DNA of 64,000 nucleotides from Lachnospiraceae bacterium (GTDB taxonomy: Bacteria; Bacillota; Clostridia; Lachnospirales; Lachnospiraceae): NCBI GenBank assembly GCA_017620255.1, contig JAFZQU010000004.1, positions 62,001 to 126,000 of the forward strand, in the 5' to 3' direction. This document shows positions 1 to 64,000 of the stretch, in pieces. Position 1 is the first letter of the stretch; each line of letters opens with the position of its first letter. Below the pieces are notes generated by a model. That model searched no databases, was not told the DNA's origin, and was given only the letters and a program-made list of their open reading frames with translations. A program made the translations under genes and the position numbers.

Positions 1-1878
1 GGTTTCAGCCATGCCTCTTCGTTCGTAGATACTGATCCTTCCCGTGTCCGCAAAGTGCAGGAAAAACCGGTCATGATCCGCGTCATAGGCAGCGTGTGAG
101 ACAAATGTCCCGTCATCATGTCCGTACAGTTCAAAAGCAGCCTCATCGGTTGAAAAGAGATCTGCGGTATACATGCTGCCTGTCGCATCGAGCAGAACAA
201 AGCCTTCCTCATAGGCATATTCACAGACAGCATCCAGATAGCCCGTGACCACGTCAATGTCTTCCAGATCCGGGCCGAGCATGTAAGCCATGCGGTCGGA
301 GACCAGCAGAAGGCCGTACTCGCCAAGAAGCATTTTATAGAAGCCGTCTCCTGAGAGTTGCCTGGTGGCAAGAGTCTCACCTGTCCCTGCATCCATCGCG
401 GCCAGACTGCCCGTGATCCTTCCCGTCATGTCCGCTTCTTCCCGGTACAGGTAGACGGTCTCTCCGTCGGTTGCGATCGCGGGTTCCTCGCAGTCTGCGA
501 GGGCAGGCAGCATCGTGCAGGCATTGGTCTTCAGATCGATCAGTCCCGCATGCATCCCGTCCATGGCAGAAAGCACGAATGCGATATATCTGCCGGCAGG
601 ATCCCGGTATACGCTTTCCACGCCGTCCCCGTCTTCCGACCACCAGGTCCCGATATCGATCTGCTCACTCTTTCCGTCTTTGCAGACCGTGATGCCTTCA
701 TAGGTAAAGAGCACGGTGGCTTTGCTCCCCTGCAGGTAATAGATGTCGAGCACATCCTGTGCCAGGATCTCTTCCCTGCCGCCCTTCAGATCCGTATGGA
801 CGGCCTCACCGTCCTCATTCAGATATGTCACGCCGGTTGCATCGGGACTCGCATATACACAGTCTATGCGTAAGATCTCTCTTGATGTATCCGTATCGAT
901 GAGGGTGGCGTATCCTTCGGCATTTATGAGCACACAGTTCCCGTTTCCCGCCATGTCCATCCCCATGATACTCTCGGGGATCATGAGAGCGCCCGTTGGA
1001 AAATAACAGTTTGCAACCTCGTAGGGCGCAAGCGCTTCCGTGAGCGCATAGACGGCATCCGCATTATGTGCCTTTGACTCTTTATCCGGCAGAACGGATC
1101 TGACGGCATATACCGCATCCTTTTGCAGGCCTTCGGATAAGAGTGAAGCAGACGCATCGGCCATGGCGCCCGCATATTTATCCTGAATGACTTTGTTCTG
1201 GCGGCTGATCTTTACCGTAAAGAAAAGACAGGTCAGCGCAAAAAGGGTTACGACTGCAAACGCAGCGGAAGCAGCGATCAGCCGTCTTCTGACCTGCCGT
1301 TCCCTGTGACGCTGGCGCAGGTCGTCATAATTGAGACCAAACATTGCCGCGCACAGTTTGAGGACAACGTTATCCAGCTTTTTCAGGCGCTGCCTGTTGT
1401 TATCGCCGCGGCAGTCCGCAGCAAGCGGTTCTCTCCCGATCGTGACCGTGACATCATTGCCCGCTGCATCCTTTGCAAGGACCTCTTCGTGCAGCAGGAT
1501 CTCGGGAAATGATTCCTCGGGCTCTCCTTCCGCAAGGACCAGAAGGACATGCTCGCGGTCGTGCATCTGCACAAAACTCTCGATCTCCTTCATGCACCAC
1601 TGCGACTGGCGCAGTCTCGGCGTGCATATGACGATCAGAAATTCGGAATGCGCAAGCGCGACCGTGATCGGATCGGACAGGTTCCCGGAAAGCGGGAGTT
1701 CCGCCTCGTCCCGAAAGATCCGCTCGATCGAGCGCTTCCCTGCCGCAAGTTTCTTTGCGGCAGAAGAAGGCATCTTATAGCTTTCCAGCTTCTTGTGCAG
1801 GTGTTCCGAGATAAAGGAATCCAGCTCGCAGTGTCTGTAGCTGATAAACGCATCGTATCTGATATTTTCAAGTGACAT
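1..1878 (-). CDS. TIR-domain membrane protein with repetitive C-terminal sensor-like region (partial)
   Basis: The reading frame runs off the window edge; 626 codons from the N-terminus are visible. Residues about 5-150 read as a TIR domain: it opens with YDAFISYRH and later has QSQWCMKE, with W94-C95 and E98 where NAD-cleaving TIR domains carry their catalytic glutamate. A basic stretch (about 190-199) precedes one membrane helix at about 200-223. The rest is rich in short beta-strand-like segments ending in Gly/Asp turns, as in a propeller, though I cannot assign a named repeat. The start is ATG at 1878 with a GGAAGAGAG site upstream. It lies 57 bp downstream of the aminotransferase gene on the same strand and may be the last gene of that operon. 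The TIR call is firm; a defence or signalling role is inference. Confidence 0.8.
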   Translation of the reverse strand, partial: MSLENIRYDAFISYRHCELDSFISEHLHKKLESYKMPSSAAKKLAAGKRSIERIFRDEAELPLSGNLSDPITVALAHSEFLIVICTPRLRQSQWCMKEIESFVQMHDREHVLLVLAEGEPEESFPEILLHEEVLAKDAAGNDVTVTIGREPLAADCRGDNNRQRLKKLDNVVLKLCAAMFGLNYDDLRQRHRERQVRRRLIAASAAFAVVTLFALTCLFFTVKISRQNKVIQDKYAGAMADASASLLSEGLQKDAVYAVRSVLPDKESKAHNADAVYALTEALAPYEVANCYFPTGALMIPESIMGMDMAGNGNCVLINAEGYATLIDTDTSREILRIDCVYASPDATGVTYLNEDGEAVHTDLKGGREEILAQDVLDIYYLQGSKATVLFTYEGITVCKDGKSEQIDIGTWWSEDGDGVESVYRDPAGRYIAFVLSAMDGMHAGLIDLKTNACTMLPALADCEEPAIATDGETVYLYREEADMTGRITGSLAAMDAGTGETLATRQLSGDGFYKMLLGEYGLLLVSDRMAYMLGPDLEDIDVVTGYLDAVCEYAYEEGFVLLDATGSMYTADLFSTDEAAFELYGHDDGTFVSHAAYDADHDRFFLHFADTGRISIYERRGMAET

Positions 1879-1935
1879 GTTTTTTCTCTCTTCCGGATTG
1901 ATCTGGTTTTACTAAATCAATACCATAAAAAGAGA

Positions 1936-3432
1936 TTACTTTACAAGCCCTTTGTCTGTCTTTTTCACATGTTTGAACACATTTTCAAACCGGTTCAGGG
2001 CCTCATCGATGATCTCCGGCGTGTCTGCCATGGAGGTGTAGAGCCTGGAGCCTGCCAGTGTGACAATGCCGTTTGCCATGTAGGCTGCGCCCATGCGCTC
2101 CATGGAATCCTTGCGCACGTACATCATGTCTTTGTTCTTCAAAAGTCCCAGGGCGGATTTGATAAAGCTCAGGGAGGAAAAATCAAAGCTCATGGCACCG
2201 GTGCACTCGAGGTGTACGATCGAGCCCTGGTTATAGGCAACGAACGGAAGGGAATAGCGGTCAAGCAGTTCCTTTAAGCCGTCGCAGAGCCTGTCGCCCA
2301 TGCGGCCTGCGATCTCGCAGGCGTTTGTCCTTGCGATCTCCTGAATGGCTGCGGTACCTGCCACGCAGGATAAGGGATTGGCTGCCAGGGTGCCGCCCAC
2401 ATATGCCCTGTGTTTTCCGGTCGCAAGCCCTGCTGCCATCAGCTGTGCATATTCTTTCTTGCCGCCGACGCCGCCTGCTGCCGGATAGCCGCCTGCCACG
2501 ATCTTACCAAAGATCGTTAAGTCCGGAACCACGTCAAAATACCCCTGGGCACCGCCAAGGCCCACACGGAAGCCGGTCACCACTTCGTCAAAGATCAGCA
2601 GGGCGCCGTATTTATCACAGAGTGCGCGCACGCCCTTGTTATAGTCATGCGCAACGGGTCTCGTTCCGCTCTCGGGCCCGACAGGCTCGATCAGAACGGC
2701 AGCCGTGCCGCCTTTTAAACGGTTGCGCTTTAAGATCGCTTCGAGCATGTTTAAGTCGTTCGGCCTGCACTCATCCGTCATCCTGTAGTCCGCGCCCGGA
2801 ATACCGTGGGATTCCAGGAGTCCTCTGGAGCCCGGGATCTTCAGTCCGTATACCAGCTGATCCGACCAGCCGTGGTAAGCGCCGCCCATCTTGATGATGC
2901 GCTTCTTGTCGGTCGCGATCCTGGCGATACGCAGGGACGCCATGCAGGCTTCCGTACCGGAACCGAGCATACGGAACATCTCCACGTTCGGCATGTGTTT
3001 GTTGATCTCTTTTGCCATCATCAGCTCGGATTCATGCAGCAGTCCTGTCACGGGGCCGCAGGTTTCCAGCAGTTCGAGTACTTTCTTACGCACCGGCTCA
3101 TAGTTGCTGCCAAGGATCGTGGGACCGCCGGCCTGCAGGAAATCGATATACTGATTGCCGTCCTTGTCGTAAAGATATGCACCTTCCGCCTTTGCCATGC
3201 ACATCGGGAACGGCTTGTTGAACGCGAGGTTGTGCTGTACGCCGCCCGGAATGTAATTCTTGGCTTCCTCATAGACTGCGCGCGAGGCCTTGCACTTCTC
3301 GTCATAATACTTCATGACCTCGTTCTCATAGTAATCGTCCGAAACCTCCCAGATCGTCTGGCTTGTCAGTTCCTTTAACTGCCTGTTGATCTCTTTCGGG
3401 TCATCCCATCTTGAAATACCGCAATTTTCCAT
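1936..3432 (-). CDS. Class III PLP aminotransferase (glutamate-1-semialdehyde aminomutase-like)
   Basis: A 498-residue fold-type-I PLP enzyme. The PLP lysine sits in FGKIVAGGYPAAGG, preceded by LLIFDEVVTGFR, where the aspartate contacts the cofactor. The body resembles HemL-type aminomutases, but about 60 extra N-terminal residues and the lack of other haem genes argue against a haem role. The start at 3432 has GGAGG nine bases upstream. It follows the GtrA gene by 31 bp in an operon with a sugar kinase and a class II aldolase, so a keto sugar or aldehyde made by those enzymes is a plausible amino acceptor. The substrate cannot be read from the sequence. Confidence 0.85.
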   Translation of the reverse strand: MENCGISRWDDPKEINRQLKELTSQTIWEVSDDYYENEVMKYYDEKCKASRAVYEEAKNYIPGGVQHNLAFNKPFPMCMAKAEGAYLYDKDGNQYIDFLQAGGPTILGSNYEPVRKKVLELLETCGPVTGLLHESELMMAKEINKHMPNVEMFRMLGSGTEACMASLRIARIATDKKRIIKMGGAYHGWSDQLVYGLKIPGSRGLLESHGIPGADYRMTDECRPNDLNMLEAILKRNRLKGGTAAVLIEPVGPESGTRPVAHDYNKGVRALCDKYGALLIFDEVVTGFRVGLGGAQGYFDVVPDLTIFGKIVAGGYPAAGGVGGKKEYAQLMAAGLATGKHRAYVGGTLAANPLSCVAGTAAIQEIARTNACEIAGRMGDRLCDGLKELLDRYSLPFVAYNQGSIVHLECTGAMSFDFSSLSFIKSALGLLKNKDMMYVRKDSMERMGAAYMANGIVTLAGSRLYTSMADTPEIIDEALNRFENVFKHVKKTDKGLVK

Positions 3433-3463
3433 TCGTTTTTCCTCCGTGATGTTTGCTGTCTGT

Positions 3464-3925
3464 TTATTCGTTTTTATCCGGATCCTGTCCGGCGTTTTCT
3501 TCTTTCTTCGCGCTCCTGTCCGTATCCAGTGTTTTCCCGAATACGATGAACCGGTCGTAGAGATACTCTGTCACAAAATTGAGCGCCATGTTCATGCCCG
3601 TCACCAGATATTCGTTCCAGCCGCACTGCTCGGTCAGAAAGTGCTCGAGAAGCGTCGTTGCCGGCGTGAACACCGCGTAAAATGCCGCAACCTTGAGCAT
3701 GGCGACCGGCACGTTTCCGGCCGAGTGGAACGTGAACTTCCTATTCAGCGTAAAGTTCCAGAGTACCGACAGGACCAGTGCGATCAGGTAGCAGAGCCAG
3801 TGCGGCCATTTCACAAATTCATTCAAGAGCGTAAAGCTGACGATCTCGATCAGGCCCGCAGAGATCGAAAAGAACACGAACTTGACCGCTCTGAGTGCCT
3901 CTTTTCTCTTATTGTTACCCGTCAT
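3464..3925 (-). CDS. GtrA-family membrane protein
   Basis: A 153-residue protein with four predicted membrane helices. The GtrA signature WNFTLNRKFTF follows the second helix at about residues 56-66. Members of this family are thought to move or hold polyprenyl-linked sugars for cell-surface glycosylation. The N- and C-terminal ends are charged and probably cytoplasmic. The start at 3925 has AGAGGGATGAT upstream, and the ATG lies one base after the stop codon of the aldolase gene, so translation is likely coupled. Its place among catabolic enzymes is odd. The role here is not clear. Confidence 0.85.
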   Translation of the reverse strand: MTGNNKRKEALRAVKFVFFSISAGLIEIVSFTLLNEFVKWPHWLCYLIALVLSVLWNFTLNRKFTFHSAGNVPVAMLKVAAFYAVFTPATTLLEHFLTEQCGWNEYLVTGMNMALNFVTEYLYDRFIVFGKTLDTDRSAKKEENAGQDPDKNE

Positions 3926-3926
3926 A

Positions 3927-4910
3927 TCATCCCTCTTTCTGCTTGGAATACTTCTTCTTGTAGACCGTCCGCATCAGGTGACAGTCAAACGCAGAGAGCT
4001 TCGTGTTGACATGACAGGCCAGCGTATAACGCTTTGCCATGGCTGCTTTCTGGGAAAGCAGCATCAGCGCCTTCGCATCATCCTGCTTTTCCGTTAGGAT
4101 CACACAGCCCACGCCTTTGACCAGAATGGCATCGTAGCGGTCAAGTGCTTTCAGGATCGCATCATTGTCATTTGCGACCGCGACCATCTTCGCACCGATC
4201 ATCTGCGCCATGTCATCCAGCTGTGCGGCAAAACCGCCCTGTTCCGCCATATAGAGAGTTTCCGCCGTCGGCATGATGACCATGTCGGGACAGGACCGCA
4301 AGAGTGCGGGATCGATCTCCCCGGCAGGTTTTATGCCTGCATCTCCCAGTTTCTCTTCCACGGCGCGTCTGCAGACTTCTTCCAGCACCTCCGCTTTCCG
4401 GATCGTCTCATCCCGGTTACAGCCGAGGATCACGGCACCGTGGTGTTTCATCAGAACGACTTTGGAGCCGCCCTTTAAGGCCGCTTCCACGTTGGCACAC
4501 AGTTTTTTCGTGCCCGGCAGCCCGTACGGGGCGACCGTGATCTTCCCGAGGATCTCTTCCTCTTCCGGCGTGAGTTTCAAGCTCTCAGTTCCGACCAGAC
4601 CGACTGCCGTCGCAAAATCCTGGTGCGTATGGATCACAAACTGCACTTCCGGGTAGGTCCGGTAGGCCGCCGCATGCACTTTTTTCTCGCTCGACGGCTT
4701 GCGCGATCCCTCCCAGGTGTCATTCCTGAAGTTGTAGACGGGAACGTCGTTCCCTGTCATGTTTTCATAGCCGAGTCCGCTCGGTGAGATGGCAAACGAA
4801 TCCGCGTTCACACGCACGCTGATATTGCCCCAGGTCCGTGCGACAAGCTGTTTGTCAAGCAACATCCTGCCGGTTTCCGCAACCAGCTGTTTATATCCTG
4901 TCAGGTCCAT
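3927..4910 (-). CDS. Class II aldolase/adducin-family protein, with a partial second domain
   Basis: A 327-residue protein. Residues about 1-215 are a class II aldolase domain: TWGNISVR near the N-terminus, then the zinc-binding HTH of FVIHTHQDFA and a further histidine in LMKHHGAVILG. Residues about 220-315 resemble the middle of a second such domain (AILVKGVGCVILTEKQ) without its zinc histidines. Family members cleave or epimerise phosphorylated sugars such as fuculose- or ribulose-phosphate. Start at 4910 with GGGAGAG upstream. The neighbouring FGGY kinase would supply a phosphorylated ketose. The exact sugar is unknown. Confidence 0.85.
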   Translation of the reverse strand: MDLTGYKQLVAETGRMLLDKQLVARTWGNISVRVNADSFAISPSGLGYENMTGNDVPVYNFRNDTWEGSRKPSSEKKVHAAAYRTYPEVQFVIHTHQDFATAVGLVGTESLKLTPEEEEILGKITVAPYGLPGTKKLCANVEAALKGGSKVVLMKHHGAVILGCNRDETIRKAEVLEEVCRRAVEEKLGDAGIKPAGEIDPALLRSCPDMVIMPTAETLYMAEQGGFAAQLDDMAQMIGAKMVAVANDNDAILKALDRYDAILVKGVGCVILTEKQDDAKALMLLSQKAAMAKRYTLACHVNTKLSAFDCHLMRTVYKKKYSKQKEG

Positions 4911-4966
4911 CTTTGTTCTCTCCCTTCGTATGGATCTTGTTTGTCATGCGGAAAGAGTTCACAGCC

Positions 4967-6559
4967 CTAATCGTTCAGGACCCGGAACAGTTTCGCATTG
5001 GCACCGTGCAGTTTTTTGAATACCTGATAATTCTTCTCATAAAGAGCCCGGTTCTTCTCATCCGGTGTATATACGGCTTCCACGCGGATATAGGAGCCGG
5101 CTTCTTCCAGAGACGGGATCACGCCCATCCCGACGCCTGCGATCATGGCCGCCCCGATCGCGCCCACATCCTGTGCATGCTCCACCGTTTCGATGCGTTT
5201 GCCCGTGATATCCGATAAGATCTGGCAGGTAACGGCTGAAAGTGCCCCGCCGCCCACAAAACGGACCGTATCGGATACAGGTACTTTCTTCCCGGAGCAT
5301 TCCATCATCCAGCGCAGATGGAAGCAGATCCCTTCCAGGACCGCGCGGATCATGTCACGTTTGCCCGTCTCGAGCTTGAGATTGAAAAACATGCCCGCCG
5401 CGTCAGGATCCTCAAACGGACAGCGGTTCCCGTGCAGCCAGGGGGTAAAGATCAGGCCGTTTGCACCGGGCGCAACCTCCTTCACCGTATCGCTCAGATA
5501 GTCATAAAGGCTTATATACAGGGACTCCTCGCTCTCCGCGACCGTCTGTTTCTTCAGATAGATCCCGATCTCATCCAGTGCCAGGTGTTCCTTGACCCAT
5601 TCAAAACACTTGCCGGCCGTTTCCATCTCCGCAAAATAATTATACAGGCCGTCCCTTGCGCCCACCACGGCAGCGATCATGGACACGATGTCGACGGTCT
5701 GCCTGTCCGTGAGCGTGGATACCCAGCCTGAGGTCCCCGAATAAATGTGAGTCTGCCCGACACGCGTACAGCCGGCGCCGATCCCGATCAGCGTCGCATC
5801 CCCGCCGCCGCCGAACACGGCTGTCCCTTCCAAAAGGCCGAGTTCCGCTGCCGCTTCTTTTGTCAGTGAGCCTGCCTGCTCACTGCAGTCGATGATGCGC
5901 GGCAGATGTTCCCTGTTGACGCCGTACAATTTGCAAAGGGAAGCATTCCAGCCTTCTTTTCCTTTTCTCGTATCATACAGGAAAGTCGCATAGGCGGAAT
6001 CCCTGGTCATTACCATCTCCCCGCTCGCGCGGCAGATCAGATACTCCTTTACATCCAGCCAGCGGTAGATCTTCTGATAGATCTCCGGCTCCTCTTCTTT
6101 CACCCATAAGTATTTCCAGACAGGGTCCTTCACACTGGTCGGCGCCGCTGTCGTGATGAGAAGGCTCTTTAAGAGTTTGCGGACCCCAAGGCCCGAGATC
6201 CGGATCAGGCCGCCCGCATGTTTATCGAAAATGTCTTCCGCACGCTGGTCCATGTAGCTCATGGGCCTGCGCAGGGCGTTGCCGTTTTCATCCACCGGGA
6301 CCAGTCCCTGCATCTGGGAACAGAAACTAAGGGCACTGATCTCTCCTGCATGAACGCCTGTCTTTGCAAGCAGTTCCCGCGTCGTCTGGCACATAACGGA
6401 CCACCACTCACCGGCATCCTGCTCCGCCCCGCCGTTATCGAGAATGTACAGATGATAGGTACCATATGCACCGTCGATCAGTTTCACTTCCCTGTCAATG
6501 GCAAACAGGCAGGTCTTCATCCCGGTGGTTCCGATGTCGTAGGAGATCACGTATTTCAT
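4967..6559 (-). CDS. FGGY-family carbohydrate kinase (xylulokinase-like)
   Basis: About 530 residues with the two-domain FGGY layout: an N-terminal phosphate-binding DIGTTGMKTC, a central GGGGDATLIGIGAGC, and a C-terminal adenosine-binding FVGGGALSAV. These enzymes phosphorylate sugars or polyols with ATP. I place the start at ATG 6559, because AAAGGA lies six bases upstream and the family core begins at once (MKYVISYDIG); an upstream ATG at 6589 would add ten unrelated residues. It is the first gene of the minus-strand kinase-aldolase-GtrA-aminotransferase run. The specific sugar is not determined. Confidence 0.88.
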   Translation of the reverse strand: MKYVISYDIGTTGMKTCLFAIDREVKLIDGAYGTYHLYILDNGGAEQDAGEWWSVMCQTTRELLAKTGVHAGEISALSFCSQMQGLVPVDENGNALRRPMSYMDQRAEDIFDKHAGGLIRISGLGVRKLLKSLLITTAAPTSVKDPVWKYLWVKEEEPEIYQKIYRWLDVKEYLICRASGEMVMTRDSAYATFLYDTRKGKEGWNASLCKLYGVNREHLPRIIDCSEQAGSLTKEAAAELGLLEGTAVFGGGGDATLIGIGAGCTRVGQTHIYSGTSGWVSTLTDRQTVDIVSMIAAVVGARDGLYNYFAEMETAGKCFEWVKEHLALDEIGIYLKKQTVAESEESLYISLYDYLSDTVKEVAPGANGLIFTPWLHGNRCPFEDPDAAGMFFNLKLETGKRDMIRAVLEGICFHLRWMMECSGKKVPVSDTVRFVGGGALSAVTCQILSDITGKRIETVEHAQDVGAIGAAMIAGVGMGVIPSLEEAGSYIRVEAVYTPDEKNRALYEKNYQVFKKLHGANAKLFRVLND

Positions 6560-6571
6560 GGCGTTCCTTTC

Positions 6572-6591
6572 TCGTGAACTTATATTCACGA
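6572..6591. promoter_or_regulatory. Inverted repeat upstream of the sugar-kinase operon
   Basis: A perfect 7-bp inverted repeat, TCGTGAA / TTCACGA around CTTATA, 13 bases from the kinase start codon. The position suits an operator for a sugar-responsive repressor. No regulator of that type lies next to it, so this is only a candidate. Confidence 0.4.
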
Positions 6592-6642
6592 CACACTGTC
6601 ATACTACCACAAAACGACGGATTTCGCAAGATTATTGTTGAC

Positions 6643-6671
6643 TTTACATCATTTCGATTATCCGATATATT
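6643..6671 (+). promoter_or_regulatory. Predicted sigma-70 promoter for the HD-GYP gene
   Basis: A -35 of TTTACA and a -10 of TATATT with a 17-bp spacer, about 50 bp before the ATG at 6720. Confidence 0.5.
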
Positions 6672-6719
6672 TGAAGGGAACAATGCCTAAGATCCTCGAA
6701 CGAAAGGACAGTCCCGCAT

Positions 6720-8486
6720 ATGATCCGGAATATAGATAAAACAGTCAAAATCATATTTATCATCATTCTGTTTTGGACCACGCTGCTCTTTGGCTATGCG
6801 CTGATCTGCGATCCGATGATCGGGGAAGCCTATACCGGCTCGTTTGCGGTGAAAGACTTATCCGACGGATGGACCATGATCGCATCCGACGGCAGCGAGC
6901 AGACGGTGGATCTTCCTCTCTCGCTGCATGAAACGGAAGGGGATACGGTCATACTGCGCCATAAACTTCCCAAAGACGTGCGCAACGGTATGCGCCTTTG
7001 CTTCCGCTCCTCCAGACAGGACATCACTATTTCGGTCAACGGAAGGGTGATCGGAAAATACAGCAAGAACAACTTCATGTTCAAGCGCAAGATGGTCGTC
7101 AGCGCCTTTCTTCTGGTCGAACTGCACGATGAAGACGCCGGCGGGGATCTTGAGATCAAGGTCACACCCGGTCACACCGGAAGCGGCAGGATCAATGCCG
7201 TGACCTATGCATACGGCAACAATGTCTGGTTCCCGTATCTGAAGGACTTCCTGCCCTTGGCCGTTATGGCGTTTCTGCTGGTCGCCATCGGGTTTGTTAC
7301 GGTCTTCGTCTACCTGATCTTCCGGAAAAATCCCGATGTTTCCGCTTCGCTCTTATACCTTGGCATGTTCATTGCCATCGTCGGCATGTGGGTCGCAAGC
7401 GAATGCTTCATCAAGCAGCTCTACTTCGGATCGCCGTCCTATTCCAACATCTTTTCGTTCGTACTGATGGAGATCCTGGCCGGCTTTGCCGCCATGTATT
7501 TTAACGAGGTGCAGGCACACCGGTATGAAAAAGGCTATGTGATCATAAGCGTGATCATTCTCCTGCAGGTTCTTATAAACTCCATCCTCAGTTTCACGCA
7601 TCTGGTCGACTATTATGAGAGCCTGTTCCTGTCCCATATCTGGTCAGGGATCTTCCTGCTCTGGACGCTGATCACCGTGATCAGGGATATCAGATCCGGC
7701 GAGATCAAACATTACTCGGTCAATGCGGTCGGTATGCTCGGGATCACGGTTTCCGCCCTGTTTGAACTGATCGATTTTTACAGCGGTGCCACAAGGATCG
7801 GGATCTTCCTCGGCTGCGGCCTGCTCTTCCTGCTCGCAACGACGATCATCCAGACCATCAAAAACATGCTTGCAAGGGCTGAAGAGAGAAGAGTCCGTTC
7901 CGAAAAGATGAATGAGATGACCTTCCAGACCATCGCCAGCACGATCGATGCCAAAGACGAATACACCGGCGGCCACTCGGAACGTGTCGGCGAATATGCG
8001 GCAAGGATCTGTAAGAAGATCGCGGATAAGTATGATTTTAACGAAGAGGATCTTGCACGCATCCAGTACATCGGAAGGATGCACGATATCGGCAAGATCG
8101 GTGTGCCGGACAGTGTGCTGAACAAAAAAGGAAAACTGACGGAAGAAGAATATGAAAAAATGAAGCAGCATACCGCCATCGGGGACGATATCCTGAAAAA
8201 CCTGGATACGATACCGGGGCTCAGGGAAGGTGTGCGTTCCCACCATGAGCGATGGGACGGATCGGGTTATCCCGACGGGTTAAAAGGGGAAGAGATCCCG
8301 CTGTTTGCCCGCATTCTCTGCCTTGCGGACGGATTTGACGCGATGACGACGGACCGTGTCTACAGGAAACGGCTCCCGCGCGAAAGAGTGATCGAAGAGA
8401 TCAGGGCCAATAAGGGTACCCAGTTTGACCCGGAACTTGCCGATGTGGTCCTTGGTATGATAGAAGACGGCGAACTGGACTGCTAA
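6720..8486 (+). CDS. Membrane-bound HD-GYP cyclic-di-GMP phosphodiesterase
   Basis: 588 residues. One N-terminal helix (about 10-33) is followed by an extracytoplasmic part of about 140 residues rich in beta strands, then about seven membrane helices (roughly 185-390), an arrangement like 7TM sensor proteins. The C-terminal third is an HD-GYP domain: GGHSERV near 417, HDIGKIG near 455 and SGYPDG near 515, all intact. HD-GYP domains hydrolyse cyclic-di-GMP. The start has AAAGGA upstream. It overlaps the end of the convergent TetR gene by 4 bp. The ligand of the sensor part is unknown. Confidence 0.9.
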   Translation: MIRNIDKTVKIIFIIILFWTTLLFGYALICDPMIGEAYTGSFAVKDLSDGWTMIASDGSEQTVDLPLSLHETEGDTVILRHKLPKDVRNGMRLCFRSSRQDITISVNGRVIGKYSKNNFMFKRKMVVSAFLLVELHDEDAGGDLEIKVTPGHTGSGRINAVTYAYGNNVWFPYLKDFLPLAVMAFLLVAIGFVTVFVYLIFRKNPDVSASLLYLGMFIAIVGMWVASECFIKQLYFGSPSYSNIFSFVLMEILAGFAAMYFNEVQAHRYEKGYVIISVIILLQVLINSILSFTHLVDYYESLFLSHIWSGIFLLWTLITVIRDIRSGEIKHYSVNAVGMLGITVSALFELIDFYSGATRIGIFLGCGLLFLLATTIIQTIKNMLARAEERRVRSEKMNEMTFQTIASTIDAKDEYTGGHSERVGEYAARICKKIADKYDFNEEDLARIQYIGRMHDIGKIGVPDSVLNKKGKLTEEEYEKMKQHTAIGDDILKNLDTIPGLREGVRSHHERWDGSGYPDGLKGEEIPLFARILCLADGFDAMTTDRVYRKRLPRERVIEEIRANKGTQFDPELADVVLGMIEDGELDC

Positions 8487-9121
8487 GCCTGCTGTTTAAG
8501 CCCAAGCGCTCCGGAAAGGAATTTCATAAGTTCTTCTTCCATCTTCTCATCATCCCGGAAGATGTCCTTTCCGCAGTATAGCTCCAGACGCCGCTGATAG
8601 TATTCACAACTGTAGGAAAACTGCACCATCATAAAAAGACTGTCGAAAAAGAACGCAAACAGCGCAGGATCCGCATCCGTTCTGCACATTCCCATCTCCT
8701 GCGCCTTACGGATCAGATCCGTATAGACCATCGCAGATATTTCTTCCACTTCTTTGGAAAGCATCGCGGAAAAGTGCGAAGCACCGACCCCCGTGATCTC
8801 ATGATACATCCGGTTGATCTCCTGATGTTCCTTGGCGTGACTGATCAGCGTGCGCACCACACTTCTCAAACTCTCAAAGACATCATCGCTCTTACCCGCA
8901 ACGTCCATGAGCGCATCGGTCAGCGCCTGCAGACTGTAGCGCACACAGGCAAGAAAGAGGGTTTCTTTGTCCGCGTAATATTTATAGATCACGCCGACGC
9001 TGATCCCTGCCCTGGCCGCGATCGCGCTCAGTCTGGCTCCGCCGTAACCGTTTGTGGCAAATTCCTGTATGCCTGCTTCGATCAAAGCATTCAGTTTGTC
9101 ATCGCTCAGTCTCTTGTGCAT
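8483..9121 (-). CDS. TetR/AcrR-family transcriptional regulator
   Basis: 212 residues. The N-terminal helix-turn-helix is clear at about 20-50 (LSAIAARAGISVGVIYKYYA, the usual TetR pattern). The C-terminal ligand domain is variable, as expected. It lies 10 bp downstream of the flavin split-barrel gene and 51 bp further from the HD-GYP gene, all on the minus strand, so they are probably co-transcribed and it may control its own operon. The ligand is unknown. Confidence 0.9.
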   Translation of the reverse strand: MHKRLSDDKLNALIEAGIQEFATNGYGGARLSAIAARAGISVGVIYKYYADKETLFLACVRYSLQALTDALMDVAGKSDDVFESLRSVVRTLISHAKEHQEINRMYHEITGVGASHFSAMLSKEVEEISAMVYTDLIRKAQEMGMCRTDADPALFAFFFDSLFMMVQFSYSCEYYQRRLELYCGKDIFRDDEKMEEELMKFLSGALGLKQQA

Positions 9122-9131
9122 GTCTTTCCGT

Positions 9132-9524
9132 TTAGAACTTTACAACCTCCGGTGCCTTTGTAAAGGAACTGAAAGTCGCCGTTGCATCTTTCAGGTAGAA
9201 TACTTCCGTGTTACCGTCATCTGCCGCATACATTCCCTTCAGTGTGGGATAAGCATCCAGCATGGATTCCCTTGCTTCCAGACGGTCATCCTCAACAAGC
9301 TTGGCCGCAACACGCAGCCAGTCGCCGTTCTTGAACGCACAGATCTCCACTTTCGGATTGGCATGGATCTGTTTGGAAACGTCTTTGACTTTTCCTGTCT
9401 GGATATACAGCTTACCTTCAAAGATGTGTGCCGTGCCAAACGGACGTACGCGGGGCTGATCCCCTTCGACAGTGGCAAGATAATAGGTTTCCGCTTCTTT
9501 CAAAAACTGTGCTACTCTTTCCAT
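9132..9524 (-). CDS. Pyridoxamine 5'-phosphate oxidase-like flavin split-barrel protein
   Basis: 130 residues. The pattern YYLATVEGDQPRVRPFG near the N-terminus, then LYIQTGKVKDVSKQI and KVEICAF, is typical of small PPOX-like split-barrel proteins that bind FMN or related cofactors. Such short members are usually reductases or stress proteins of unknown substrate, not true PdxH. The start at 9524 has AAGGAGGG upstream. It is located between the HD-GYP and TetR genes in one minus-strand run. Confidence 0.85.
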   Translation of the reverse strand: MERVAQFLKEAETYYLATVEGDQPRVRPFGTAHIFEGKLYIQTGKVKDVSKQIHANPKVEICAFKNGDWLRVAAKLVEDDRLEARESMLDAYPTLKGMYAADDGNTEVFYLKDATATFSSFTKAPEVVKF

Positions 9525-9575
9525 TTTTACCCTCCTTGGAAATCTGTTTATAGATCCGGCGCGTCCTTTTCGCGC

Positions 9576-11678
9576 TCAGCGTTCGATCCGGATATCCGTC
9601 AGCGCACACTGGTCGCCCGTTAAGGCAACATAGATATTCTTTGGCGCATTCGGGATCGTAGTTGTATTCCTGGTGGAGATACCGAGATTTTCCGTGTTCA
9701 TCGTGATCGTATCGTCGATCCGTACAAACGATGCGACGCAGTCCAGACCTTTTTTATGCGTCTCTTTCCAGGCGTCCCAGCCGGGAAAATCATCCTGCTT
9801 ACTGACAGTCAGAATGTTTTTCGCGTCCGTATCCGCCACACTGTTTTCACCGTCCAGCCGGATCAGGGCGTATTCGCGGTAGCCACTGCCGCCGACTTTT
9901 CCGTCCGATGACGAGAAGATCACAAAGTACGGGCAATGCCATACAAGTCTTGCGGTCGGCAGGCTCATGGTATGAAACCCGATCACCAGATGGTCCAGCA
10001 GTCTGATCCCGTCCGTTGCCGCCGTTCTCTGTCCGTCCACCTGCAGATTCGGGATATCTCCCACGTTTCCGTCGATATAGCTGATCTCTTCGGCGATCCT
10101 TGTGATAAAAGTATCCGGGACCGGTTCGCTCTCCTTGCGGATGCTGACATCGCTGATCCGGCAACGCGTACCCGTCAGCGCGATATACGCATATCTTGAA
10201 CTGTCCGGAAGCGCCACGGTCACTTCGGTCATCTTTTCGCCGTCATCGATCCGGATCAGGATATGGTCTTTGACTTTCACCGCCACGATCTCATAAACGG
10301 GATCCGTCTTTATATCCTGCAGAAGTGCTGCGCTTTCCTGATCCGTTTGCACCTGTTCATGCACGGTGACGTTTGCTTCCATCTTTCTGGCGCCGGCCAA
10401 GACCGACCTTCCGTCCAGATACACTTCGCCGTATTCAAAATAGCAGAGTTCGCGGACTGTCTTTTCATCGTCGTGTACACGTCCGTCCAGCGAATCAAAC
10501 AGGATGAGGCTGACGCCGGCGATCTCCGTCCCTGCCGCTTTTCCTTCTTCCTCTTCCATATGCACGCGCATACGGATCTGTGTCTTGTACTGCGTAATGA
10601 TGATCCCGTCTGAGATCTCGCTCCGGTAGTCGCCGAAAGTGATCTCGTTCTTGCCGGCAAACTCGCTTACCGTGTCTTTTTCCTGCATTTTATAGTCGGG
10701 ATCCTGATCGATCAGATGCTGCATGATCTTGGCGATCTCCGGATCAAACTGCGTTCCGGCCCCTTTCACGATCTCCTCCCTGACAAGCTGCTGCGGGATC
10801 GCATTCCTGTAGCTTCTGTTGGATGACATCGCGTCATAGGCGTCCGCAACAGAGATGATCCGTGCGATCTCCGGAATATCCTCGCCTTTGAGTTTGTCCG
10901 GATATCCTTTTCCGTCATAACGTTCATGATGATAATGCGAGCCGATGCTCAGATAGGGATATTCACTGATGCTCGAGAGAATGGCATTTCCTTTAACGGG
11001 ATGCTGCTTGATGATCTCATACTCTTCCACGGTCAGTTTCCCTTTTTTATTGATGATATTGTTGGGGATGCCGATCTTGCCTACATCATGCAAAAGTGCC
11101 GCATAATATATTTTCTGGCATTCCTCTTCATCCTTGCCGAGCATCCGCGCGATCATTTTGGAATACTCCGCCACGCGCAGGGAATGTCCGTGGGAGTAGG
11201 TATCCTTGGCGTCAATTGCATTGACGAGTGCCGTTGCCGTCTGCTCAAACAGCCTTCTGGATGCCTTTTGCTGCCCCATCAGATAATCGACTTCTATCTT
11301 CTGATAATCCTCGATCTTTTTGTTCCTGCGGTAGATCGCAATGGCCGTGACGATCGTCAGGATGTTCATAAACATCCCGGGAACGGATGTCAGACTGTGC
11401 TGCACCAGAATGCCCTGCAGCATCATCGGAAACTGCAGGAGCAGCAGGATGAGGGCAGTGATAAAACCGGGTTTGCGGCAAAATACCACCATAAAGATGA
11501 TACAGATGTTAGCCAGTGAGGAAAGGACACCGGTCAGGGCCGATGCCGGTATACCCGTGCCGAAGACAGAGATCACATCCTGCGACCTTGCCATCCTGGT
11601 CACAAAGACCAGCGCAAACAGATACAGGCCAAGACATATGAAATATAAAGCTTTATTGGATTCCCTGTGTTTATACAT
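9576..11678 (-). CDS. HD-GYP phosphodiesterase with a duplicated C-terminal domain
   Basis: 700 residues. Four or so N-terminal membrane helices (about 10-115) are followed by an HD-GYP domain with HDVGKIGIP near 196 and KGYPDKLKG near 257, all catalytic residues present. The last 350 residues are unusual: two beta-rich segments end in the related strings YIALTGTRCRISDVSI and YVALTGDQCALTDIRI, so this part looks like a tandem duplication, possibly jelly-roll-like. With an even number of helices the tail would be cytoplasmic. Start at 11678 with GGGAGA upstream. Cyclic-di-GMP hydrolysis is likely; the tail function is unknown. Confidence 0.88.
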   Translation of the reverse strand: MYKHRESNKALYFICLGLYLFALVFVTRMARSQDVISVFGTGIPASALTGVLSSLANICIIFMVVFCRKPGFITALILLLLQFPMMLQGILVQHSLTSVPGMFMNILTIVTAIAIYRRNKKIEDYQKIEVDYLMGQQKASRRLFEQTATALVNAIDAKDTYSHGHSLRVAEYSKMIARMLGKDEEECQKIYYAALLHDVGKIGIPNNIINKKGKLTVEEYEIIKQHPVKGNAILSSISEYPYLSIGSHYHHERYDGKGYPDKLKGEDIPEIARIISVADAYDAMSSNRSYRNAIPQQLVREEIVKGAGTQFDPEIAKIMQHLIDQDPDYKMQEKDTVSEFAGKNEITFGDYRSEISDGIIITQYKTQIRMRVHMEEEEGKAAGTEIAGVSLILFDSLDGRVHDDEKTVRELCYFEYGEVYLDGRSVLAGARKMEANVTVHEQVQTDQESAALLQDIKTDPVYEIVAVKVKDHILIRIDDGEKMTEVTVALPDSSRYAYIALTGTRCRISDVSIRKESEPVPDTFITRIAEEISYIDGNVGDIPNLQVDGQRTAATDGIRLLDHLVIGFHTMSLPTARLVWHCPYFVIFSSSDGKVGGSGYREYALIRLDGENSVADTDAKNILTVSKQDDFPGWDAWKETHKKGLDCVASFVRIDDTITMNTENLGISTRNTTTIPNAPKNIYVALTGDQCALTDIRIER

Positions 11679-11773
11679 GTACGTCTCCCATGATACTTTT
11701 ATACTATACTATATTTTTCTATATTCGACAAAGCCTATATGATATAATACGTTTATTACGGAGGTATCGGATC

Positions 11774-13144
11774 TTGGATTATCAGGACTTTGTGGACCGT
11801 CTGGTCAAAATCGCCTGCGTGGTTTCCGTCGATACGGATCAGGAGGACGGAAACGCCGAGCTGTGCATTGAAGCCGCAAATAAAGCCTATCTGAAATCAG
11901 TGGATGTCGACCCGAAAGCCTTTAAACCGGGACGGCCTTACCATGAATATATCGGCAGGGAATACAATTTTGAATCCATGGCCTTAAAATGCATCAGGGA
12001 AGAGCGCCTGCTCCATGCCTATGTGGATGCGGAGCTCTACAATGCCTGGATGGATATCTATATGATGCCGCTTGTATCCGACACGCCTGGCAGGGGCTAT
12101 TGCCTGTTTTCCTATGAAATGAACCGCACGGCGGTAGCGGATAAACTGTCGGATGTCTCCCCGCAGACGGCGCTCCAGGTACTGCGCACCACGCTCAAAT
12201 TACGTGAAGCGAATGATTTTCACACAGCGATGGATTCAATCATTGAGGATATCCGGGAAAACTGCCGCGCGAACTGCTGCAGGATCCTGCTGACCGACTA
12301 TGAGCACCGCACCTGCAAAGTACTCTGTGAGAGCATGGCCGATCCGTCGATCCCGTCCATGACCACTTATCTGGATGATTCTTTCTTCGACGTTGTGGAT
12401 ACCTGGGGCGATCTGATGGCCGGCAGCAACTGTGTGGTCATTCATGATGCCAGGGACATGGAAAAACTGCAGCTGCTCTGCCCGATCTGGTTCAGGTCGC
12501 TGCAGAGCGCAAAGGTACATAACATCGTCATGTTCCCGATCCGTTGGAGCGGCAATACGCTCGGTTATATCTGGGCGACCAACTTTGATGCGGAACAGAC
12601 TGTCACGATCAGGTCAACGCTCGAGATCACGACTTTTATCCTCGCATCGGAGATCTCTTATCTGCAACTGTTTGAGAAGATGAGAGATTTAAGCATCCAC
12701 GATCTTCTGACCGGCGTATACAACCGCTACGCCATGAACGACCGGATCGCGGGCATCCTTGCCGGGACGGAAATGTTGGGACGTTCCTACGGGATCGTAT
12801 TCCTGGATGTGAACGGACTCAAACATGTGAATGATACGCAGGGACACCTGATGGGTGACCAGGTGCTCAAAGACGCGGTCGCTCTCATACAGAGCGTCTT
12901 TCGTTCCCATGACATCTACCGCATGGGCGGGGATGAATTCCTTGTGCTTGTGAAAAATACGAGTCTGGATGATCTGAACAGACTGGTCAATAAGATCCGT
13001 GCGGCCCAGGCCGCTTCCAATACGGTAAAACTGGCCATCGGCATGTGTTTTGCCGACGGGGAACAGGATATCCGCAAGGCCATGCATATCGCGGATGAAA
13101 ACATGTTCCGGGATAAGAAGAATTACTATCACTCCGGCTGCTGA
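11774..13144 (+). CDS. GGDEF-domain diguanylate cyclase with sensory N-terminus
   Basis: About 456 residues from a TTG start at 11774, chosen because CGGAGG lies nine bases upstream and a TATAAT -10 box at 11743-11748 precedes it; an in-frame ATG at 11690 would put that box inside the gene. Residues 1-130 look PAS-like and 140-300 GAF-like. The C-terminus is an intact GGDEF domain: DLLTGVYNR, FLDVNGLKHVND and RMGGDEF near residue 384. It probably makes cyclic-di-GMP, opposite in action to the two HD-GYP proteins beside it. No membrane helix is seen, so it is cytoplasmic. Confidence 0.88.
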   Translation: MDYQDFVDRLVKIACVVSVDTDQEDGNAELCIEAANKAYLKSVDVDPKAFKPGRPYHEYIGREYNFESMALKCIREERLLHAYVDAELYNAWMDIYMMPLVSDTPGRGYCLFSYEMNRTAVADKLSDVSPQTALQVLRTTLKLREANDFHTAMDSIIEDIRENCRANCCRILLTDYEHRTCKVLCESMADPSIPSMTTYLDDSFFDVVDTWGDLMAGSNCVVIHDARDMEKLQLLCPIWFRSLQSAKVHNIVMFPIRWSGNTLGYIWATNFDAEQTVTIRSTLEITTFILASEISYLQLFEKMRDLSIHDLLTGVYNRYAMNDRIAGILAGTEMLGRSYGIVFLDVNGLKHVNDTQGHLMGDQVLKDAVALIQSVFRSHDIYRMGGDEFLVLVKNTSLDDLNRLVNKIRAAQAASNTVKLAIGMCFADGEQDIRKAMHIADENMFRDKKNYYHSGC

Positions 13145-13599
13145 ACGCCTTTTCCGAAAAAGAGTTCGTTCAGGCACTCGAGCGCCGTTGTAAATACCGC
13201 TTCTTCCACTGCATCGCGCCATGCAGCGGGTCTGCGCTTTCCTTCCAGGACGTATTTGCTGATGATGCCTTTGAACAGGTCGATATCCTGGATCCTGGCC
13301 GTTCTCATCAGCCTTCTTTCGTCTTCATGGGAACGGATGCGGTTACGCGTATAGACATAGGGATAATTCTTCGTGACAAACTGTGTCTTCTCCGCATCTT
13401 TGACAAAGGAAAGAAGTGTGGAATCGAATACCGGGATCTTAAGGAGCGTGCCTTTTGTCTCCTCATCTCCCTCATAGAAACTCTCCACCGTATCACCGGT
13501 GGATTTTTTGAGCCACGGAAGATAGCGGAGCAGTTTCTCCACATCCGCAGAATACTGTTCAAGGATCTGTTCTCTGATGTTTTGTTCCTGTCCGTACAT
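13129..13599 (-). CDS. Uncharacterised protein
   Basis: 156 residues, mostly helical and charged, with no signal peptide or membrane segment; I do not recognise the family. Notable strings are LLRYLPWLKKSTG, YPYVYTRNRI and the C-terminal TTALECLNELFFG. The start at 13599 has GGAGG nine bases upstream and a good promoter lies further up. Its end overlaps the convergent GGDEF gene by 16 bp. The codon use and the strong ribosome site make it a real gene. Confidence 0.7.
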   Translation of the reverse strand: MYGQEQNIREQILEQYSADVEKLLRYLPWLKKSTGDTVESFYEGDEETKGTLLKIPVFDSTLLSFVKDAEKTQFVTKNYPYVYTRNRIRSHEDERRLMRTARIQDIDLFKGIISKYVLEGKRRPAAWRDAVEEAVFTTALECLNELFFGKGVQQPE

Positions 13600-13654
13600 G
13601 CTTTGTCCTCCGCCTCATAATATGGTATTCTGTAATTGTCCTGAATCACTTTAT

Positions 13655-13683
13655 ATTATAATGCACTTTATGACCAAGGTAAA
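13655..13683 (-). promoter_or_regulatory. Predicted sigma-70 promoter for the uncharacterised gene
   Basis: On the minus strand, -35 TTTACC and a perfect -10 TATAAT with a 17-bp spacer, about 55 bp before the ATG at 13599. Confidence 0.55.
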
Positions 13684-13734
13684 CAAATAATACGATTCTT
13701 TATGGCCGGGGCATATAAAACATAAGGGGTTATC

Positions 13735-15276
13735 ATGCATAAAAAAGAACGTTTCATCGCCTATCCGATCCTGTTCATCGTGTCCGTCCTGTTCCTGCTC
13801 GCCTTTTCACTGTGGGAAAGCCCGCTCTACCGTTATTGGTACGGCTGCGACGCATCCTTTTTCTCCATGGCGGGCCGCGGCATCACGCAGGGCTGGGTAC
13901 CCTATCTTGATTTTTTTGACCTGAAAGGCCCTTATTTCTTCTTTCTGCAGGCCCTGGGGCAGTTCATCCACACAGACCGCCTTGGCATCTGGATCCTGGA
14001 GATCCCTTTCCTGTTTGCATCCCTTATCCTGATGTATGAGATCGCAAGGCTCTTTGTGAACAGGCTCCGCACCGTCGCGATCCTGCTCATCATCCTGTTC
14101 ATGCATGTCGCAACGCTTTGGGGAGGCAACACCCTGGAAGAATACATGCTGCCGCTCTCACTGCTGACTCTCTTTCTGACGCTGCGTGCTGCCATGAAGG
14201 GAAGATCTGAGAACGCTCCCGCCGTTTCTTCCGCGGATGGTACTTCAGATGCTTCTGCCGGTACAGCCCCCGGCAAATTTATGCTGCAGCTTGATGCGCT
14301 TCCCTTCTATGTACCGCTCATTACCGGGATCTGCTTTGGGATCATCGCCTTTTCGAAGATCACCGTGGCTGCGCCGATCGCCGGAGTTGTGATCGCCGTA
14401 GCGTTAAACAACCTGCTGAACAGGAATTGGCGCGCCCTCTTTTCCTATCTCGCCTTTGCACTGCTGGGTGTTGTGATCGCCGTTACGCCCATTTTCCTGT
14501 ATTTTGGCTGCCATCATGCCATCCCGCGCATGCTCTACTGCGTATTCACATTCGCGACAAAGCGGAGCGTTGATTTTTCCGAACCTTTCGGACTGGACTG
14601 GGAACTGAAGACCATCGGCGCCGTCTTCAGCTTTGTGTTTGCACTGGTGCACCCGCGCAAACTGGGAAGACCCATGCAGATCCTGATCCTTTCCATGTCT
14701 GCCGTGACCTATATCCTGCTGCACCTGGGCGTCCCTTTCATCTATTATTTCACCACCGTATTCCCGGTTCTTGTCCTGTCCCTGGCGGTATTTCTGAAAA
14801 TGTATGATCCGTTCGTACTCTTCACAAATATCCGTCAGTTCCTCCTGTTTACCATGATCGTCGTCATGCTGTATTTCTATTCCCACAGTTCCATGGACAC
14901 GATCAATACCTTCCTGCACGGCCGCGACAACGAATGGTACGAAGCAGACTATCAGGCAGCCAAGGACTTGGCCACGCTGATCCCAGCCCGTGAAAGAGAT
15001 CAGGTATTCTCTTTCTCCGTCGATATGATCTGGTTTGAGGTCAACCAGATCCTGCCCTGCAATCCCTATCAGGTCAACCTGCAGTTCTTTATCGACCTGG
15101 ATCCGCGCATAGAAGAAGATCTGACCGCCTATCTCTATGACACCCCGCCCAAGTGGCTGGTGATCGGTGACTCCTTCGAAGGCGAGATCCCCTCTCTCTT
15201 TGCGATCGTGGATGAGAAGTATGAATGCATCTGCACCAACAACGCCGGCAATCTCTACCTTTTGAAGGAAGACTGA
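13735..15276 (+). CDS. GT-C fold membrane glycosyltransferase (family 39-like)
   Basis: 513 residues with about ten membrane helices. After the first helix comes YGCDASFFSMAGRG and then VPYLDFFDLKGPYFF, the acidic first-loop pattern of PMT/ArnT-like enzymes that use lipid-linked sugars. A low-complexity Ser/Ala loop lies at about 160-185. The C-terminal 110 residues form an extracytoplasmic domain. Such enzymes add sugars to surface polymers or proteins. Start at 13735 with AAGGGG upstream. It stands alone on the plus strand; the acceptor is unknown. Confidence 0.82.
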   Translation: MHKKERFIAYPILFIVSVLFLLAFSLWESPLYRYWYGCDASFFSMAGRGITQGWVPYLDFFDLKGPYFFFLQALGQFIHTDRLGIWILEIPFLFASLILMYEIARLFVNRLRTVAILLIILFMHVATLWGGNTLEEYMLPLSLLTLFLTLRAAMKGRSENAPAVSSADGTSDASAGTAPGKFMLQLDALPFYVPLITGICFGIIAFSKITVAAPIAGVVIAVALNNLLNRNWRALFSYLAFALLGVVIAVTPIFLYFGCHHAIPRMLYCVFTFATKRSVDFSEPFGLDWELKTIGAVFSFVFALVHPRKLGRPMQILILSMSAVTYILLHLGVPFIYYFTTVFPVLVLSLAVFLKMYDPFVLFTNIRQFLLFTMIVVMLYFYSHSSMDTINTFLHGRDNEWYEADYQAAKDLATLIPARERDQVFSFSVDMIWFEVNQILPCNPYQVNLQFFIDLDPRIEEDLTAYLYDTPPKWLVIGDSFEGEIPSLFAIVDEKYECICTNNAGNLYLLKED

Positions 15277-15304
15277 CCGGAGCAGGAGGCGGCATGCGGC
15301 AGAT

Positions 15305-15593
15305 TTCACCCTGGCGGCTCATTTTCGCTCTTTGAGATGCACTTTTCTTTTTCGCTTTTTTAGAAACTTCACCCTGACGGCTCACTTTCGCCTCCCAGGG
15401 TGCATTTCTCATTTTCCCTTTTTCGGAAATTTCACCCTGCCACCACACTTTCGCTCTTCAAGGTGCATTTCTCATTTTCCCTCTTTCAGAAATTTCACCC
15501 TGCCACCACACTTTCGCCCTTCAGGGTGCATTTCTCATTTTCCCTCTTTCAGAAATTTCACCCTGCCACCACACTTTCGCTCTCCGGGATGCA
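15305..15593. repeat. 63-bp tandem repeat, about 4.6 copies
   Basis: Copies begin at 15305, 15368, 15431, 15494 and 15557, each exactly 63 bp apart; the last is cut after about 37 bp. The third and fourth copies are nearly identical and the outer ones more diverged. Most copies hold a short inverted pair CACCCTG ... CAGGGTG able to form a hairpin. The unit is a multiple of three, so open frames run through it on both strands (21-residue repeats), but no ribosome site is seen. It fills most of the 411-bp gap between the glycosyltransferase and the ECF S-component gene. Confidence 0.9.
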
Positions 15594-15621
15594 ACAATGC
15601 ATCCATGCATCCATGCAAAAA

Positions 15622-15651
15622 AGCAGGACCGGAGCAATTTCCGGTCCTGCT
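15622..15651 (-). terminator. Rho-independent terminator of the Trk-ECF operon
   Basis: An 11-12 bp GC-rich stem (AGCAGGACCGG / CCGGTCCTGCT). On the minus strand it is followed by TTTTTT, 37 bp after the stop of the S-component gene. Confidence 0.88.
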
Positions 15652-15687
15652 TTCCGTAACGCCCGTATCAGCATGTATGTGCCGGGA

Positions 15688-16254
15688 TCAATCTTCTTTC
15701 TTCAGGCTGCCCTTTGTGGAACGGGTCTTGGAATAGATGAGCAGCAGCAGTGTGCCGATCACGCCTGCAGAGATGATGTTGCAGATCGCAGCAACAACGC
15801 CCTGTGTGAATACAAGATTCGTGGGCTCACCGTACATTACGATATCCAGGACCGGTGCGATCACGATCCATGCGATCACATTGCCGATCGCCTGCACAAC
15901 GTTAAAGAATACGATATCCTTGCCTGTGAAAATGCCTTCGTCAACATTGAGTTTCGCATAAGCAAAGCCGTATACCAGGCCTGCGAATCCGCTGGCGATG
16001 ACCCAGCTCCACCAAACCGAGCCGTAGGAGATCGCATCGCCCAGTGCATGTCCGATAAACGCGATCAGCGCGCCGCAGATCGGGCCGAACAGGGCTGCAA
16101 AGAATGCGCAGATCCCGTAGCATGTCTGGATCTGTGTCTCGGGAATACCCGTAGGCACTTTCACAAACATGTTCAGCACCAGGAAAAGTGCAGCGCCCAG
16201 TGCCGTTGCAACAATTGTCTTTGTTCCGAACTTCCAGCATTTCTTCCAATCCAT
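15688..16254 (-). CDS. ECF transporter S component (UPF0397-like)
   Basis: 188 residues, five to six membrane helices. The strings VPTGIPETQIQTCYG and GPICGALIAFIGHALGD match the UPF0397 group of substrate-binding membrane subunits. Start at 16254 with GGAGGAAGG upstream. It is the last gene of the operon, 33 bp after the SAM hydroxide adenosyltransferase gene, with a strong terminator behind it. The T component and fused ATPase lie upstream in the same operon, so this is a dedicated (group I) ECF importer. Some UPF0397 proteins are annotated as riboflavin carriers, but the neighbour suggests a nucleoside-like or SAM-derived substrate; this is inference. Confidence 0.85.
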   Translation of the reverse strand: MDWKKCWKFGTKTIVATALGAALFLVLNMFVKVPTGIPETQIQTCYGICAFFAALFGPICGALIAFIGHALGDAISYGSVWWSWVIASGFAGLVYGFAYAKLNVDEGIFTGKDIVFFNVVQAIGNVIAWIVIAPVLDIVMYGEPTNLVFTQGVVAAICNIISAGVIGTLLLLIYSKTRSTKGSLKKED

Positions 16255-16287
16255 AAAACCTTCCTCCTCTAAAAGAATTTATTTATC

Positions 16288-17142
16288 TCAAGCACCGATC
16301 TCTACTGTCCACTCGCTGCCATAAGATACGTGATACTGTTCCGTGAAGGAACCCATGCAGACCGCAAAAGCCACATTCATCAATTCATTATTATATAGGA
16401 TCGGGGCGCCCTTTTCCACACATCCGAAAGCCTTGTCAAACAGGATCTTTTCGGAAAAAACACTCCGGCCGGCACATTTGATCGTGACCGGCAGATATTC
16501 CCCGTACGAAAAGCCGCATTCCTGCATCATCTTCAAGGGGATATTGGTCCAGGCGTTCCCGAAATTCGGATCGTCGATCTCGATCATGCCATAGACCTTT
16601 CCGTCCGCGATCTTTGCTTTCGGATCCGGCAGCCTGACGATCTCTTCGAGAGGATAAGCAGGTCCGACCCCCTCAAAATCAATGATATGCGCAGCCAGTC
16701 TTGCCGCCGTGTAACCGAAGAGGTCCCTGCCGTGGAAGATCGCCACGCCTTCTGTGTCCTTGCCGCGCAGGCGGTTGACGCTCTCATCGATCTCACGGAC
16801 TTCCAGAATGCCCATATCCCGATCGATATGCGTCAGCGTACCGTTGTCAGGCGTGACCACGTAATACCCGCCGTTCACTTTGGCGACGCAGGCGCGCCGT
16901 TTCGTGCCGACACCCGGATCCACGACGGACACATAGATCGTCCCTTCCGGCCAGAAACGCAGGCTCTGGTTCAGGCGATAGGACGCCGACCAGGTGTCAT
17001 ACTGCGGCAGTTCGTGCGTTCCGTCCATGATCTCGAGGGTCCTGTCCACGGACTTGACCACCCCGTACATCGAGGAAACCGCCCCTTCCTTATAGGTAAA
17101 ATCAGTCTGGAATACCAGTATCGGCTTATCCATCTCACTCAT
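16288..17142 (-). CDS. SAM hydroxide adenosyltransferase (DUF62 family)
   Basis: 284 residues. Family motifs are clear: QTDFTYKEGAVSSMYG at the N-terminus, VVDPGVGTKRRA (Asp and Arg of the Asp-Arg-His set), TPDNG, and FHGRDLFGYTAA (the histidine). Characterised members of this family, related to fluorinase and chlorinase, split S-adenosylmethionine with water into adenosine and methionine. The halogenase-specific features cannot be judged here. Start at 17142 with AAAGAGG upstream. It lies between the T and S genes of an ECF transporter, so its product or substrate is probably what the transporter handles. Confidence 0.9.
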   Translation of the reverse strand: MSEMDKPILVFQTDFTYKEGAVSSMYGVVKSVDRTLEIMDGTHELPQYDTWSASYRLNQSLRFWPEGTIYVSVVDPGVGTKRRACVAKVNGGYYVVTPDNGTLTHIDRDMGILEVREIDESVNRLRGKDTEGVAIFHGRDLFGYTAARLAAHIIDFEGVGPAYPLEEIVRLPDPKAKIADGKVYGMIEIDDPNFGNAWTNIPLKMMQECGFSYGEYLPVTIKCAGRSVFSEKILFDKAFGCVEKGAPILYNNELMNVAFAVCMGSFTEQYHVSYGSEWTVEIGA

Positions 17143-17175
17143 TATTTTGCCTCTTTCTCTTATTTAGGGCCGCCC

Positions 17176-18009
17176 TTACAGGAACGGATTGTAATAGCGC
17201 GAGTGGTTCACAAATACGATCATCCCGATCGAGAGTGCCAAAAGCAGCAGGCAGACGCCAAGCGCAAAATAGTCCTTCGCGTTCAGCTTCTTGGCACAGT
17301 ACCAGGTGCGCTTTTTACGCATACCAAAGCCCCTCAGATCCATAGCATTGCTGATCAGCTCGATCCTATCAAGCGTAGTAAAGATCAAGGGGATACAGAT
17401 GTTCAAAATGTTCTTCATGCGCACGGACAGCCGCTCTTTCTTGGACATATCCAGGCCTCTCGCCTGCTGCGCCACGGAAATGTCCTGATAATCGCGGATC
17501 ACGTCCGGGAAATAACGCAGTGTCAGCGCCAGCGCATAGGTCGCCTTATAGGGGATCCCGATCCGGTTCATGGACGAAGCCATCTCGGATGGATGCGTGG
17601 CCAGGATAAAGATCATGCCCAGCGGGATGATCGAACAGTATTTCATGACTTTGCTGCCCTGGTACATGAGCTGCTCCCAGGTCAGTGTATAGCGTTCCGT
17701 TATGGAAAAGATCACATGCTTCGTCCCGTAGATTTCCACGCCGTACTGCGGATGGAACAGAAACGTCAGCAGGATGTTCATCAGCATGAAGATCGCAACA
17801 TAGATCACCATCAGCCGTATCTGTTGGAACGTGATCTGCGACAGCAGAAACGCGATCATGGATACGACAAAGACCACCACCATCACGCGGATATCATAAG
17901 TAAACATGACGGCAGCGCCGGCGATCATGAAGCATAAGAACTTCGTGACACCCGACAGGTCATAGATGAAATTGTGGCGCTCCACGTAGTCAAACAGTTT
18001 TGTGTTCAT
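17176..18009 (-). CDS. ECF transporter T component (CbiQ-like)
   Basis: 277 residues with about six membrane helices. The coupling motif AQQARGLDM, about two-thirds along, is the Ala-x-x-Ala-Arg-Gly signature that docks on the ATPase; a second one is less clear (DLRGFG near 240). Start at 18009 with AAAGGA upstream, 9 bp after the ATPase gene. It joins the S component and the fused ATPase into a membrane importer. Confidence 0.9.
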   Translation of the reverse strand: MNTKLFDYVERHNFIYDLSGVTKFLCFMIAGAAVMFTYDIRVMVVVFVVSMIAFLLSQITFQQIRLMVIYVAIFMLMNILLTFLFHPQYGVEIYGTKHVIFSITERYTLTWEQLMYQGSKVMKYCSIIPLGMIFILATHPSEMASSMNRIGIPYKATYALALTLRYFPDVIRDYQDISVAQQARGLDMSKKERLSVRMKNILNICIPLIFTTLDRIELISNAMDLRGFGMRKKRTWYCAKKLNAKDYFALGVCLLLLALSIGMIVFVNHSRYYNPFL

Positions 18010-18018
18010 GTTTTTCCT

Positions 18019-19752
18019 TTACTTCGTCTGCGGACCGATCCGGTCCCGCAGTCCTCTTTCATAATGGATAAAGTTCTCCACGAAGGATTGCGCATCGTCA
18101 ATGCCGCACTTCATGGCCAGATCATAAAGAGAGGTCAGTTTCAGATTGGCCCGCTCTGCAATATCGGGATTTGTCAGCGCATGTACGCTGGAGCCGTCAA
18201 AAAGTACCTTTCCGTCACAGATCACCAGCGTCCGTTCGGTATATTCAAGCATCAGATGCATATCGTGAGTGATGATCAGGATCGTCACGCCGCTTTCGTT
18301 CAGCGAACGCAAGAATTCCATGATCTCCGTGTAATGGTAGTAATCCTGGCCGGCCGTCGGTTCATCCAGGATCAGGATCTTCGGCTCCAGAGCCAGCATC
18401 GAGGCAATGGTGACACGTTTCTTCTGTCCGAAGGAAAGCGCTGAAATGGGCCAGTTACGCATCTCATAGAGGCCGCAGGTCTTAAGGGCAGCCAAAACCC
18501 GCCGGTCCACTTCCTCCTCCGGGTATTTCCGAAGCTGCAGGCCCATCGCAACCTCGTCATAGATCATCTGCTTGCAGATCATCTGGTTCGGGTTCTGCAT
18601 GACATAGCCGATGTGCTGTGCCCGTTCCTTGATCGTCTGGTCGCTGATATCACGTCCTTCATAGAAGAACTGTCCCTTCACGTTTTTGACAAGCGCACAG
18701 ACCGCCTTGGCTAATGTACTCTTTCCGGCCCCGTTTGTTCCGACGACGGAAACCATTTCGCCTGCCGATATGGAAAAATCGATCCCTTTGAGGATCTCAT
18801 GATCCCTGTTATAGGCAAACCGGATGTCCTTTCCGGACAGGATCTCTTCCCGCTTCGGGGAAGGCTGCGGCTGCGGCTGCCTTTCGTTCCATGCAATGAC
18901 CGCATCCCTGATACGCGGGATATCCAGTGTTTCCACGCTTTCCGGTTTCATATCGGCTGTTATTTCAACGCCCGCATAGCGCAGCGCACTGACATACAGC
19001 GGCTCGCGGATCCCAAGCGGCGGCAGGACGCGTGCTTCAAACAGCGTATTGGCGTCCATGTCTGCCACGATCCTTCCTTCGTTCATGACAATGACGCGGT
19101 CCACATGGCGGTAAAGCACGTCTTCAAGCCTGTGTTCAATGATAACAACTGTTTTGTTATATTTTGTTTTAATCTTATCGATCAGGTCGATTGCCGTTTT
19201 TCCGGTGGCGGGATCAAGGTTGGCAAGCGGCTCGTCAAACAGGAACAGTTCCACATCATCCACCATGACGCCGGCCAGCCCGACGCGCTGTTTCTGTCCG
19301 CCTGACAGTTCAAACGGGGATTTCGTCAGATGACGGTCCATATCCACGATCGCAGCCGTCTCCTGCACCAGTTCGATCATCTCTTTCTGCGGCATACACT
19401 GGTTTTCCAGGGAAAACGCAATGTCCTCTGCAACGGAAAGGCCGACGAACTGCCCGTCCGGATCCTGCAGAACGGTACCGACGATCTTGGACAGCTCAAA
19501 CAGGCTCATTTCCGACGTTTCGCGCCCGCCCACCTGCACACTGCCCTTGCTCTCTCCTTTGTAGGAAAAGGGGATCAGGCCGTTGATGCAGTTGCCGAGC
19601 GTGCTTTTGCCGCTTCCGCTCGCGCCCACGATCATCACTTTTTCGCCTTCATAGATCGTCAGATTGATATCGTGCAGGGTAGGCTCCGCCTGTGCGAAAT
19701 ACTGGAACGAATAGTCCTTAAATGAGACAAGCGGTTTTCTTTCGTTTATCAT
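18019..19752 (-). CDS. ECF transporter ATPase, two fused ABC domains
   Basis: 577 residues. The first domain has GASGSGKST (about 41-49), LSGGQKQRVGLAG and FLFDEPLANLD; the second has GTNGAGKST (about 342), LSFGQKKRVTIAS and LILDEPTAGQD. Most ECF systems use two separate ATPases (EcfA, EcfA'); here they are fused, and the second signature has LSFGQ where the first has LSGGQ. The start ATG overlaps the TrkH stop codon by 4 bp, so translation is coupled to potassium-uptake genes. Confidence 0.92.
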   Translation of the reverse strand: MINERKPLVSFKDYSFQYFAQAEPTLHDINLTIYEGEKVMIVGASGSGKSTLGNCINGLIPFSYKGESKGSVQVGGRETSEMSLFELSKIVGTVLQDPDGQFVGLSVAEDIAFSLENQCMPQKEMIELVQETAAIVDMDRHLTKSPFELSGGQKQRVGLAGVMVDDVELFLFDEPLANLDPATGKTAIDLIDKIKTKYNKTVVIIEHRLEDVLYRHVDRVIVMNEGRIVADMDANTLFEARVLPPLGIREPLYVSALRYAGVEITADMKPESVETLDIPRIRDAVIAWNERQPQPQPSPKREEILSGKDIRFAYNRDHEILKGIDFSISAGEMVSVVGTNGAGKSTLAKAVCALVKNVKGQFFYEGRDISDQTIKERAQHIGYVMQNPNQMICKQMIYDEVAMGLQLRKYPEEEVDRRVLAALKTCGLYEMRNWPISALSFGQKKRVTIASMLALEPKILILDEPTAGQDYYHYTEIMEFLRSLNESGVTILIITHDMHLMLEYTERTLVICDGKVLFDGSSVHALTNPDIAERANLKLTSLYDLAMKCGIDDAQSFVENFIHYERGLRDRIGPQTK

Positions 19753-21191
19753 AACTGTTTTCTCCAGGTACGGATACTGAACAAAAGGATCATCGGGAAG
19801 AGCTCGAGTCTGCCGGCCAGCATGTCAAAGATCAGGATGATCTTGGATAATACGCTGAAGGAACTGAAATTGCTGGTCGGTCCGACAAGGGCAAGCCCCG
19901 GTCCGATGTTGTTAAAGGTGGCCGCGACCGCCGTAAACGAAGTGATCAGGTCGAATTTGTCATAGCAGACGATCAGCAGGGAGGCCACAAAGATCATGAT
20001 ATAGGTCGCAAGATACGTGTTGATCGAGCGGAGCACGGTATGCTCCACCGGTTTTCCTTCCATTTTGATGATCTTTACGCTGTTGGGATGGATCATCGAA
20101 GACATTTCCTTCATGACCGTCTTCCAGAGGATCGCTATCCTCGACACCTTGATGCCGCCGCCCGTACTGCCGGCACAGGCGCCGATAAACATGAGCAGCA
20201 CGAGGATCGCCTTGGAAAAGGTGGGCCAGAGGTCAAAATCCTGCGTGGAAAAACCGGTGGTCGTGATGATGGAAGCGACCTGAAAGGCACTGTGATGGAA
20301 ACTTTCGAGAATATTTGGGAAAAAACAACGTACATCCAGGGTGATGAGAAGCGTCGCCACCAGGATAATGAAAAGATACGCCCGTGCTTCCTCCGATTTC
20401 AGGGCATCCTTGGGTTTTCTCGCATAAAAGAGAAAATATACGTTGAAGTTCACGCCAAAGAGGATCATGAAGATCGTCGTGATCATCTGCTGGTAGAACG
20501 TATAATTGGCAAGCCCTGTATTCTTGACGGCAAATCCGCCGGTACCGGCTGTTCCGAAACTGACGCAGATCGCATCAAAGGCCGGCATGCCGCCACTGAT
20601 GAGCAGGATAAACTCAACCAGGGTCAGGACAAGATAAATGCTATAGAGGATCTTGGCCGTGGAACGCACCTTGGGAACCAGTTTGCCGACTGAGGGGCCG
20701 GGGCTCTCCGCGCGCATGATATGAATATTCTCGGCACCGGACATCGGCAGGATGGCAAGAACAAAGACAAGAATGCCCATACCGCCGATCCAGTGCGTAA
20801 AACTGCGCCAAAACAGAATGCAGTGGGACAGTTCCTCCACGCTGGAAAGGATCGAAGCCCCGGTGGTCGTGAAGCCGGAAACCGTTTCAAACAGGGCATC
20901 GATAAAATGCGGGATCGCTCCGCTGATATAAAACGGCAGGCAGCCGAATATACTGAGCAGCACCCAACTGAGCGCGACCGACACAAAGCCTTCCCTTGTG
21001 TACATTTTCGTATCTTTCGGTTTGCGGGGAGAGATCAGCAGTGAAAAAACCGCACAGCTTACGGCGCTGATCAGGAAATAAACGATTTCGTGTTCTCTGT
21101 AAATAACAGCTGTTATAATAGGGAGCAGCATCAGGATCGCTTCCATCCTGAGTACCCAGCTTAAGATGTAAAATACCATCCTTCTGTTCAT
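19749..21191 (-). CDS. trkH: TrkH-family potassium uptake protein
   Basis: 480 residues, about ten membrane helices with four pore loops. The filter glycines are visible in TTTGAS, GTAGTGGF, TTTGFS and NNIGPG. TrkH moves K+ into the cell, gated by the cytoplasmic RCK subunit TrkA, whose gene lies 18 bp upstream. Start at 21191 with GGGGGCG upstream. The coupling of its stop codon to an ECF ATPase gene is unusual. Confidence 0.92.
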   Translation of the reverse strand: MNRRMVFYILSWVLRMEAILMLLPIITAVIYREHEIVYFLISAVSCAVFSLLISPRKPKDTKMYTREGFVSVALSWVLLSIFGCLPFYISGAIPHFIDALFETVSGFTTTGASILSSVEELSHCILFWRSFTHWIGGMGILVFVLAILPMSGAENIHIMRAESPGPSVGKLVPKVRSTAKILYSIYLVLTLVEFILLISGGMPAFDAICVSFGTAGTGGFAVKNTGLANYTFYQQMITTIFMILFGVNFNVYFLFYARKPKDALKSEEARAYLFIILVATLLITLDVRCFFPNILESFHHSAFQVASIITTTGFSTQDFDLWPTFSKAILVLLMFIGACAGSTGGGIKVSRIAILWKTVMKEMSSMIHPNSVKIIKMEGKPVEHTVLRSINTYLATYIMIFVASLLIVCYDKFDLITSFTAVAATFNNIGPGLALVGPTSNFSSFSVLSKIILIFDMLAGRLELFPMILLFSIRTWRKQL

Positions 21192-21209
21192 GTCCGCCCC
21201 CTGTAAGCC

Positions 21210-22565
21210 TTATCTGAGAATATCTGTCAGGTCGTTGAGACCTCTCTGTGTCGTCACGATCACAACCGAGTCTCCCGGCCGGATGGAATCCTGGCCGCCC
21301 GGAATGACAACTTTTCCGCCGCGGTAGATGCAGGCCACCAGCAACCCCGGCTTCAGGGTCAGCTGCTGCAGCTCGATATCCGTAACTTCCGATTCACGCT
21401 CCACGCGGAATTCCAGAGCCTCCGCGCACGGTGCGACCTGAAAGAGCGTTTCGATATTGGAACCCATGGAATTCTGCATCGCCCTGACATAGGTAACGAT
21501 CCGGTCTGCGCTTATAAGCTGCGGATTGATCACGGAACCTAAATTCATGCTGCGGATCACGTTATCAAACCCGATCCGGTTAATCTTGGTCAGCATCTTG
21601 GCTTTCGGATTCAGGCTGCCCGCGTAGAGGGAAAGCATGATATTTTCTTCATCGATACCCGTAAACGTGGCAATGGCGCCGCACTGCTCGATCCCTTCGT
21701 CCAGCAGGAGCTGCTGGTCCGTGCCGTCGCCGTTGATGATCGTAGCCTTCGGCAGGACTTCCGACAGAAACTGGCAGGTCTTAAAATCACGCTCGATGAT
21801 CTTGACGCTGATGCCCGTTTCCTCCAGCGTCTTCGCGACATAATATGTCATCTTGCCACCGCCGATCAGCAGGATCGATCTGATGGAATTGTTCTGTACA
21901 TGGGCTTTTTTGAAGAAATCCTGTGCCTGCTTGTGGTCCGCGACAAAAGAAAGGCGGTCGCCGGCATGCAGCTCAAAGCTGCCGTCCGGGATCAGTACTT
22001 CCTCTCCGCGCTCCACAATACAGATCAGGACCCTGCATCTTAACTTGGTGTTGACTTCAAAAACCTTGCATCCGTCCAGCTCCGAGTTCTCCGGGATCAC
22101 AAGCTTCATCAGGTCAACACGTCCTTTGGCAAAGGAGTCGATCTTGATCGCGGACGGATATTTGATCAGACGGGATACCTCGAGCGCAGCCTCGCGCTCC
22201 GGATTGATGATCATGGACATGTTCAGTTCTTCCCTTAAGAACTGGACCTCTTTGACATATTCGGGGTCACGGATCCTGGCGATCGTATGGCAGTCGCCGG
22301 CTTTTCTGGCCATCAGGCAGCAGAGCATGTTCTGTTCATCGGAATTGGTGGTCGCGATCAGAAGGTCGGCCTGTCTGATCCCGGCCTCCATCTGTACCTG
22401 GTAACTGACGCCGTTGCCCTCAACGCCCATCACATCGATCCGGTCGGCAACGGTACGCAGCGTTGCAGCGTCCTTATCGATCAGGGTGATGTCATGCCCC
22501 TCCGCATTCAGGCGTTCTGCCAGCGTGATACCGACTTTGCCGATGCCTGCGATAATGATCTTCAT
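21210..22565 (-). CDS. trkA: Trk system regulatory subunit TrkA
   Basis: 451 residues: two repeats, each with a Rossmann RCK domain and a C-terminal RCK domain. The first begins IIIAGIGKVGITLAERL and the second ILLIGGGKMTYYVAKTL (near 229), both NAD-binding glycine motifs. It sits on the cytoplasmic face of TrkH and controls K+ flow according to nucleotides. The start overlaps the stop of the upstream DUF5067-like gene by 4 bp and has AAGGAG upstream. A second, shorter RCK protein is encoded at 34754. Confidence 0.93.
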   Translation of the reverse strand: MKIIIAGIGKVGITLAERLNAEGHDITLIDKDAATLRTVADRIDVMGVEGNGVSYQVQMEAGIRQADLLIATTNSDEQNMLCCLMARKAGDCHTIARIRDPEYVKEVQFLREELNMSMIINPEREAALEVSRLIKYPSAIKIDSFAKGRVDLMKLVIPENSELDGCKVFEVNTKLRCRVLICIVERGEEVLIPDGSFELHAGDRLSFVADHKQAQDFFKKAHVQNNSIRSILLIGGGKMTYYVAKTLEETGISVKIIERDFKTCQFLSEVLPKATIINGDGTDQQLLLDEGIEQCGAIATFTGIDEENIMLSLYAGSLNPKAKMLTKINRIGFDNVIRSMNLGSVINPQLISADRIVTYVRAMQNSMGSNIETLFQVAPCAEALEFRVERESEVTDIELQQLTLKPGLLVACIYRGGKVVIPGGQDSIRPGDSVVIVTTQRGLNDLTDILR

Positions 22566-23185
22566 GAATCTGTCTCCTTGCTCTGCAGCGGGATGTCCAC
22601 GCTGCCGATATCCGTAAACGTCTCATAATTATCATGGATCGTCAGCGTGAGCGTATCCATGGTATCGTGCAGTTTGACCGCATAGCAGCATTCCACGGAC
22701 TGTCCGTCCGAGATCTGCAGGTCCCTGTTATAGAGTTCTTCCGGTGCATCCTCAAGCGTGGCAAACGTCTCGCAGTCCGTATCCCCCTGCCTGACGGAAG
22801 GAGGGAACACATCGGACATGCTTAAGGGTTCACTCGTCTTGTTCGTGAAATTAAAATAGATCAGCGCGGCCGGTTTGCCGTCCACGTCCCGCACGATCTG
22901 GACTTTATAGCAGGTCAGCGCGAATTTGTCGTTATCCACGTTCACGCTGCCGGATTTGGCCGCTTCGCTCTCCTGTTTCGCAGGCTTGGCGGATTCTGCG
23001 GTGTCAAAATCACGGTTCTGCAGTTTGAAGAAGAAATGAAAAAAGACGGAGATCACGCCGGCTAACACAAGCAGTTCCAAAACGATCAGAACAACCGATG
23101 TGGCCTGGCGCTTCTGCGCTCTGCGTTTTTCATGCCTGTCCATGGCCGGTGTCGATACCGGTCTGTCATCAAGATACTTACTCAT
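22562..23185 (-). CDS. DUF5067-like membrane-anchored protein
   Basis: About 207 residues from ATG 23185; an in-frame ATG at 23200 is also possible and neither has a good Shine-Dalgarno. A basic N-terminus (DRHEKRRAQKRQ) is followed by one membrane helix at about 30-54 and an extracytoplasmic beta domain with YFNFTNKTSEPLSMSDVF, typical of DUF5067 and other Ig-like lipoprotein domains of Firmicutes. It is the first gene of the Trk-ECF operon. Its function is unknown. Confidence 0.75.
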   Translation of the reverse strand: MSKYLDDRPVSTPAMDRHEKRRAQKRQATSVVLIVLELLVLAGVISVFFHFFFKLQNRDFDTAESAKPAKQESEAAKSGSVNVDNDKFALTCYKVQIVRDVDGKPAALIYFNFTNKTSEPLSMSDVFPPSVRQGDTDCETFATLEDAPEELYNRDLQISDGQSVECCYAVKLHDTMDTLTLTIHDNYETFTDIGSVDIPLQSKETDS

Positions 23186-23225
23186 AAAAATACCATTCAC
23201 AATATATAGTCATCCGTACTGCATG

Positions 23226-23254
23226 ATTGTAGCACATTTTGTATGAAATGGAAA
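23226..23254 (-). promoter_or_regulatory. Predicted promoter of the Trk-ECF operon
   Basis: On the minus strand, -35 TTTCCA and -10 TACAAT with a 17-bp spacer, about 40 bp before the first gene. It starts just past the terminator of the upstream BMP gene. Confidence 0.55.
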
Positions 23255-23266
23255 GAGAAAGAAAAA

Positions 23267-23291
23267 GGATCCGCGCATAGTGCGCGGATCC
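23267..23291 (-). terminator. Rho-independent terminator after the BMP lipoprotein gene
   Basis: An 11-bp perfect stem (GGATCCGCGCA / TGCGCGGATCC). On the minus strand it is followed by TTTTTC, 34 bp after the stop codon at 23325. Confidence 0.85.
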
Positions 23292-23324
23292 TTCGGATCG
23301 CGTCCGGCAGTGTGCCGGAGCGGA

Positions 23325-24503
23325 TTATTTAATGTTGCCCTGGTAATCTACGTTTGCATTCGGGGTAACCGGATCAGCGGAAATATCGTTGGAAACCTTG
23401 ATGGATCCGTCTGCCATACCCTTGATGAGTGCCTTGTAGTCATCCTTTGTGAACTTGCCGTCAGCAAACTGCGTGGAATCCGGAAGCTGTACATAGTTAG
23501 CGCTCGGATCGTCACCGTTTACGATACCCAGTGTAGCGATCTTGCCGCCGTAGTTTGCCCAGCCGTCCTTTAAGCAGATGTCTGTCAGTGCGTTGTAGCA
23601 TGTCGGATACAGACCCTTCATAGCGGATGTAACCGTTAAGCCTGCACCGTAAGCGCCGTCGATGATCGGAGCCTGGTCAACGTCTACGCCGATGACTTTG
23701 CCGCCGGTCTTAACAGCTGCTTCACAAGCGGATGTGTAGATGCTGCCGCCTGCTGCGAAAACGACTTCCGTGCCGCCCTGATACCAGGTATCCATTGCGG
23801 CCGTGATGTCTGCATCGCCGAAGAACTGGTTGCCGTATGCATATTTAACATCAACTGTTGTGCCGAGCTCAGCAGCTGCAGCGTCGCAGCCCTGTACAAA
23901 GCCGTAGCCGTAACGTACAACGGCCGGAACAGCCATACCGCCTAAGAAACCAAGCTGTGTGTAGCCGAGTTTCACTGCAGCGTAGCCTGCCAGATAACCG
24001 GAAAGCTCTTCCTGGTATACTGCGCAGTAGCAGTTGCTCATGTCAAAGTACTTGGAAAGATCCCAGTTAGCCGGGTTGTAATCATAGGATTCACCTGCTT
24101 TGCCGACTGCTGCTTCCAGAAGGTCACCTTCTGCAACGTCGAGCGCGATGAACTTCACGTCCGGATAGTTCGGAGCTGCTTCAACCAGTGTGCCGCCGAA
24201 TGCATAACCCGGCATAACCAGTACGTTGTAGCCCTCTGCTACCGCTGTATCAACCATGGCAACACGGTCAGCTGTGGAATCGCCTGCGGGTTTGTAATAG
24301 GTAAATTCAATCCCGTTTGCTTCCGCAAAAGCCTTACATGCTTCGTAAGTTGTCTGGTTAAAGGACTGGTCGGTGATATCACCGTAGTCTGTGATCATGG
24401 CGATCTTGTAACCGCCGCCTCCTGCAGCACCCTTGCCGCCGCAGCCTGTCAGAAGCGCTGCAACCATAGCAACCGCAAGAAGAATAGATACTACCTTTTT
24501 CAT
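23325..24503 (-). CDS. BMP-family substrate-binding lipoprotein (nucleoside type)
   Basis: 392 residues. A signal peptide ends in the lipobox LLTGC, so the protein is lipid-anchored outside the membrane. The mature part opens with YKIAMITDYGDITDQSFNQ, the usual start of BMP/PnrA/Med proteins, which bind purine nucleosides and related compounds. Start at 24503 with AGGAGGG upstream. It is transcribed away from its own ABC transporter, with separate promoters in the 243-bp gap. Ligand identity is inferred from the family. Confidence 0.92.
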   Translation of the reverse strand: MKKVVSILLAVAMVAALLTGCGGKGAAGGGGYKIAMITDYGDITDQSFNQTTYEACKAFAEANGIEFTYYKPAGDSTADRVAMVDTAVAEGYNVLVMPGYAFGGTLVEAAPNYPDVKFIALDVAEGDLLEAAVGKAGESYDYNPANWDLSKYFDMSNCYCAVYQEELSGYLAGYAAVKLGYTQLGFLGGMAVPAVVRYGYGFVQGCDAAAAELGTTVDVKYAYGNQFFGDADITAAMDTWYQGGTEVVFAAGGSIYTSACEAAVKTGGKVIGVDVDQAPIIDGAYGAGLTVTSAMKGLYPTCYNALTDICLKDGWANYGGKIATLGIVNGDDPSANYVQLPDSTQFADGKFTKDDYKALIKGMADGSIKVSNDISADPVTPNANVDYQGNIK

Positions 24504-24577
24504 AGTTTTTCCCTCCTGATATGTTACGATATGACAACGGTCCGGCCCGTAAGACCAAGGCCGAAACAGTTAAATAC

Positions 24578-24606
24578 ATATTACCACACCGTCCCTGAAT
24601 TGGCAA
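24578..24606 (-). promoter_or_regulatory. Predicted promoter of the BMP lipoprotein gene
   Basis: On the minus strand, -35 TTGCCA and -10 TAATAT with a 17-bp spacer. The leader to the ATG is about 70 nt; I see a short GC stem in it but no recognisable riboswitch. Confidence 0.6.
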
Positions 24607-24646
24607 ATCTTTTGTAAGGTAAAATCACAAAATTTAGTATCTTCAA

Positions 24647-24675
24647 TTGATAATTCCAACTATATATTGTACAAT
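24647..24675 (+). promoter_or_regulatory. Predicted promoter of the nucleoside ABC operon
   Basis: -35 TTGATA and -10 TACAAT with a 17-bp spacer, about 65 bp before the TTG start at 24747. Back to back with the BMP promoter, so one regulator could control both. Confidence 0.65.
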
Positions 24676-24746
24676 GGTATACAGGGTCCTTGCGGATACA
24701 TGCTTTTTCCGTACGGGACGTGAATAATATGATGGAGGTAACGCTT

Positions 24747-26306
24747 TTGGAAGATCAATATGCGATCGAGATGCTCGGCATAACCAAGATTTTTCCAGGC
24801 ATCATCGCAAATGATGACATTACCCTCCAACTGAAGAAAGGTGAGATCCATGCACTGCTGGGGGAGAATGGTGCGGGTAAATCTACACTGATGTCCGTTT
24901 TGTTCGGACTATATCAGCCGGAGAAGGGTGTGATCAGGAAGGACGGGAAGGAAGTAAAGATCCAGAATCCGAACGATGCGAATGATCTTGGGATCGGCAT
25001 GGTGCACCAGCATTTCAAACTGGTGGAATGTTTTTCCGTTCTCGACAATATCATTTTGGGCGTGGAGCCCACTAAAAACGGCTTTTTACAAAAGAAGGAA
25101 GCCCGTGAGAAGATCATGGAACTCTCGGAAAAGTACGGCCTGAAAGTCAATCCCGATGCGCTCATCGAGGATATCACGGTCGGCATGCAGCAAAGGACCG
25201 AGATCCTGAAGATGCTTTACCGCGACAACGAGATCCTGATCTTTGACGAACCGACGGCCGTGCTGACACCGCAGGAGATCGATGAGCTGATGCAGATCAT
25301 GCGCAATCTCTCCAAGGAAGGCAAATCGATCCTGTTCATTTCCCATAAACTGAACGAGATCATGGCCGTGGCAGACCGCTGCAGTGTTCTGCGGAAAGGC
25401 AAATACATCGGCACCGTGGACGTGGCGAACACGACCAAGGAAGAATTATCCCGCATGATGGTCGGCCGTAACGTCGAATTTGCCGTACATAAAGAAGATA
25501 AGACGCCGGGCGATGTGATCCTGCATGTGGAAAATCTCAGTGTTGCCAGCAAGATCCATAAGAATGACGCCGTCAAAAACGTATCTTTCGAAGTGCGTTC
25601 CGGCGAGATCGTCTGTATCGCCGGGATCGACGGCAACGGGCAGACGGAACTGGTATACGGCCTGACCGGGATCGAACCGCTCAAAGCCGGTACCATATTA
25701 TATAAAGGAAAAGACATCACACACGCTTCCATCCGGGAGCGTAGCATAGACGGCATCAGCCACATTCCGGAAGACCGCCATAAACACGGTCTTGTACTGG
25801 ATTATTCGCTGGAAGACAACATGATCCTGCAGCGGTACTTCGAACCGGAATTCACTTCCAAAGGAGGCACCCTGAAACGTGCCAATATCCGTTCTTACGC
25901 CAACAGGCTGATCGAGCAGTACGATGTCCGTTCCGGACAGGGCGCCGTCACGAAAGCGCGCAGCATGTCCGGCGGTAACCAGCAGAAGGCCATCATCGCA
26001 CGTGAGCTCGATAAGAAACCGGATCTTCTGATCGCCGTGCAGCCAACCAGAGGTCTGGATGTCGGCGCGATCGAATATATCCATAAACAGCTTGTGGCAC
26101 AGCGCGATGCGGGACACGCCGTTCTTCTGGTATCCCTGGAACTGGACGAGGTCATGACGGTTCCGGACAGGATCCTTGTTATGTATGAAGGCGAGATCGT
26201 CGGCGAACTCGATCCGAAGACCACGACCGCCGAAGAACTCGGTCTCTATATGTCGGGTGCAAAGAACAACATGCATGCACAAGCCGGAAAGGAGGAGACG
26301 GTATGA
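24747..26306 (+). CDS. Nucleoside-type ABC transporter ATP-binding protein, two domains
   Basis: About 519 residues from a TTG start, chosen because GGAGG lies eight bases upstream of it. Domain one has an intact Walker A (GENGAGKST) and Walker B (IFDEPTAVLTP). Domain two lacks a canonical Walker A (GIDGNGQTEL) but has MSGGNQQK and a modified Walker B, as in sugar/nucleoside ATPases of the RbsA type. It powers the two permeases that follow; its stop overlaps the first permease start by 4 bp. Confidence 0.93.
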   Translation: MEDQYAIEMLGITKIFPGIIANDDITLQLKKGEIHALLGENGAGKSTLMSVLFGLYQPEKGVIRKDGKEVKIQNPNDANDLGIGMVHQHFKLVECFSVLDNIILGVEPTKNGFLQKKEAREKIMELSEKYGLKVNPDALIEDITVGMQQRTEILKMLYRDNEILIFDEPTAVLTPQEIDELMQIMRNLSKEGKSILFISHKLNEIMAVADRCSVLRKGKYIGTVDVANTTKEELSRMMVGRNVEFAVHKEDKTPGDVILHVENLSVASKIHKNDAVKNVSFEVRSGEIVCIAGIDGNGQTELVYGLTGIEPLKAGTILYKGKDITHASIRERSIDGISHIPEDRHKHGLVLDYSLEDNMILQRYFEPEFTSKGGTLKRANIRSYANRLIEQYDVRSGQGAVTKARSMSGGNQQKAIIARELDKKPDLLIAVQPTRGLDVGAIEYIHKQLVAQRDAGHAVLLVSLELDEVMTVPDRILVMYEGEIVGELDPKTTTAEELGLYMSGAKNNMHAQAGKEETV

Positions 26307-27439
26307 ATAAAGAATCGATCCTGAAAAAACCGGCCGTACAGGCACTGCTGTCCTCTTTGGCCTGCATTGTCCTGGGTCTGTTTGCAGGCTTCATCGTTTT
26401 AACGTTTATCGATGCAAGAGGTGCGGCTTCCGCCCTGTTTGACATCATCCGGAATTTCTTCCGCTACCCGAGTGCTCCGGTCGCTCTCAAGTACTTCGGC
26501 AACACCATCGTAAAGACCGCTCCGCTCTTAATGTGTTCCTTATCGATCCTGTTTGCATATAAGGTCGGCCTTTTCAATATCGGTGTGGCCGGACAGTACG
26601 CATTCGGTACCGGTCTGGCTCTGTTTGCAGCCCTCCACTGGCAGCTGCCCTGGATCGTCTGCATCCTGCTCGCCTGTGTGGGCGCTTCGTTGCTCGGTGC
26701 GATCTCCGGATTCCTGAAGTCCTACTGCAACGTCAATGAAGTCATCTCCGGTATCATGCTGAACTGGCTTTCGCTCTATACCACAAACATGATGCTGACA
26801 GTCGTCAAGGAGACGACCTCTCCTTATACCAAGAACATTGTCAATGTCAATCACTCGGCCCTGCTGCCGAACATCGGCCTTGACAAACTCTTTAACAATA
26901 ACCAGTATGTGACCGTTGCGATCCCTTTGGCCATCGTCCTGTCTATACTGGTATGGTTTGTGCTCGAGAAGACCAAATTCGGCTATGAGCTCAAAGCGAC
27001 CGGCTTCAACAAGCACGCCGCCAAATACTGCGGCATGAAGGAAAAGCGCAATACGATCCTGACGCTGATCATCGCAGGCGCACTCGCCGGTCTCGGTGCC
27101 GCCATGTTCTACCTGACAGGGTATGAGCAGTGGCAGTGCACACAATCCAGTGTGCCGGGCATGGGCTTTAACGGTATAGCAGCTGCATTCTTAGGCGGCC
27201 TGCATCCCATCGGCGCGATCTTCTCCTCGCTGTTTATCCAGCACATCACGGAGGGCGGCGCTTACGTGGATAAAACGCTTTACTGCTCGCAGATCTCCGA
27301 TCTGATCTCTTCGATCATCATCTATCTGTGCGGCTTTGTTCTCTTTATGAAACTGGCCCTCAACAAATGGCTCGCAAAACGCGACGAGGCAGGATCGTCA
27401 AAGGATGCTGCCGGAACCGGGAAAGGAGGCAGATCATGA
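26303..27439 (+). CDS. Nucleoside-type ABC transporter permease 1
   Basis: 378 residues with about ten membrane helices. The conserved cytoplasmic piece FGYELKATGFNKHAAKYCGM, then AGALAGLGAAM, is typical of BMP-system permeases (YufP/NupP type). Start overlaps the ATPase stop by 4 bp, with GGAGGAGA upstream; its own stop overlaps permease 2. The C-terminus is a charged Lys/Gly-rich tail. Forms the membrane channel with permease 2. Confidence 0.93.
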   Translation: MNKESILKKPAVQALLSSLACIVLGLFAGFIVLTFIDARGAASALFDIIRNFFRYPSAPVALKYFGNTIVKTAPLLMCSLSILFAYKVGLFNIGVAGQYAFGTGLALFAALHWQLPWIVCILLACVGASLLGAISGFLKSYCNVNEVISGIMLNWLSLYTTNMMLTVVKETTSPYTKNIVNVNHSALLPNIGLDKLFNNNQYVTVAIPLAIVLSILVWFVLEKTKFGYELKATGFNKHAAKYCGMKEKRNTILTLIIAGALAGLGAAMFYLTGYEQWQCTQSSVPGMGFNGIAAAFLGGLHPIGAIFSSLFIQHITEGGAYVDKTLYCSQISDLISSIIIYLCGFVLFMKLALNKWLAKRDEAGSSKDAAGTGKGGRS

Positions 27440-28374
27440 CCTTATTATTACAGTACACACTGATCTATGCTTCCGTTCTGATCCTTGTTGCGCTCGGCGG
27501 CTGTTTTTCCGAACACTCCGGCGTGATCAACCTGGGTCTCGAAGGTATCATGGTCATGGGCGCCATGGGCGGCGCGCTTGCCATGAAATACTTGACAGGT
27601 GCTCCCTCCGTTGTGATCATACTGGCAACGATCGCGGCATCTGCTCTGGTCGGACTGGTCTATTCCCTGCTTTTGGCGGTCGCCTGCATCAACTTCAAGG
27701 CTGACCAGACGATCATCGGTACCGCGCTCAACATGCTCGGCACCGCAGCCGCAACCGTTATCATCAAAGCCATCAACACGTCAGCCAATCCCGATGACGT
27801 TTCTTCGGTCGTTCAATACATCGACGCCAAGAAGTCCTTCATCGTTTCCTTTGGCCGGTTTGATTTTAACTGGTTCATGCTCGTTACGCTGCTGCTGCTC
27901 ATTGCGGCTTATATCCTGCTCTACAAGACCAGGTTCGGCCTGCGCCTCATGGCCTGCGGCGAACATCCGCAGGCAGCGGACTCTGTGGGCATCAACGTCT
28001 ACAAGATGCGCTATGCGGGCGTGATGATCTCCGGCGTTCTCGGCGGACTTGGCGGCATCGTCTATATCACGGCCGGCGTTTCCGAGTGGAAATTTGAAAA
28101 CGGCGTGGTAGGCTTTGGTTTCCTGGCTCTGGCCGTTATGATCTTCGGTCAGTGGAAACCGACCAGGATCGCGCTTGCGGCCCTGCTGTTCGGCCTGTTC
28201 CGTGCCCTCTCCAACGTATATTCGGGCATCGGCATTCTTTCCATGCTGAACATTCCGAGCACGGTCTACAACATGCTGCCCTACATGATCTCTCTGCTCG
28301 TGCTCGCGCTGACTTCCAAGAATTCACGGGCTCCGAAGGCCGAGGGTATCCCTTACGACAAAGGAGCACGTTAA
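27436..28374 (+). CDS. Nucleoside-type ABC transporter permease 2
   Basis: About 312 residues with eight to nine membrane helices. The start is ATG 27436, with AAAGGAGG upstream and an ATGA overlap with permease 1; a longer frame starting at 27328 has no ribosome site. FGLRLMACGEHPQAADSVGI is the cytoplasmic coupling segment of this family (YufQ/NupQ type). Completes the importer whose binding protein is encoded at 23325. Confidence 0.93.
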   Translation: MTLLLQYTLIYASVLILVALGGCFSEHSGVINLGLEGIMVMGAMGGALAMKYLTGAPSVVIILATIAASALVGLVYSLLLAVACINFKADQTIIGTALNMLGTAAATVIIKAINTSANPDDVSSVVQYIDAKKSFIVSFGRFDFNWFMLVTLLLLIAAYILLYKTRFGLRLMACGEHPQAADSVGINVYKMRYAGVMISGVLGGLGGIVYITAGVSEWKFENGVVGFGFLALAVMIFGQWKPTRIALAALLFGLFRALSNVYSGIGILSMLNIPSTVYNMLPYMISLLVLALTSKNSRAPKAEGIPYDKGAR

Positions 28375-29535
28375 ATGCAGTACCGACACGAACAGTCCGT
28401 TCTGGGCTTTGGCTGTATGCGGTTTCCCCGCAAGGGGAACGGGTTTGATATGGAGGAGACGGAAAAAGAGATCCTCTATGCCGTCGAATCCGGTATCAAC
28501 TATTTTGACACGGCTTATATCTATCCCGGGAGCGAAGAAGCTCTCGGGAAGATCGTGTCAAAGCTCGGGATCAGGGACCGGATCCGCATCGCCACCAAAC
28601 TGCCCCATTACATGATGAAGACCGCAGCCGATATGGAAAAGCATTTTAACGAACAGCTTTCCCGGCTGCAGACGGACTACGTTGACAATTATCTCATGCA
28701 TATGCTGCCGGATCCGCAAACCTGGCAGGTCCTGGTTGACCGCGGCGTTCCGGAATGGCTGGCTGAGAAGAAAAAGGCAGGATCGATCCGCAACGTGGGA
28801 TTTTCCTACCACGGTTCTTCCGTTCTCTTCAAGGAACTGCTGCACGCCTATGACTGGGATTTCTGCCAGATCCAGTACAATTACATGGATGAGAATTCGC
28901 AGGCCGGCAGGACCGGACTGGAAGAAGCAGAGGCCTTGGGGATCCCCGTGATCATCATGGAACCGCTGCGCGGCGGAAAGCTTGCAAAACTTCCGCCAAA
29001 GGCTTCCGCACTCCTAAAGGAGACCGAGCCGGACTGGTCGGATGCGGAATGGTCGTTCCGCTGGCTCTATGACCAGCCGGGCGTCACAACCGTTTTATCC
29101 GGCATGAATTCCATGGAGATGCTGAAAGAAAACATCGCCATCGCATCCGCAACGGAAGCCGGATCCCTGCGCGGGGAAGATCATGCGGCCCTGAAAGCCG
29201 CCATGGAGATCATCGGCGCAACCACCAAGGTGCCGTGCACCGGCTGCAGCTACTGCATGCCCTGTCCGGCCGGCGTGGATATCCCGGGCTGTTTCCGTTG
29301 TCTGAACGTGACCGGGGTGGACGGCTATGTAAGCGGTTTTCGCGAGTATTTCATGTGTACGGCGTTGAAAAAAACGCCCGGCTACGCATCGTTGTGCCGG
29401 GAATGCGGCAAATGTGAGACGCACTGCCCGCAGCATATCGCGATCCGGCAGGAACTGAAAAAAGTAAAACGCAAATTTGACAATCCCGTCTTTCATATCG
29501 CACGTTTCTTCACGCGACGCATGGGATTGCACTAG
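28375..29535 (+). CDS. Aldo/keto reductase with C-terminal 4Fe-4S domain
   Basis: 386 residues. Residues 1-280 are an aldo/keto reductase barrel (FDTAYIYPGSEEALG with Asp and Tyr of the catalytic set; the usual Lys in ATKLPHY). Residues about 285-360 add a ferredoxin-like part with CTGCSYCMPCPAGVDIP and a second cluster CRECGKCETHCP. Such fused reductases are common in anaerobes and their substrates are mostly unknown. Its ATG directly follows the permease stop codon, so it belongs to the nucleoside transporter operon. It may reduce a product of the imported compound. Confidence 0.9.
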   Translation: MQYRHEQSVLGFGCMRFPRKGNGFDMEETEKEILYAVESGINYFDTAYIYPGSEEALGKIVSKLGIRDRIRIATKLPHYMMKTAADMEKHFNEQLSRLQTDYVDNYLMHMLPDPQTWQVLVDRGVPEWLAEKKKAGSIRNVGFSYHGSSVLFKELLHAYDWDFCQIQYNYMDENSQAGRTGLEEAEALGIPVIIMEPLRGGKLAKLPPKASALLKETEPDWSDAEWSFRWLYDQPGVTTVLSGMNSMEMLKENIAIASATEAGSLRGEDHAALKAAMEIIGATTKVPCTGCSYCMPCPAGVDIPGCFRCLNVTGVDGYVSGFREYFMCTALKKTPGYASLCRECGKCETHCPQHIAIRQELKKVKRKFDNPVFHIARFFTRRMGLH

Positions 29536-29557
29536 ATTAAAAGGGGTTTGATCGGGG

Positions 29558-30337
29558 ATGAATGTGAAAATGAAAAGAAAACTGAGTCTGCTAACGGCTG
29601 TCATGACAGCGCTGGTGCTGGTGCTGTCAGGCTGCGGCGAAGAAGATGCCGCACCGGCTTCCGCACCGGAGACTGCCGTGAATGACCCGCTCTCGGAATT
29701 AAAGCCTGCCGCGGTCCCGACGGACAGTTCCCGCGTCATGCAGATCGAGCGCTCGGAGAGCCTGCCCGGTCCGATCCGTGAGACATCCGAGGTTCCCACG
29801 GGTTCAGCGGTCTCCATTGCAGAGCCGCCCGTGCTTGAGACCAAAGATCCGACCCCCACGCCGACGCCCACACCGGATCCTTCGTCTGAGGATCAGAAGG
29901 ATCCCAACAAGACCGGTAACGGCACACCGCTGGTGTTCTCTGTCGGTGATTCCACCTATGTTGCGCTCGGCTCTTTTGATCCCACCATGGAGGCAGAGAT
30001 CCTGACTGCGATCAATGCTTACCGTGTCCGCGGCAACTTACCGCCCCTGGAAGCCAACATGAGTCTTGAATTCTGCGCGGATACGCGTTCCAGGGAAGCC
30101 ACCTTGTGCTTTAACCATACACGTCCAAACGGCAGCCTCTGGTACACGGTTGCCGCCGCCTACTACAAAGCGGAACTGCTGGCCAAGGATTACGGCACCG
30201 CCCAGGATACCGTGGATGCATGGATGTCCACCGCGACCGGCCGCCAGTATCTCTTAAGCCCCGATCTTCTCTCGATCGGGATCTCCGTGTTCAAGCACGA
30301 CGGCCGTAACTTTATCGTTGCAGGGCTCGGCGACTGA
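29558..30337 (+). CDS. CAP-domain lipoprotein
   Basis: 259 residues. The signal peptide ends at LVLSGC, a lipobox. A Pro/Thr/Ser-rich linker with a TPTPTPTPDPS run (about 105-120) leads to a CAP/SCP domain of about 130 residues, with AINAYRVRGNLPPL and the conserved CFNHTRPNGS. Family members are extracellular; their activity in bacteria is mostly unclear. It follows the reductase by 22 bp. Its stop codon abuts the stop of the convergent ygfK gene, leaving no intergenic space. Confidence 0.88.
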   Translation: MNVKMKRKLSLLTAVMTALVLVLSGCGEEDAAPASAPETAVNDPLSELKPAAVPTDSSRVMQIERSESLPGPIRETSEVPTGSAVSIAEPPVLETKDPTPTPTPTPDPSSEDQKDPNKTGNGTPLVFSVGDSTYVALGSFDPTMEAEILTAINAYRVRGNLPPLEANMSLEFCADTRSREATLCFNHTRPNGSLWYTVAAAYYKAELLAKDYGTAQDTVDAWMSTATGRQYLLSPDLLSIGISVFKHDGRNFIVAGLGD

Positions 30338-33300
30338 TCACGCGTACAGATATGCGTGATAGCGGTATACGGCCTCGATCAGCCGTACGATCTGCGGATC
30401 CACACCATCCGTGATCAGATCCGCAAAACTCTTTGCAAGATATGTATTTCCCAAAAGACGCACGTGAATGAACGGGGCGTCTTTTCGTTTGTCAAAACAG
30501 AATCCGCTGTTTTCGCTGTTCTCCATATCCCCGACCGTTTCAAACAAAGTCAGTTTCTCAAGATAAGGGGCGCCCGCATAAGGACAGAACGATGCGCAGT
30601 TGCCGCATTCGTTGCACAGCCTGTCCACATGGATGATCTGCGGCATATCCATACCTACAACGGAAACAGCCACATTTGCCCGGTTCGGACATACGTCCAC
30701 GCAGTTTTCACAGATCTGGCCGCAGCTTAAGCACCTGTCGTCAGCTTCCCTGCAGGGTTCGCAAAGAACACCTTTTCTTAAAAGGATGGTCTCCGGTGCC
30801 AGCGAAGCATTGACCGTGCTGCCGATAGGATGGCTTAAGATGTGTTCTGCAGCGGCCGTTGCGTCCGCGATCGCTTCCACGACCGTTGCGGGACCGCGTC
30901 TGCCGTCTCCGATCACGTAATAGCCTTTCCTGTCCGATTCCATGGTGTTTTCATCGACAACAGGCAAACCCCTGTCTGTCAGGGAAATGCCCATCGCTTT
31001 GTAAAAATCACTGTCTACCTTCTCGCCGATCGCAGCGATGACGGTATCTGCCTCTATTTCCTGATAGGAACCTGTCGGTACGGGACTTCTTCTGCCGCTC
31101 TCATCCGGTTCTCCCAGTTCCATGACTTCACATTTCAGGATCCCGTCCCGGAAACTGACAGGCGACAAAAGCGGACAGAACGTCACGCCGTCTGCGACCG
31201 CTTCTTTCAGTTCTTCCTCATCGGCAGGCATATTGCGGATATCCCTGCGGTATACGAGTTTCACCTGTGACACACCCTGATTGCGGATCGCGGCTCTGGC
31301 CGTATCCATAGCCGTATTTCCACCGCCGATGACGACGACGCGTTTGCCGATCTCCACTTTTCCGTCTGATTTCTTAAAATCCTTAAGGAACGTGATCGCA
31401 TTGATCGAAGCATCCCCCTCAAGCCGCAATTCACCCGGCTTTCCTGCTCCGACGGCAAGGATCACCTTCTCAAAATCAAGCAGAGCCGTATCGGAATCGA
31501 TCTGCGTTCTCGGACTGATCTTCACACCCAGTTTCTGCAGGAAGGAAACGTCCTTCCGGACAAACTCCCTGTCGATCCTGAAATCCGGGATCACATGCAG
31601 AGGGATCCCGCCGGCCTCATCCGTTGCCGTAAAGATCGTAACATCGCGTCCTTCTTTCGCAAGAAAATATGCTGCCGCCATGCCGGCCGGCCCGCCGCCG
31701 ACGATCGCGATCCTGCCGGATACAGCATTTTCTTCTGCTTTGAGCCCGGAAAGCACCGCTTCATAACCCCTTTTTGCGGCCAGAAGCTTCGCCTGCCTGA
31801 TCTGCACGCTTGTTTCATAGAAACTTCTGGTACAACTGCTCATACAGGTATGCGGGCAGATCGTACCGGTCGTGAACGGGAGCGGGTTCTTTGTCATGAT
31901 GAGCGCCAGTGCGTCCGCGTATCTGCCATTTGATACAAGATCCATATAAGCCGGAATATCCTGTCCGATCGGGCAGGTCTCGTGACAGGGTGCAATAAAA
32001 CAGTTCAGGAACGGAATGGTCCCGTCCTTTCTGCGTGTCGTTTTCGTTTTCAGGTCTTTGATAAAGACCGGATCCTCTTTCGCCTCGTCTGCAAGCGCAC
32101 GAACCGCCTGCGGATGTACAAAGACTGACACTCCGTCCTTTGGGGCAACGGGCATTCCCATTCCCGGTCGTGCACACGCGGGATCCGTAAGGGCTGCCGC
32201 GATCTGCTTCATGCGCGCATAGCCGCCGGGTTTCAGTACCGTGGTCGCAATGGTCACGGGCCAGATGCCTGCGGATACGATCGCAGCGATATTACGGATG
32301 TCTGCGCCGCCGGAATAGGAGATCTTGAGTCTGCCGTCAAACTCCTCCGCAAGTTTTGCGGCCAGCGCGATCGAGAGCGGATACAGCGCGCGTCCGGACA
32401 TATACATCTCTTCACCGGGCAATTCTCCGGCCCTGATCTGTACCGGAAACGTGTTGGTGAGCTTTACGCCAAAGGTAAGTCCCCGTTTGTCCGCCGCTTC
32501 CTGCAGCCGTTTCAACATGGGAACCGCATCGGCGTACTGCAGATCGTCCTTGAAATGGAAATCCGTAAATGCCAGGTAATCATAACCCATGTTATTTAAT
32601 GTCTCTCTGGCAAAATCATAACCAAGCAGGGTCGGATTGCACTTGATAAAGGTGTGCAGGCCCTTCTCTTCCAGCAGATACAGCGCGATCTTTTCGATCT
32701 CGCCGGCCGGACAGCCGTGCAGGGTGGAAAGCGTGATGGAACGGCAGATTCCGGCCGGGATCGCTTCCACATCCTCCTTATTTAAATAACGATAGTTATG
32801 CAATCTCTTCAACAGATAGTTTCTGCAGTCACGGAAGATCTTGGTCCCGGAAGCATCCTTCAGGCCTTCGATAAAACCATCGATCTTCGGCGATCTGATC
32901 CCGTCCAGATCATAGCCCACACTCATATTGAAGATAAAGCCGTCCGGGCTGCCAAGCTGCAGTTCTTTTGCCAGCACATGCAGCGCGAACCAGGCTTTCA
33001 CATATTCCTCAAAAGCCTCATCCACATACAGTTCCGTGGACCATTCCACGTTGTATCCCTCATCTTTTGCCAGGATACAGGGTTTGCTGACCGGCAGGTC
33101 TTCGCCATCCAGCTTCTGTACGGTCTTCAGTTCGAAAAAGCGGCTTCCGTTCACATAGGCTGCAATGATATTCTGCGCAAGCTGCGTATGCGGCCCTGCT
33201 GCAGGTCCAAACGGTGTTTCCATCTTTTCCCCGAACAGTTCCCATGTACGGGAAGGATCTGCCGCATACAGCGCCCGCTCGCCAAACAGCGTGCTCTCTG

Positions 33301-33367
33301 TATGGTATTCTTCCGCGATCCATGTCATCAGTTCCGCAAATGATAACGGGTGCATTCTGTCGCTCAT
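30338..33367 (-). CDS. ygfK: YgfK-type putative selenate reductase subunit / flavoprotein
   Basis: About 1009 residues from ATG 33367, chosen because GGAGGG lies just upstream. The N-terminal 420 residues are a dihydropyrimidine-dehydrogenase/DHOD-like barrel, followed by a Cys motif (CHETCPIGQDIPAYMDL), an FAD site (AIVGGGPAGMAAAYF), an NAD(P)H site (VVVIGGGNTAMDTA) and C-terminal Cys clusters (CLSCGQICENCVDVCP, CNECGNCASFCPYAG). The length and order match E. coli YgfK. The E. coli gene lies with ssnA, as here, and homologues are reported in anaerobic urate/purine degradation gene clusters of gut bacteria. A soluble electron-transfer reductase is likely; the true substrate is unsettled. Confidence 0.9.
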   Translation of the reverse strand: MSDRMHPLSFAELMTWIAEEYHTESTLFGERALYAADPSRTWELFGEKMETPFGPAAGPHTQLAQNIIAAYVNGSRFFELKTVQKLDGEDLPVSKPCILAKDEGYNVEWSTELYVDEAFEEYVKAWFALHVLAKELQLGSPDGFIFNMSVGYDLDGIRSPKIDGFIEGLKDASGTKIFRDCRNYLLKRLHNYRYLNKEDVEAIPAGICRSITLSTLHGCPAGEIEKIALYLLEEKGLHTFIKCNPTLLGYDFARETLNNMGYDYLAFTDFHFKDDLQYADAVPMLKRLQEAADKRGLTFGVKLTNTFPVQIRAGELPGEEMYMSGRALYPLSIALAAKLAEEFDGRLKISYSGGADIRNIAAIVSAGIWPVTIATTVLKPGGYARMKQIAAALTDPACARPGMGMPVAPKDGVSVFVHPQAVRALADEAKEDPVFIKDLKTKTTRRKDGTIPFLNCFIAPCHETCPIGQDIPAYMDLVSNGRYADALALIMTKNPLPFTTGTICPHTCMSSCTRSFYETSVQIRQAKLLAAKRGYEAVLSGLKAEENAVSGRIAIVGGGPAGMAAAYFLAKEGRDVTIFTATDEAGGIPLHVIPDFRIDREFVRKDVSFLQKLGVKISPRTQIDSDTALLDFEKVILAVGAGKPGELRLEGDASINAITFLKDFKKSDGKVEIGKRVVVIGGGNTAMDTARAAIRNQGVSQVKLVYRRDIRNMPADEEELKEAVADGVTFCPLLSPVSFRDGILKCEVMELGEPDESGRRSPVPTGSYQEIEADTVIAAIGEKVDSDFYKAMGISLTDRGLPVVDENTMESDRKGYYVIGDGRRGPATVVEAIADATAAAEHILSHPIGSTVNASLAPETILLRKGVLCEPCREADDRCLSCGQICENCVDVCPNRANVAVSVVGMDMPQIIHVDRLCNECGNCASFCPYAGAPYLEKLTLFETVGDMENSENSGFCFDKRKDAPFIHVRLLGNTYLAKSFADLITDGVDPQIVRLIEAVYRYHAYLYA

Positions 33368-33390
33368 AAACCCTCCATTTTTTCGTATAA

Positions 33391-34722
33391 TCATGAATTA
33401 ATAAGTCTGGAAAGTGCCTCTGCTGCTTCTCTTACGTGTGCAAGCTCCGCTTCCTCATCAAGGTTCTGCAAGATCCGGTCACGCATCAGTACCTGCCCGT
33501 TTGCAATGGTCGTGATCACGCTTCTGCCGCTCATACCGAACAGGATATGGGAATTCAGATTTCCGCCGTCCATCGGTGTAGGCGGAATGTAATCCGTAAC
33601 GATCACATCTGCCGCAGCTCCCTCTTTCAGGACACCGAGCGGCATCGGGAAGTAGCGTTCCGCGATCTTTGCGTTGTTTTCAAACAGCATTTCAGGTACT
33701 TCCGCCCAGGCTGCGTTCGGATCGCACAGGTGATGCTTGTGCAGTATATTTGCCACTTTATAGGATTCTGTCATATCGTGGGTATATCCGTCCGTGCCAA
33801 GTCCCGTGAGGATACCCCTGTGCACCAGTTCCATCGTGGGCGGACAGCCGCAGGCGTTGCCCATGTTGGATTCCGGATTGTGTACGACCATGGTATCCGT
33901 CTCTTTGAGCAGGTCCATCTCGTGTCCGTTCACGTAAATGCAGTGCGCACAGAGCGTTTTCTCACCGAGGATCTCCTGATCCATCAGGCGGTCGATGATC
34001 CGCTTGCCGTGCTTATGCAGGCAGTCATGCAGGTCTTCGATCCCTTCCGCTACATGGATATGATAGCCGGTGCCTTTCGGCGTATGTTCCCTGCAATAGA
34101 GTAGCGTATCATCGGAAAGCGTGAAACTGGCGTGCAGACCGAACATCCCCGCGATCATACCTGTCTCATCTTCCAGGGCATGCTTGATGAAAGCCTCATT
34201 CTCCAGCACGGCCTCGCGCATCTTTCCGCCGCCGTCGCGGTCGGATACTTCATAACATAAGCAGGAACGGATCCCGCACTTTTTCGCCGCCTTCTCGATC
34301 GTAAACAGGGAATCCCTGATACTTCCGTAACTTGCGTGGTGGTCAAAGATCGTGGTGACACCGCATTTGATGCACTCGATATAGGTAGCCATCGCACTTG
34401 CATAGACTCCTTCCGGCGTCAGATGCCTGTCAATGTTCCACCACATGCCGTCCAGGATCTCCAAAAACCCTTTCGGGGCATACCCTTTGATCGACAACCC
34501 TCTTGCGAGCGCCGAATAGATATGTTCATGAGTATTGATGAACCCGGGCATGATCACACCGCCGTGCGCGTTCACGTACGCAGCGTCCGGATACTCTGAA
34601 CGCAGTGATTTTTCCGCATCGACGGCCCTGATCCTGTCTCCGTCAAGCAAAACCGCCCCGCCGGGAATATAAGGCCTCTTTGCATCCCTTGTAATGACAT
34701 TGCCGTTTCCAACCAAGATCAT
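33391..34722 (-). CDS. ssnA: SsnA-type aminohydrolase (amidohydrolase superfamily)
   Basis: About 443 residues from ATG 34722, with GGGAGG upstream. Metal-ligand motifs of the amidohydrolase fold are visible: NTHEHIYSALARG, a His in YHIHVAEGIED, and the late aspartate in LGTDGYTHDM. It resembles E. coli SsnA and related aminohydrolases. It lies 23 bp upstream of ygfK, the same pairing as in E. coli. Likely deaminates or hydrates a purine-derived or related ring; the substrate is inferred only. Confidence 0.88.
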   Translation of the reverse strand: MILVGNGNVITRDAKRPYIPGGAVLLDGDRIRAVDAEKSLRSEYPDAAYVNAHGGVIMPGFINTHEHIYSALARGLSIKGYAPKGFLEILDGMWWNIDRHLTPEGVYASAMATYIECIKCGVTTIFDHHASYGSIRDSLFTIEKAAKKCGIRSCLCYEVSDRDGGGKMREAVLENEAFIKHALEDETGMIAGMFGLHASFTLSDDTLLYCREHTPKGTGYHIHVAEGIEDLHDCLHKHGKRIIDRLMDQEILGEKTLCAHCIYVNGHEMDLLKETDTMVVHNPESNMGNACGCPPTMELVHRGILTGLGTDGYTHDMTESYKVANILHKHHLCDPNAAWAEVPEMLFENNAKIAERYFPMPLGVLKEGAAADVIVTDYIPPTPMDGGNLNSHILFGMSGRSVITTIANGQVLMRDRILQNLDEEAELAHVREAAEALSRLINS

Positions 34723-34753
34723 ATGCACACCTCCCGTTCTTTCCGTGCTCACT

Positions 34754-35911
34754 TCAGTTTCGCATCAGTTTCGTGATCCGCAGAAACTCTGTGATCATCG
34801 TTTCCTCATCCATATTTTCATGCATGGCCTCGCTGATGAACCGGATGATCCTGAAAACCGAGATCTCCGTCGGCGAAACCGTGATATCGATGTTGACTTT
34901 ATGCAGCAGTCTGACATGTATCTGTTTATCCACGCGCGTGATCACGGACGGGATCTTCTTGGACCAGGCATACATGCTGGTCACGAGATTTGTCTCATCG
35001 TTATCGGTCAGGGACACGATCGCGTCTGCCTTTTCCACACGCTCTTCCTCGAGAACATCCGTGATATCGCCTTCCGCGTAGATCACGTTTGCGGCCGGGA
35101 AGCGTTCCATCTCAATGCGCGCACGGTTCACATCGTCCACGATCATCGTGACTTTTTTGCCTGCCGCGAGCAGTTTCTGCGTCAGATAGCCGCCGGAAAT
35201 GCGGCCGCCGACGATCACGACATCCCGTACCCGGTCACGTTTGATCCCGAGAGCCCGGAAAGCCTTATCCAACTCCTCTTTTCTGACCACGATGTAGAGC
35301 GTGTCATTTTCCTTTATGACCAGATCGTCTTTTGGCTGCATCGCTCTTTTGCCGCGGATCACGATACCGATACGCATATCAGCGTTCACTTCCGTCCGGA
35401 TGGCCGCGACGGATCTGCCGATCAGCGGCGAAGATCCGACTGCGTTTAAGTCAAGCACATAGATCCGCTCATCCATATAGCTTTCCAGCTTGACATAGCC
35501 CGGAAGCCCGATGTTGCGGTATACTTCCTCCGCAAGATCCATTCTCGGCTTTACAAAGTAATCGATCTTATACTGTTTCTTCAGTTCCGCTTCCTCGCCG
35601 ACCAGGTCCGGCATCAGAAGTCTGGCTGCGCAAAGCTTCGTGCCGGCTGATTTTGCCTGCATGCAGCTGAGCAGATTGATCTCATCCGTATGTGTGAGAG
35701 CGACCAGCACATCTGCCGTTTCCGCTCCGGCTTTTTTCAGCGTCTGGCTCGATGCGCCGCTCCCGACCACGCCGTTGACGCGGAACATGTCCGTAACAGT
35801 TTCCACAGCCTCTCTCTTTTCATCGATCACGACGATATCGTGATTTCCGTTATCCAGGATCCTGACAAGCGCCCGGCCTGCCTCTCCTAAACCTACTACA
35901 ATGATCTTCAT
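34754..35911 (-). CDS. RCK/TrkA-type nucleotide-binding regulatory protein
   Basis: 385 residues. Two Rossmann parts begin IIVVGLGEAGRALVRIL and VVIVGGRISGGYLTQKL, with an RCK-C-like domain between them (about 140-225). It lacks a second RCK-C domain, so it is shorter than the TrkA at 21210, and no channel gene lies beside it. The upstream neighbour is a cation/proton antiporter, 22 bp away, and it probably regulates that protein. Start at 35911; AAGAGGAAAG upstream. Confidence 0.85.
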   Translation of the reverse strand: MKIIVVGLGEAGRALVRILDNGNHDIVVIDEKREAVETVTDMFRVNGVVGSGASSQTLKKAGAETADVLVALTHTDEINLLSCMQAKSAGTKLCAARLLMPDLVGEEAELKKQYKIDYFVKPRMDLAEEVYRNIGLPGYVKLESYMDERIYVLDLNAVGSSPLIGRSVAAIRTEVNADMRIGIVIRGKRAMQPKDDLVIKENDTLYIVVRKEELDKAFRALGIKRDRVRDVVIVGGRISGGYLTQKLLAAGKKVTMIVDDVNRARIEMERFPAANVIYAEGDITDVLEEERVEKADAIVSLTDNDETNLVTSMYAWSKKIPSVITRVDKQIHVRLLHKVNIDITVSPTEISVFRIIRFISEAMHENMDEETMITEFLRITKLMRN

Positions 35912-35933
35912 ATATTCTTTCCTCTTCCGGCCC

Positions 35934-37235
35934 TCAGCAGCCGCTCTCTTTTCTGCCGTCCTGCCTTGTTCTGGCCGCTTTGTGTTCTTCCAACTTAAAA
36001 TAGACCTTCCTGATCGTCAGCCCCTGCACGAGCACGGAGAAGAAGATCGTCACATAGGTCACGTTGATAAAGATCCGGTAGACCTCCGGGGACAGAAACG
36101 CCTCCGTCTGGATCGCCAGCGCCAGGGACAGTCCGCCTTTTAGCGCCGACCATACCATAAGCACCACGAACTCACGCAGATCATAATTGCCGGGAATGCG
36201 CCGCCCGCCAAGGAGCGTGCTGATCAGCACGCCGATCACGCGCGATAAGAGCAGGATGACGATCGCCGCCGGGATCACGACTGCAGCGTATGAACTGATC
36301 TCCACGTCAAACACATACAGGCCGATCATGACAAACAGCACGGCATTCAGTATATTTTCCAGGATCTCCCAGAAATCCTTATAATATTCCTTGGGGTCGA
36401 TCACACAGACGCGGCGCTCCATCTGATCCATCGCATAGGAAAAATACATACCGCAGACAACGGATGCGATCACGCCGGAAAAACCGAGTTCCTCGCATAT
36501 GATATAGACAAGCGCCACATCAAACAGCGAGATCAGGATGTAACGGACAGGGTCCTTGGTGGTCTTCATCAGGGAAAAGAGCACAAAAGACACAAGGAGT
36601 GCAACGGCCACAGCCCCGACGATCTCCTTGCACATCAGGATGACGAAGTTGTCTTCCCCGCTGTGGATCACGATGGATCTGACAAAAACGAACAGCGTCA
36701 CGCCCGTACCGTCATTAAAAAGGGATTCGTTCTCGATCACGGAGCAGACATTCTTGGACAGGCCGATCTTGCTTAAGATCCCGGTCGCCGCGATCGGATC
36801 CGTCGGGCTGACCACGCATCCGAGCAGAATGCACATCCAGATATCCACCGGAATGTGAAACAGCATTGCGACCGCAAAGAACAGCAGGCCGTATATCACG
36901 GAAGATATGGCCGTTGTCAGAAACGCGAGCAGGCAGATTGGCCGCAGGTTCTGCTTAAACTTGCCCATGTTGACTTTGCTTGCCCCCGCAAACAGCATGA
37001 AGCAGAGCACGCCGTCCATGAGATATTTCTCAAACCCGAACTCTCCGACCCTGCCGATAAAATCATGCAGGATAGGCCAGTCAAACAGCCTGTCGGCCCC
37101 CATGAGCAGCAGCGCGATCACAAGAGAAAACAGGATCAGCGCGATATCGCTCTGCAGATGGAACAGCTTCTCATTCAGGATGCCGATGCAGACGATGAAC
37201 GCTAAAATGATGATCAGAAACAATAATACATTCAT
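35934..37235 (-). CDS. Cation:proton antiporter (CPA1/NhaP type)
   Basis: About 433 residues from ATG 37235 with about twelve membrane helices. PTDPIAATG and ESLFNDGTGV carry the acidic ion-binding residues of this family. An in-frame start at 37301 would add 22 hydrophilic residues and is unlikely. No clear ribosome site precedes 37235; a TACAAT box lies about nine bases before it, so the transcript could be leaderless. It heads the operon antiporter - RCK - ssnA - ygfK. Probably exchanges Na+ or K+ for protons. Confidence 0.85.
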   Translation of the reverse strand: MNVLLFLIIILAFIVCIGILNEKLFHLQSDIALILFSLVIALLLMGADRLFDWPILHDFIGRVGEFGFEKYLMDGVLCFMLFAGASKVNMGKFKQNLRPICLLAFLTTAISSVIYGLLFFAVAMLFHIPVDIWMCILLGCVVSPTDPIAATGILSKIGLSKNVCSVIENESLFNDGTGVTLFVFVRSIVIHSGEDNFVILMCKEIVGAVAVALLVSFVLFSLMKTTKDPVRYILISLFDVALVYIICEELGFSGVIASVVCGMYFSYAMDQMERRVCVIDPKEYYKDFWEILENILNAVLFVMIGLYVFDVEISSYAAVVIPAAIVILLLSRVIGVLISTLLGGRRIPGNYDLREFVVLMVWSALKGGLSLALAIQTEAFLSPEVYRIFINVTYVTIFFSVLVQGLTIRKVYFKLEEHKAARTRQDGRKESGC

Positions 37236-37448
37236 ATGTTTATTGTACCAAATCGGCGGTCCGAATACCATACCCGCAGGGCAAACTGTTCCCGTTTCCA
37301 CAGCGGTTTTTTCGGGGCATGAGCCGGAACCGGCATCTCAAATACGAAAAAAAGTTTAGGCATTTACAAAGAAATTGTTCTCATCATGCGAAAGACATGG
37401 TACAATGAGCGCATAGCAATCTGTTCAGCCAAGATCACGGAGTAATCT

Positions 37449-38111
37449 ATGAACACTTATACAACCTTAGAACATCTTAAAAAGATCGCACACGGCCTGA
37501 CCCTTCAGTTCGGACAGAACTGCGAAGTCGTCATTCATGATCTCAGGGGCCGCAGTCTTGAAAATACCGTTGTCTTTATCGAAAACGGCCATATCAGCGG
37601 CAGGCAGGTCGGCGACGGCCCTTCCCATGTTGTTCTGGAAGCGCGCGGCAAAAAGGCCAGCGAAGTGCAGGACCGTTACGGGTATCTGACGCGCACAAAA
37701 GACGGACGGATCCTAAAATCCACGACCATCTTCATGGGCAATCCCGAAACGGACCATGTGGACTATGTGCTTGCGATCAATTACGATATCACGAGCCTGA
37801 TGACGATCGATGCGGCCGTCCGCTCGATCATCTCGACCGGCGAAGACGAGACAAAACGGAAGCAGCCCGAACGTATCACACAGAATGTCAACGATCTGCT
37901 CGATGACCTGATCGAACAGTCCGTCAACCTGGTCGGCAAGCCGGTGGTGCTCATGAGTAAGGACGAAAAAGTCACGGCCATCCGTTTCTTAAACGATGCC
38001 GGCGCTTTCCTGATCACCAAGTCCGGTGACAAGGTTTCCAAATACTTTGGGATCTCCAAATACACACTGTACAGTTACATTGACGTCAATAACAACAAAT
38101 CCAAGGTCTGA
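37449..38111 (+). CDS. YheO-like PAS/helix-turn-helix transcriptional regulator
   Basis: 220 residues. The N-terminal YheO-like PAS domain is seen in VVIHDLRGRSLENTVVFIENG and the following KSTTIFMGNPE. The C-terminal 60 residues form a DNA-binding region (FLITKSGDKVSKYFGISKYT). Relatives include the D-arginine regulator DauR. It is transcribed away from the antiporter-RCK-ssnA-ygfK operon across 213 bp, so it is the best candidate regulator of that operon. The -10 box is TACAAT near 37400 preceded by TGG. Confidence 0.88.
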   Translation: MNTYTTLEHLKKIAHGLTLQFGQNCEVVIHDLRGRSLENTVVFIENGHISGRQVGDGPSHVVLEARGKKASEVQDRYGYLTRTKDGRILKSTTIFMGNPETDHVDYVLAINYDITSLMTIDAAVRSIISTGEDETKRKQPERITQNVNDLLDDLIEQSVNLVGKPVVLMSKDEKVTAIRFLNDAGAFLITKSGDKVSKYFGISKYTLYSYIDVNNNKSKV

Positions 38112-38116
38112 CCGGT

Positions 38117-38144
38117 AAAAATGCGGCATCTGCCGCATTTTTTT
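38117..38144 (+). terminator. Rho-independent terminator of the YheO-like regulator gene
   Basis: Stem AAAATGCGGCA / TGCCGCATTTT with a 2-nt loop, then a run of T, starting 5 bp after the stop codon. Confidence 0.88.
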
Positions 38145-38186
38145 ACTTCCTTTTTTTCGCGCTTGCTCTATGGGGCATCGTCCGGA

Positions 38187-38290
38187 TTACGTGTATTTTC
38201 TCCGGATCCCGGCAGAATACACGTAGTATGGATCACTCATTCCGCGCCGCCTACGTGTAAAAAACCGGCAACTGCCACTTTTACACGTAG
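38187..38290. repeat. Two-unit array of 40-bp CTACGTGT palindromic elements
   Basis: Unit A is 38187-38226 (its first base is T, not C) and unit B 38251-38290, both exactly 40 bp, separated by exactly 24 bp. Each has the ends CTACGTGT and ACACGTAG; unit B extends to 12-bp arms (CTACGTGTAAAA / TTTTACACGTAG). Same architecture as the five-unit array at 51095-51391. Unit B ends about 20 bp before a TATACT box at 38311-38316 that probably serves the threonine synthase gene, so it may cover the -35 region. Confidence 0.9.
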
Positions 38291-38345
38291 TCCCGGAACG
38301 AAAACGGCTTTATACTATATGTGAATAGTCCAAAGGATGATTCAT

Positions 38346-38358
38346 ACGTGTAACACGT
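38346..38358. promoter_or_regulatory. Compact ACGTGT-A-ACACGT palindrome in the threonine synthase leader
   Basis: A 13-bp palindrome containing the core of the 40-bp elements (ACGTGT / ACACGT) with a single central base. It lies between the predicted -10 box and the GTG start. It may bind the same protein as the array, or be chance. Confidence 0.35.
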
Positions 38359-38396
38359 TTGTAAATATAGCCTGTTCAGGCAAGGAGGAGGAATCC

Positions 38397-39683
38397 GTGA
38401 ACGATCGGAATTATGTAAGTAACGCTGTCTGCGTCAAATGCGGCGCAGTGCATGAAGCAAAACCTGATCTTACGACCTGCGAGAAATGCGGCGGCATTCT
38501 CGATATCCGCTACGATTACGACAGGATCCGCTCTGACACGGATCCCGCCAAAATACAGGCGCGCTCTGACCGCTCCATGTGGAGATACAGGGAATTCCTG
38601 CCGGTAAGAGGAGATTCGCTTGAGGATCCGGCAAACGGGCAGGGCAGTAAGACCGCTCTTCTTCCAAAGCTCCGCGTCGGCTGGTCACCGTTTTACCGGG
38701 CAGACCGTCTGGCACGTGAGATCGGGCTTGAGACGCTCTATATCAAGGATGACGGTATCAATCCCACCGCATCCCTCAAAGACCGGGCCTCTGCCATGGC
38801 CGTTGTCAAAGCTTCCGAAGCAGGCGCCACGACCATTGCCTGCTCTTCCACGGGAAATGCGGCTTCTTCGCTGGCAGGCAACGCGGCTGCCGCCGGATTT
38901 GAGACCTATATCTTCGTCCCCGAGCGTGCGCCGAAGGGCAAGGTCGCCCAGCTGATGATGTTTGGGGCACATGTGATCTCCGTGCAGGGAACCTACGAGG
39001 ATACATTCCGCCTCTCCGCGGAGGCGATCGATCAATACGGGTGGTATAACAGAAATGCCGCCATCAATCCGTATCTGATGGAAGGCAAAAAGACGGTATC
39101 TTTCGAGATCGCAGAACAGCTGAACTGGAAAATGACCGACTATGTCGCCGTTTCCGTCGGTGACGGCTGTACGATCGCAGGCGTCTGGAAAGGATTTAAG
39201 GATCTGTTCGCAGCCGGCTTTATCGACAGGCTGCCGCGCCTGATCTCGGTACAGGCACAGGGTTGCTGCCCGCTCAACCGCGCGATCGCGGAAGGCACGG
39301 ACTGGCGGCCCATGGAAGAAAATACGATCGCCGACAGCATAGCCGTCGGCGTTCCGCGTAATCCCGATAAAGCATTAAACGCCATTCGTGAATCGAACGG
39401 CGTTGTAGTCAATGTTTCAGATGAAGAGATCCTGGCCGCCATGCGGCTGCTTGGCAGAACAAGCGGTGTATTTGCGGAGCCCGCAGGTGCAGCAGCCACT
39501 GCCGGCGTGAAAAAAGCCGTCGGAACCGGACTGATCCCGCAGGATGCATCCGTTGTCACGATCGTAACCGGTTCCGGCCTCAAGGACGTCGCCAATGCGA
39601 TGAAAGCCGCCGGGGATCCGCTTCTGCTCCCGCCCGATCTGAAGCGTTTGGAGCAGGCACTTTCCGCACAAGGCCTGGTGTAA
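38397..39683 (+). CDS. thrC: Threonine synthase
   Basis: About 428 residues from a GTG start at 38397, chosen because AAGGAGGAGG lies just upstream; an ATG at 38337 has no ribosome site. The N-terminus has a zinc-ribbon-like pair (CVKCG, CEKCGG), then the PLP lysine motif PTASLKDRA, and CSSTGNAASSLAGNAAAAG, which holds the phosphate. It converts O-phosphohomoserine to threonine. It is a fold-type-II PLP enzyme standing alone between two purine-catabolism blocks, so a related lyase activity cannot be ruled out. It is preceded by the 40-bp repeat elements. Confidence 0.85.
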   Translation: MNDRNYVSNAVCVKCGAVHEAKPDLTTCEKCGGILDIRYDYDRIRSDTDPAKIQARSDRSMWRYREFLPVRGDSLEDPANGQGSKTALLPKLRVGWSPFYRADRLAREIGLETLYIKDDGINPTASLKDRASAMAVVKASEAGATTIACSSTGNAASSLAGNAAAAGFETYIFVPERAPKGKVAQLMMFGAHVISVQGTYEDTFRLSAEAIDQYGWYNRNAAINPYLMEGKKTVSFEIAEQLNWKMTDYVAVSVGDGCTIAGVWKGFKDLFAAGFIDRLPRLISVQAQGCCPLNRAIAEGTDWRPMEENTIADSIAVGVPRNPDKALNAIRESNGVVVNVSDEEILAAMRLLGRTSGVFAEPAGAAATAGVKKAVGTGLIPQDASVVTIVTGSGLKDVANAMKAAGDPLLLPPDLKRLEQALSAQGLV

Positions 39684-39701
39684 GTCAGCAATAAATACTG
39701 C

Positions 39702-41216
39702 TTACGGCTCTCCGCCGCCTTCTTCTCCGCCCGGTTCGGAAGGTTCTTCCGGCTCAGGTACAGGTGTCGGGGTCGGTGTGGGTGTCGGTTCCGGTTCCGG
39801 CTCTATGGTCGGCGTTTCTGTCGGCTGCGGATCCGGCGGAGTGGTAGGCTCCGGTACTGTAGTCGGTTCCACAGTCGGTTCCGGTGTTGGCGTAGCCGTT
39901 GGTTTCGGCGTCGGCGTAGGTGTCGGCGTTGGCGTCGGCGTGGGTGTCGGCGTAGGTGTCGGTGTAGGCGTCGGCGTTGTGAGCAACGAGGGATCGACCA
40001 CTTCCACATTGGCCGGCAGAACCGGCGTCTCTGTCATGATCTTCTTATTCTCCCCGCTCGGTTTTACATAGTGCACGATGAATTCACCGCTGTCCGGTAC
40101 CCCGGGAACCGGATGATGGATGATATAATCCAGGATATCATTATAGGCGGATGCCCTGTAATGCAGGCCGTCACCCGCATCGTATTCGGGCTTGATCTGC
40201 CCGTCTTTTCCTTTCAAGATCTCCGAAACATTCAGAAAATGCAGGCCTTTCTTTTCCGCCAGATCATACAGGAACTCATTGTATTTATCGATCCACTCGT
40301 TTTTGACGGAGTTGCGGTAGGTACCGTAGTCGTTCACCGGCCAGATCGACATCAGAACGATCTTGGAGGTCGGCGCAAGCTCCATGATATGCTCGACAAG
40401 TGTTGTATAGGTCGATTCGTACTTGTCTTCCGCCATGCCGTTCATGCCGTTGACGCCGTAGCATACAAAGACGACCGGTGCCGGATGCGACGCCAGATAA
40501 GTCTTCAGTGTGTACTGTTTTCCGGCATTATTGGTAAATGTGGTGGATTCCACCGCCGTGTGTGCGATGCCGATCTTGGCAAGCGCATTATCATCGGAAA
40601 CAAACCCGTAATTTACCATGGCGACCGTTCTGGAATCCCCAAGGAAAATACAGTTGTTCATGTAGCCGTTTTTGGTGCTTTTGTTTTCGGCAAGCAGGGT
40701 CGGATCGTCCACTTCCTCGGTCTCCTCACTGACAGCGTCCTCATCCTCCCCGGATTCTCCCTGAAACAGGCCAAACAGACCGCCCTTCTTTTCAGGTTCC
40801 TGGCCGGACCCGTTTTCCGCAGCAGTCTCCGGTGCCTCTTCCGTACCGCCACTGCCCCGTCCCATGGAACAGGATATGATACAAAGCGCAGCGGTCAGCG
40901 TTACCGCAAGCAGGAGCGAGAGAAGGCAGGCCATTTTGTTACGCACCACAAAACGCCAGAACGTTCGGAAGAAGTTCTTTTTTTTCGTTCCCACGGGCGC
41001 ATTTCCGGCTTTGCCGCCTTCCTGTACAGGATCTGCATCTGCTGCTTTGGGCGCAATATCCGCCGGGTTTGGCCCGGCCCCCGTACTTTCCGGGACAGCC
41101 CCCCTGCCAAGTTCAAGATCCGCAGCAAACGGATTGCGCTCATTCTTTGGCGCAGGCGTCACTTCTTTTTTGCGACGCCGTCTGATCGGTTTTTTTGTGT
41201 TTTTATCTTCGCTCAT
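39702..41216 (-). CDS. Membrane-anchored SGNH/GDSL-type hydrolase with Pro/Thr-rich tail
   Basis: About 504 residues from ATG 41216. A cytoplasmic basic segment (IRRRRKKE) and a Pro/Gly region precede one membrane helix at about 95-120. The outer part has an SGNH fold: IFLGDSRTVAM (Ser), CYGVNGMNG (Asn) and DGLHYRASAY (Asp/His). The last 90 residues are a TPTPTP- and PEP-rich low-complexity tail, perhaps crossing the wall. Probably an esterase acting on surface polysaccharide. The gene starts 4 bp after the preceding esterase gene ends. Confidence 0.82.
   Translation of the reverse strand: MSEDKNTKKPIRRRRKKEVTPAPKNERNPFAADLELGRGAVPESTGAGPNPADIAPKAADADPVQEGGKAGNAPVGTKKKNFFRTFWRFVVRNKMACLLSLLLAVTLTAALCIISCSMGRGSGGTEEAPETAAENGSGQEPEKKGGLFGLFQGESGEDEDAVSEETEEVDDPTLLAENKSTKNGYMNNCIFLGDSRTVAMVNYGFVSDDNALAKIGIAHTAVESTTFTNNAGKQYTLKTYLASHPAPVVFVCYGVNGMNGMAEDKYESTYTTLVEHIMELAPTSKIVLMSIWPVNDYGTYRNSVKNEWIDKYNEFLYDLAEKKGLHFLNVSEILKGKDGQIKPEYDAGDGLHYRASAYNDILDYIIHHPVPGVPDSGEFIVHYVKPSGENKKIMTETPVLPANVEVVDPSLLTTPTPTPTPTPTPTPTPTPTPTPTPKPTATPTPEPTVEPTTVPEPTTPPDPQPTETPTIEPEPEPTPTPTPTPVPEPEEPSEPGGEEGGGEP
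39908..39978. repeat. Thr-Pro coding microsatellite
   Basis: About 12 degenerate 6-bp units (ggtgtc / ggcgtc / ggcgta on the plus strand) coding Thr-Pro on the minus strand inside the SGNH hydrolase tail. The unit count is likely to vary between strains. Confidence 0.8.
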
Positions 41217-41220
41217 TTTC

Positions 41221-42063
41221 TCAGTTAACCGCTGCAACACCGCCGGCTGCCTGGCCGACCATGTTCAGCGCCGTCTGTCCGTAGTGAATGTCATCCGACA
41301 GGTATGCATCCGACATGGAACGCAGCGCGGTCGATGCAAGTGTGAACCTTGCGTCTTTTGCGCAAAGCTCGACCTGTGCGTTGATGATCGGATCAAACAT
41401 GGCGGCATTGCCCTTCGGATGCCCCGGCGTGATCACATATACCCGCTCCAGTCCGCTGGCAAAGAGCGGCCCGAAAGCAGAAGTCACATTTGTCTGGTAC
41501 TGCGTACCTGTCGTTCCCTCGATGGCGTCCGACTCTCCCTGCAGCCATACGGCAAACGAACGGCGCAGCGTGATATGGTTCGACGTCAGGTATGATTTTG
41601 CCAGCGTGTACCTGTAGAGAAGATCGGATTTGGCCTGCGGGCTCGCCCAGTATGCGGAGTCCGTCGCGCCCCGGACAGCCGAGACCGCAACGACGGGGAC
41701 TCCCGTTGCCGCATAATAGGAATTCACAAAAGAAGAGACCAACGTTCCTTTCCGTAGGGAAGAAGGATCCGCGAGATAACCGGATTCCATCTTTCCAAAC
41801 GGCTCCACAAGCGAATGCAGGCCACTCGGATCTGCGGCCGGAAGGAATTCATAGCCGCATCCGTTCGGTACTGCCGGCGCCAGTCTGGCATTACCGCCCG
41901 TTCCCGCCATATTGCTCTGTCCGGCAAACAAAACGAGATCCACGGTCATAACGCCCGGGATCTCTTCCGCCTGAACGGGTTTCGATATAATAACACATGT
42001 AATCGCAACAAAAGCTGCCGCGATCACCGTTTTCAGTATCTGTTTCCAATCATTTTGTTGCAT
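41221..42063 (-). CDS. Secreted sialate O-acetylesterase-like (SASA) esterase
   Basis: 280 residues. A signal peptide ends near residue 32 (KPVQA). Motifs of the SASA/DUF303 carbohydrate esterases are clear: LFAGQSNMAG (Ser), VWLQGESDA and DDIHYGQ (Asp/His). These enzymes remove acetyl groups from sugars such as sialic acids. Start at 42063 with GGGAAG upstream. It lies 77 bp after the carbamate kinase gene on the same strand and just before the SGNH hydrolase. The two esterases probably act on the same surface polymer. Confidence 0.83.
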   Translation of the reverse strand: MQQNDWKQILKTVIAAAFVAITCVIISKPVQAEEIPGVMTVDLVLFAGQSNMAGTGGNARLAPAVPNGCGYEFLPAADPSGLHSLVEPFGKMESGYLADPSSLRKGTLVSSFVNSYYAATGVPVVAVSAVRGATDSAYWASPQAKSDLLYRYTLAKSYLTSNHITLRRSFAVWLQGESDAIEGTTGTQYQTNVTSAFGPLFASGLERVYVITPGHPKGNAAMFDPIINAQVELCAKDARFTLASTALRSMSDAYLSDDIHYGQTALNMVGQAAGGVAAVN

Positions 42064-42140
42064 TGCTTCCCACCAACTCTATTTAGATATTTCAAACCAG
42101 ATCCATACCACATATAGTATGCCATTGATGGGTATCCGCG

Positions 42141-43079
42141 TCAAGCGATCACAGTACCGGTCTTTCCGTCGAGACCGTCCTTTGCTTTCTCAAGGAGCGT
42201 GATCAGCGCCCGCCGTCCCGGTTTGGATGCGGCAAAATCAACCGCCGCCTGCACCTTCGGCAGCATCGAACCCGGCGCGAATTCACCGGCTTCCATGTAC
42301 TGTCTCGCTTCCTCAACGCTCATCCGGTCCAGTACCTTTTCATCCGGCTGTCCGAACCGCAGTGCCACTTTTTCAACGGCCGTCAGGATGATCAGTTCGT
42401 CCGCATCCAGGTCTTTCGCCAGTTTTGCAGACACAAAATCCTTGTCGATCACGGCACTCTGGCCTTTCAGGTGGTTACCCATAAGCGCCACCGGAATGCC
42501 GCCGCCGCCACAGGCGATCACGATATCCCCCGCATTGACCAGTGTCCGGATCGCTTCGATCTCCACGATCTCGTACGGTTTGGGGGATGCGACCATACGG
42601 CGGTACCCTCTGCCGGCGTCCTGCGCCATGACATAGCCGTATTCTTTCGCCGCATGCTCGGCCTGTTCCTGCGTCATGAAATGTCCGATCGGCTTGTTCG
42701 GGTTCTCGAAAGCCGGATCGTCCTGCAACACGCGTACCTGCGTGATCATTGTGGTCACCGGGATATCCAGCCCGCGGTTTTTCAGTTCTTCACGCATGGC
42801 ATTCTGCAGATCATAGCCGATGTAGGCCTGGCTCATCGCCACGCACACGGAAAGCGGCGTGTTCGGCTGGTTCGGATCTTCCCGCGACAATGCCGCCATC
42901 GCATTGTTGATCATGCCGACCTGCGGCCCGTTGCCGTGGGTGATCACCACCTGATTACCGGCTTCGATCAGATCCGCGATGGATCTCGCCGTGATCTTAA
43001 CCGCCTGCATCTGTTCCGGAAGCGTATTTCCAAGGGCGTTTCCGCCCAGTGCCACTACGATTTTCTTTCCTCTGTCCAT
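42141..43079 (-). CDS. arcC: Carbamate kinase
   Basis: 312 residues, the family's usual length. Motifs include VVALGGNALGN at the N-terminus, VITHGNGPQVGMINN and CGGGGIPV. It transfers phosphate from carbamoyl phosphate to ADP, making ATP, CO2 and ammonia. It lies 37 bp after ygeW, so ATP recovery from a carbamoyl group released by YgeW is likely, as proposed for E. coli YqeA. Start at 43079 has only a weak ribosome site. Confidence 0.94.
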   Translation of the reverse strand: MDRGKKIVVALGGNALGNTLPEQMQAVKITARSIADLIEAGNQVVITHGNGPQVGMINNAMAALSREDPNQPNTPLSVCVAMSQAYIGYDLQNAMREELKNRGLDIPVTTMITQVRVLQDDPAFENPNKPIGHFMTQEQAEHAAKEYGYVMAQDAGRGYRRMVASPKPYEIVEIEAIRTLVNAGDIVIACGGGGIPVALMGNHLKGQSAVIDKDFVSAKLAKDLDADELIILTAVEKVALRFGQPDEKVLDRMSVEEARQYMEAGEFAPGSMLPKVQAAVDFAASKPGRRALITLLEKAKDGLDGKTGTVIA

Positions 43080-43116
43080 GCTCTACCCTGTGATCCTATC
43101 CTGCCTGTGTGAAACC

Positions 43117-44310
43117 TTACGCGCGCACCCGCGGCTTCGCTTCTGCTTCCAGTTTGGCGAGCAGTCCTGCGGGATCCTTGAACTTCGACAGGAAGATCAT
43201 GGCCGCGATGATATAGGGCTTGAAACTTGCCTGCTTGTATAACGGCGTGCGGTAGCGGTCAAATACCGACGCATCCACCTCGCCCTCGCTGCAGCTGACG
43301 CCCGAAATATCGGCCGGGAGGCAGTGCAGGTAAAGTGCCTTGCCGTCTTTTGTCTTCTTCATCAGTTCCTCGGAGCAGGTCCAGTCCTTGTGCGTAGCGT
43401 TCTGCGCAAGCAGTTCCTTCTCCAGTTTGTCTATGCCGTCAAAATCACCCGCGCCGTAGAGATCCGTCCTCTTTTCCATGGCCGCGTAAGGCGCCCAGCT
43501 CTTCGGATATACGATATCCGCGTTTGCAAACGCCTCTTCCATGGAAGCAACCTTCGTAAAGGAGCCGCCGGAAGCTGCCGCATTCTTCTTTGCGATCTCC
43601 ATGGTCTCCGGCATGATCTCATAGCCGTCCGGATGCGCCAGCACAACGTCCATTCCAAAGCGGGACATCAGACCGATCACGCCCTGAGGGACCGATAAAG
43701 GCTTGCCGTAAGAGGGCGAATAGGCCCAGGTCATCGCGATCTTCTTGCCTTTCAGGTTCTCAACACCGCCGAATTCATGAATGATATGCAGCATATCCGC
43801 CATGCACTGGGTCGGATGGTCGATATCGCACTGCAGGTTCACGAGCGTCGGGATCTGCTCGAGCACGCCGTCCTTATAGCCTTCCCGCACAGCAGCGGAG
43901 ACATTCTTCATATAAGTATAGCCCTTGCCGATGTACATATCGTCCCGGATCCCGATGACATCTGCCATAAACGAGACCATGTTAGCCGTCTCCCGCACGG
44001 TTTCCCCATGCGCGATCTGTGATTTGCCTTCGTCAAGGTCCTGTACCTCGAGCCCAAGCAGGTTGCAGGCGCTCGCAAACGAGAACCGGGTTCTCGTGGA
44101 GTTGTCGCGAAACAGCGAGATCCCGAGTCCCGAGTCAAAGACCTTGGTCGAGATATTCCGCTCGCGCAGGTTCCTGAGTGCATCCGCCACCGTGAAGACA
44201 GCCGCGATCTCGTCGTCCGTCTTATCCCACGTATGGAAAAAATCATTCAGATACATCTCATCAAATTTCAATCCGTTCAGTTTCTGCAGGTATTCCTGTA
44301 AATCCGCCAT
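43117..44310 (-). CDS. ygeW: Knotted carbamoyltransferase YgeW
   Basis: 397 residues. The carbamoyl-phosphate site reads DNSTRTRFSF, followed by HPTQCMADML and LHCLPADISGVSC. The length and an extended N-terminus match YgeW, a carbamoyltransferase of the ATCase/OTCase family with a knotted fold and an unsettled substrate. It lies between ygeY and arcC, the same set as in E. coli. Start at 44310 with AAAGGA upstream. In catabolic direction it would phosphorolyse a carbamoyl compound to carbamoyl phosphate. Confidence 0.92.
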   Translation of the reverse strand: MADLQEYLQKLNGLKFDEMYLNDFFHTWDKTDDEIAAVFTVADALRNLRERNISTKVFDSGLGISLFRDNSTRTRFSFASACNLLGLEVQDLDEGKSQIAHGETVRETANMVSFMADVIGIRDDMYIGKGYTYMKNVSAAVREGYKDGVLEQIPTLVNLQCDIDHPTQCMADMLHIIHEFGGVENLKGKKIAMTWAYSPSYGKPLSVPQGVIGLMSRFGMDVVLAHPDGYEIMPETMEIAKKNAAASGGSFTKVASMEEAFANADIVYPKSWAPYAAMEKRTDLYGAGDFDGIDKLEKELLAQNATHKDWTCSEELMKKTKDGKALYLHCLPADISGVSCSEGEVDASVFDRYRTPLYKQASFKPYIIAAMIFLSKFKDPAGLLAKLEAEAKPRVRA

Positions 44311-44401
44311 TATTCAGTCCTTTCTTGAATATCATGTGTTATATTAAATCATCCTTTATCGGAATTTCGCACCTTTTTCAGCCAATCATGCTGCGTGTTA
44401 T

Positions 44402-45601
44402 TTATTTATCCGCACAATAGATCGAAGGTAATGCGCTATAGATCGCCGCGCACTTCACAAGGTCTGCTTTCCAGGTGCGCTCATTCGGTGCATGTGCCTG
44501 TGCTTCCTTACCGGGCCCCAGGCCGATGCAGGGGATGCCGAAACGTCCCATGATCGATACGCCGTTCGTGGAGAATGTCCATTTATCGACCTTCGGCTCT
44601 CCGTACATGCCCTGAAAAGCCTTGACCATGGCAACCGTCGCCGGATGGTCCGCCGGGATCACCCAGGTCGGGAAGAAGCACTCGGTCGGATACTGCAGTC
44701 CCGTGTAGCTCGGACGGTCGTATTTATACATGGAAACCTTCGCCTGATACTTCTGTACGCTCGGCAGGGCTTTGATCTCTTTGATCGCCGACTGGTATGT
44801 CTCCCCGTCCGTCAGTCTCCTGTCAATCGAGATCGCACAGGAATCCGCTACCGCGCAGCGGCTTGGAGAAGTAAAGAAGATCTCCGAAACAGCCAGCGTT
44901 CCCTTTCCGAGGAAATCATTATCAAGGAGCTTATCGTTCAGCGCGCGTACTTCCTGCAGGATGTCTGCCATCTTGTAGATCGCGTTATCGCCTCTCTCCG
45001 GCGCGGATCCGTGGCAGGAAATGCCTTCCACATCCACCCTGATCTCCATACGGCCGCGCTGTCCGCGGTAGATATTGCCGTCTGTCGGCTCCGTGATCAC
45101 GACAAATTCCGGTTTGATCTTGTCTTCGTTGATGATGTACTGCCAGCAGAGCCCGTCACAGTCTTCTTCCTGCACGGTTCCCGTCACAAGCACGGTGTAT
45201 TTGTCATTCAGCAGTCCCTGCTCTTTCATGATCTTCGCGCCGTACACCGCCGAAACGATACCGCCAAGCTGGTCGGAAGTACCTCTGCCGCCGATCTCCG
45301 TCTCGTTTTCATATCCTTCATAAGGATCGAATTCCCAGTTGTCGATATTGCCGATCCCGACATTATCGATGTGTCCGTCAAAAGCGATCAGCGTCTCACC
45401 GTGTCCCATATAGCCGAGGATATTGCCCATCGGATCGACTTCCACCTTGTCAAACCCGACCTTTTCCATTTCTTCGCGGATACGCTCCACGTGCCCCTTT
45501 TCCTGCGCGCTTTCGCCGGGGATCTTTACCAGATCCCGCAGAAACTTTGTCATATCCGCTTCATAGCCTTCTGCTGCCTGTCTGATCTTTTCAAAATCCA
45601 T
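44402..45601 (-). CDS. ygeY: YgeY-type M20 metallohydrolase
   Basis: 399 residues. The M20 zinc motifs are intact: [10 protein letters not shown] (His, Asp) and VQEEDCDG (Glu pair), followed by a dimerisation part and [10 protein letters not shown]. It resembles YgeY, often called a selenium metabolism-linked hydrolase. It probably cleaves an amide such as an N-carbamoyl or N-formyl product. Start at 45601 with GGGAGG upstream. It is the first gene of the minus-strand run ygeY - ygeW - arcC - SASA - SGNH, with a promoter in the divergent gap. Confidence 0.92.
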
Positions 45602-45695
45602 GCCATCCTCCCGTTTCTGCCATTCGTAGCCAGATGTTCCTTCTGTTTTGTTTACTGCCTGCAGGATCTTGCCCTACGGGCGTCTTTCAACCTCA

Positions 45696-45723
45696 ATTCT
45701 AACATATGGGGGCTGTTTTGCAA
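45696..45723 (-). promoter_or_regulatory. Predicted promoter of the ygeY operon
   Basis: On the minus strand, -35 TTGCAA and -10 TAGAAT with a 16-bp spacer, about 95 bp before the ygeY start codon. Confidence 0.55.
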
Positions 45724-45742
45724 TGATTTTCCAAAAATCATT
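45722..45742. promoter_or_regulatory. Palindromic operator candidate at the ygeY promoter
   Basis: A perfect 9-bp inverted repeat, AATGATTTT / AAAATCATT with centre CCA, touching the -35 box of the ygeY promoter and 30 bp from the divergent -35. The 11-mer AATCATTTAGG that begins in its right arm recurs at 45846-45856, over the ribosome site of the PLP enzyme gene. Confidence 0.5.
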
Positions 45743-45772
45743 TAGGCGCTCTGACTTTTTTTGTCACGTTCG

Positions 45773-45801
45773 TTGTAATTCGCCCGTTCTGATGATAAAA
45801 T
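45773..45801 (+). promoter_or_regulatory. Predicted promoter of the PLP enzyme gene
   Basis: -35 TTGTAA and -10 TAAAAT with a 17-bp spacer. A further TATAAT at 45817-45822 could be a second -10 box. The ATG is at 45867. Confidence 0.6.
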
Positions 45802-45866
45802 GAACACAGTTGGTTCTATAATAAACCGGCACTTACGCCGTCTCTAATCATTTAGGAGGAATCCGC

Positions 45867-47342
45867 ATGATCGATCTGACCAGAAATGAAGCATCACTGG
45901 AACGCAACATTAAGAAAGCAAGGGAAAATCACATCATTATCCCCACCATCGCACAGATGAAGGATCCCGGCAAGATCCCGGCAAAGATCCGCGAGCAGTT
46001 GAAAGATGTGGGATTATGGGATGTGAATCCGCTCAACCTTTTCAGGATCACCTGGAAGAACGAACAGAAAGAATCCGGCGGTCTCTTCCACGGCAGCAAC
46101 TACATCGTGCTTCCGAGCGAACTGACCGGCGTAAAAGCCAGGATCATCTGCATGGTCGGCAAATGGTTTCCGACCGGCTGTCATAAGGTCGGCGCGAGTT
46201 TTGGCTGTCTTGCTCCGCGTCTGATCACGGGTCAGTTCGATACGGGCTATCATAAAGCAGTCTGGCCTTCCACCGGCAACTACTGCAGGGGCGGCGCCTT
46301 TAACTCCAAGCTCCTCGGAGCCAATTCGATCGCGATCTTACCTGCGGAAATGAGCAGGGAGCGCTTTGAATGGCTGCATTCGATCGCAGGCGAAGTAATC
46401 GCAACGCCCGGCTGCGAAAGCAACGTAAAAGAGATCTTTGACAAAACCTGGGAACTGAAGAATACACGCGAAGATGTGCTGATCTTCAACCAGTTCGAGG
46501 AAATGGGCAACTACCTGTGGCACTATAACGTGACCGGTTCCGCAATCGCGGATGCTTTTGAGGAAATGAAGGGGCCCGGCGACCGCTTTGCAGGCGCGAT
46601 CTTTACTTCCGGCTCTGCCGGCACCATGGCAAGCGGTGATTACCTGAAGGAAAAATATCCCGGCGCAAAGCTCGGTGTCGGCGAGGCGCTGCAGTGCCCG
46701 ACACTCTTAAACAACGGCTTTGGCGGCCACAGGATCGAAGGCATCGGCGACAAGCACGTTCCGTGGATCCATAACGTAAAGAACACGGATCTTGTCGTGG
46801 ATATCGATGATGAAGATTCCCAGAAGATCCTCCGGTTCTTCAACGAGCCGCTCGGAAAAGAATATCTGATCAGCGAATGCGGCGTGAGCAGTGATTTTGC
46901 CGAAAATCTGCCTCTCTTCGGTATTTCCGGCATCGCAAACATGCTCTGCGCGATCAAGATGGCAAAATACTACGAGATGGACGAGCACGACGTGATCGCC
47001 ACGGTTCTCACGGATTCGGCCGTTATGTACCAGTCACGCATCCGCGAGCTGCAGGAAGAAGACGGCGAATACAATCCCGTCATGGCAGCTGTGGATTATA
47101 CGGCGCACATCGCTTCGATCAAGACCGACAACATGCAGGAACTGACCTATGCGGACCGCAAACGCGTGCACAATCTCAAGTACTACACCTGGGTAGAACA
47201 GCAGGGACGCAGCGCGGAAGAACTCAATGCGCTGTGGTATGACGAAGAAAACACCTGGGGCAGCGTAAGAAAGCAGGCCGGCGAGATCGACGCCCTGATC
47301 GACGAATTCAACGAACGCACGGGACTTTTACGCGAACTGTAA
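45867..47342 (+). CDS. Fold-type-II PLP-dependent enzyme of unknown substrate
   Basis: 491 residues. The likely PLP lysine is in TGCHKVGASFG (about residue 108), and GEALQCPTLLNNGFGGHRIEGIG lies where such enzymes hold phosphate and substrate. It is longer than cysteine synthase or YgeX-type diaminopropionate lyase and I cannot assign it to either. Start at 45867 with AGGAGGA upstream. It is divergent from the ygeY-ygeW-arcC operon across 265 bp with a shared palindrome, so it is probably part of the same pathway, perhaps in the ammonia-lyase role that YgeX plays in E. coli-type clusters. Confidence 0.8.
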   Translation: MIDLTRNEASLERNIKKARENHIIIPTIAQMKDPGKIPAKIREQLKDVGLWDVNPLNLFRITWKNEQKESGGLFHGSNYIVLPSELTGVKARIICMVGKWFPTGCHKVGASFGCLAPRLITGQFDTGYHKAVWPSTGNYCRGGAFNSKLLGANSIAILPAEMSRERFEWLHSIAGEVIATPGCESNVKEIFDKTWELKNTREDVLIFNQFEEMGNYLWHYNVTGSAIADAFEEMKGPGDRFAGAIFTSGSAGTMASGDYLKEKYPGAKLGVGEALQCPTLLNNGFGGHRIEGIGDKHVPWIHNVKNTDLVVDIDDEDSQKILRFFNEPLGKEYLISECGVSSDFAENLPLFGISGIANMLCAIKMAKYYEMDEHDVIATVLTDSAVMYQSRIRELQEEDGEYNPVMAAVDYTAHIASIKTDNMQELTYADRKRVHNLKYYTWVEQQGRSAEELNALWYDEENTWGSVRKQAGEIDALIDEFNERTGLLREL

Positions 47343-47346
47343 AGAC

Positions 47347-48405
47347 TTAACGGATACGTTTTCCGACAACGACCAGACGGCCGTTTTCGACATGATAGGC
47401 ACAGACGGACAGCGTGATGAATTCATCCCCGTAAGAGGCCTCAACACCCGTGTCATACAAAGCCATATCCATGATATGATCATAGAAATCCGCAAATTCT
47501 TCCTCGCTGTTAGCCTGGAAGAATTTGTAATATTTGAACACATCGGTCTGCGATTTTAAGTAGACCTGGGAGAGAAAAACAGATATGATCTCGTACTCAC
47601 GCGCCTCATAGAGCGTGTTGAAACGAATGATCTTGTGCGACTGATAGAAATCTTCCTTGCGGTAATTGTCGAGATTGCCGAACATATCACCGTTTTTCAT
47701 ATTGTGGCCGTGAATGATCAGATTCGTGGACGGACTCGTGCCGTCCGCGTAATCATTGGCCTTTGTGCCCGTACCGACCACGGAATCCGTATCCATGATC
47801 AGGCACCCGTTCATATTGTAATTCCTGTCAAAATCACGGTTCAGGTAATATTCTTCATCATCCATCGTCTGCATGACCGGATAGTCGATATTCATGTCGT
47901 CCACGCGGAGCCAGCCGACGATATCCTCGTTCTGCTCATACAATGCCTGCATATCCGGCATCATGTCCGCAGGCGGGAGGGTGACTTCGTGCTCCGGCAT
48001 TTCCACGGGGATCTCGTCATCCGGGATCTCGGTCAGCTGATCGTCTTCCACCGCGGCTTCCGCCGCCGTTGCAACTTCCTGCGCACGTTTTGCGTAACCG
48101 AACTGATAAGACAGGACGGAACTCACGAAAATACATACAACAAAGCAAACAACAAGAAGTGGGGGTGCCATTTCCGGCATCCCCGTTTCTGTTTGTTCCA
48201 TCATTGCGTCTGATCCAACCTCTCCGGCACTCTCATCGTCAGACTCGTCCTCCGCATCCTCTTTGGCGGCTTCTTCCGCCTCTTCCTCTGCGTTTTCCGA
48301 CTCTTCCGATCCTTCCACCGGGTCATCCACGACCATGGACAGAGTTAGTTCTTCCGTTTCGGGTTCAGACTGCTTTTCTTCCAGTTCCTGATCCAGTGCA
48401 GACAT
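47347..48405 (-). CDS. Class B sortase
   Basis: 352 residues. A very acidic N-terminal cytoplasmic part (about 1-75, Glu/Asp-rich) is followed by one membrane helix at about 83-103, then the sortase domain. The catalytic His is in LIIHGHNM, the Cys in ITLSVCAYH and the Arg in VVGKRIR at the C-terminus. Sortases join surface proteins to the cell wall. It lies 77 bp downstream of a gene for a protein with a VPKTG sorting signal, its likely substrate. Start at 48405 with GGGGAG upstream. Confidence 0.9.
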   Translation of the reverse strand: MSALDQELEEKQSEPETEELTLSMVVDDPVEGSEESENAEEEAEEAAKEDAEDESDDESAGEVGSDAMMEQTETGMPEMAPPLLVVCFVVCIFVSSVLSYQFGYAKRAQEVATAAEAAVEDDQLTEIPDDEIPVEMPEHEVTLPPADMMPDMQALYEQNEDIVGWLRVDDMNIDYPVMQTMDDEEYYLNRDFDRNYNMNGCLIMDTDSVVGTGTKANDYADGTSPSTNLIIHGHNMKNGDMFGNLDNYRKEDFYQSHKIIRFNTLYEAREYEIISVFLSQVYLKSQTDVFKYYKFFQANSEEEFADFYDHIMDMALYDTGVEASYGDEFITLSVCAYHVENGRLVVVGKRIR

Positions 48406-48431
48406 GTATCTCCCCGATCAATTATTTCATT

Positions 48432-48465
48432 CCGGCTGCCTTGTCTTTCTTCCCCCGGCAGCCGG
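48432..48465. other. Hairpin between the surface protein and sortase genes
   Basis: A perfect 9-bp stem, CCGGCTGCC / GGCAGCCGG, with a 16-nt loop and no T-run on the minus strand. It may stabilise the upstream mRNA or lower read-through so that less sortase than substrate is made. Confidence 0.5.
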
Positions 48466-48482
48466 TCTCCCACAGATTTGTT

Positions 48483-50849
48483 TTATTCTTTCTTGTTTGT
48501 GTCATCTCCGGCCTTGCCGCCGTTTTTAGCCGGCAGGTAGGATAACAGGATCGATGCTGCGATACATGCGGAAATGATCGCGATCATGATGATCAGGAAT
48601 CTCATATTCCCTTCACCTGTCTTAGGCACCTTATCCAGATCCGAACCGGCACCGCTCGGGTTCTTCATCGAAGAAGAAGAGGACGACGAAGAACTGCTCG
48701 ATTTATCCAACTGATATCCGTCACCGCTCTTATATACGGTTCTTGTTGCAAGAAGTTTTCCGGCAGTTGAATTGGTCGCATTAGAACCATCCTCCTGATT
48801 CTGCCCATACGGAACCACATAGAAAGAAACTTTAGGGGAATCTCCGGATAAGCCGGTTGCTTTTTTCAAAAGAGAATTCAACGTATCTTTGCTTATATTT
48901 TTCTTGTTGCTTGAACTGTTGGATTCGTTTGGAGTCGGCAGATCATAAGTATCACTCGTAACTACAGTCTTTCCGTTTTCATCTCTTATCTCGATCCTGT
49001 ATTTGGTGATCGATGTCAGATTCTCTTTTGTGTTAAATCCTGTGTATACTTCATCATTGTTATAGTAAAAGCCTAAAGTATAGTCACTGGATGTACTGCT
49101 ACTGCTATTGCTTCCACCGGGATCAGCTGCCGTGGCCCAATCAGCAATGGACTCTATTGTTACCCCAGAGTAATCTCCGGGATCGCTGGTACTTTTATCA
49201 GTAAATGTCACTGTCGGAACCAAATCTATTTTCTTATCAGCAGCTTTTGCCGTTACTTTTCCGCCCGAGACAGTAAAATCATTTTTATTACCTGATTCTA
49301 CTGTATATTCTATCTTGGATACAGATGCATTACGCGGATCACCGACAGCTCCTTTATCCCAGTTTAAATCCAGCGCATATCCCTTGCTTATCGTGATCGT
49401 GCCCCCGTTAGCACTTGGGTAATCAATGTCGATCAGATCGATTTTATCTTTGATCGTAACCGTGACGGAATCGGTCTTCGAAGGTTTCAGTGCCGCTGTT
49501 GCCGTCACCACTACTTCTCCTTCTTTTTTGGCCGTTAACTTTCCCTTCGCATCGATTGTTGCTACGCTAGTGTCACTCACAGACCAATCTATATAATTCT
49601 TGGTTGTTTTTCCATTAGTCAGATAAATGGTCGCCGAGTAAGTCGCTGTTTTTCCCACGGCTACTTCATCGAAATATCCATCATCGATGTCAATATAGTC
49701 AATATTGGCTCCGCTACTGCCATTTAAGATAGTTACTGACTTTGTTGCAGTTTTTCCGGCCATCGTTGCAGATAATACCACCGTACCCGGTTTATCTCCG
49801 GCAGTGAGTACCGCCTTTCCGTCAGCCAACCCCGTAACTGCAGATGTAACTCCTTTCACTTTCCAATCAACAGACGGAAAACCAACCGATGCAGGATCAA
49901 CCACCAACTGATAATCGGCCGATTCTCCCATCTCCATGGAAGATGGTCCGTTGATAGTAAGGGTAATTGATGATACCTTGATACTCATACCCTGTTTAAA
50001 CTGAATACCATAATAATCAATGGTCAGATCAAATGTACCATTAATTGCTTTTGCTACATCAAACTCTATCCAGTTAAGCGGAAGGTCTTCTCCACTATGT
50101 GAATTTTTATACCAGTCACAACGAACTGCAGTAACGTTTTTTAGATTAGTTACATCACAATCCCTGAACCCATCAAAACTTGCCGTATCCGGGCTTAATT
50201 CCACAACAACAACTTTGGTCTCTCCGTCGCCTAAGGGAGCAAGTGTAGTAGGGGTAACCGATGCCAGTCTTACTGGAGTAGTGCTCAACGAATATGACAC
50301 ACCAAACTCCAAGTCATCGCATTCAACTTTTTTTCTGGTACTACCATCTGAACCACTCCACTGATCAAGTGCAAATTCATCATCTTGATCGAACGCAGCA
50401 GTATAGGTTTCGCCAAGCAAACCGGCTCCGTTTTCACTTATAAGATCGACGTCTCCATGATCCCCGCTTACAGTACAATCCCACTCATAAACCGAAACAG
50501 AGATATCAGCCGTCGCCAATTCGGTCCCGGTATCATCATACGCCACAACAGTCAGCTCATTTTCACCAATACTCAAATACTGGCCGATATAACTCTCCAG
50601 GTCTTCCAGTCCATCAAAAGAAATTGACGTTCCACTTACTGTCTTTTCTACACCATCAATTCCTATGCTTTTTACACTTGCATCCCCCCACGATAGCGTA
50701 TGAGTGAATCCACTGGCAGTTTTCTTATCCTCGTATTTGATGTCAACTGCAGCCCTTACCACTTTCGACCCGGCCAAGCACGCAATTCCCAGGATTGCTA
50801 CTCCCAGCAACAGTTTTTTCACGATTCCCATGATGTTTTTCTCTCTCAT
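48483..50849 (-). CDS. Cell-wall anchored protein with bacterial Ig-like domains
   Basis: About 788 residues from ATG 50849, which has GAGGGG upstream. A signal peptide ends near VVRA. Two or three BIG2-like Ig domains occupy about 290-560 (for example VDWKVKG, YIDWSVSDTSVATID), followed by a further domain, a poly-Ser run, and the sorting signal VPKTGE with a hydrophobic helix and a charged tail. The anchor is about 45 residues from the end. The gene is visibly richer in A/T than its neighbours. It probably forms a wall-attached adhesin or structural protein, linked by the next-door sortase. Confidence 0.88.
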   Translation of the reverse strand: MREKNIMGIVKKLLLGVAILGIACLAGSKVVRAAVDIKYEDKKTASGFTHTLSWGDASVKSIGIDGVEKTVSGTSISFDGLEDLESYIGQYLSIGENELTVVAYDDTGTELATADISVSVYEWDCTVSGDHGDVDLISENGAGLLGETYTAAFDQDDEFALDQWSGSDGSTRKKVECDDLEFGVSYSLSTTPVRLASVTPTTLAPLGDGETKVVVVELSPDTASFDGFRDCDVTNLKNVTAVRCDWYKNSHSGEDLPLNWIEFDVAKAINGTFDLTIDYYGIQFKQGMSIKVSSITLTINGPSSMEMGESADYQLVVDPASVGFPSVDWKVKGVTSAVTGLADGKAVLTAGDKPGTVVLSATMAGKTATKSVTILNGSSGANIDYIDIDDGYFDEVAVGKTATYSATIYLTNGKTTKNYIDWSVSDTSVATIDAKGKLTAKKEGEVVVTATAALKPSKTDSVTVTIKDKIDLIDIDYPSANGGTITISKGYALDLNWDKGAVGDPRNASVSKIEYTVESGNKNDFTVSGGKVTAKAADKKIDLVPTVTFTDKSTSDPGDYSGVTIESIADWATAADPGGSNSSSSTSSDYTLGFYYNNDEVYTGFNTKENLTSITKYRIEIRDENGKTVVTSDTYDLPTPNESNSSSNKKNISKDTLNSLLKKATGLSGDSPKVSFYVVPYGQNQEDGSNATNSTAGKLLATRTVYKSGDGYQLDKSSSSSSSSSSSMKNPSGAGSDLDKVPKTGEGNMRFLIIMIAIISACIAASILLSYLPAKNGGKAGDDTNKKE

Positions 50850-51094
50850 TTTTCCGCCCCTCATTCGGTGATCTCTTTTTGTTTCCTTTTTCTATTCCAA
50901 CCTGATTTTTCTTGATAACATAAAACCTCGGGCTACATTGTCCCGCAAATCTACATATAGTAGTATGTGTATCTGCCCGCCACAATATCTTGCGAAAGCG
51001 CAAAAATACACACTCTTACGAAAATCATTGTAACACAACTTCAACGTTATGACAACCAGTTTATGTAACCTCTCCGAGTGATCAGATGAGATGC
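50850..51094. other. Long upstream region of the surface-protein gene
   Basis: No gene is seen. The predicted transcript start near 51020 gives a leader of about 170 nt with short hairpins (for example GCGCTTTCGC) and no recognisable riboswitch. Confidence 0.5.
51027..51055 (-). promoter_or_regulatory. Predicted promoter of the surface-protein gene
   Basis: On the minus strand, -35 TTGTCA and -10 TACAAT with a 17-bp spacer. The first unit of the 40-bp element array lies 39 bp upstream of its -35. Confidence 0.65.
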
Positions 51095-51391
51095 CTACGT
51101 GTAAGAAACCCTTGGCCGCCGATTTTACACGTAGTTTTTAAAATAAAATTGAAAGGGGACTACGTGTGAAAACCCGGTGATTGGCCGTTTTACACGTAGT
51201 TTTAAGATGAAATCGAGAAGAGACTACGTGTGAAAATCGATAGTTGACCATTTTTACACGTAGTGTCAAGCCGGAAACAAGAAAAAACTACGTGTGAAAT
51301 CACCGATATCGTCAAATCTACACGTAGCCGGTCAGAAAAATATCAAGAACACTACGTGTGAAAAGTGCAAAATGCCGGATCTTACACGTAG
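51095..51391. repeat. Five-unit array of 40-bp CTACGTGT palindromic elements
   Basis: Units are 51095-51134, 51160-51199, 51224-51263, 51288-51327 and 51352-51391, each exactly 40 bp. Spacers are 25, 24, 24 and 24 bp. All five units begin CTACGTGT and end ACACGTAG; most continue as GAAAA inward on the left and TTTT on the right, giving arms of 8-12 bp. The middle 14-16 bp and the spacers differ in every unit. Because each N24 is flanked by 8-mers, the motif alternates in orientation every 32 bp (33 once), close to three helical turns. It is not a CRISPR: repeats are not identical and no cas gene is near. I do not recognise the family. Confidence 0.95.
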
Positions 51392-51457
51392 ACGGGGCGG
51401 TGATGCGCCCTTTTGGGCTCCTGAATCAAGGGATATATCCCCCGGGGAGGAAGAAAA

Positions 51458-51511
51458 ATGAAAGAAACTGCTAACCTTAGCTTCCATCTGACCGCCAACA
51501 GCCGCCATTAA
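51458..51511 (+). CDS. Possible 17-residue leader peptide
   Basis: ATG at 51458 preceded by GGGGAGGAAGAAAA, a very strong ribosome site, then a 17-codon frame (MKETANLSFHLTANSRH) ending TAA. A hairpin begins at its stop codon. It lies 130 bp before the zinc-ribbon lipoprotein gene. It may be an upstream regulatory ORF; translation is not proven. Confidence 0.4.
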   Translation: MKETANLSFHLTANSRH

Positions 51512-51525
51512 CCGCTAATGGCAGC
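51501..51525 (+). other. Hairpin at the end of the leader ORF
   Basis: Stem GCCGCCATTA / TAATGGCAGC (one mismatch) with a 5-nt loop that covers the leader ORF stop. No T-run follows, so it is not a simple terminator. Confidence 0.45.
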
Positions 51526-51544
51526 CATATATTGCGAAAATCCC

Positions 51545-51641
51545 TTCTCTCGTGATAAGATATAGAAAGTTTCACATCGGAGGATCATACAATTCTCTCG
51601 TGATAAGATGATAGAAAGTTTTACATCGGAGGATCATACAA
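51545..51641 (+). repeat. Tandem duplication of the gene leader and ribosome site
   Basis: Two near-identical copies, 51545-51592 (48 bp) and 51593-51641 (49 bp), each containing TTCTCTCGTGATAAGAT, AGAAAGTTT and ATCGGAGGATCATACAA. Differences are one inserted G and one C/T change. Only the second Shine-Dalgarno is placed before the lipoprotein start codon at 51644. Confidence 0.9.
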
Positions 51642-51643
51642 TC

Positions 51644-52831
51644 ATGAAAAAGAAGACCATCATCCTACTGACCATCCTTGCCACGGTGCTGCTGATCGGC
51701 TGCGGTCACGAGCACGAATGGGAAGAGGCTACCTGTGACAAGCCGAAGACCTGCAAGACCTGCGGGGAAACGGAAGGCGAGGCGCTCGGCCACGATATCA
51801 TAGAAGCGACCTGCGAAGAGCCCATGACCTGCAGACGCTGCGGCAAAAAGAAAGGACAGGCGCTCGGCCACGATTGGGAGGAAGCAACCTGCGAAGCACC
51901 GAAGACCTGTAAGAGATGCGGTAAGACAGAGGGAGAACCCCTGGAGCATGATTTTGCTCCGGCAACTCTTGACGAGCCGAAAACCTGCAGATACTGCGGC
52001 CTTACGGAAGGCGAGCCGGTCAGCCTTGAGATCAAGCGCGCTGATTTCCTGAAAGGTGCGGGCTGGAGCTGGGTCATCAACGAAAACCTTTGCGTTGCGG
52101 AATACGAAAACCCGAAGAACTACTGGACATATAACTTCTTTGATCTGGACGGACACCTGTTACACGAGCAGGAACTTGACTGCCGTGTAAGCAAGTCCAC
52201 CTATAAAGGCCATAAGATCACGGTTGCGGATGACTGCTATCTGATGGCCTGGGGAGATACCAAGAACTCCACCATCTGCATTTATGATTACGATTTCCAT
52301 CTGATCCTGCAGAAAGAAGTCAAGAGCGGCAAACTCTTCAGCGGCCAGTTCCCGGATATCGAGGACGGAAATGCGGACGGATGTAAGATGGTATTTAACG
52401 ATACGACCAGGGAGGCGATCTTCTGCTTCAATGTCAATACGGGGCGCGAGATCTCCGAGGATGAATACTGGAATGCCGTTGACGCCAACATGGAAATGAC
52501 ACCGGATTACCCGGCGGATAAATACATCTGCTATAACAGAGAGGATGCCGTAGACGGCTACTTTGTCGGGACTGCCGACGAATCCGCATGGGGATACGTC
52601 GATGAAAACGGAAACGAGATCGCGATGTATAAGGATGCGACAGCATACAGCGCCAGCGGCTACGCGCTTGTAACAAAAGACGGCCATTCCTACGATCTGA
52701 TCGATTGTGAGCAGAATGTTGTCGGAGCGGGTGTCGTGACCGGCAAATCTGCGTTCCTTGCGGGTGATGGCGGCAATCTGTTCAAGGTTTTGGCAGACGA
52801 CAGCAGCACGCTTTATGTGATCGTAAGGTGA
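51644..52831 (+). CDS. Lipoprotein with four zinc-ribbon-like CxxC repeats
   Basis: About 395 residues from ATG 51644, which has GGAGG upstream. The lipobox is LLIGC. Residues about 20-130 hold four repeats of about 28 residues built on PKTCKTCGETEGE and GHDWEEATC, each with a Cys-x-x-Cys and nearby His, as in Firmicute surface proteins thought to bind metal. The rest (about 130-395) is beta-rich with WGYVDENGNEI, a WG-like repeat fragment. Function unknown; a metal-binding surface protein is plausible. A strong terminator follows. Confidence 0.82.
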   Translation: MKKKTIILLTILATVLLIGCGHEHEWEEATCDKPKTCKTCGETEGEALGHDIIEATCEEPMTCRRCGKKKGQALGHDWEEATCEAPKTCKRCGKTEGEPLEHDFAPATLDEPKTCRYCGLTEGEPVSLEIKRADFLKGAGWSWVINENLCVAEYENPKNYWTYNFFDLDGHLLHEQELDCRVSKSTYKGHKITVADDCYLMAWGDTKNSTICIYDYDFHLILQKEVKSGKLFSGQFPDIEDGNADGCKMVFNDTTREAIFCFNVNTGREISEDEYWNAVDANMEMTPDYPADKYICYNREDAVDGYFVGTADESAWGYVDENGNEIAMYKDATAYSASGYALVTKDGHSYDLIDCEQNVVGAGVVTGKSAFLAGDGGNLFKVLADDSSTLYVIVR

Positions 52832-52837
52832 TAAAAC

Positions 52838-52875
52838 AAAAAACATGCGGGATCATATGGTCCTGCATGTTTTTT
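52838..52875 (+). terminator. Rho-independent terminator after the zinc-ribbon lipoprotein gene
   Basis: Stem AAAAAACATGCGGGA / TCCTGCATGTTTTTT (one G-T pair) with an 8-nt loop and a run of seven T. Confidence 0.9.
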
Positions 52876-52954
52876 TAGTGCATTTTTCATGGATTTTGCT
52901 TAATATTTGGTATATAATAAGAAACGAGAATTCTGTGGGAGGTTCGTGTCTGTT

Positions 52955-53659
52955 ATGAAAAGCTCTGATTATTTCCAGAATTATAAAACATTTAAGGTCG
53001 TACAGCTCATCCTGCTTGTGATCTTTGCCATCGCGTTCTTTGTTTATATGTACGCGGACGAGCAGCTTCGGACCAGCGTTTACACCAACCGGTCCCTGCT
53101 TACGATCTGTGTCTTTCTGTGGGCTTTCATGATCTATTCTTTCGTTTCGATCATCTGGGATTTCCACCAGTTACAGAAGAACATCATCGATAACCACGTG
53201 CTGAACCGCACGGCTTATCTGGATAACCTGACAGGCATTCCCAACCGTAACAGCTGCGATATCATTTTTGAGAAATACGAGGCTGCAGGCGACATCAGCC
53301 ACATCGGCTGCGCGCTTGTCTCCATTTCCAACCTGTCTGCGCTGAATGCGCAGTTCGGACGTGAGACCGGTAACAAATACCTGCAGGATTTCTCCAACAT
53401 CTTTGAAAAACTGGGTGACGGATACGGATTTGTCGGCAGGAACGGCGGTAACGAGTTCATCGCCGTGCTGGAGCACTGCAGCGAGGAGAAGATGAAAGGC
53501 TTTATCGATAAGCTGACTTCCGCGCTGGATGCATATAACGACGATCATCCCGAAGCAAATATCGCGCTTTCGTGCCACACGGCTTTGAATTACGAGCTGG
53601 GTGTCACGCGGTTCTCCGAACTGATGCGACTACTATACAACGAGGCAAAGAAGGGATAG
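52955..53659 (+). CDS. Membrane protein with degenerate GGDEF domain
   Basis: About 234 residues from ATG 52955; GGGAGG lies 12 bases upstream, so GTG 52946 is an alternative. Two membrane helices (about 13-33, 50-72) precede a GGDEF-fold domain: LTGIPNRNSCD, then RNGGNEF near residue 163 in place of GGDEF. The Asp-to-Asn change removes a metal ligand, so cyclase activity is doubtful. It may sense cyclic-di-GMP or act structurally. A TATAAT box at 52913-52918 lies upstream, and the gene starts the sigma-factor/pilus operon. Confidence 0.8.
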   Translation: MKSSDYFQNYKTFKVVQLILLVIFAIAFFVYMYADEQLRTSVYTNRSLLTICVFLWAFMIYSFVSIIWDFHQLQKNIIDNHVLNRTAYLDNLTGIPNRNSCDIIFEKYEAAGDISHIGCALVSISNLSALNAQFGRETGNKYLQDFSNIFEKLGDGYGFVGRNGGNEFIAVLEHCSEEKMKGFIDKLTSALDAYNDDHPEANIALSCHTALNYELGVTRFSELMRLLYNEAKKG

Positions 53660-53662
53660 GCA

Positions 53663-54229
53663 ATGCCTGATTTTAATCATTCCTACATAGGCGGACTGGT
53701 GCTGCTGGCGCAGGAGAATGATTCGGATGCCTTCGCCGAGCTGTACGCACTGACATATAAGCATATCTATAACTATGCCGGTCACTATCTCAGGGACGCA
53801 TACCTTGCGCAGGATGCAGTCCAGGAGACTTATATCTCCGCACTGAAAAACATTAAGAATATCAAGGATCCTTCGCTGTTTGTCGCCTGGATCAACCAGA
53901 TCTGCTTCCATGTCTGCTACGACATGAGCAAGAAAGGCGAAAAAGGCAGCGAGGTGAGTTCCGAATTTATGGAACTGTTGCACGATGAGCTGACGGACCA
54001 CAACCCGGAGGCACAGATCGAAGTCGGTAATGAGATCAAAGCCGTCAAACTGGCGGTGGCCAAACTACCGTTCAACGAGCAGCAGGTCATTGTCATGCGC
54101 TATTACAACGAGATGAAACTCGAAGAGATCGCGGATGCCCTGCAGATCAGCCGCAGCAGCGTCAAACGATATCTACAGGCCGGAAAAGACCGGCTCGAAA
54201 CGATCTTAAGAAAGGAGGGATTTCAATGA
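53663..54229 (+). CDS. ECF-type RNA polymerase sigma factor
   Basis: 188 residues. Region 2 is at about 20-90 (DAFAELYALTYKHIYNYAG, AQDAVQETYISAL) and region 4 at about 130-182 (LPFNEQQVIVMRYYNEMK, IADALQISRSSVKRYL). It probably directs polymerase to a small set of promoters. It starts 3 bp after the GGDEF-like gene and overlaps the next gene by 4 bp. That neighbour is a likely partner membrane protein. It probably controls the pilus operon in which it lies. Confidence 0.92.
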   Translation: MPDFNHSYIGGLVLLAQENDSDAFAELYALTYKHIYNYAGHYLRDAYLAQDAVQETYISALKNIKNIKDPSLFVAWINQICFHVCYDMSKKGEKGSEVSSEFMELLHDELTDHNPEAQIEVGNEIKAVKLAVAKLPFNEQQVIVMRYYNEMKLEEIADALQISRSSVKRYLQAGKDRLETILRKEGFQ

Positions 54230-54714
54230 ACCGTCATAAATATACGATGGATATAACCACAGCCAACAATATCCTGCAGAATGTATTCATCGCAGGCGAA
54301 CAGCAGCCGAACACCACTCCCTTCGATAAGATCGTGCTCAGGAGCAAAGCACAGACCACGATGGTAACGGCCTGCATGTGGATCGGGATCATCATGCTGT
54401 TCCTGACTTTGCTGTCCCCCTTAGCTTTTACCTCGCAGGATTTCAAGATCACGGAATCTCCTTCTGCGGGAAAGATACAGATCGTCTCGCACCAGCTCTA
54501 TACATCGGAGTTTGTCATGCTGATCGATGGCGAGACGCTTGATTACAGAAATATCTATGCCGTTAAACCGGACGGGACCGTGGTCTTCCCTTCCAGGATC
54601 CAGTTTGTGAACGAAAACACGGAAGTAACGATCCCCTATGACGGTACCGAGTTGAATGTCTATATTCCGGATCTTGACGGAAACATGATGCAGGCGATCC
54701 TGTCTGAACGATAA
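54226..54714 (+). CDS. Single-pass membrane protein, candidate anti-sigma factor
   Basis: 162 residues. A cytoplasmic N-terminus of about 45 residues, one helix at about 46-68 (ACMWIGIIMLFLTLLSPL), then an extracytoplasmic beta-rich domain. The start overlaps the sigma-factor stop by 4 bp (ATGA), the classic sigma/anti-sigma coupling. No known anti-sigma motif is seen, so the call rests on position and topology. Confidence 0.6.
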   Translation: MNRHKYTMDITTANNILQNVFIAGEQQPNTTPFDKIVLRSKAQTTMVTACMWIGIIMLFLTLLSPLAFTSQDFKITESPSAGKIQIVSHQLYTSEFVMLIDGETLDYRNIYAVKPDGTVVFPSRIQFVNENTEVTIPYDGTELNVYIPDLDGNMMQAILSER

Positions 54715-54728
54715 AACGGGAGTACATA

Positions 54729-55697
54729 ATGCTTAACTTGCATTCGGAGACAATGAAATATATGTGCCTGTTTTTGGCCGTTGTCTGCCTCTACACCCTG
54801 ATCGGATGTAAGGAAAAAGCCATTGAAGAAGGTGAGATCAACAACATCACCTATGAAGTGACGGCGTCCGAAGATATCGCTACCGTGCGCCCCAACGAGC
54901 CGCTCGTACTCGAGCCTGTTGCCGGCGGGGAAGTCGTATACGGCAACGACACCGTTTCGATCGATGCGACCAATGCAGCTGAAGGCTACATTATCATCGA
55001 ATACACGGGTGCGAACGAGAAAGTGAAGATGCAACTGACGGGGCCTGACGGCGTGACCTATACATATAACCTGATGTCACAGAGCGCCGTGATCCCGATC
55101 ACCTCAGGCAACGGCAGTTATTCGGCAACAATCTACGAAAACATCAGCGGAAGCCAGTATTCCACGCTGTTCACGACCGATATGGATCTGACGGTCACCA
55201 ATGCCATGGGACCCTATCTCTACCCGAACCAGTATGTGAACTTCAACAAGGATTCCGCCATCGTTCCCAAGGCCAAGGAACTGGCTGAGGGTGCCAAGAC
55301 CGATCTGGAAGTCGTCACTGCCGTCTACTCTTTCGTTGTCGGCAATGTCACTTATGATAAAGAGAAATTCGAAGCCGCGGAAAAGACCTATCTGCCGAAT
55401 GTCGATGAAGTCCTTTCCACCAAGCGAGGTTTCTGCTTTGACTATTCGGCTCTGATGTGTTCGATGCTCCGCTCGCAGCAGATCCCGGCGCGTATGGAGA
55501 TCGGCTATGCCGGAGACGTATACCACGCATGGCTCAGCGTCTACATCGACGACAAGGGCTGGGTAAGCGGCATCATCGAATTCAACGGCACGGACTGGAC
55601 CCTGATGGATCCGACCTTTGCCGCCAATACAAGTAATGCCAAATTAAAATCATTCATCGGCGACGGTTCCAACTACGTCACCAAGTATGTCTACTGA
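54729..55697 (+). CDS. Transglutaminase-like lipoprotein
   Basis: 322 residues. A signal peptide with the lipobox LIGC near residue 27 is followed by a beta domain (about 40-160) and a transglutaminase-core domain. The catalytic triad is visible: Cys in RGFCFDYSALM, His in VYHAWLSV and Asp in LMDPTFAA. Such domains act as cysteine peptidases or cross-linking enzymes. Start at 54729 with GGGAG upstream. It may process or attach pilus or wall parts made by this operon. Confidence 0.88.
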   Translation: MLNLHSETMKYMCLFLAVVCLYTLIGCKEKAIEEGEINNITYEVTASEDIATVRPNEPLVLEPVAGGEVVYGNDTVSIDATNAAEGYIIIEYTGANEKVKMQLTGPDGVTYTYNLMSQSAVIPITSGNGSYSATIYENISGSQYSTLFTTDMDLTVTNAMGPYLYPNQYVNFNKDSAIVPKAKELAEGAKTDLEVVTAVYSFVVGNVTYDKEKFEAAEKTYLPNVDEVLSTKRGFCFDYSALMCSMLRSQQIPARMEIGYAGDVYHAWLSVYIDDKGWVSGIIEFNGTDWTLMDPTFAANTSNAKLKSFIGDGSNYVTKYVY

Positions 55698-55711
55698 TAA
55701 TGGAGGGTACT

Positions 55712-56767
55712 ATGAGCAAACCAACCGGAAAAATCCTATCAAACCGCGAACTGTCCATGTTCTGCGACCAGATCGCCATGATCCTGAACGCCGGCATCTC
55801 CCCCATGGAGGGCGTCACGATCATGATGGAGGATGCGCTTTCGACAGAAGGCAAAGAGATCCTATCCGTGATCCTCGAGCACTGCAACATGGGTGAGAGT
55901 TTCCACGCGTCCGTTTCGGCATCCGGCGTATTCCCCAAATACGCGCTTGACATGATCGAGATCGGTGAACAGTCCGGTAAACTCGAGGAAGTCATGCATG
56001 CTCTGGCCTTCCACTATAACCGCGAGGAATCGATCGCACAGGGCATCAAGAACGCCGTCACCTATCCGTTTTTGATCGTTGCGATGATGATGATCGTTAT
56101 CCTGGTCGTGATCATCAAGGTACTCCCGATCTTCAACCAGGTATTCATCCAGCTCGGCTCCGAGATGACCGGCTTTTCCAAAGGCCTTCTGAACATGGGT
56201 ACCACGATCTCGAATTATTCGATCGTCTTTGTGGCCATCTTCGCGCTTGTGCTGTTCCTCTATTTCTTCTTTGCAAAGACGAAAGCCGGCAAAGCTGCTT
56301 TTGCCGCTTTCTGCACGAAGTTCTTTGCCACAAAGCATTTTTACGAGAAGATCGCATCCGGCCGTTTTGCTTCCGGTATGGCGCTCACGATGTCCGCAGG
56401 TCTGGATACGGACGCGTCCCTGGAAATGGTACAACGGCTGGTTGATAACCGTTCCATGGCTGAGAAGATCGAACACTGCCGCAACCTGATCAAGGAAGAG
56501 GGCTACACGTTCGCGGAGGCGCTCGTTACCGCCAATATCTTCACCAGTATGTATGCACGTATGCTGACCATCGGCTACAAGACCGGCTCCATCGACAAGG
56601 TGCTTGAGAAGATCGCCAACGCATACGAAGACGAAGTCGACAACCGGATCAACTCGATCATTACCGTGCTTGAGCCGACACTGGTCATCATCTTATCCGT
56701 TGTCGTCTGCCTGATCCTGCTGTCAGTCATGCTCCCGCTCATGGGCATCATGAGTTCGATCGGATAA
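55712..56767 (+). CDS. Type II secretion / type IV pilus inner-membrane protein (GspF/PilC family)
   Basis: About 351 residues from ATG 55712, which has GGAGGG upstream. Two GspF repeats, each a cytoplasmic helical part followed by helices, with MCDQIAMILNAGISPMEG early and TMSAGLDTDASLEM in the second. The protein is the platform for assembling pilin-like fibres and works with a cytoplasmic ATPase. The PilT-like ATPase is encoded at 58617. Four small single-helix membrane proteins lie between them. Confidence 0.92.
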   Translation: MSKPTGKILSNRELSMFCDQIAMILNAGISPMEGVTIMMEDALSTEGKEILSVILEHCNMGESFHASVSASGVFPKYALDMIEIGEQSGKLEEVMHALAFHYNREESIAQGIKNAVTYPFLIVAMMMIVILVVIIKVLPIFNQVFIQLGSEMTGFSKGLLNMGTTISNYSIVFVAIFALVLFLYFFFAKTKAGKAAFAAFCTKFFATKHFYEKIASGRFASGMALTMSAGLDTDASLEMVQRLVDNRSMAEKIEHCRNLIKEEGYTFAEALVTANIFTSMYARMLTIGYKTGSIDKVLEKIANAYEDEVDNRINSIITVLEPTLVIILSVVVCLILLSVMLPLMGIMSSIG

Positions 56768-56779
56768 AGGAAAGTCACT

Positions 56780-57115
56780 ATGAACCGCTTTCAGAAACCA
56801 AACCTCGGAAAAAGAATACTGCAGTCCGTGAATTTCTCGATCCTTTTCTTTGTCGCGGTCATCGGGATCTTCCTCTACGGGATCGCATCCGTTTCTTCGG
56901 GTTCCGCGGAGGATGAACGCCGTGTCCTGGAAGAGGCGATCCATAAGGACATCGTTCACTGCTATGCGGTGGAGGGCATGTACCCGCCCACTTTGGCCTA
57001 TATGGAAGAACATTACGGTCTGACCTATGATCACGACCTGTTTCTCGTGGATTATGAGACGGTCGGCTCCAATATCATGCCGAACGTTACCATTATAGAG
57101 AGGAGCGCTAAATGA
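56780..57115 (+). CDS. Small pilin-like membrane protein
   Basis: 111 residues: a basic N-terminus, one helix at about 19-42 (FSILFFVAVIGIFLYGIAS), and a short extracytoplasmic domain. No clear prepilin cleavage motif. It overlaps the next gene by 4 bp. Position between the F protein and the PilT ATPase suggests a minor pilus or pseudopilus part. Confidence 0.65.
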   Translation: MNRFQKPNLGKRILQSVNFSILFFVAVIGIFLYGIASVSSGSAEDERRVLEEAIHKDIVHCYAVEGMYPPTLAYMEEHYGLTYDHDLFLVDYETVGSNIMPNVTIIERSAK

Positions 57116-57624
57116 ACCTGAAGATGCGCAACAAACCCATCGTGGATATCCTGTTCCTGCTGGCGCTCTTCTGCGTCTTCCTGATCTCTGCGCTCTTCAT
57201 CATCCTGTTTGGCGCAAAGATCTACCGGGCGACCGTTGCGAACATGGACGCGAACTTCAAGTCCCGTACCGCCTTATCTTACGTGACGGAAAAGATCCGC
57301 CAGTTTGACCACTCCGGCGGCGCGTCCGTGATCCATTACGGCGATACGCCCGTCCTGATCCTTAACGAACGGATCGACGATGTGGATTACAGTACGTTCT
57401 TATATGAAAAAGACGGATACCTGACGGAACTGACCGCCAAGTCCGATTATGATTTTAACTTATCAGGCGGCACGAAGATCGTCCCGGTCAAGAGTTTTAC
57501 GGTAGAGCGCGTTTCCGACTCTCTCTACTATTTCACGCTGACGGACGATAACGGTGACACAGTCAGTTATTACGTGGCGGAATACAGCCATACGAACAAC
57601 GAGGAGGGCATGACGCATGAATAA
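57112..57624 (+). CDS. DUF4860-type pilin-like protein
   Basis: 170 residues with one N-terminal helix (about 9-36) and a beta-rich outer domain with LNERIDDVDYSTFLYEKDG, resembling DUF4860 proteins found in Firmicute pilus-like operons. No experimental role is known to me. The start overlaps the upstream gene by 4 bp and the end overlaps the next gene by 8 bp. Confidence 0.72.
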   Translation: MNLKMRNKPIVDILFLLALFCVFLISALFIILFGAKIYRATVANMDANFKSRTALSYVTEKIRQFDHSGGASVIHYGDTPVLILNERIDDVDYSTFLYEKDGYLTELTAKSDYDFNLSGGTKIVPVKSFTVERVSDSLYYFTLTDDNGDTVSYYVAEYSHTNNEEGMTHE

Positions 57625-58057
57625 GAACCTGCCCAAATCGAAAACCGCTCTCTTCCTGATGGAACTGATCATCGTGATCCTGTTCTTTTCCATCGCGTCG
57701 GCCGTTTGTATGCAGTTATTCGCCAAATCCCATGTGATCAGCAGGCAGACGAAGGAATTAAACCATGCCGTTGCGATCGCACAGTCCTACGCGGAAGTCA
57801 TGCGCGGGACGGACGGCTCCATGGAAAGCATTCTTGCTGCTTTTCCGGATGCCGTGGCAGAGGATAATTATTTTGAAGTATTCTATGACAGTGATTTTAA
57901 TGTGTGTGATCCCGCAAGTGCAGCTTATGTCAGCGACGTGACGATCACACCTAACGGTGCCATCCAGAACATGGAGATACGGATCGTCAACTTAAGCGAC
58001 TACTCCGAGATCTACACGCTGACTGCCACCAAATACATGAACACACCCCAGGGCTAG
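57617..58057 (+). CDS. Pseudopilin-like protein with prepilin-type N-terminus
   Basis: 146 residues. The N-terminus KTALFLMELIIVILFF has a glutamate at position 5 after a possible Ala cleavage site, as in type IV prepilins (Ala instead of the usual Gly). A long hydrophobic helix and a small outer domain follow. It is the best pilin candidate in the operon. No prepilin peptidase gene is seen in the window. Start at 57617 has GAGGAGGG upstream. Confidence 0.7.
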   Translation: MNKNLPKSKTALFLMELIIVILFFSIASAVCMQLFAKSHVISRQTKELNHAVAIAQSYAEVMRGTDGSMESILAAFPDAVAEDNYFEVFYDSDFNVCDPASAAYVSDVTITPNGAIQNMEIRIVNLSDYSEIYTLTATKYMNTPQG

Positions 58058-58085
58058 GTTTGCACCGATCCCTTAAGGAGAACAT

Positions 58086-58598
58086 ATGAACAAAAACAAA
58101 TCCGGCGGCATCAATGTCGGTACAAGTTCCATACTGGTCACGTTCGTACTGCTGTGCCTGGTCACGTTCGCAGCCCTCAGTTTCCTGTCGGCCAATTCCG
58201 ACTACAGACTGAGCCAGCAGACAGCGAAGCGTACGACGGAGTACTATGATGCCAACCGGTTCGCCGAACTGTATATGGCCAATATCGAGGGGCTGCTGTC
58301 CAAATGCTATGCAAGATCGGGCAGCGAATCGGACTATATGAAAGAAGTCCCGAAGCTCTTTGCGGATAACGATTCGATCACGGTGAACACGGATTCTTCA
58401 CCCGTGACACTGAGTTATGACGTGAAGGTGAACGATACGCAGAAACTGCATGTCTGCCTTGCGGTGGCTTATCCCGCCAAAGGCAATGATGCGCTGTTCC
58501 ATATCGTTTCCTGGCGCACGCAGAATGTTGATATCTGGGCAACCGAAGAAGGTTCCCTGCTGAACGACGGCGACATCCGATTTATGGAATTTGAATGA
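58086..58598 (+). CDS. Membrane-anchored pilus-associated protein
   Basis: 170 residues with one helix at about 11-34 (ILVTFVLLCLVTFAAL) and an alpha/beta outer domain (TEYYDANRFAELYMANIEG). No known family is recognised. The start at 58086 has AAGGAG upstream. It lies just before the PilT gene and is likely part of the same apparatus. Confidence 0.6.
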   Translation: MNKNKSGGINVGTSSILVTFVLLCLVTFAALSFLSANSDYRLSQQTAKRTTEYYDANRFAELYMANIEGLLSKCYARSGSESDYMKEVPKLFADNDSITVNTDSSPVTLSYDVKVNDTQKLHVCLAVAYPAKGNDALFHIVSWRTQNVDIWATEEGSLLNDGDIRFMEFE

Positions 58599-58616
58599 TA
58601 ACAGGAGGATTTTTGT

Positions 58617-59681
58617 ATGGAGATCGTAGAAACCTTATCGCAGATCACGAATGATGAAGCTTCCGACATATTTGTCGTAGCCGGTCTGCCGCTGACTTAT
58701 AAGTCCCACGGTGTGATGAAGATGTTTGCCGAGCAGAAGATGATGCCGGCAGACACCGCAGCCATGATCACGGACATCTACCAGTTAGCCGGCCAGCGCG
58801 ATATGAAGCGTCTGATGGAAACGGGCGATGATGATTTTTCCTTTGCGCTCAAAGGCGTTGCCAGATTCCGTATCAATGCGTTTAAACAGCGTGGCTCGCT
58901 TTCGGCTGTCATCCGTGTCATCACGTTCAATATCCCGAAACCGGAAGAACGCGGTATTCCGCAGAAGATCATCGAGTTTGCCGACAGAAAGAAAGGCCTG
59001 ATCCTGATCACGGGGCCTGCCGGCAGCGGTAAATCCACAACATTAGCTTGTATGATCGACCACATCAACAATACCAGGCATGCGCACATCATCACGCTGG
59101 AAGATCCGCTTGAGTACCTGCACATGCATAAGATGAGCATCGTTTCGCAGCGTGAGGTCGTGACGGATACAGAGAGTTACTTAACAGCGCTTCGTGCGTC
59201 CTTAAGACAGAGCCCCGACGTTATCCTGCTTGGTGAGATGCGTGACTATGAAACGATCAACGTTGCCATGACTGCAGCCGAGACCGGTCATCTGATCCTC
59301 TCGACCCTGCACACGGTCGGCGCTTCCAATACGATCGACCGTATCGTGGATGCATTCCCGCCCAACCAGCAGCACCAGATCTGTATCCAGCTTTCCATGG
59401 TCCTGCAGGCGGTCGTATCCCAGCAGCTCGTTCCGTCCGTAGACGGCAAGATCATCCCCGTATTTGAGATCATGACGCTGACACCCGCGATCCGGAACAT
59501 GATCCGTGAATCCAAGGTACATCAGATCGACGGTATGATCTATGCCTCCGCAGCAGACGACATGATCGCAATGGACACGAGCCTCCTGAATCTGCTCCGT
59601 GAAGGCAAGATCACCGAAAAGACGGCCCTGACCTTTGCCACCAATCCGGAACTGCTGCAGAAGAAGATCCGGGCGATATAA
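58617..59681 (+). CDS. PilT-like type IV pilus ATPase
   Basis: 354 residues, the usual PilT length. Walker A is GPAGSGKSTTLA (about 137-148), the Walker B-like box is ILLGEMRDYETI and the His box TAAETGHLILSTLHT. PilT normally powers pilus retraction; here no assembly ATPase (PilB/GspE) is in the operon, so this one may drive both. Start at 58617 with GGAGG upstream; it is the last gene before a terminator. Confidence 0.92.
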   Translation: MEIVETLSQITNDEASDIFVVAGLPLTYKSHGVMKMFAEQKMMPADTAAMITDIYQLAGQRDMKRLMETGDDDFSFALKGVARFRINAFKQRGSLSAVIRVITFNIPKPEERGIPQKIIEFADRKKGLILITGPAGSGKSTTLACMIDHINNTRHAHIITLEDPLEYLHMHKMSIVSQREVVTDTESYLTALRASLRQSPDVILLGEMRDYETINVAMTAAETGHLILSTLHTVGASNTIDRIVDAFPPNQQHQICIQLSMVLQAVVSQQLVPSVDGKIIPVFEIMTLTPAIRNMIRESKVHQIDGMIYASAADDMIAMDTSLLNLLREGKITEKTALTFATNPELLQKKIRAI

Positions 59682-59716
59682 AGAACAACAGGGCAAACGC
59701 TTACGACGTATAAAAT

Positions 59717-59742
59717 ACGCGCAGACCAAATGGTCTGCGCGT
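59717..59742. terminator. Bidirectional terminator between the pilus operon and rpoC
   Basis: A perfect 12-bp stem, ACGCGCAGACCA / TGGTCTGCGCGT, with a 2-nt loop. T-rich tracts follow on both strands, and it sits between two convergent gene ends. Confidence 0.8.
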
Positions 59743-59779
59743 TCTTATTACTTTGTTTCCTGTAGGATCAGCGGGCAGT

Positions 59780-63724
<3,945 letters not shown>

Positions 63725-63746
63725 GGCTTACTCCTCTTCCTGGAAA

Positions 63747-64000
63747 TTATTCTTCTGTATCTGCATCCTCTGTGTACGCAACTTCGTCAAAATCATCCGC
63801 TTCGTCATCGACAGTGACAAGTTCCTCGTTCTCGTCAAACTCCTGCGTCGAATAGCCGGCTTTGGAGAAGGACTCGCTGTCTCTGTAGCTTCTGTCGCCT
63901 TCGATCACGGCTCTCAGATCTGTTTCGCCGTAATCGATCGTTTCTCTGATCTCGACTTCCGTATTGTCGTCCCTTAAGACTCTGACATCGAGGCCTAAGG
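63747..64000 (-). CDS. rpoB: DNA-directed RNA polymerase subunit beta, C-terminal end (partial)
   Basis: The last 84 codons are visible; the gene continues beyond the window. The visible part begins near LGLDVRVL and ETIDYGETDLRAVI, the typical RpoB C-terminus. It ends with an acidic tail rich in Glu, Asp and Val, like the tail on rpoC. Confidence 0.92.
   Translation of the reverse strand, partial: LGLDVRVLRDDNTEVEIRETIDYGETDLRAVIEGDRSYRDSESFSKAGYSTQEFDENEELVTVDDEADDFDEVAYTEDADTEE

What the first reader, a model, noticed from the sequence alone, without database searches (positions are those of the whole stretch)
51095..51391. Regular array of 40-bp palindromic elements with invariant 24-bp spacers
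Five units of exactly 40 bp each carry the inverted ends CTACGTGT and ACACGTAG, while centres and spacers differ. Spacers are 24 bp four times out of five (one is 25), so the 8-mer flips orientation every 32 bp, close to three helical turns. Only the ends and distances are conserved, as if a DNA-binding protein imposed them. The array sits 39 bp upstream of the surface-protein promoter and upstream of a divergent leader ORF. It does not fit a CRISPR, REP, integron or parS pattern that I know. It could be an operator array, a nucleoid or partition site, or a source of hairpin RNAs.
Basis: seen in the sequence. Interest (0 to 1): 0.87.

Follow-up and report, generated by a model that had tools for sequence, protein, structure and literature searches.

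The report
Nuclease-paired, helix-spaced DNA repeat arrays
The repeat array is one of many scattered copies that look like docking sites for a dedicated DNA-cutting-type protein, and many related bacteria carry such protein-and-array pairs in which the DNA "word" differs but the copies repeat after close to a whole number of turns of the double helix.

Summary
The array is real. In its own genome CTACGTGT-N23/24-ACACGTAG occurs 55 times in about 16 dispersed intergenic arrays, the 8-mer flipping about every 32 bp. Two lie in the window. The key find lies outside it: a ~270-aa protein with a PD-(D/E)XK-type nuclease domain and no Pfam family, beside a same-motif array here and in two Lachnospiraceae MAGs. 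Homologs occur in 132 of 397 sampled genomes of the family. Of the homologs examined, 78 of 115 entries (74 of 111 genes) have an array within 1 kb upstream, and 20 of 32 in a second set, with differing half-sites but one design. Periods cluster at 51-54, 62-65, 71-74, 84-86 and 94 bp, i.e. 5-9 turns of 10.5 bp; one array per nuclease cluster still gives p<=1.5e-5. Similar nucleases have similar motifs (Mantel, 0 of 2000). The motif beside the genome's second nuclease predicted a further array in the window, found at about 15307-15591. Best reading: double-stranded binding arrays of a dedicated nuclease, dispersed like REP/RAYT repeats but with another enzyme and geometry. Pairing is well supported, direct binding inferred, mobilisation a hypothesis.

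The parts
51095..51391 (+). Array B of family 1 (motif CTACGTGT): five 40-bp units, ten half-sites, period 64-65 bp; carries the end module shared with five other arrays at its high-coordinate end
38187..38290 (.). Array A of family 1: four half-sites (one is TTACGTGT), 32-bp steps; a degenerate fifth (CTATATGT) at 38315-38322. Its polarity could not be assigned (scores 5 and 7)
15307..15591. Array of family 2 (motif CACCCTG / CAGGGTG, steps 26 and 37, period 63), same motif as the array upstream of the genome's second nuclease gene (C33:345-1133). Half-sites at 15370-15565 are exact or differ by one base; the outer limits include degenerate half-sites read by eye
   Evidence: found by prediction
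51027..51055 (-). promoter-like match upstream of the 793-aa Ig-like surface protein gene (48483-50864), 39 bp from array B; not above chance

Best explanation
The arrays are double-stranded DNA binding arrays for a dedicated nuclease-like protein. Each nuclease (about 270 aa: helical start, small beta-beta-beta-alpha domain, C-terminal PD-(D/E)XK-type domain) reads its own ~8-bp half-site. Half-sites come as inverted pairs, and the pairs repeat after a whole number of helical turns, so bound protein sits on one face of the DNA. An array usually lies upstream of the nuclease gene; in the two genomes where I looked (G000, G282) further arrays with the same motif and period are scattered between unrelated genes. 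I propose that nuclease plus arrays form a selfish or semi-domesticated repeat system: the nuclease helps the arrays spread (functionally like RAYT and REP), and arrays grow locally by tandem duplication of one period. Shown from sequence: the pairing, motif co-variation, helical quantisation, dispersal, conserved catalytic-type residues. Inferred: direct binding by this protein. Hypothesis: cutting at or near the sites and mobilisation.
For: Nuclease next to same-motif arrays in three genomes. All six MAGs found by array alone carry the nuclease family, in four of them with the matching motif beside it; the array-free same-genus G193 has none. Upstream arrays in 78 of 115 entries (74 of 111 genes after removing repeat entries), downstream 14 of 115 entries; controls 1 of 122 window segments (it lies in the real family-2 array) and 2 of 38 upstream regions of neighbouring genes (both carry their locus's nuclease motif). 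Second set of 32 loci: 20 upstream, 3 downstream. Shuffles 0 of 115. Period quantisation best at 10.50 bp, phase 0.17 bp; second set R=0.90, phase -0.07; one per cluster p<=1.5e-5 with 17 clusters, <=4.1e-9 with 30. Motif similarity follows nuclease similarity, Mantel r=0.23, 0 of 2000. Nucleases L142 and L145 (66% identical) share motif GATGCT but have periods 62 and 73, about one turn apart. Prediction from nuclease 2 met in the window. Dispersal of a second motif in a complete genome: 32 exact units, in six multi-unit arrays plus one lone match, 72-bp register. Six of the 16 own-genome arrays share an end module. Catalytic-type residues E164, D195, E210, H211, G213, Y220 in about 98% of 114 sequences. 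Gene flanked by direct-orientation arrays in L063 and L071.
Against: No binding or cleavage was measured. In two of the six array MAGs (G300, G301) no nuclease with the matching motif beside it was found: G300's one homolog has AAGTCA/TTTGACT, G301's six have TACGCGC (close but not the same), TACCAC, AAAGCA, or no array found; the completeness of these MAGs is not told. The Mantel correlation is modest, and motif TACGTGT occurs with two clades that the tree separates with weak support. 37 of 115 entries have no detected upstream array; four of these have under 300 bp of upstream DNA held and five have an array downstream. Ten of 16 own-genome arrays do not score clearly for the shared end module, and the template was drawn from the arrays themselves. 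No target-site duplication or shared flank was seen, by eye only, so spreading has no direct trace. Most period data come from one bacterial family. The N-terminal domain has no significant PDB match.
Confidence: 0.6

Rival explanations
1. Operator arrays: the protein has become a regulator that binds its own promoter array (autoregulation) and distant arrays to control genes.
For: Arrays lie upstream of the nuclease gene far more often than downstream. In the own genome 0 of 14 assessable arrays lie between convergent genes.
Against: That absence is not significant (background 8 convergent of 55 gaps), and in G282 at least two arrays (L225, L227) lie between convergent genes. The neighbouring genes scanned share no theme. 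Catalytic-type residues stay conserved, not expected of a pure regulator.
Confidence: 0.15
2. Defence system: the nuclease is an anti-phage effector kept on the arrays as a store or checkpoint, released or activated on infection.
For: The nuclease domain resembles the C-terminus of PADLOC candidate PDC-S68 in 58 of 58 members and HEAT_CxxC_PD-DEXK in 31 of 58. Patchy distribution, up to 8 matches reported per genome (the number scored was capped).
Against: Recurring neighbours are housekeeping genes (guaA, comEC, aminoacyl-tRNA synthetase, ribosomal protein genes, by my reading); no defence partner recurred among the families listed. Does not explain the dispersed arrays.
Confidence: 0.1
3. 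Chromosome organisation or segregation sites (matS- or parS-like, recalled) with the nuclease as a structural protein.
For: Eleven of 16 arrays lie on two contigs, 343 kb of 2.93 Mb (binomial 1.4e-7, contigs chosen after the fact). Same-face spacing suits a nucleoprotein structure.
Against: In complete genome G282 the arrays spread as three pairs around the chromosome. The exact pair is absent from 36 of 36 other same-genus genomes, unlike a core chromosome function.
Confidence: 0.06
4. REP-type elements moved by a RAYT (Y1 tyrosine transposase), the nuclease being incidental.
For: Palindromic, intergenic, dispersed; the family-1 motif happens to end in GTAG. Two array MAGs, G302 and G299, do have Y1_Tnp matches.
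Against: No Y1_Tnp in G000, G282, G236 or G304. Most other motif families lack GTAG. The nuclease association is far above controls.
Confidence: 0.03
5. Hairpin RNAs or cruciforms: arrays act through paired single strands.
For: Array B folds far better than shuffles (z -9.2), but inverted repeats do so trivially. Some units in other genomes are palindromic almost throughout.
Against: Interior positions 9-18 of 62 own-genome units pair no better than shuffled partners (z -1.3 to 1.8), and most spacer positions pair worse.
Confidence: 0.03

Closest known systems
REP/BIME/REPIN with RAYT (TnpA_REP), REPtrons
   Same: Dispersed extragenic palindromic repeats, a dedicated catalytic protein beside them, gene flanked by repeats in some cases, specificity pairs that differ between genomes
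   Different: PD-(D/E)XK-type protein instead of HUH/Y1 transposase; 8-bp half-sites tens of bases apart instead of compact stem-loops with a GTAG or CGTC tag; tandem arrays phased at 10.5 bp; no Y1_Tnp in G000 or G282. From PMC3733652 I saw the abstract, outline and 12 passages
PADLOC candidate PDC-S68 and HEAT_CxxC_PD-DEXK proteins (C-terminal nuclease domain)
   Same: The C-terminal nuclease domain is homologous by profile
   Different: The PDC-S68 profiles are 1202-1273 positions long; here it is a standalone ~270-aa protein with its own N-terminal domain and linked arrays
Helically phased protein arrays such as plasmid iterons, sopC and omega-repressor heptads (recalled)
   Same: Repeated sites with helix-related spacing for cooperative binding
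   Different: Plasmid loci for replication, partition or regulation; not dispersed in chromosomes with nuclease partners and many motif families
TnsA-type endonucleases and Tn7 ends (recalled)
   Same: PD-(D/E)XK-type enzyme linked to asymmetric arrays of binding sites
   Different: No transposase recurred beside the gene among the families listed (one transposase-like ORF near L081/L084); arrays are dispersed without cargo

Membership tests
REP/RAYT (REPtron) system | Y1 (HUH) tyrosine transposase partner | tested here: not met
   PF01797: no match in G000, G282, G236, G304; matches in G302 and G299, not examined further
REP/RAYT (REPtron) system | Short stem-loop repeat with GTAG or CGTC tag | tested here: not met
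   Family 1 ends in GTAG, but most other families do not; no interior pairing covariation in family 1
REP/RAYT (REPtron) system | Repeats dispersed between genes and beside the dedicated gene | tested here: met
PD-(D/E)XK nuclease superfamily | Conserved acidic catalytic residues in order | tested here: met
   E164, D195, E210 conserved in about 98% of 114 sequences; profile matches to PD-DEXK-bearing models. The catalytic lysine is not assigned (H211 follows E210)
PD-(D/E)XK nuclease superfamily | Superfamily fold | tested here: inconclusive
   Full-length model too poor, pLDDT 41
CRISPR array | Near-identical repeats with unrelated acquired spacers | tested here: not met
   Only about 8 bp conserved; interiors are in many cases diverged copies of one another, within arrays and between loci
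CRISPR array | Adjacent cas genes | not tested
   No cas-specific search was run
Rfam RNA families | Match above gathering score | tested here: not met
   0 matches in the window
Integron attC array | Tyrosine integrase and attC core sites between cassettes | not tested
   Argument only: no genes lie between units

The most novel reading that the evidence does not exclude
A new class of genetic element in the order that holds the Lachnospiraceae: a standalone PD-(D/E)XK-type nuclease and its own satellite arrays, which co-diversify in sequence specificity (dozens of motifs, at least three in the window's own genome), build one-faced nucleoprotein arrays under helical-phase selection, and are spread through chromosomes by the nuclease itself as a second, non-HUH solution to the REP/RAYT lifestyle.
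Probability: 0.5. Interest if true: 0.94.

Novelty: categorically new. Interest (0 to 1): 0.9.

Why it matters
If right, it adds a widespread kind of repeat-and-enzyme pair to bacterial genomes and shows DNA helical phase recorded in sequence across many motif families. Natural matched pairs of nuclease and half-site, including two in one genome, make specificity directly testable and could be a source of new sequence-specific DNA-binding proteins. It also gives a handle on a protein family without a Pfam name that occurs in a third (132 of 397) of the sampled genomes of its bacterial family.

Tried and rejected
Operator of the surface-protein gene: rejected, because the same array family lies beside many unrelated genes. 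Hairpin RNA: no covariation in family 1. RAYT: absent from G000 and G282. Phage element: exact pattern 0 in viral contigs; the protein query there gave 116 pattern stretches but none confirmed; plasmids gave 8 partial matches, 35-70% of the query and mostly in AAA ATPase or helicase genes, and phage records three unannotated contigs, one covering 82% at 29% identity (fetched in 72-74, not analysed further). Conserved partner gene: none seen, only recurring housekeeping neighbours such as guaA. General 10-bp phasing of A+T inside arrays: only weak, not claimed. Promoter bias of arrays: suggested in G000, contradicted by G282. Empty-site comparison: in same-genus G416 the argS and queH matches lie 166 bp apart against 486 bp in G000, and G416 has no exact pair, but the gap is too diverged to show a junction (the reading frame tried was wrong and is not used). 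Full-length structure: poor. N-terminal domain (71 residues, two-row alignment): confident beta-beta-beta-alpha model (pLDDT 90.6) but no PDB match at E<=0.001; its likeness to the arm-binding or AP2 fold is recalled, not supported. Papers: searches showed no description of such a system in their listings; the library is open-access only, without preprints.

Rows and duplicates: L032, L034 and L037 repeat L063, L064 and L065; L174 repeats L074; L081 and L084 are pieces of one locus, each giving two entries of one split gene. (62 of 115 loci) includes the first four repeats, so 58 of 111 without them. One search counts 115 entries with four surplus ones, all scoring; without them 74 of 111. The period test leaves out L032, L034, L037, L174 and L065 and counts 64 arrays, some loci giving two. 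One search's 6-mer list also has periods 61, 75 and 83. leave out further short or repeated rows as their scripts state.

Full report
OBSERVATION. The window array at 51095-51391 is as described apart from one count: five 40-bp units CTACGTGT-N24-ACACGTAG with inter-unit spacers 25, 24, 24, 24. The 8-mer occurs 13 times in the window against 0.77 expected. The other three exact copies, with a one-mismatch fourth, form a second array at 38187-38290 with the same 32-bp alternation.

GENOME-WIDE. The own genome (2.93 Mb, 48 contigs; window = C27:62001-126000) has 55 exact pairs, and the reversed control pattern has 0; with the shorter core TACGTGT there are 62. They form about 16 arrays, one of them a single unit. 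Steps between successive half-sites are 31-33 bp, except a 41 in L041 and a 30 beside a two-mismatch site in L043; among the MAG loci there are also steps of 23 (L034) and 54 (L033), so the large departures are +9, -9 and +22 bp, near but not exactly one or two turns. Unit interiors and spacers differ, but neighbouring units are sometimes identical, as after tandem duplication of one 63-64-bp period. Six of the 16 arrays (array B, L036, L037a, L038, L041, L046) share an end module, with template scores 31-53 in one orientation against 2-20 in the other; the other ten do not score clearly, though L045, for instance, shares an inner module with array B. The template was drawn from these arrays, so this describes homology rather than testing it. 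I read it as copying of a polar array between loci. Interior positions 9-18 of 62 distinct units do not covary as base pairs (z -1.3 to 1.8; most spacer positions pair worse than shuffled), so the conserved thing is the half-site, extended to about CTACGTGTRAAW.

DISTRIBUTION. The 24-base pattern was found in 6 stretches of genome contigs, five titled Lachnospiraceae MAGs and one Pseudobutyrivibrio MAG; in 1 of 299 sampled genomes of the family, the own one; and in 0 viral contigs. Within the genus 0 of 36 other genomes have even the short pair.

THE PARTNER. Beside arrays in L037 (own genome), L032 and L034 lies a 267-271-aa protein without a Pfam match above cut-off, the two MAG proteins being 34-35% identical to the one of G000. 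It has the order RSKSE...PYxYE...YPDF...EHxG of a PD-(D/E)XK-type nuclease. Its C-terminal part matches PADLOC PDC-S68 (best E 8e-27, 3.9e-26 and 2.2e-24 for the three), as in 58 of 58 diverse members, none of which share a recurring Pfam family. In 114 sequences, a few of them fragments, E164, D195, E210, H211, G213 and Y220 are at about 98%. All six MAGs found by array alone have at least one homolog. In four (G299, G302, G303, G304) a homolog has the matching motif beside it; in G300 and G301 none of the homologs does. The array-free same-genus G193 has no homolog. Homologs occur in 132 of 397 sampled genomes of the family (E<=0.001), 49 of 295 of the order (E<=1e-10), 16 of 37 of the genus and 12 of 398 of the phylum; of those twelve the seven outside the family match only in the C-terminal half or two thirds, five of them within much larger frames.

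ARRAYS BESIDE OTHER HOMOLOGS. A motif-free scan (any word alternating with its reverse complement at constant steps) was run on loci of homologs. Chains of four or more exact 7-mers occur in 62 of 115 loci and in 0 of 115 shuffled loci (58 of 111 without repeated entries). With 6-mers, 78 of 115 entries have a chain in the 1000 bp upstream (74 of 111 genes) and 14 of 115 downstream; 1 of 122 window control segments scored, and that one lies in a genuine second-family array. Of 38 upstream regions of neighbouring genes 2 scored, both with their locus's own nuclease motif. A further set of 32 loci gave 20 upstream and 3 downstream. Motifs differ from locus to locus (TACGCGC, TTTGACT, TACCACG, GACACGC, CCGACTG, TATGGTA and others).

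HELICAL QUANTISATION. Mean periods of 64 arrays fall at 51-54, 62-65, 71-74, 84-86 and 94 bp, with nothing in between (the looser 6-mer list adds 61, 75 and 83). The best-fitting repeat is 10.50 bp with phase 0.17 bp (R 0.86; Rayleigh about 1.6e-21, not corrected for kinship). One array per cluster of nucleases gives p<=1.5e-5 (40% identity, 17 clusters) or <=4.1e-9 (45%, 30 clusters); at 35% all join into one cluster and no test is possible. The second set of loci gives R 0.90, phase -0.07. One of the two steps is often near 30 bp while the other varies, which suggests an inverted pair about three turns apart plus a linker of whole turns; this split is tentative because the register of the word is arbitrary.

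CO-VARIATION. Among 58 nuclease-array pairs motif similarity follows protein identity (Mantel r 0.23, 0 of 2000 permutations). Examples: L089/L092 share the motif at 84% identity; L094/L095 share GACACGC; L142/L145 share GATGCT at 66% identity but with periods 62 and 73, about one turn apart. Several other related pairs have dissimilar words. In the tree of 109 proteins period classes cluster but change often (21 changes, shuffled mean 30.7). A complication: TACGTGT occurs in two clades that the tree places apart with weak support.

TWO MORE CONFIRMATIONS. (a) Complete genome G282 has 32 exact TACCATA-N18-TATGGTA pairs, 0 in the control, in six multi-unit arrays plus one lone match inside an ORF, on a 72-bp register; one array lies upstream of its nuclease gene. 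(b) The own genome's second nuclease (C33:345-1133) has a CACCCTG array with steps 26/37-38. Searching the window for that pair gave two exact matches where 0 of 100 shuffles gave as many; they belong to an array at about 15307-15591 with steps 26/37. A further copy lies near C25:103 kb (L256), and a third motif (TACCTA, period 64) at C11 near 20 kb.

SURROUNDINGS. The genes scanned beside the own genome's arrays share no theme. Recurring neighbours of the nuclease genes are housekeeping genes; a guaA-like gene, identified by eye, lies upstream in ten distinct loci of several nuclease clades. Where arrays flank the gene on both sides and could be compared well they are in direct orientation (L063, L071); L157 and L143 were uninformative. 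In G416 the argS-queH gap is some 320 bp shorter and has no exact pair.

MECHANISM. Shown: pairing, co-variation, phasing, dispersal, conserved active-site-type residues. Inferred: the nuclease itself binds the half-sites, most simply as dimers on inverted pairs stacked on one face. The small N-terminal domain models confidently as three strands and a long helix (pLDDT 90.6) and is a candidate reader of the half-site, but no solved structure matched significantly and the full-length model failed. Hypothesis: the enzyme acts on arrays and so spreads them, with local growth by tandem duplication. No target-site duplication or exact empty site was found, so this step is open; regulatory and defence roles remain possible.

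KNOWN SYSTEMS. It works most like REP/RAYT, but fails that family's defining enzyme test in G000 and G282 and its structure test. I saw no description in the open-access listings; of PMC3733652 I saw abstract, outline and passages, of the others only listings. I therefore rate it categorically new in make-up, while its lifestyle may echo a known one.

Noticed in passing
window 51545-51642: A 48-49-bp stretch (TTCTCTCGTGATAAGAT...GGAGGATCATACAAT) is duplicated in tandem just upstream of the lipoprotein-like gene at 51644, so the likely ribosome-binding region exists twice.
   Followed up: no
window 51644-52831: Protein starting like a lipoprotein with four 26-aa repeats around paired CxxC motifs; only Pfam matches below cut-off (C1_1, WG repeat).
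   Followed up: partly
L265:5043-5175 (G000 C11 near 20 kb): A third motif family (TACCTA/TAGGTA, period 64) in the own genome, with no matching nuclease identified.
   Followed up: partly
G000 contigs C25 and C27: Eleven of 16 family-1 arrays lie on two contigs, 12% of the genome (1.4e-7, contigs picked afterwards). By eye most arrays seem to point along the G-rich strand, but ten of 16 polarities are weak.
   Followed up: partly
L068, L070, L081/L084, L086, L087, L101, L140, L142, L145, L167: guaA-like gene upstream of the nuclease gene in several nuclease clades; the guaA end is recalled as an integration hot spot.
   Followed up: partly
nuclease loci near contig ends, e.g. G000:C33, L121, L127, L140, L164: Several assemblies break close to the nuclease gene, perhaps because the arrays are repetitive.
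   Followed up: no
L225, L229, L230 (G282): With a 72-bp period (a multiple of three) the arrays read as open frames of 143-193 aa, which gene callers may annotate as proteins.
   Followed up: no
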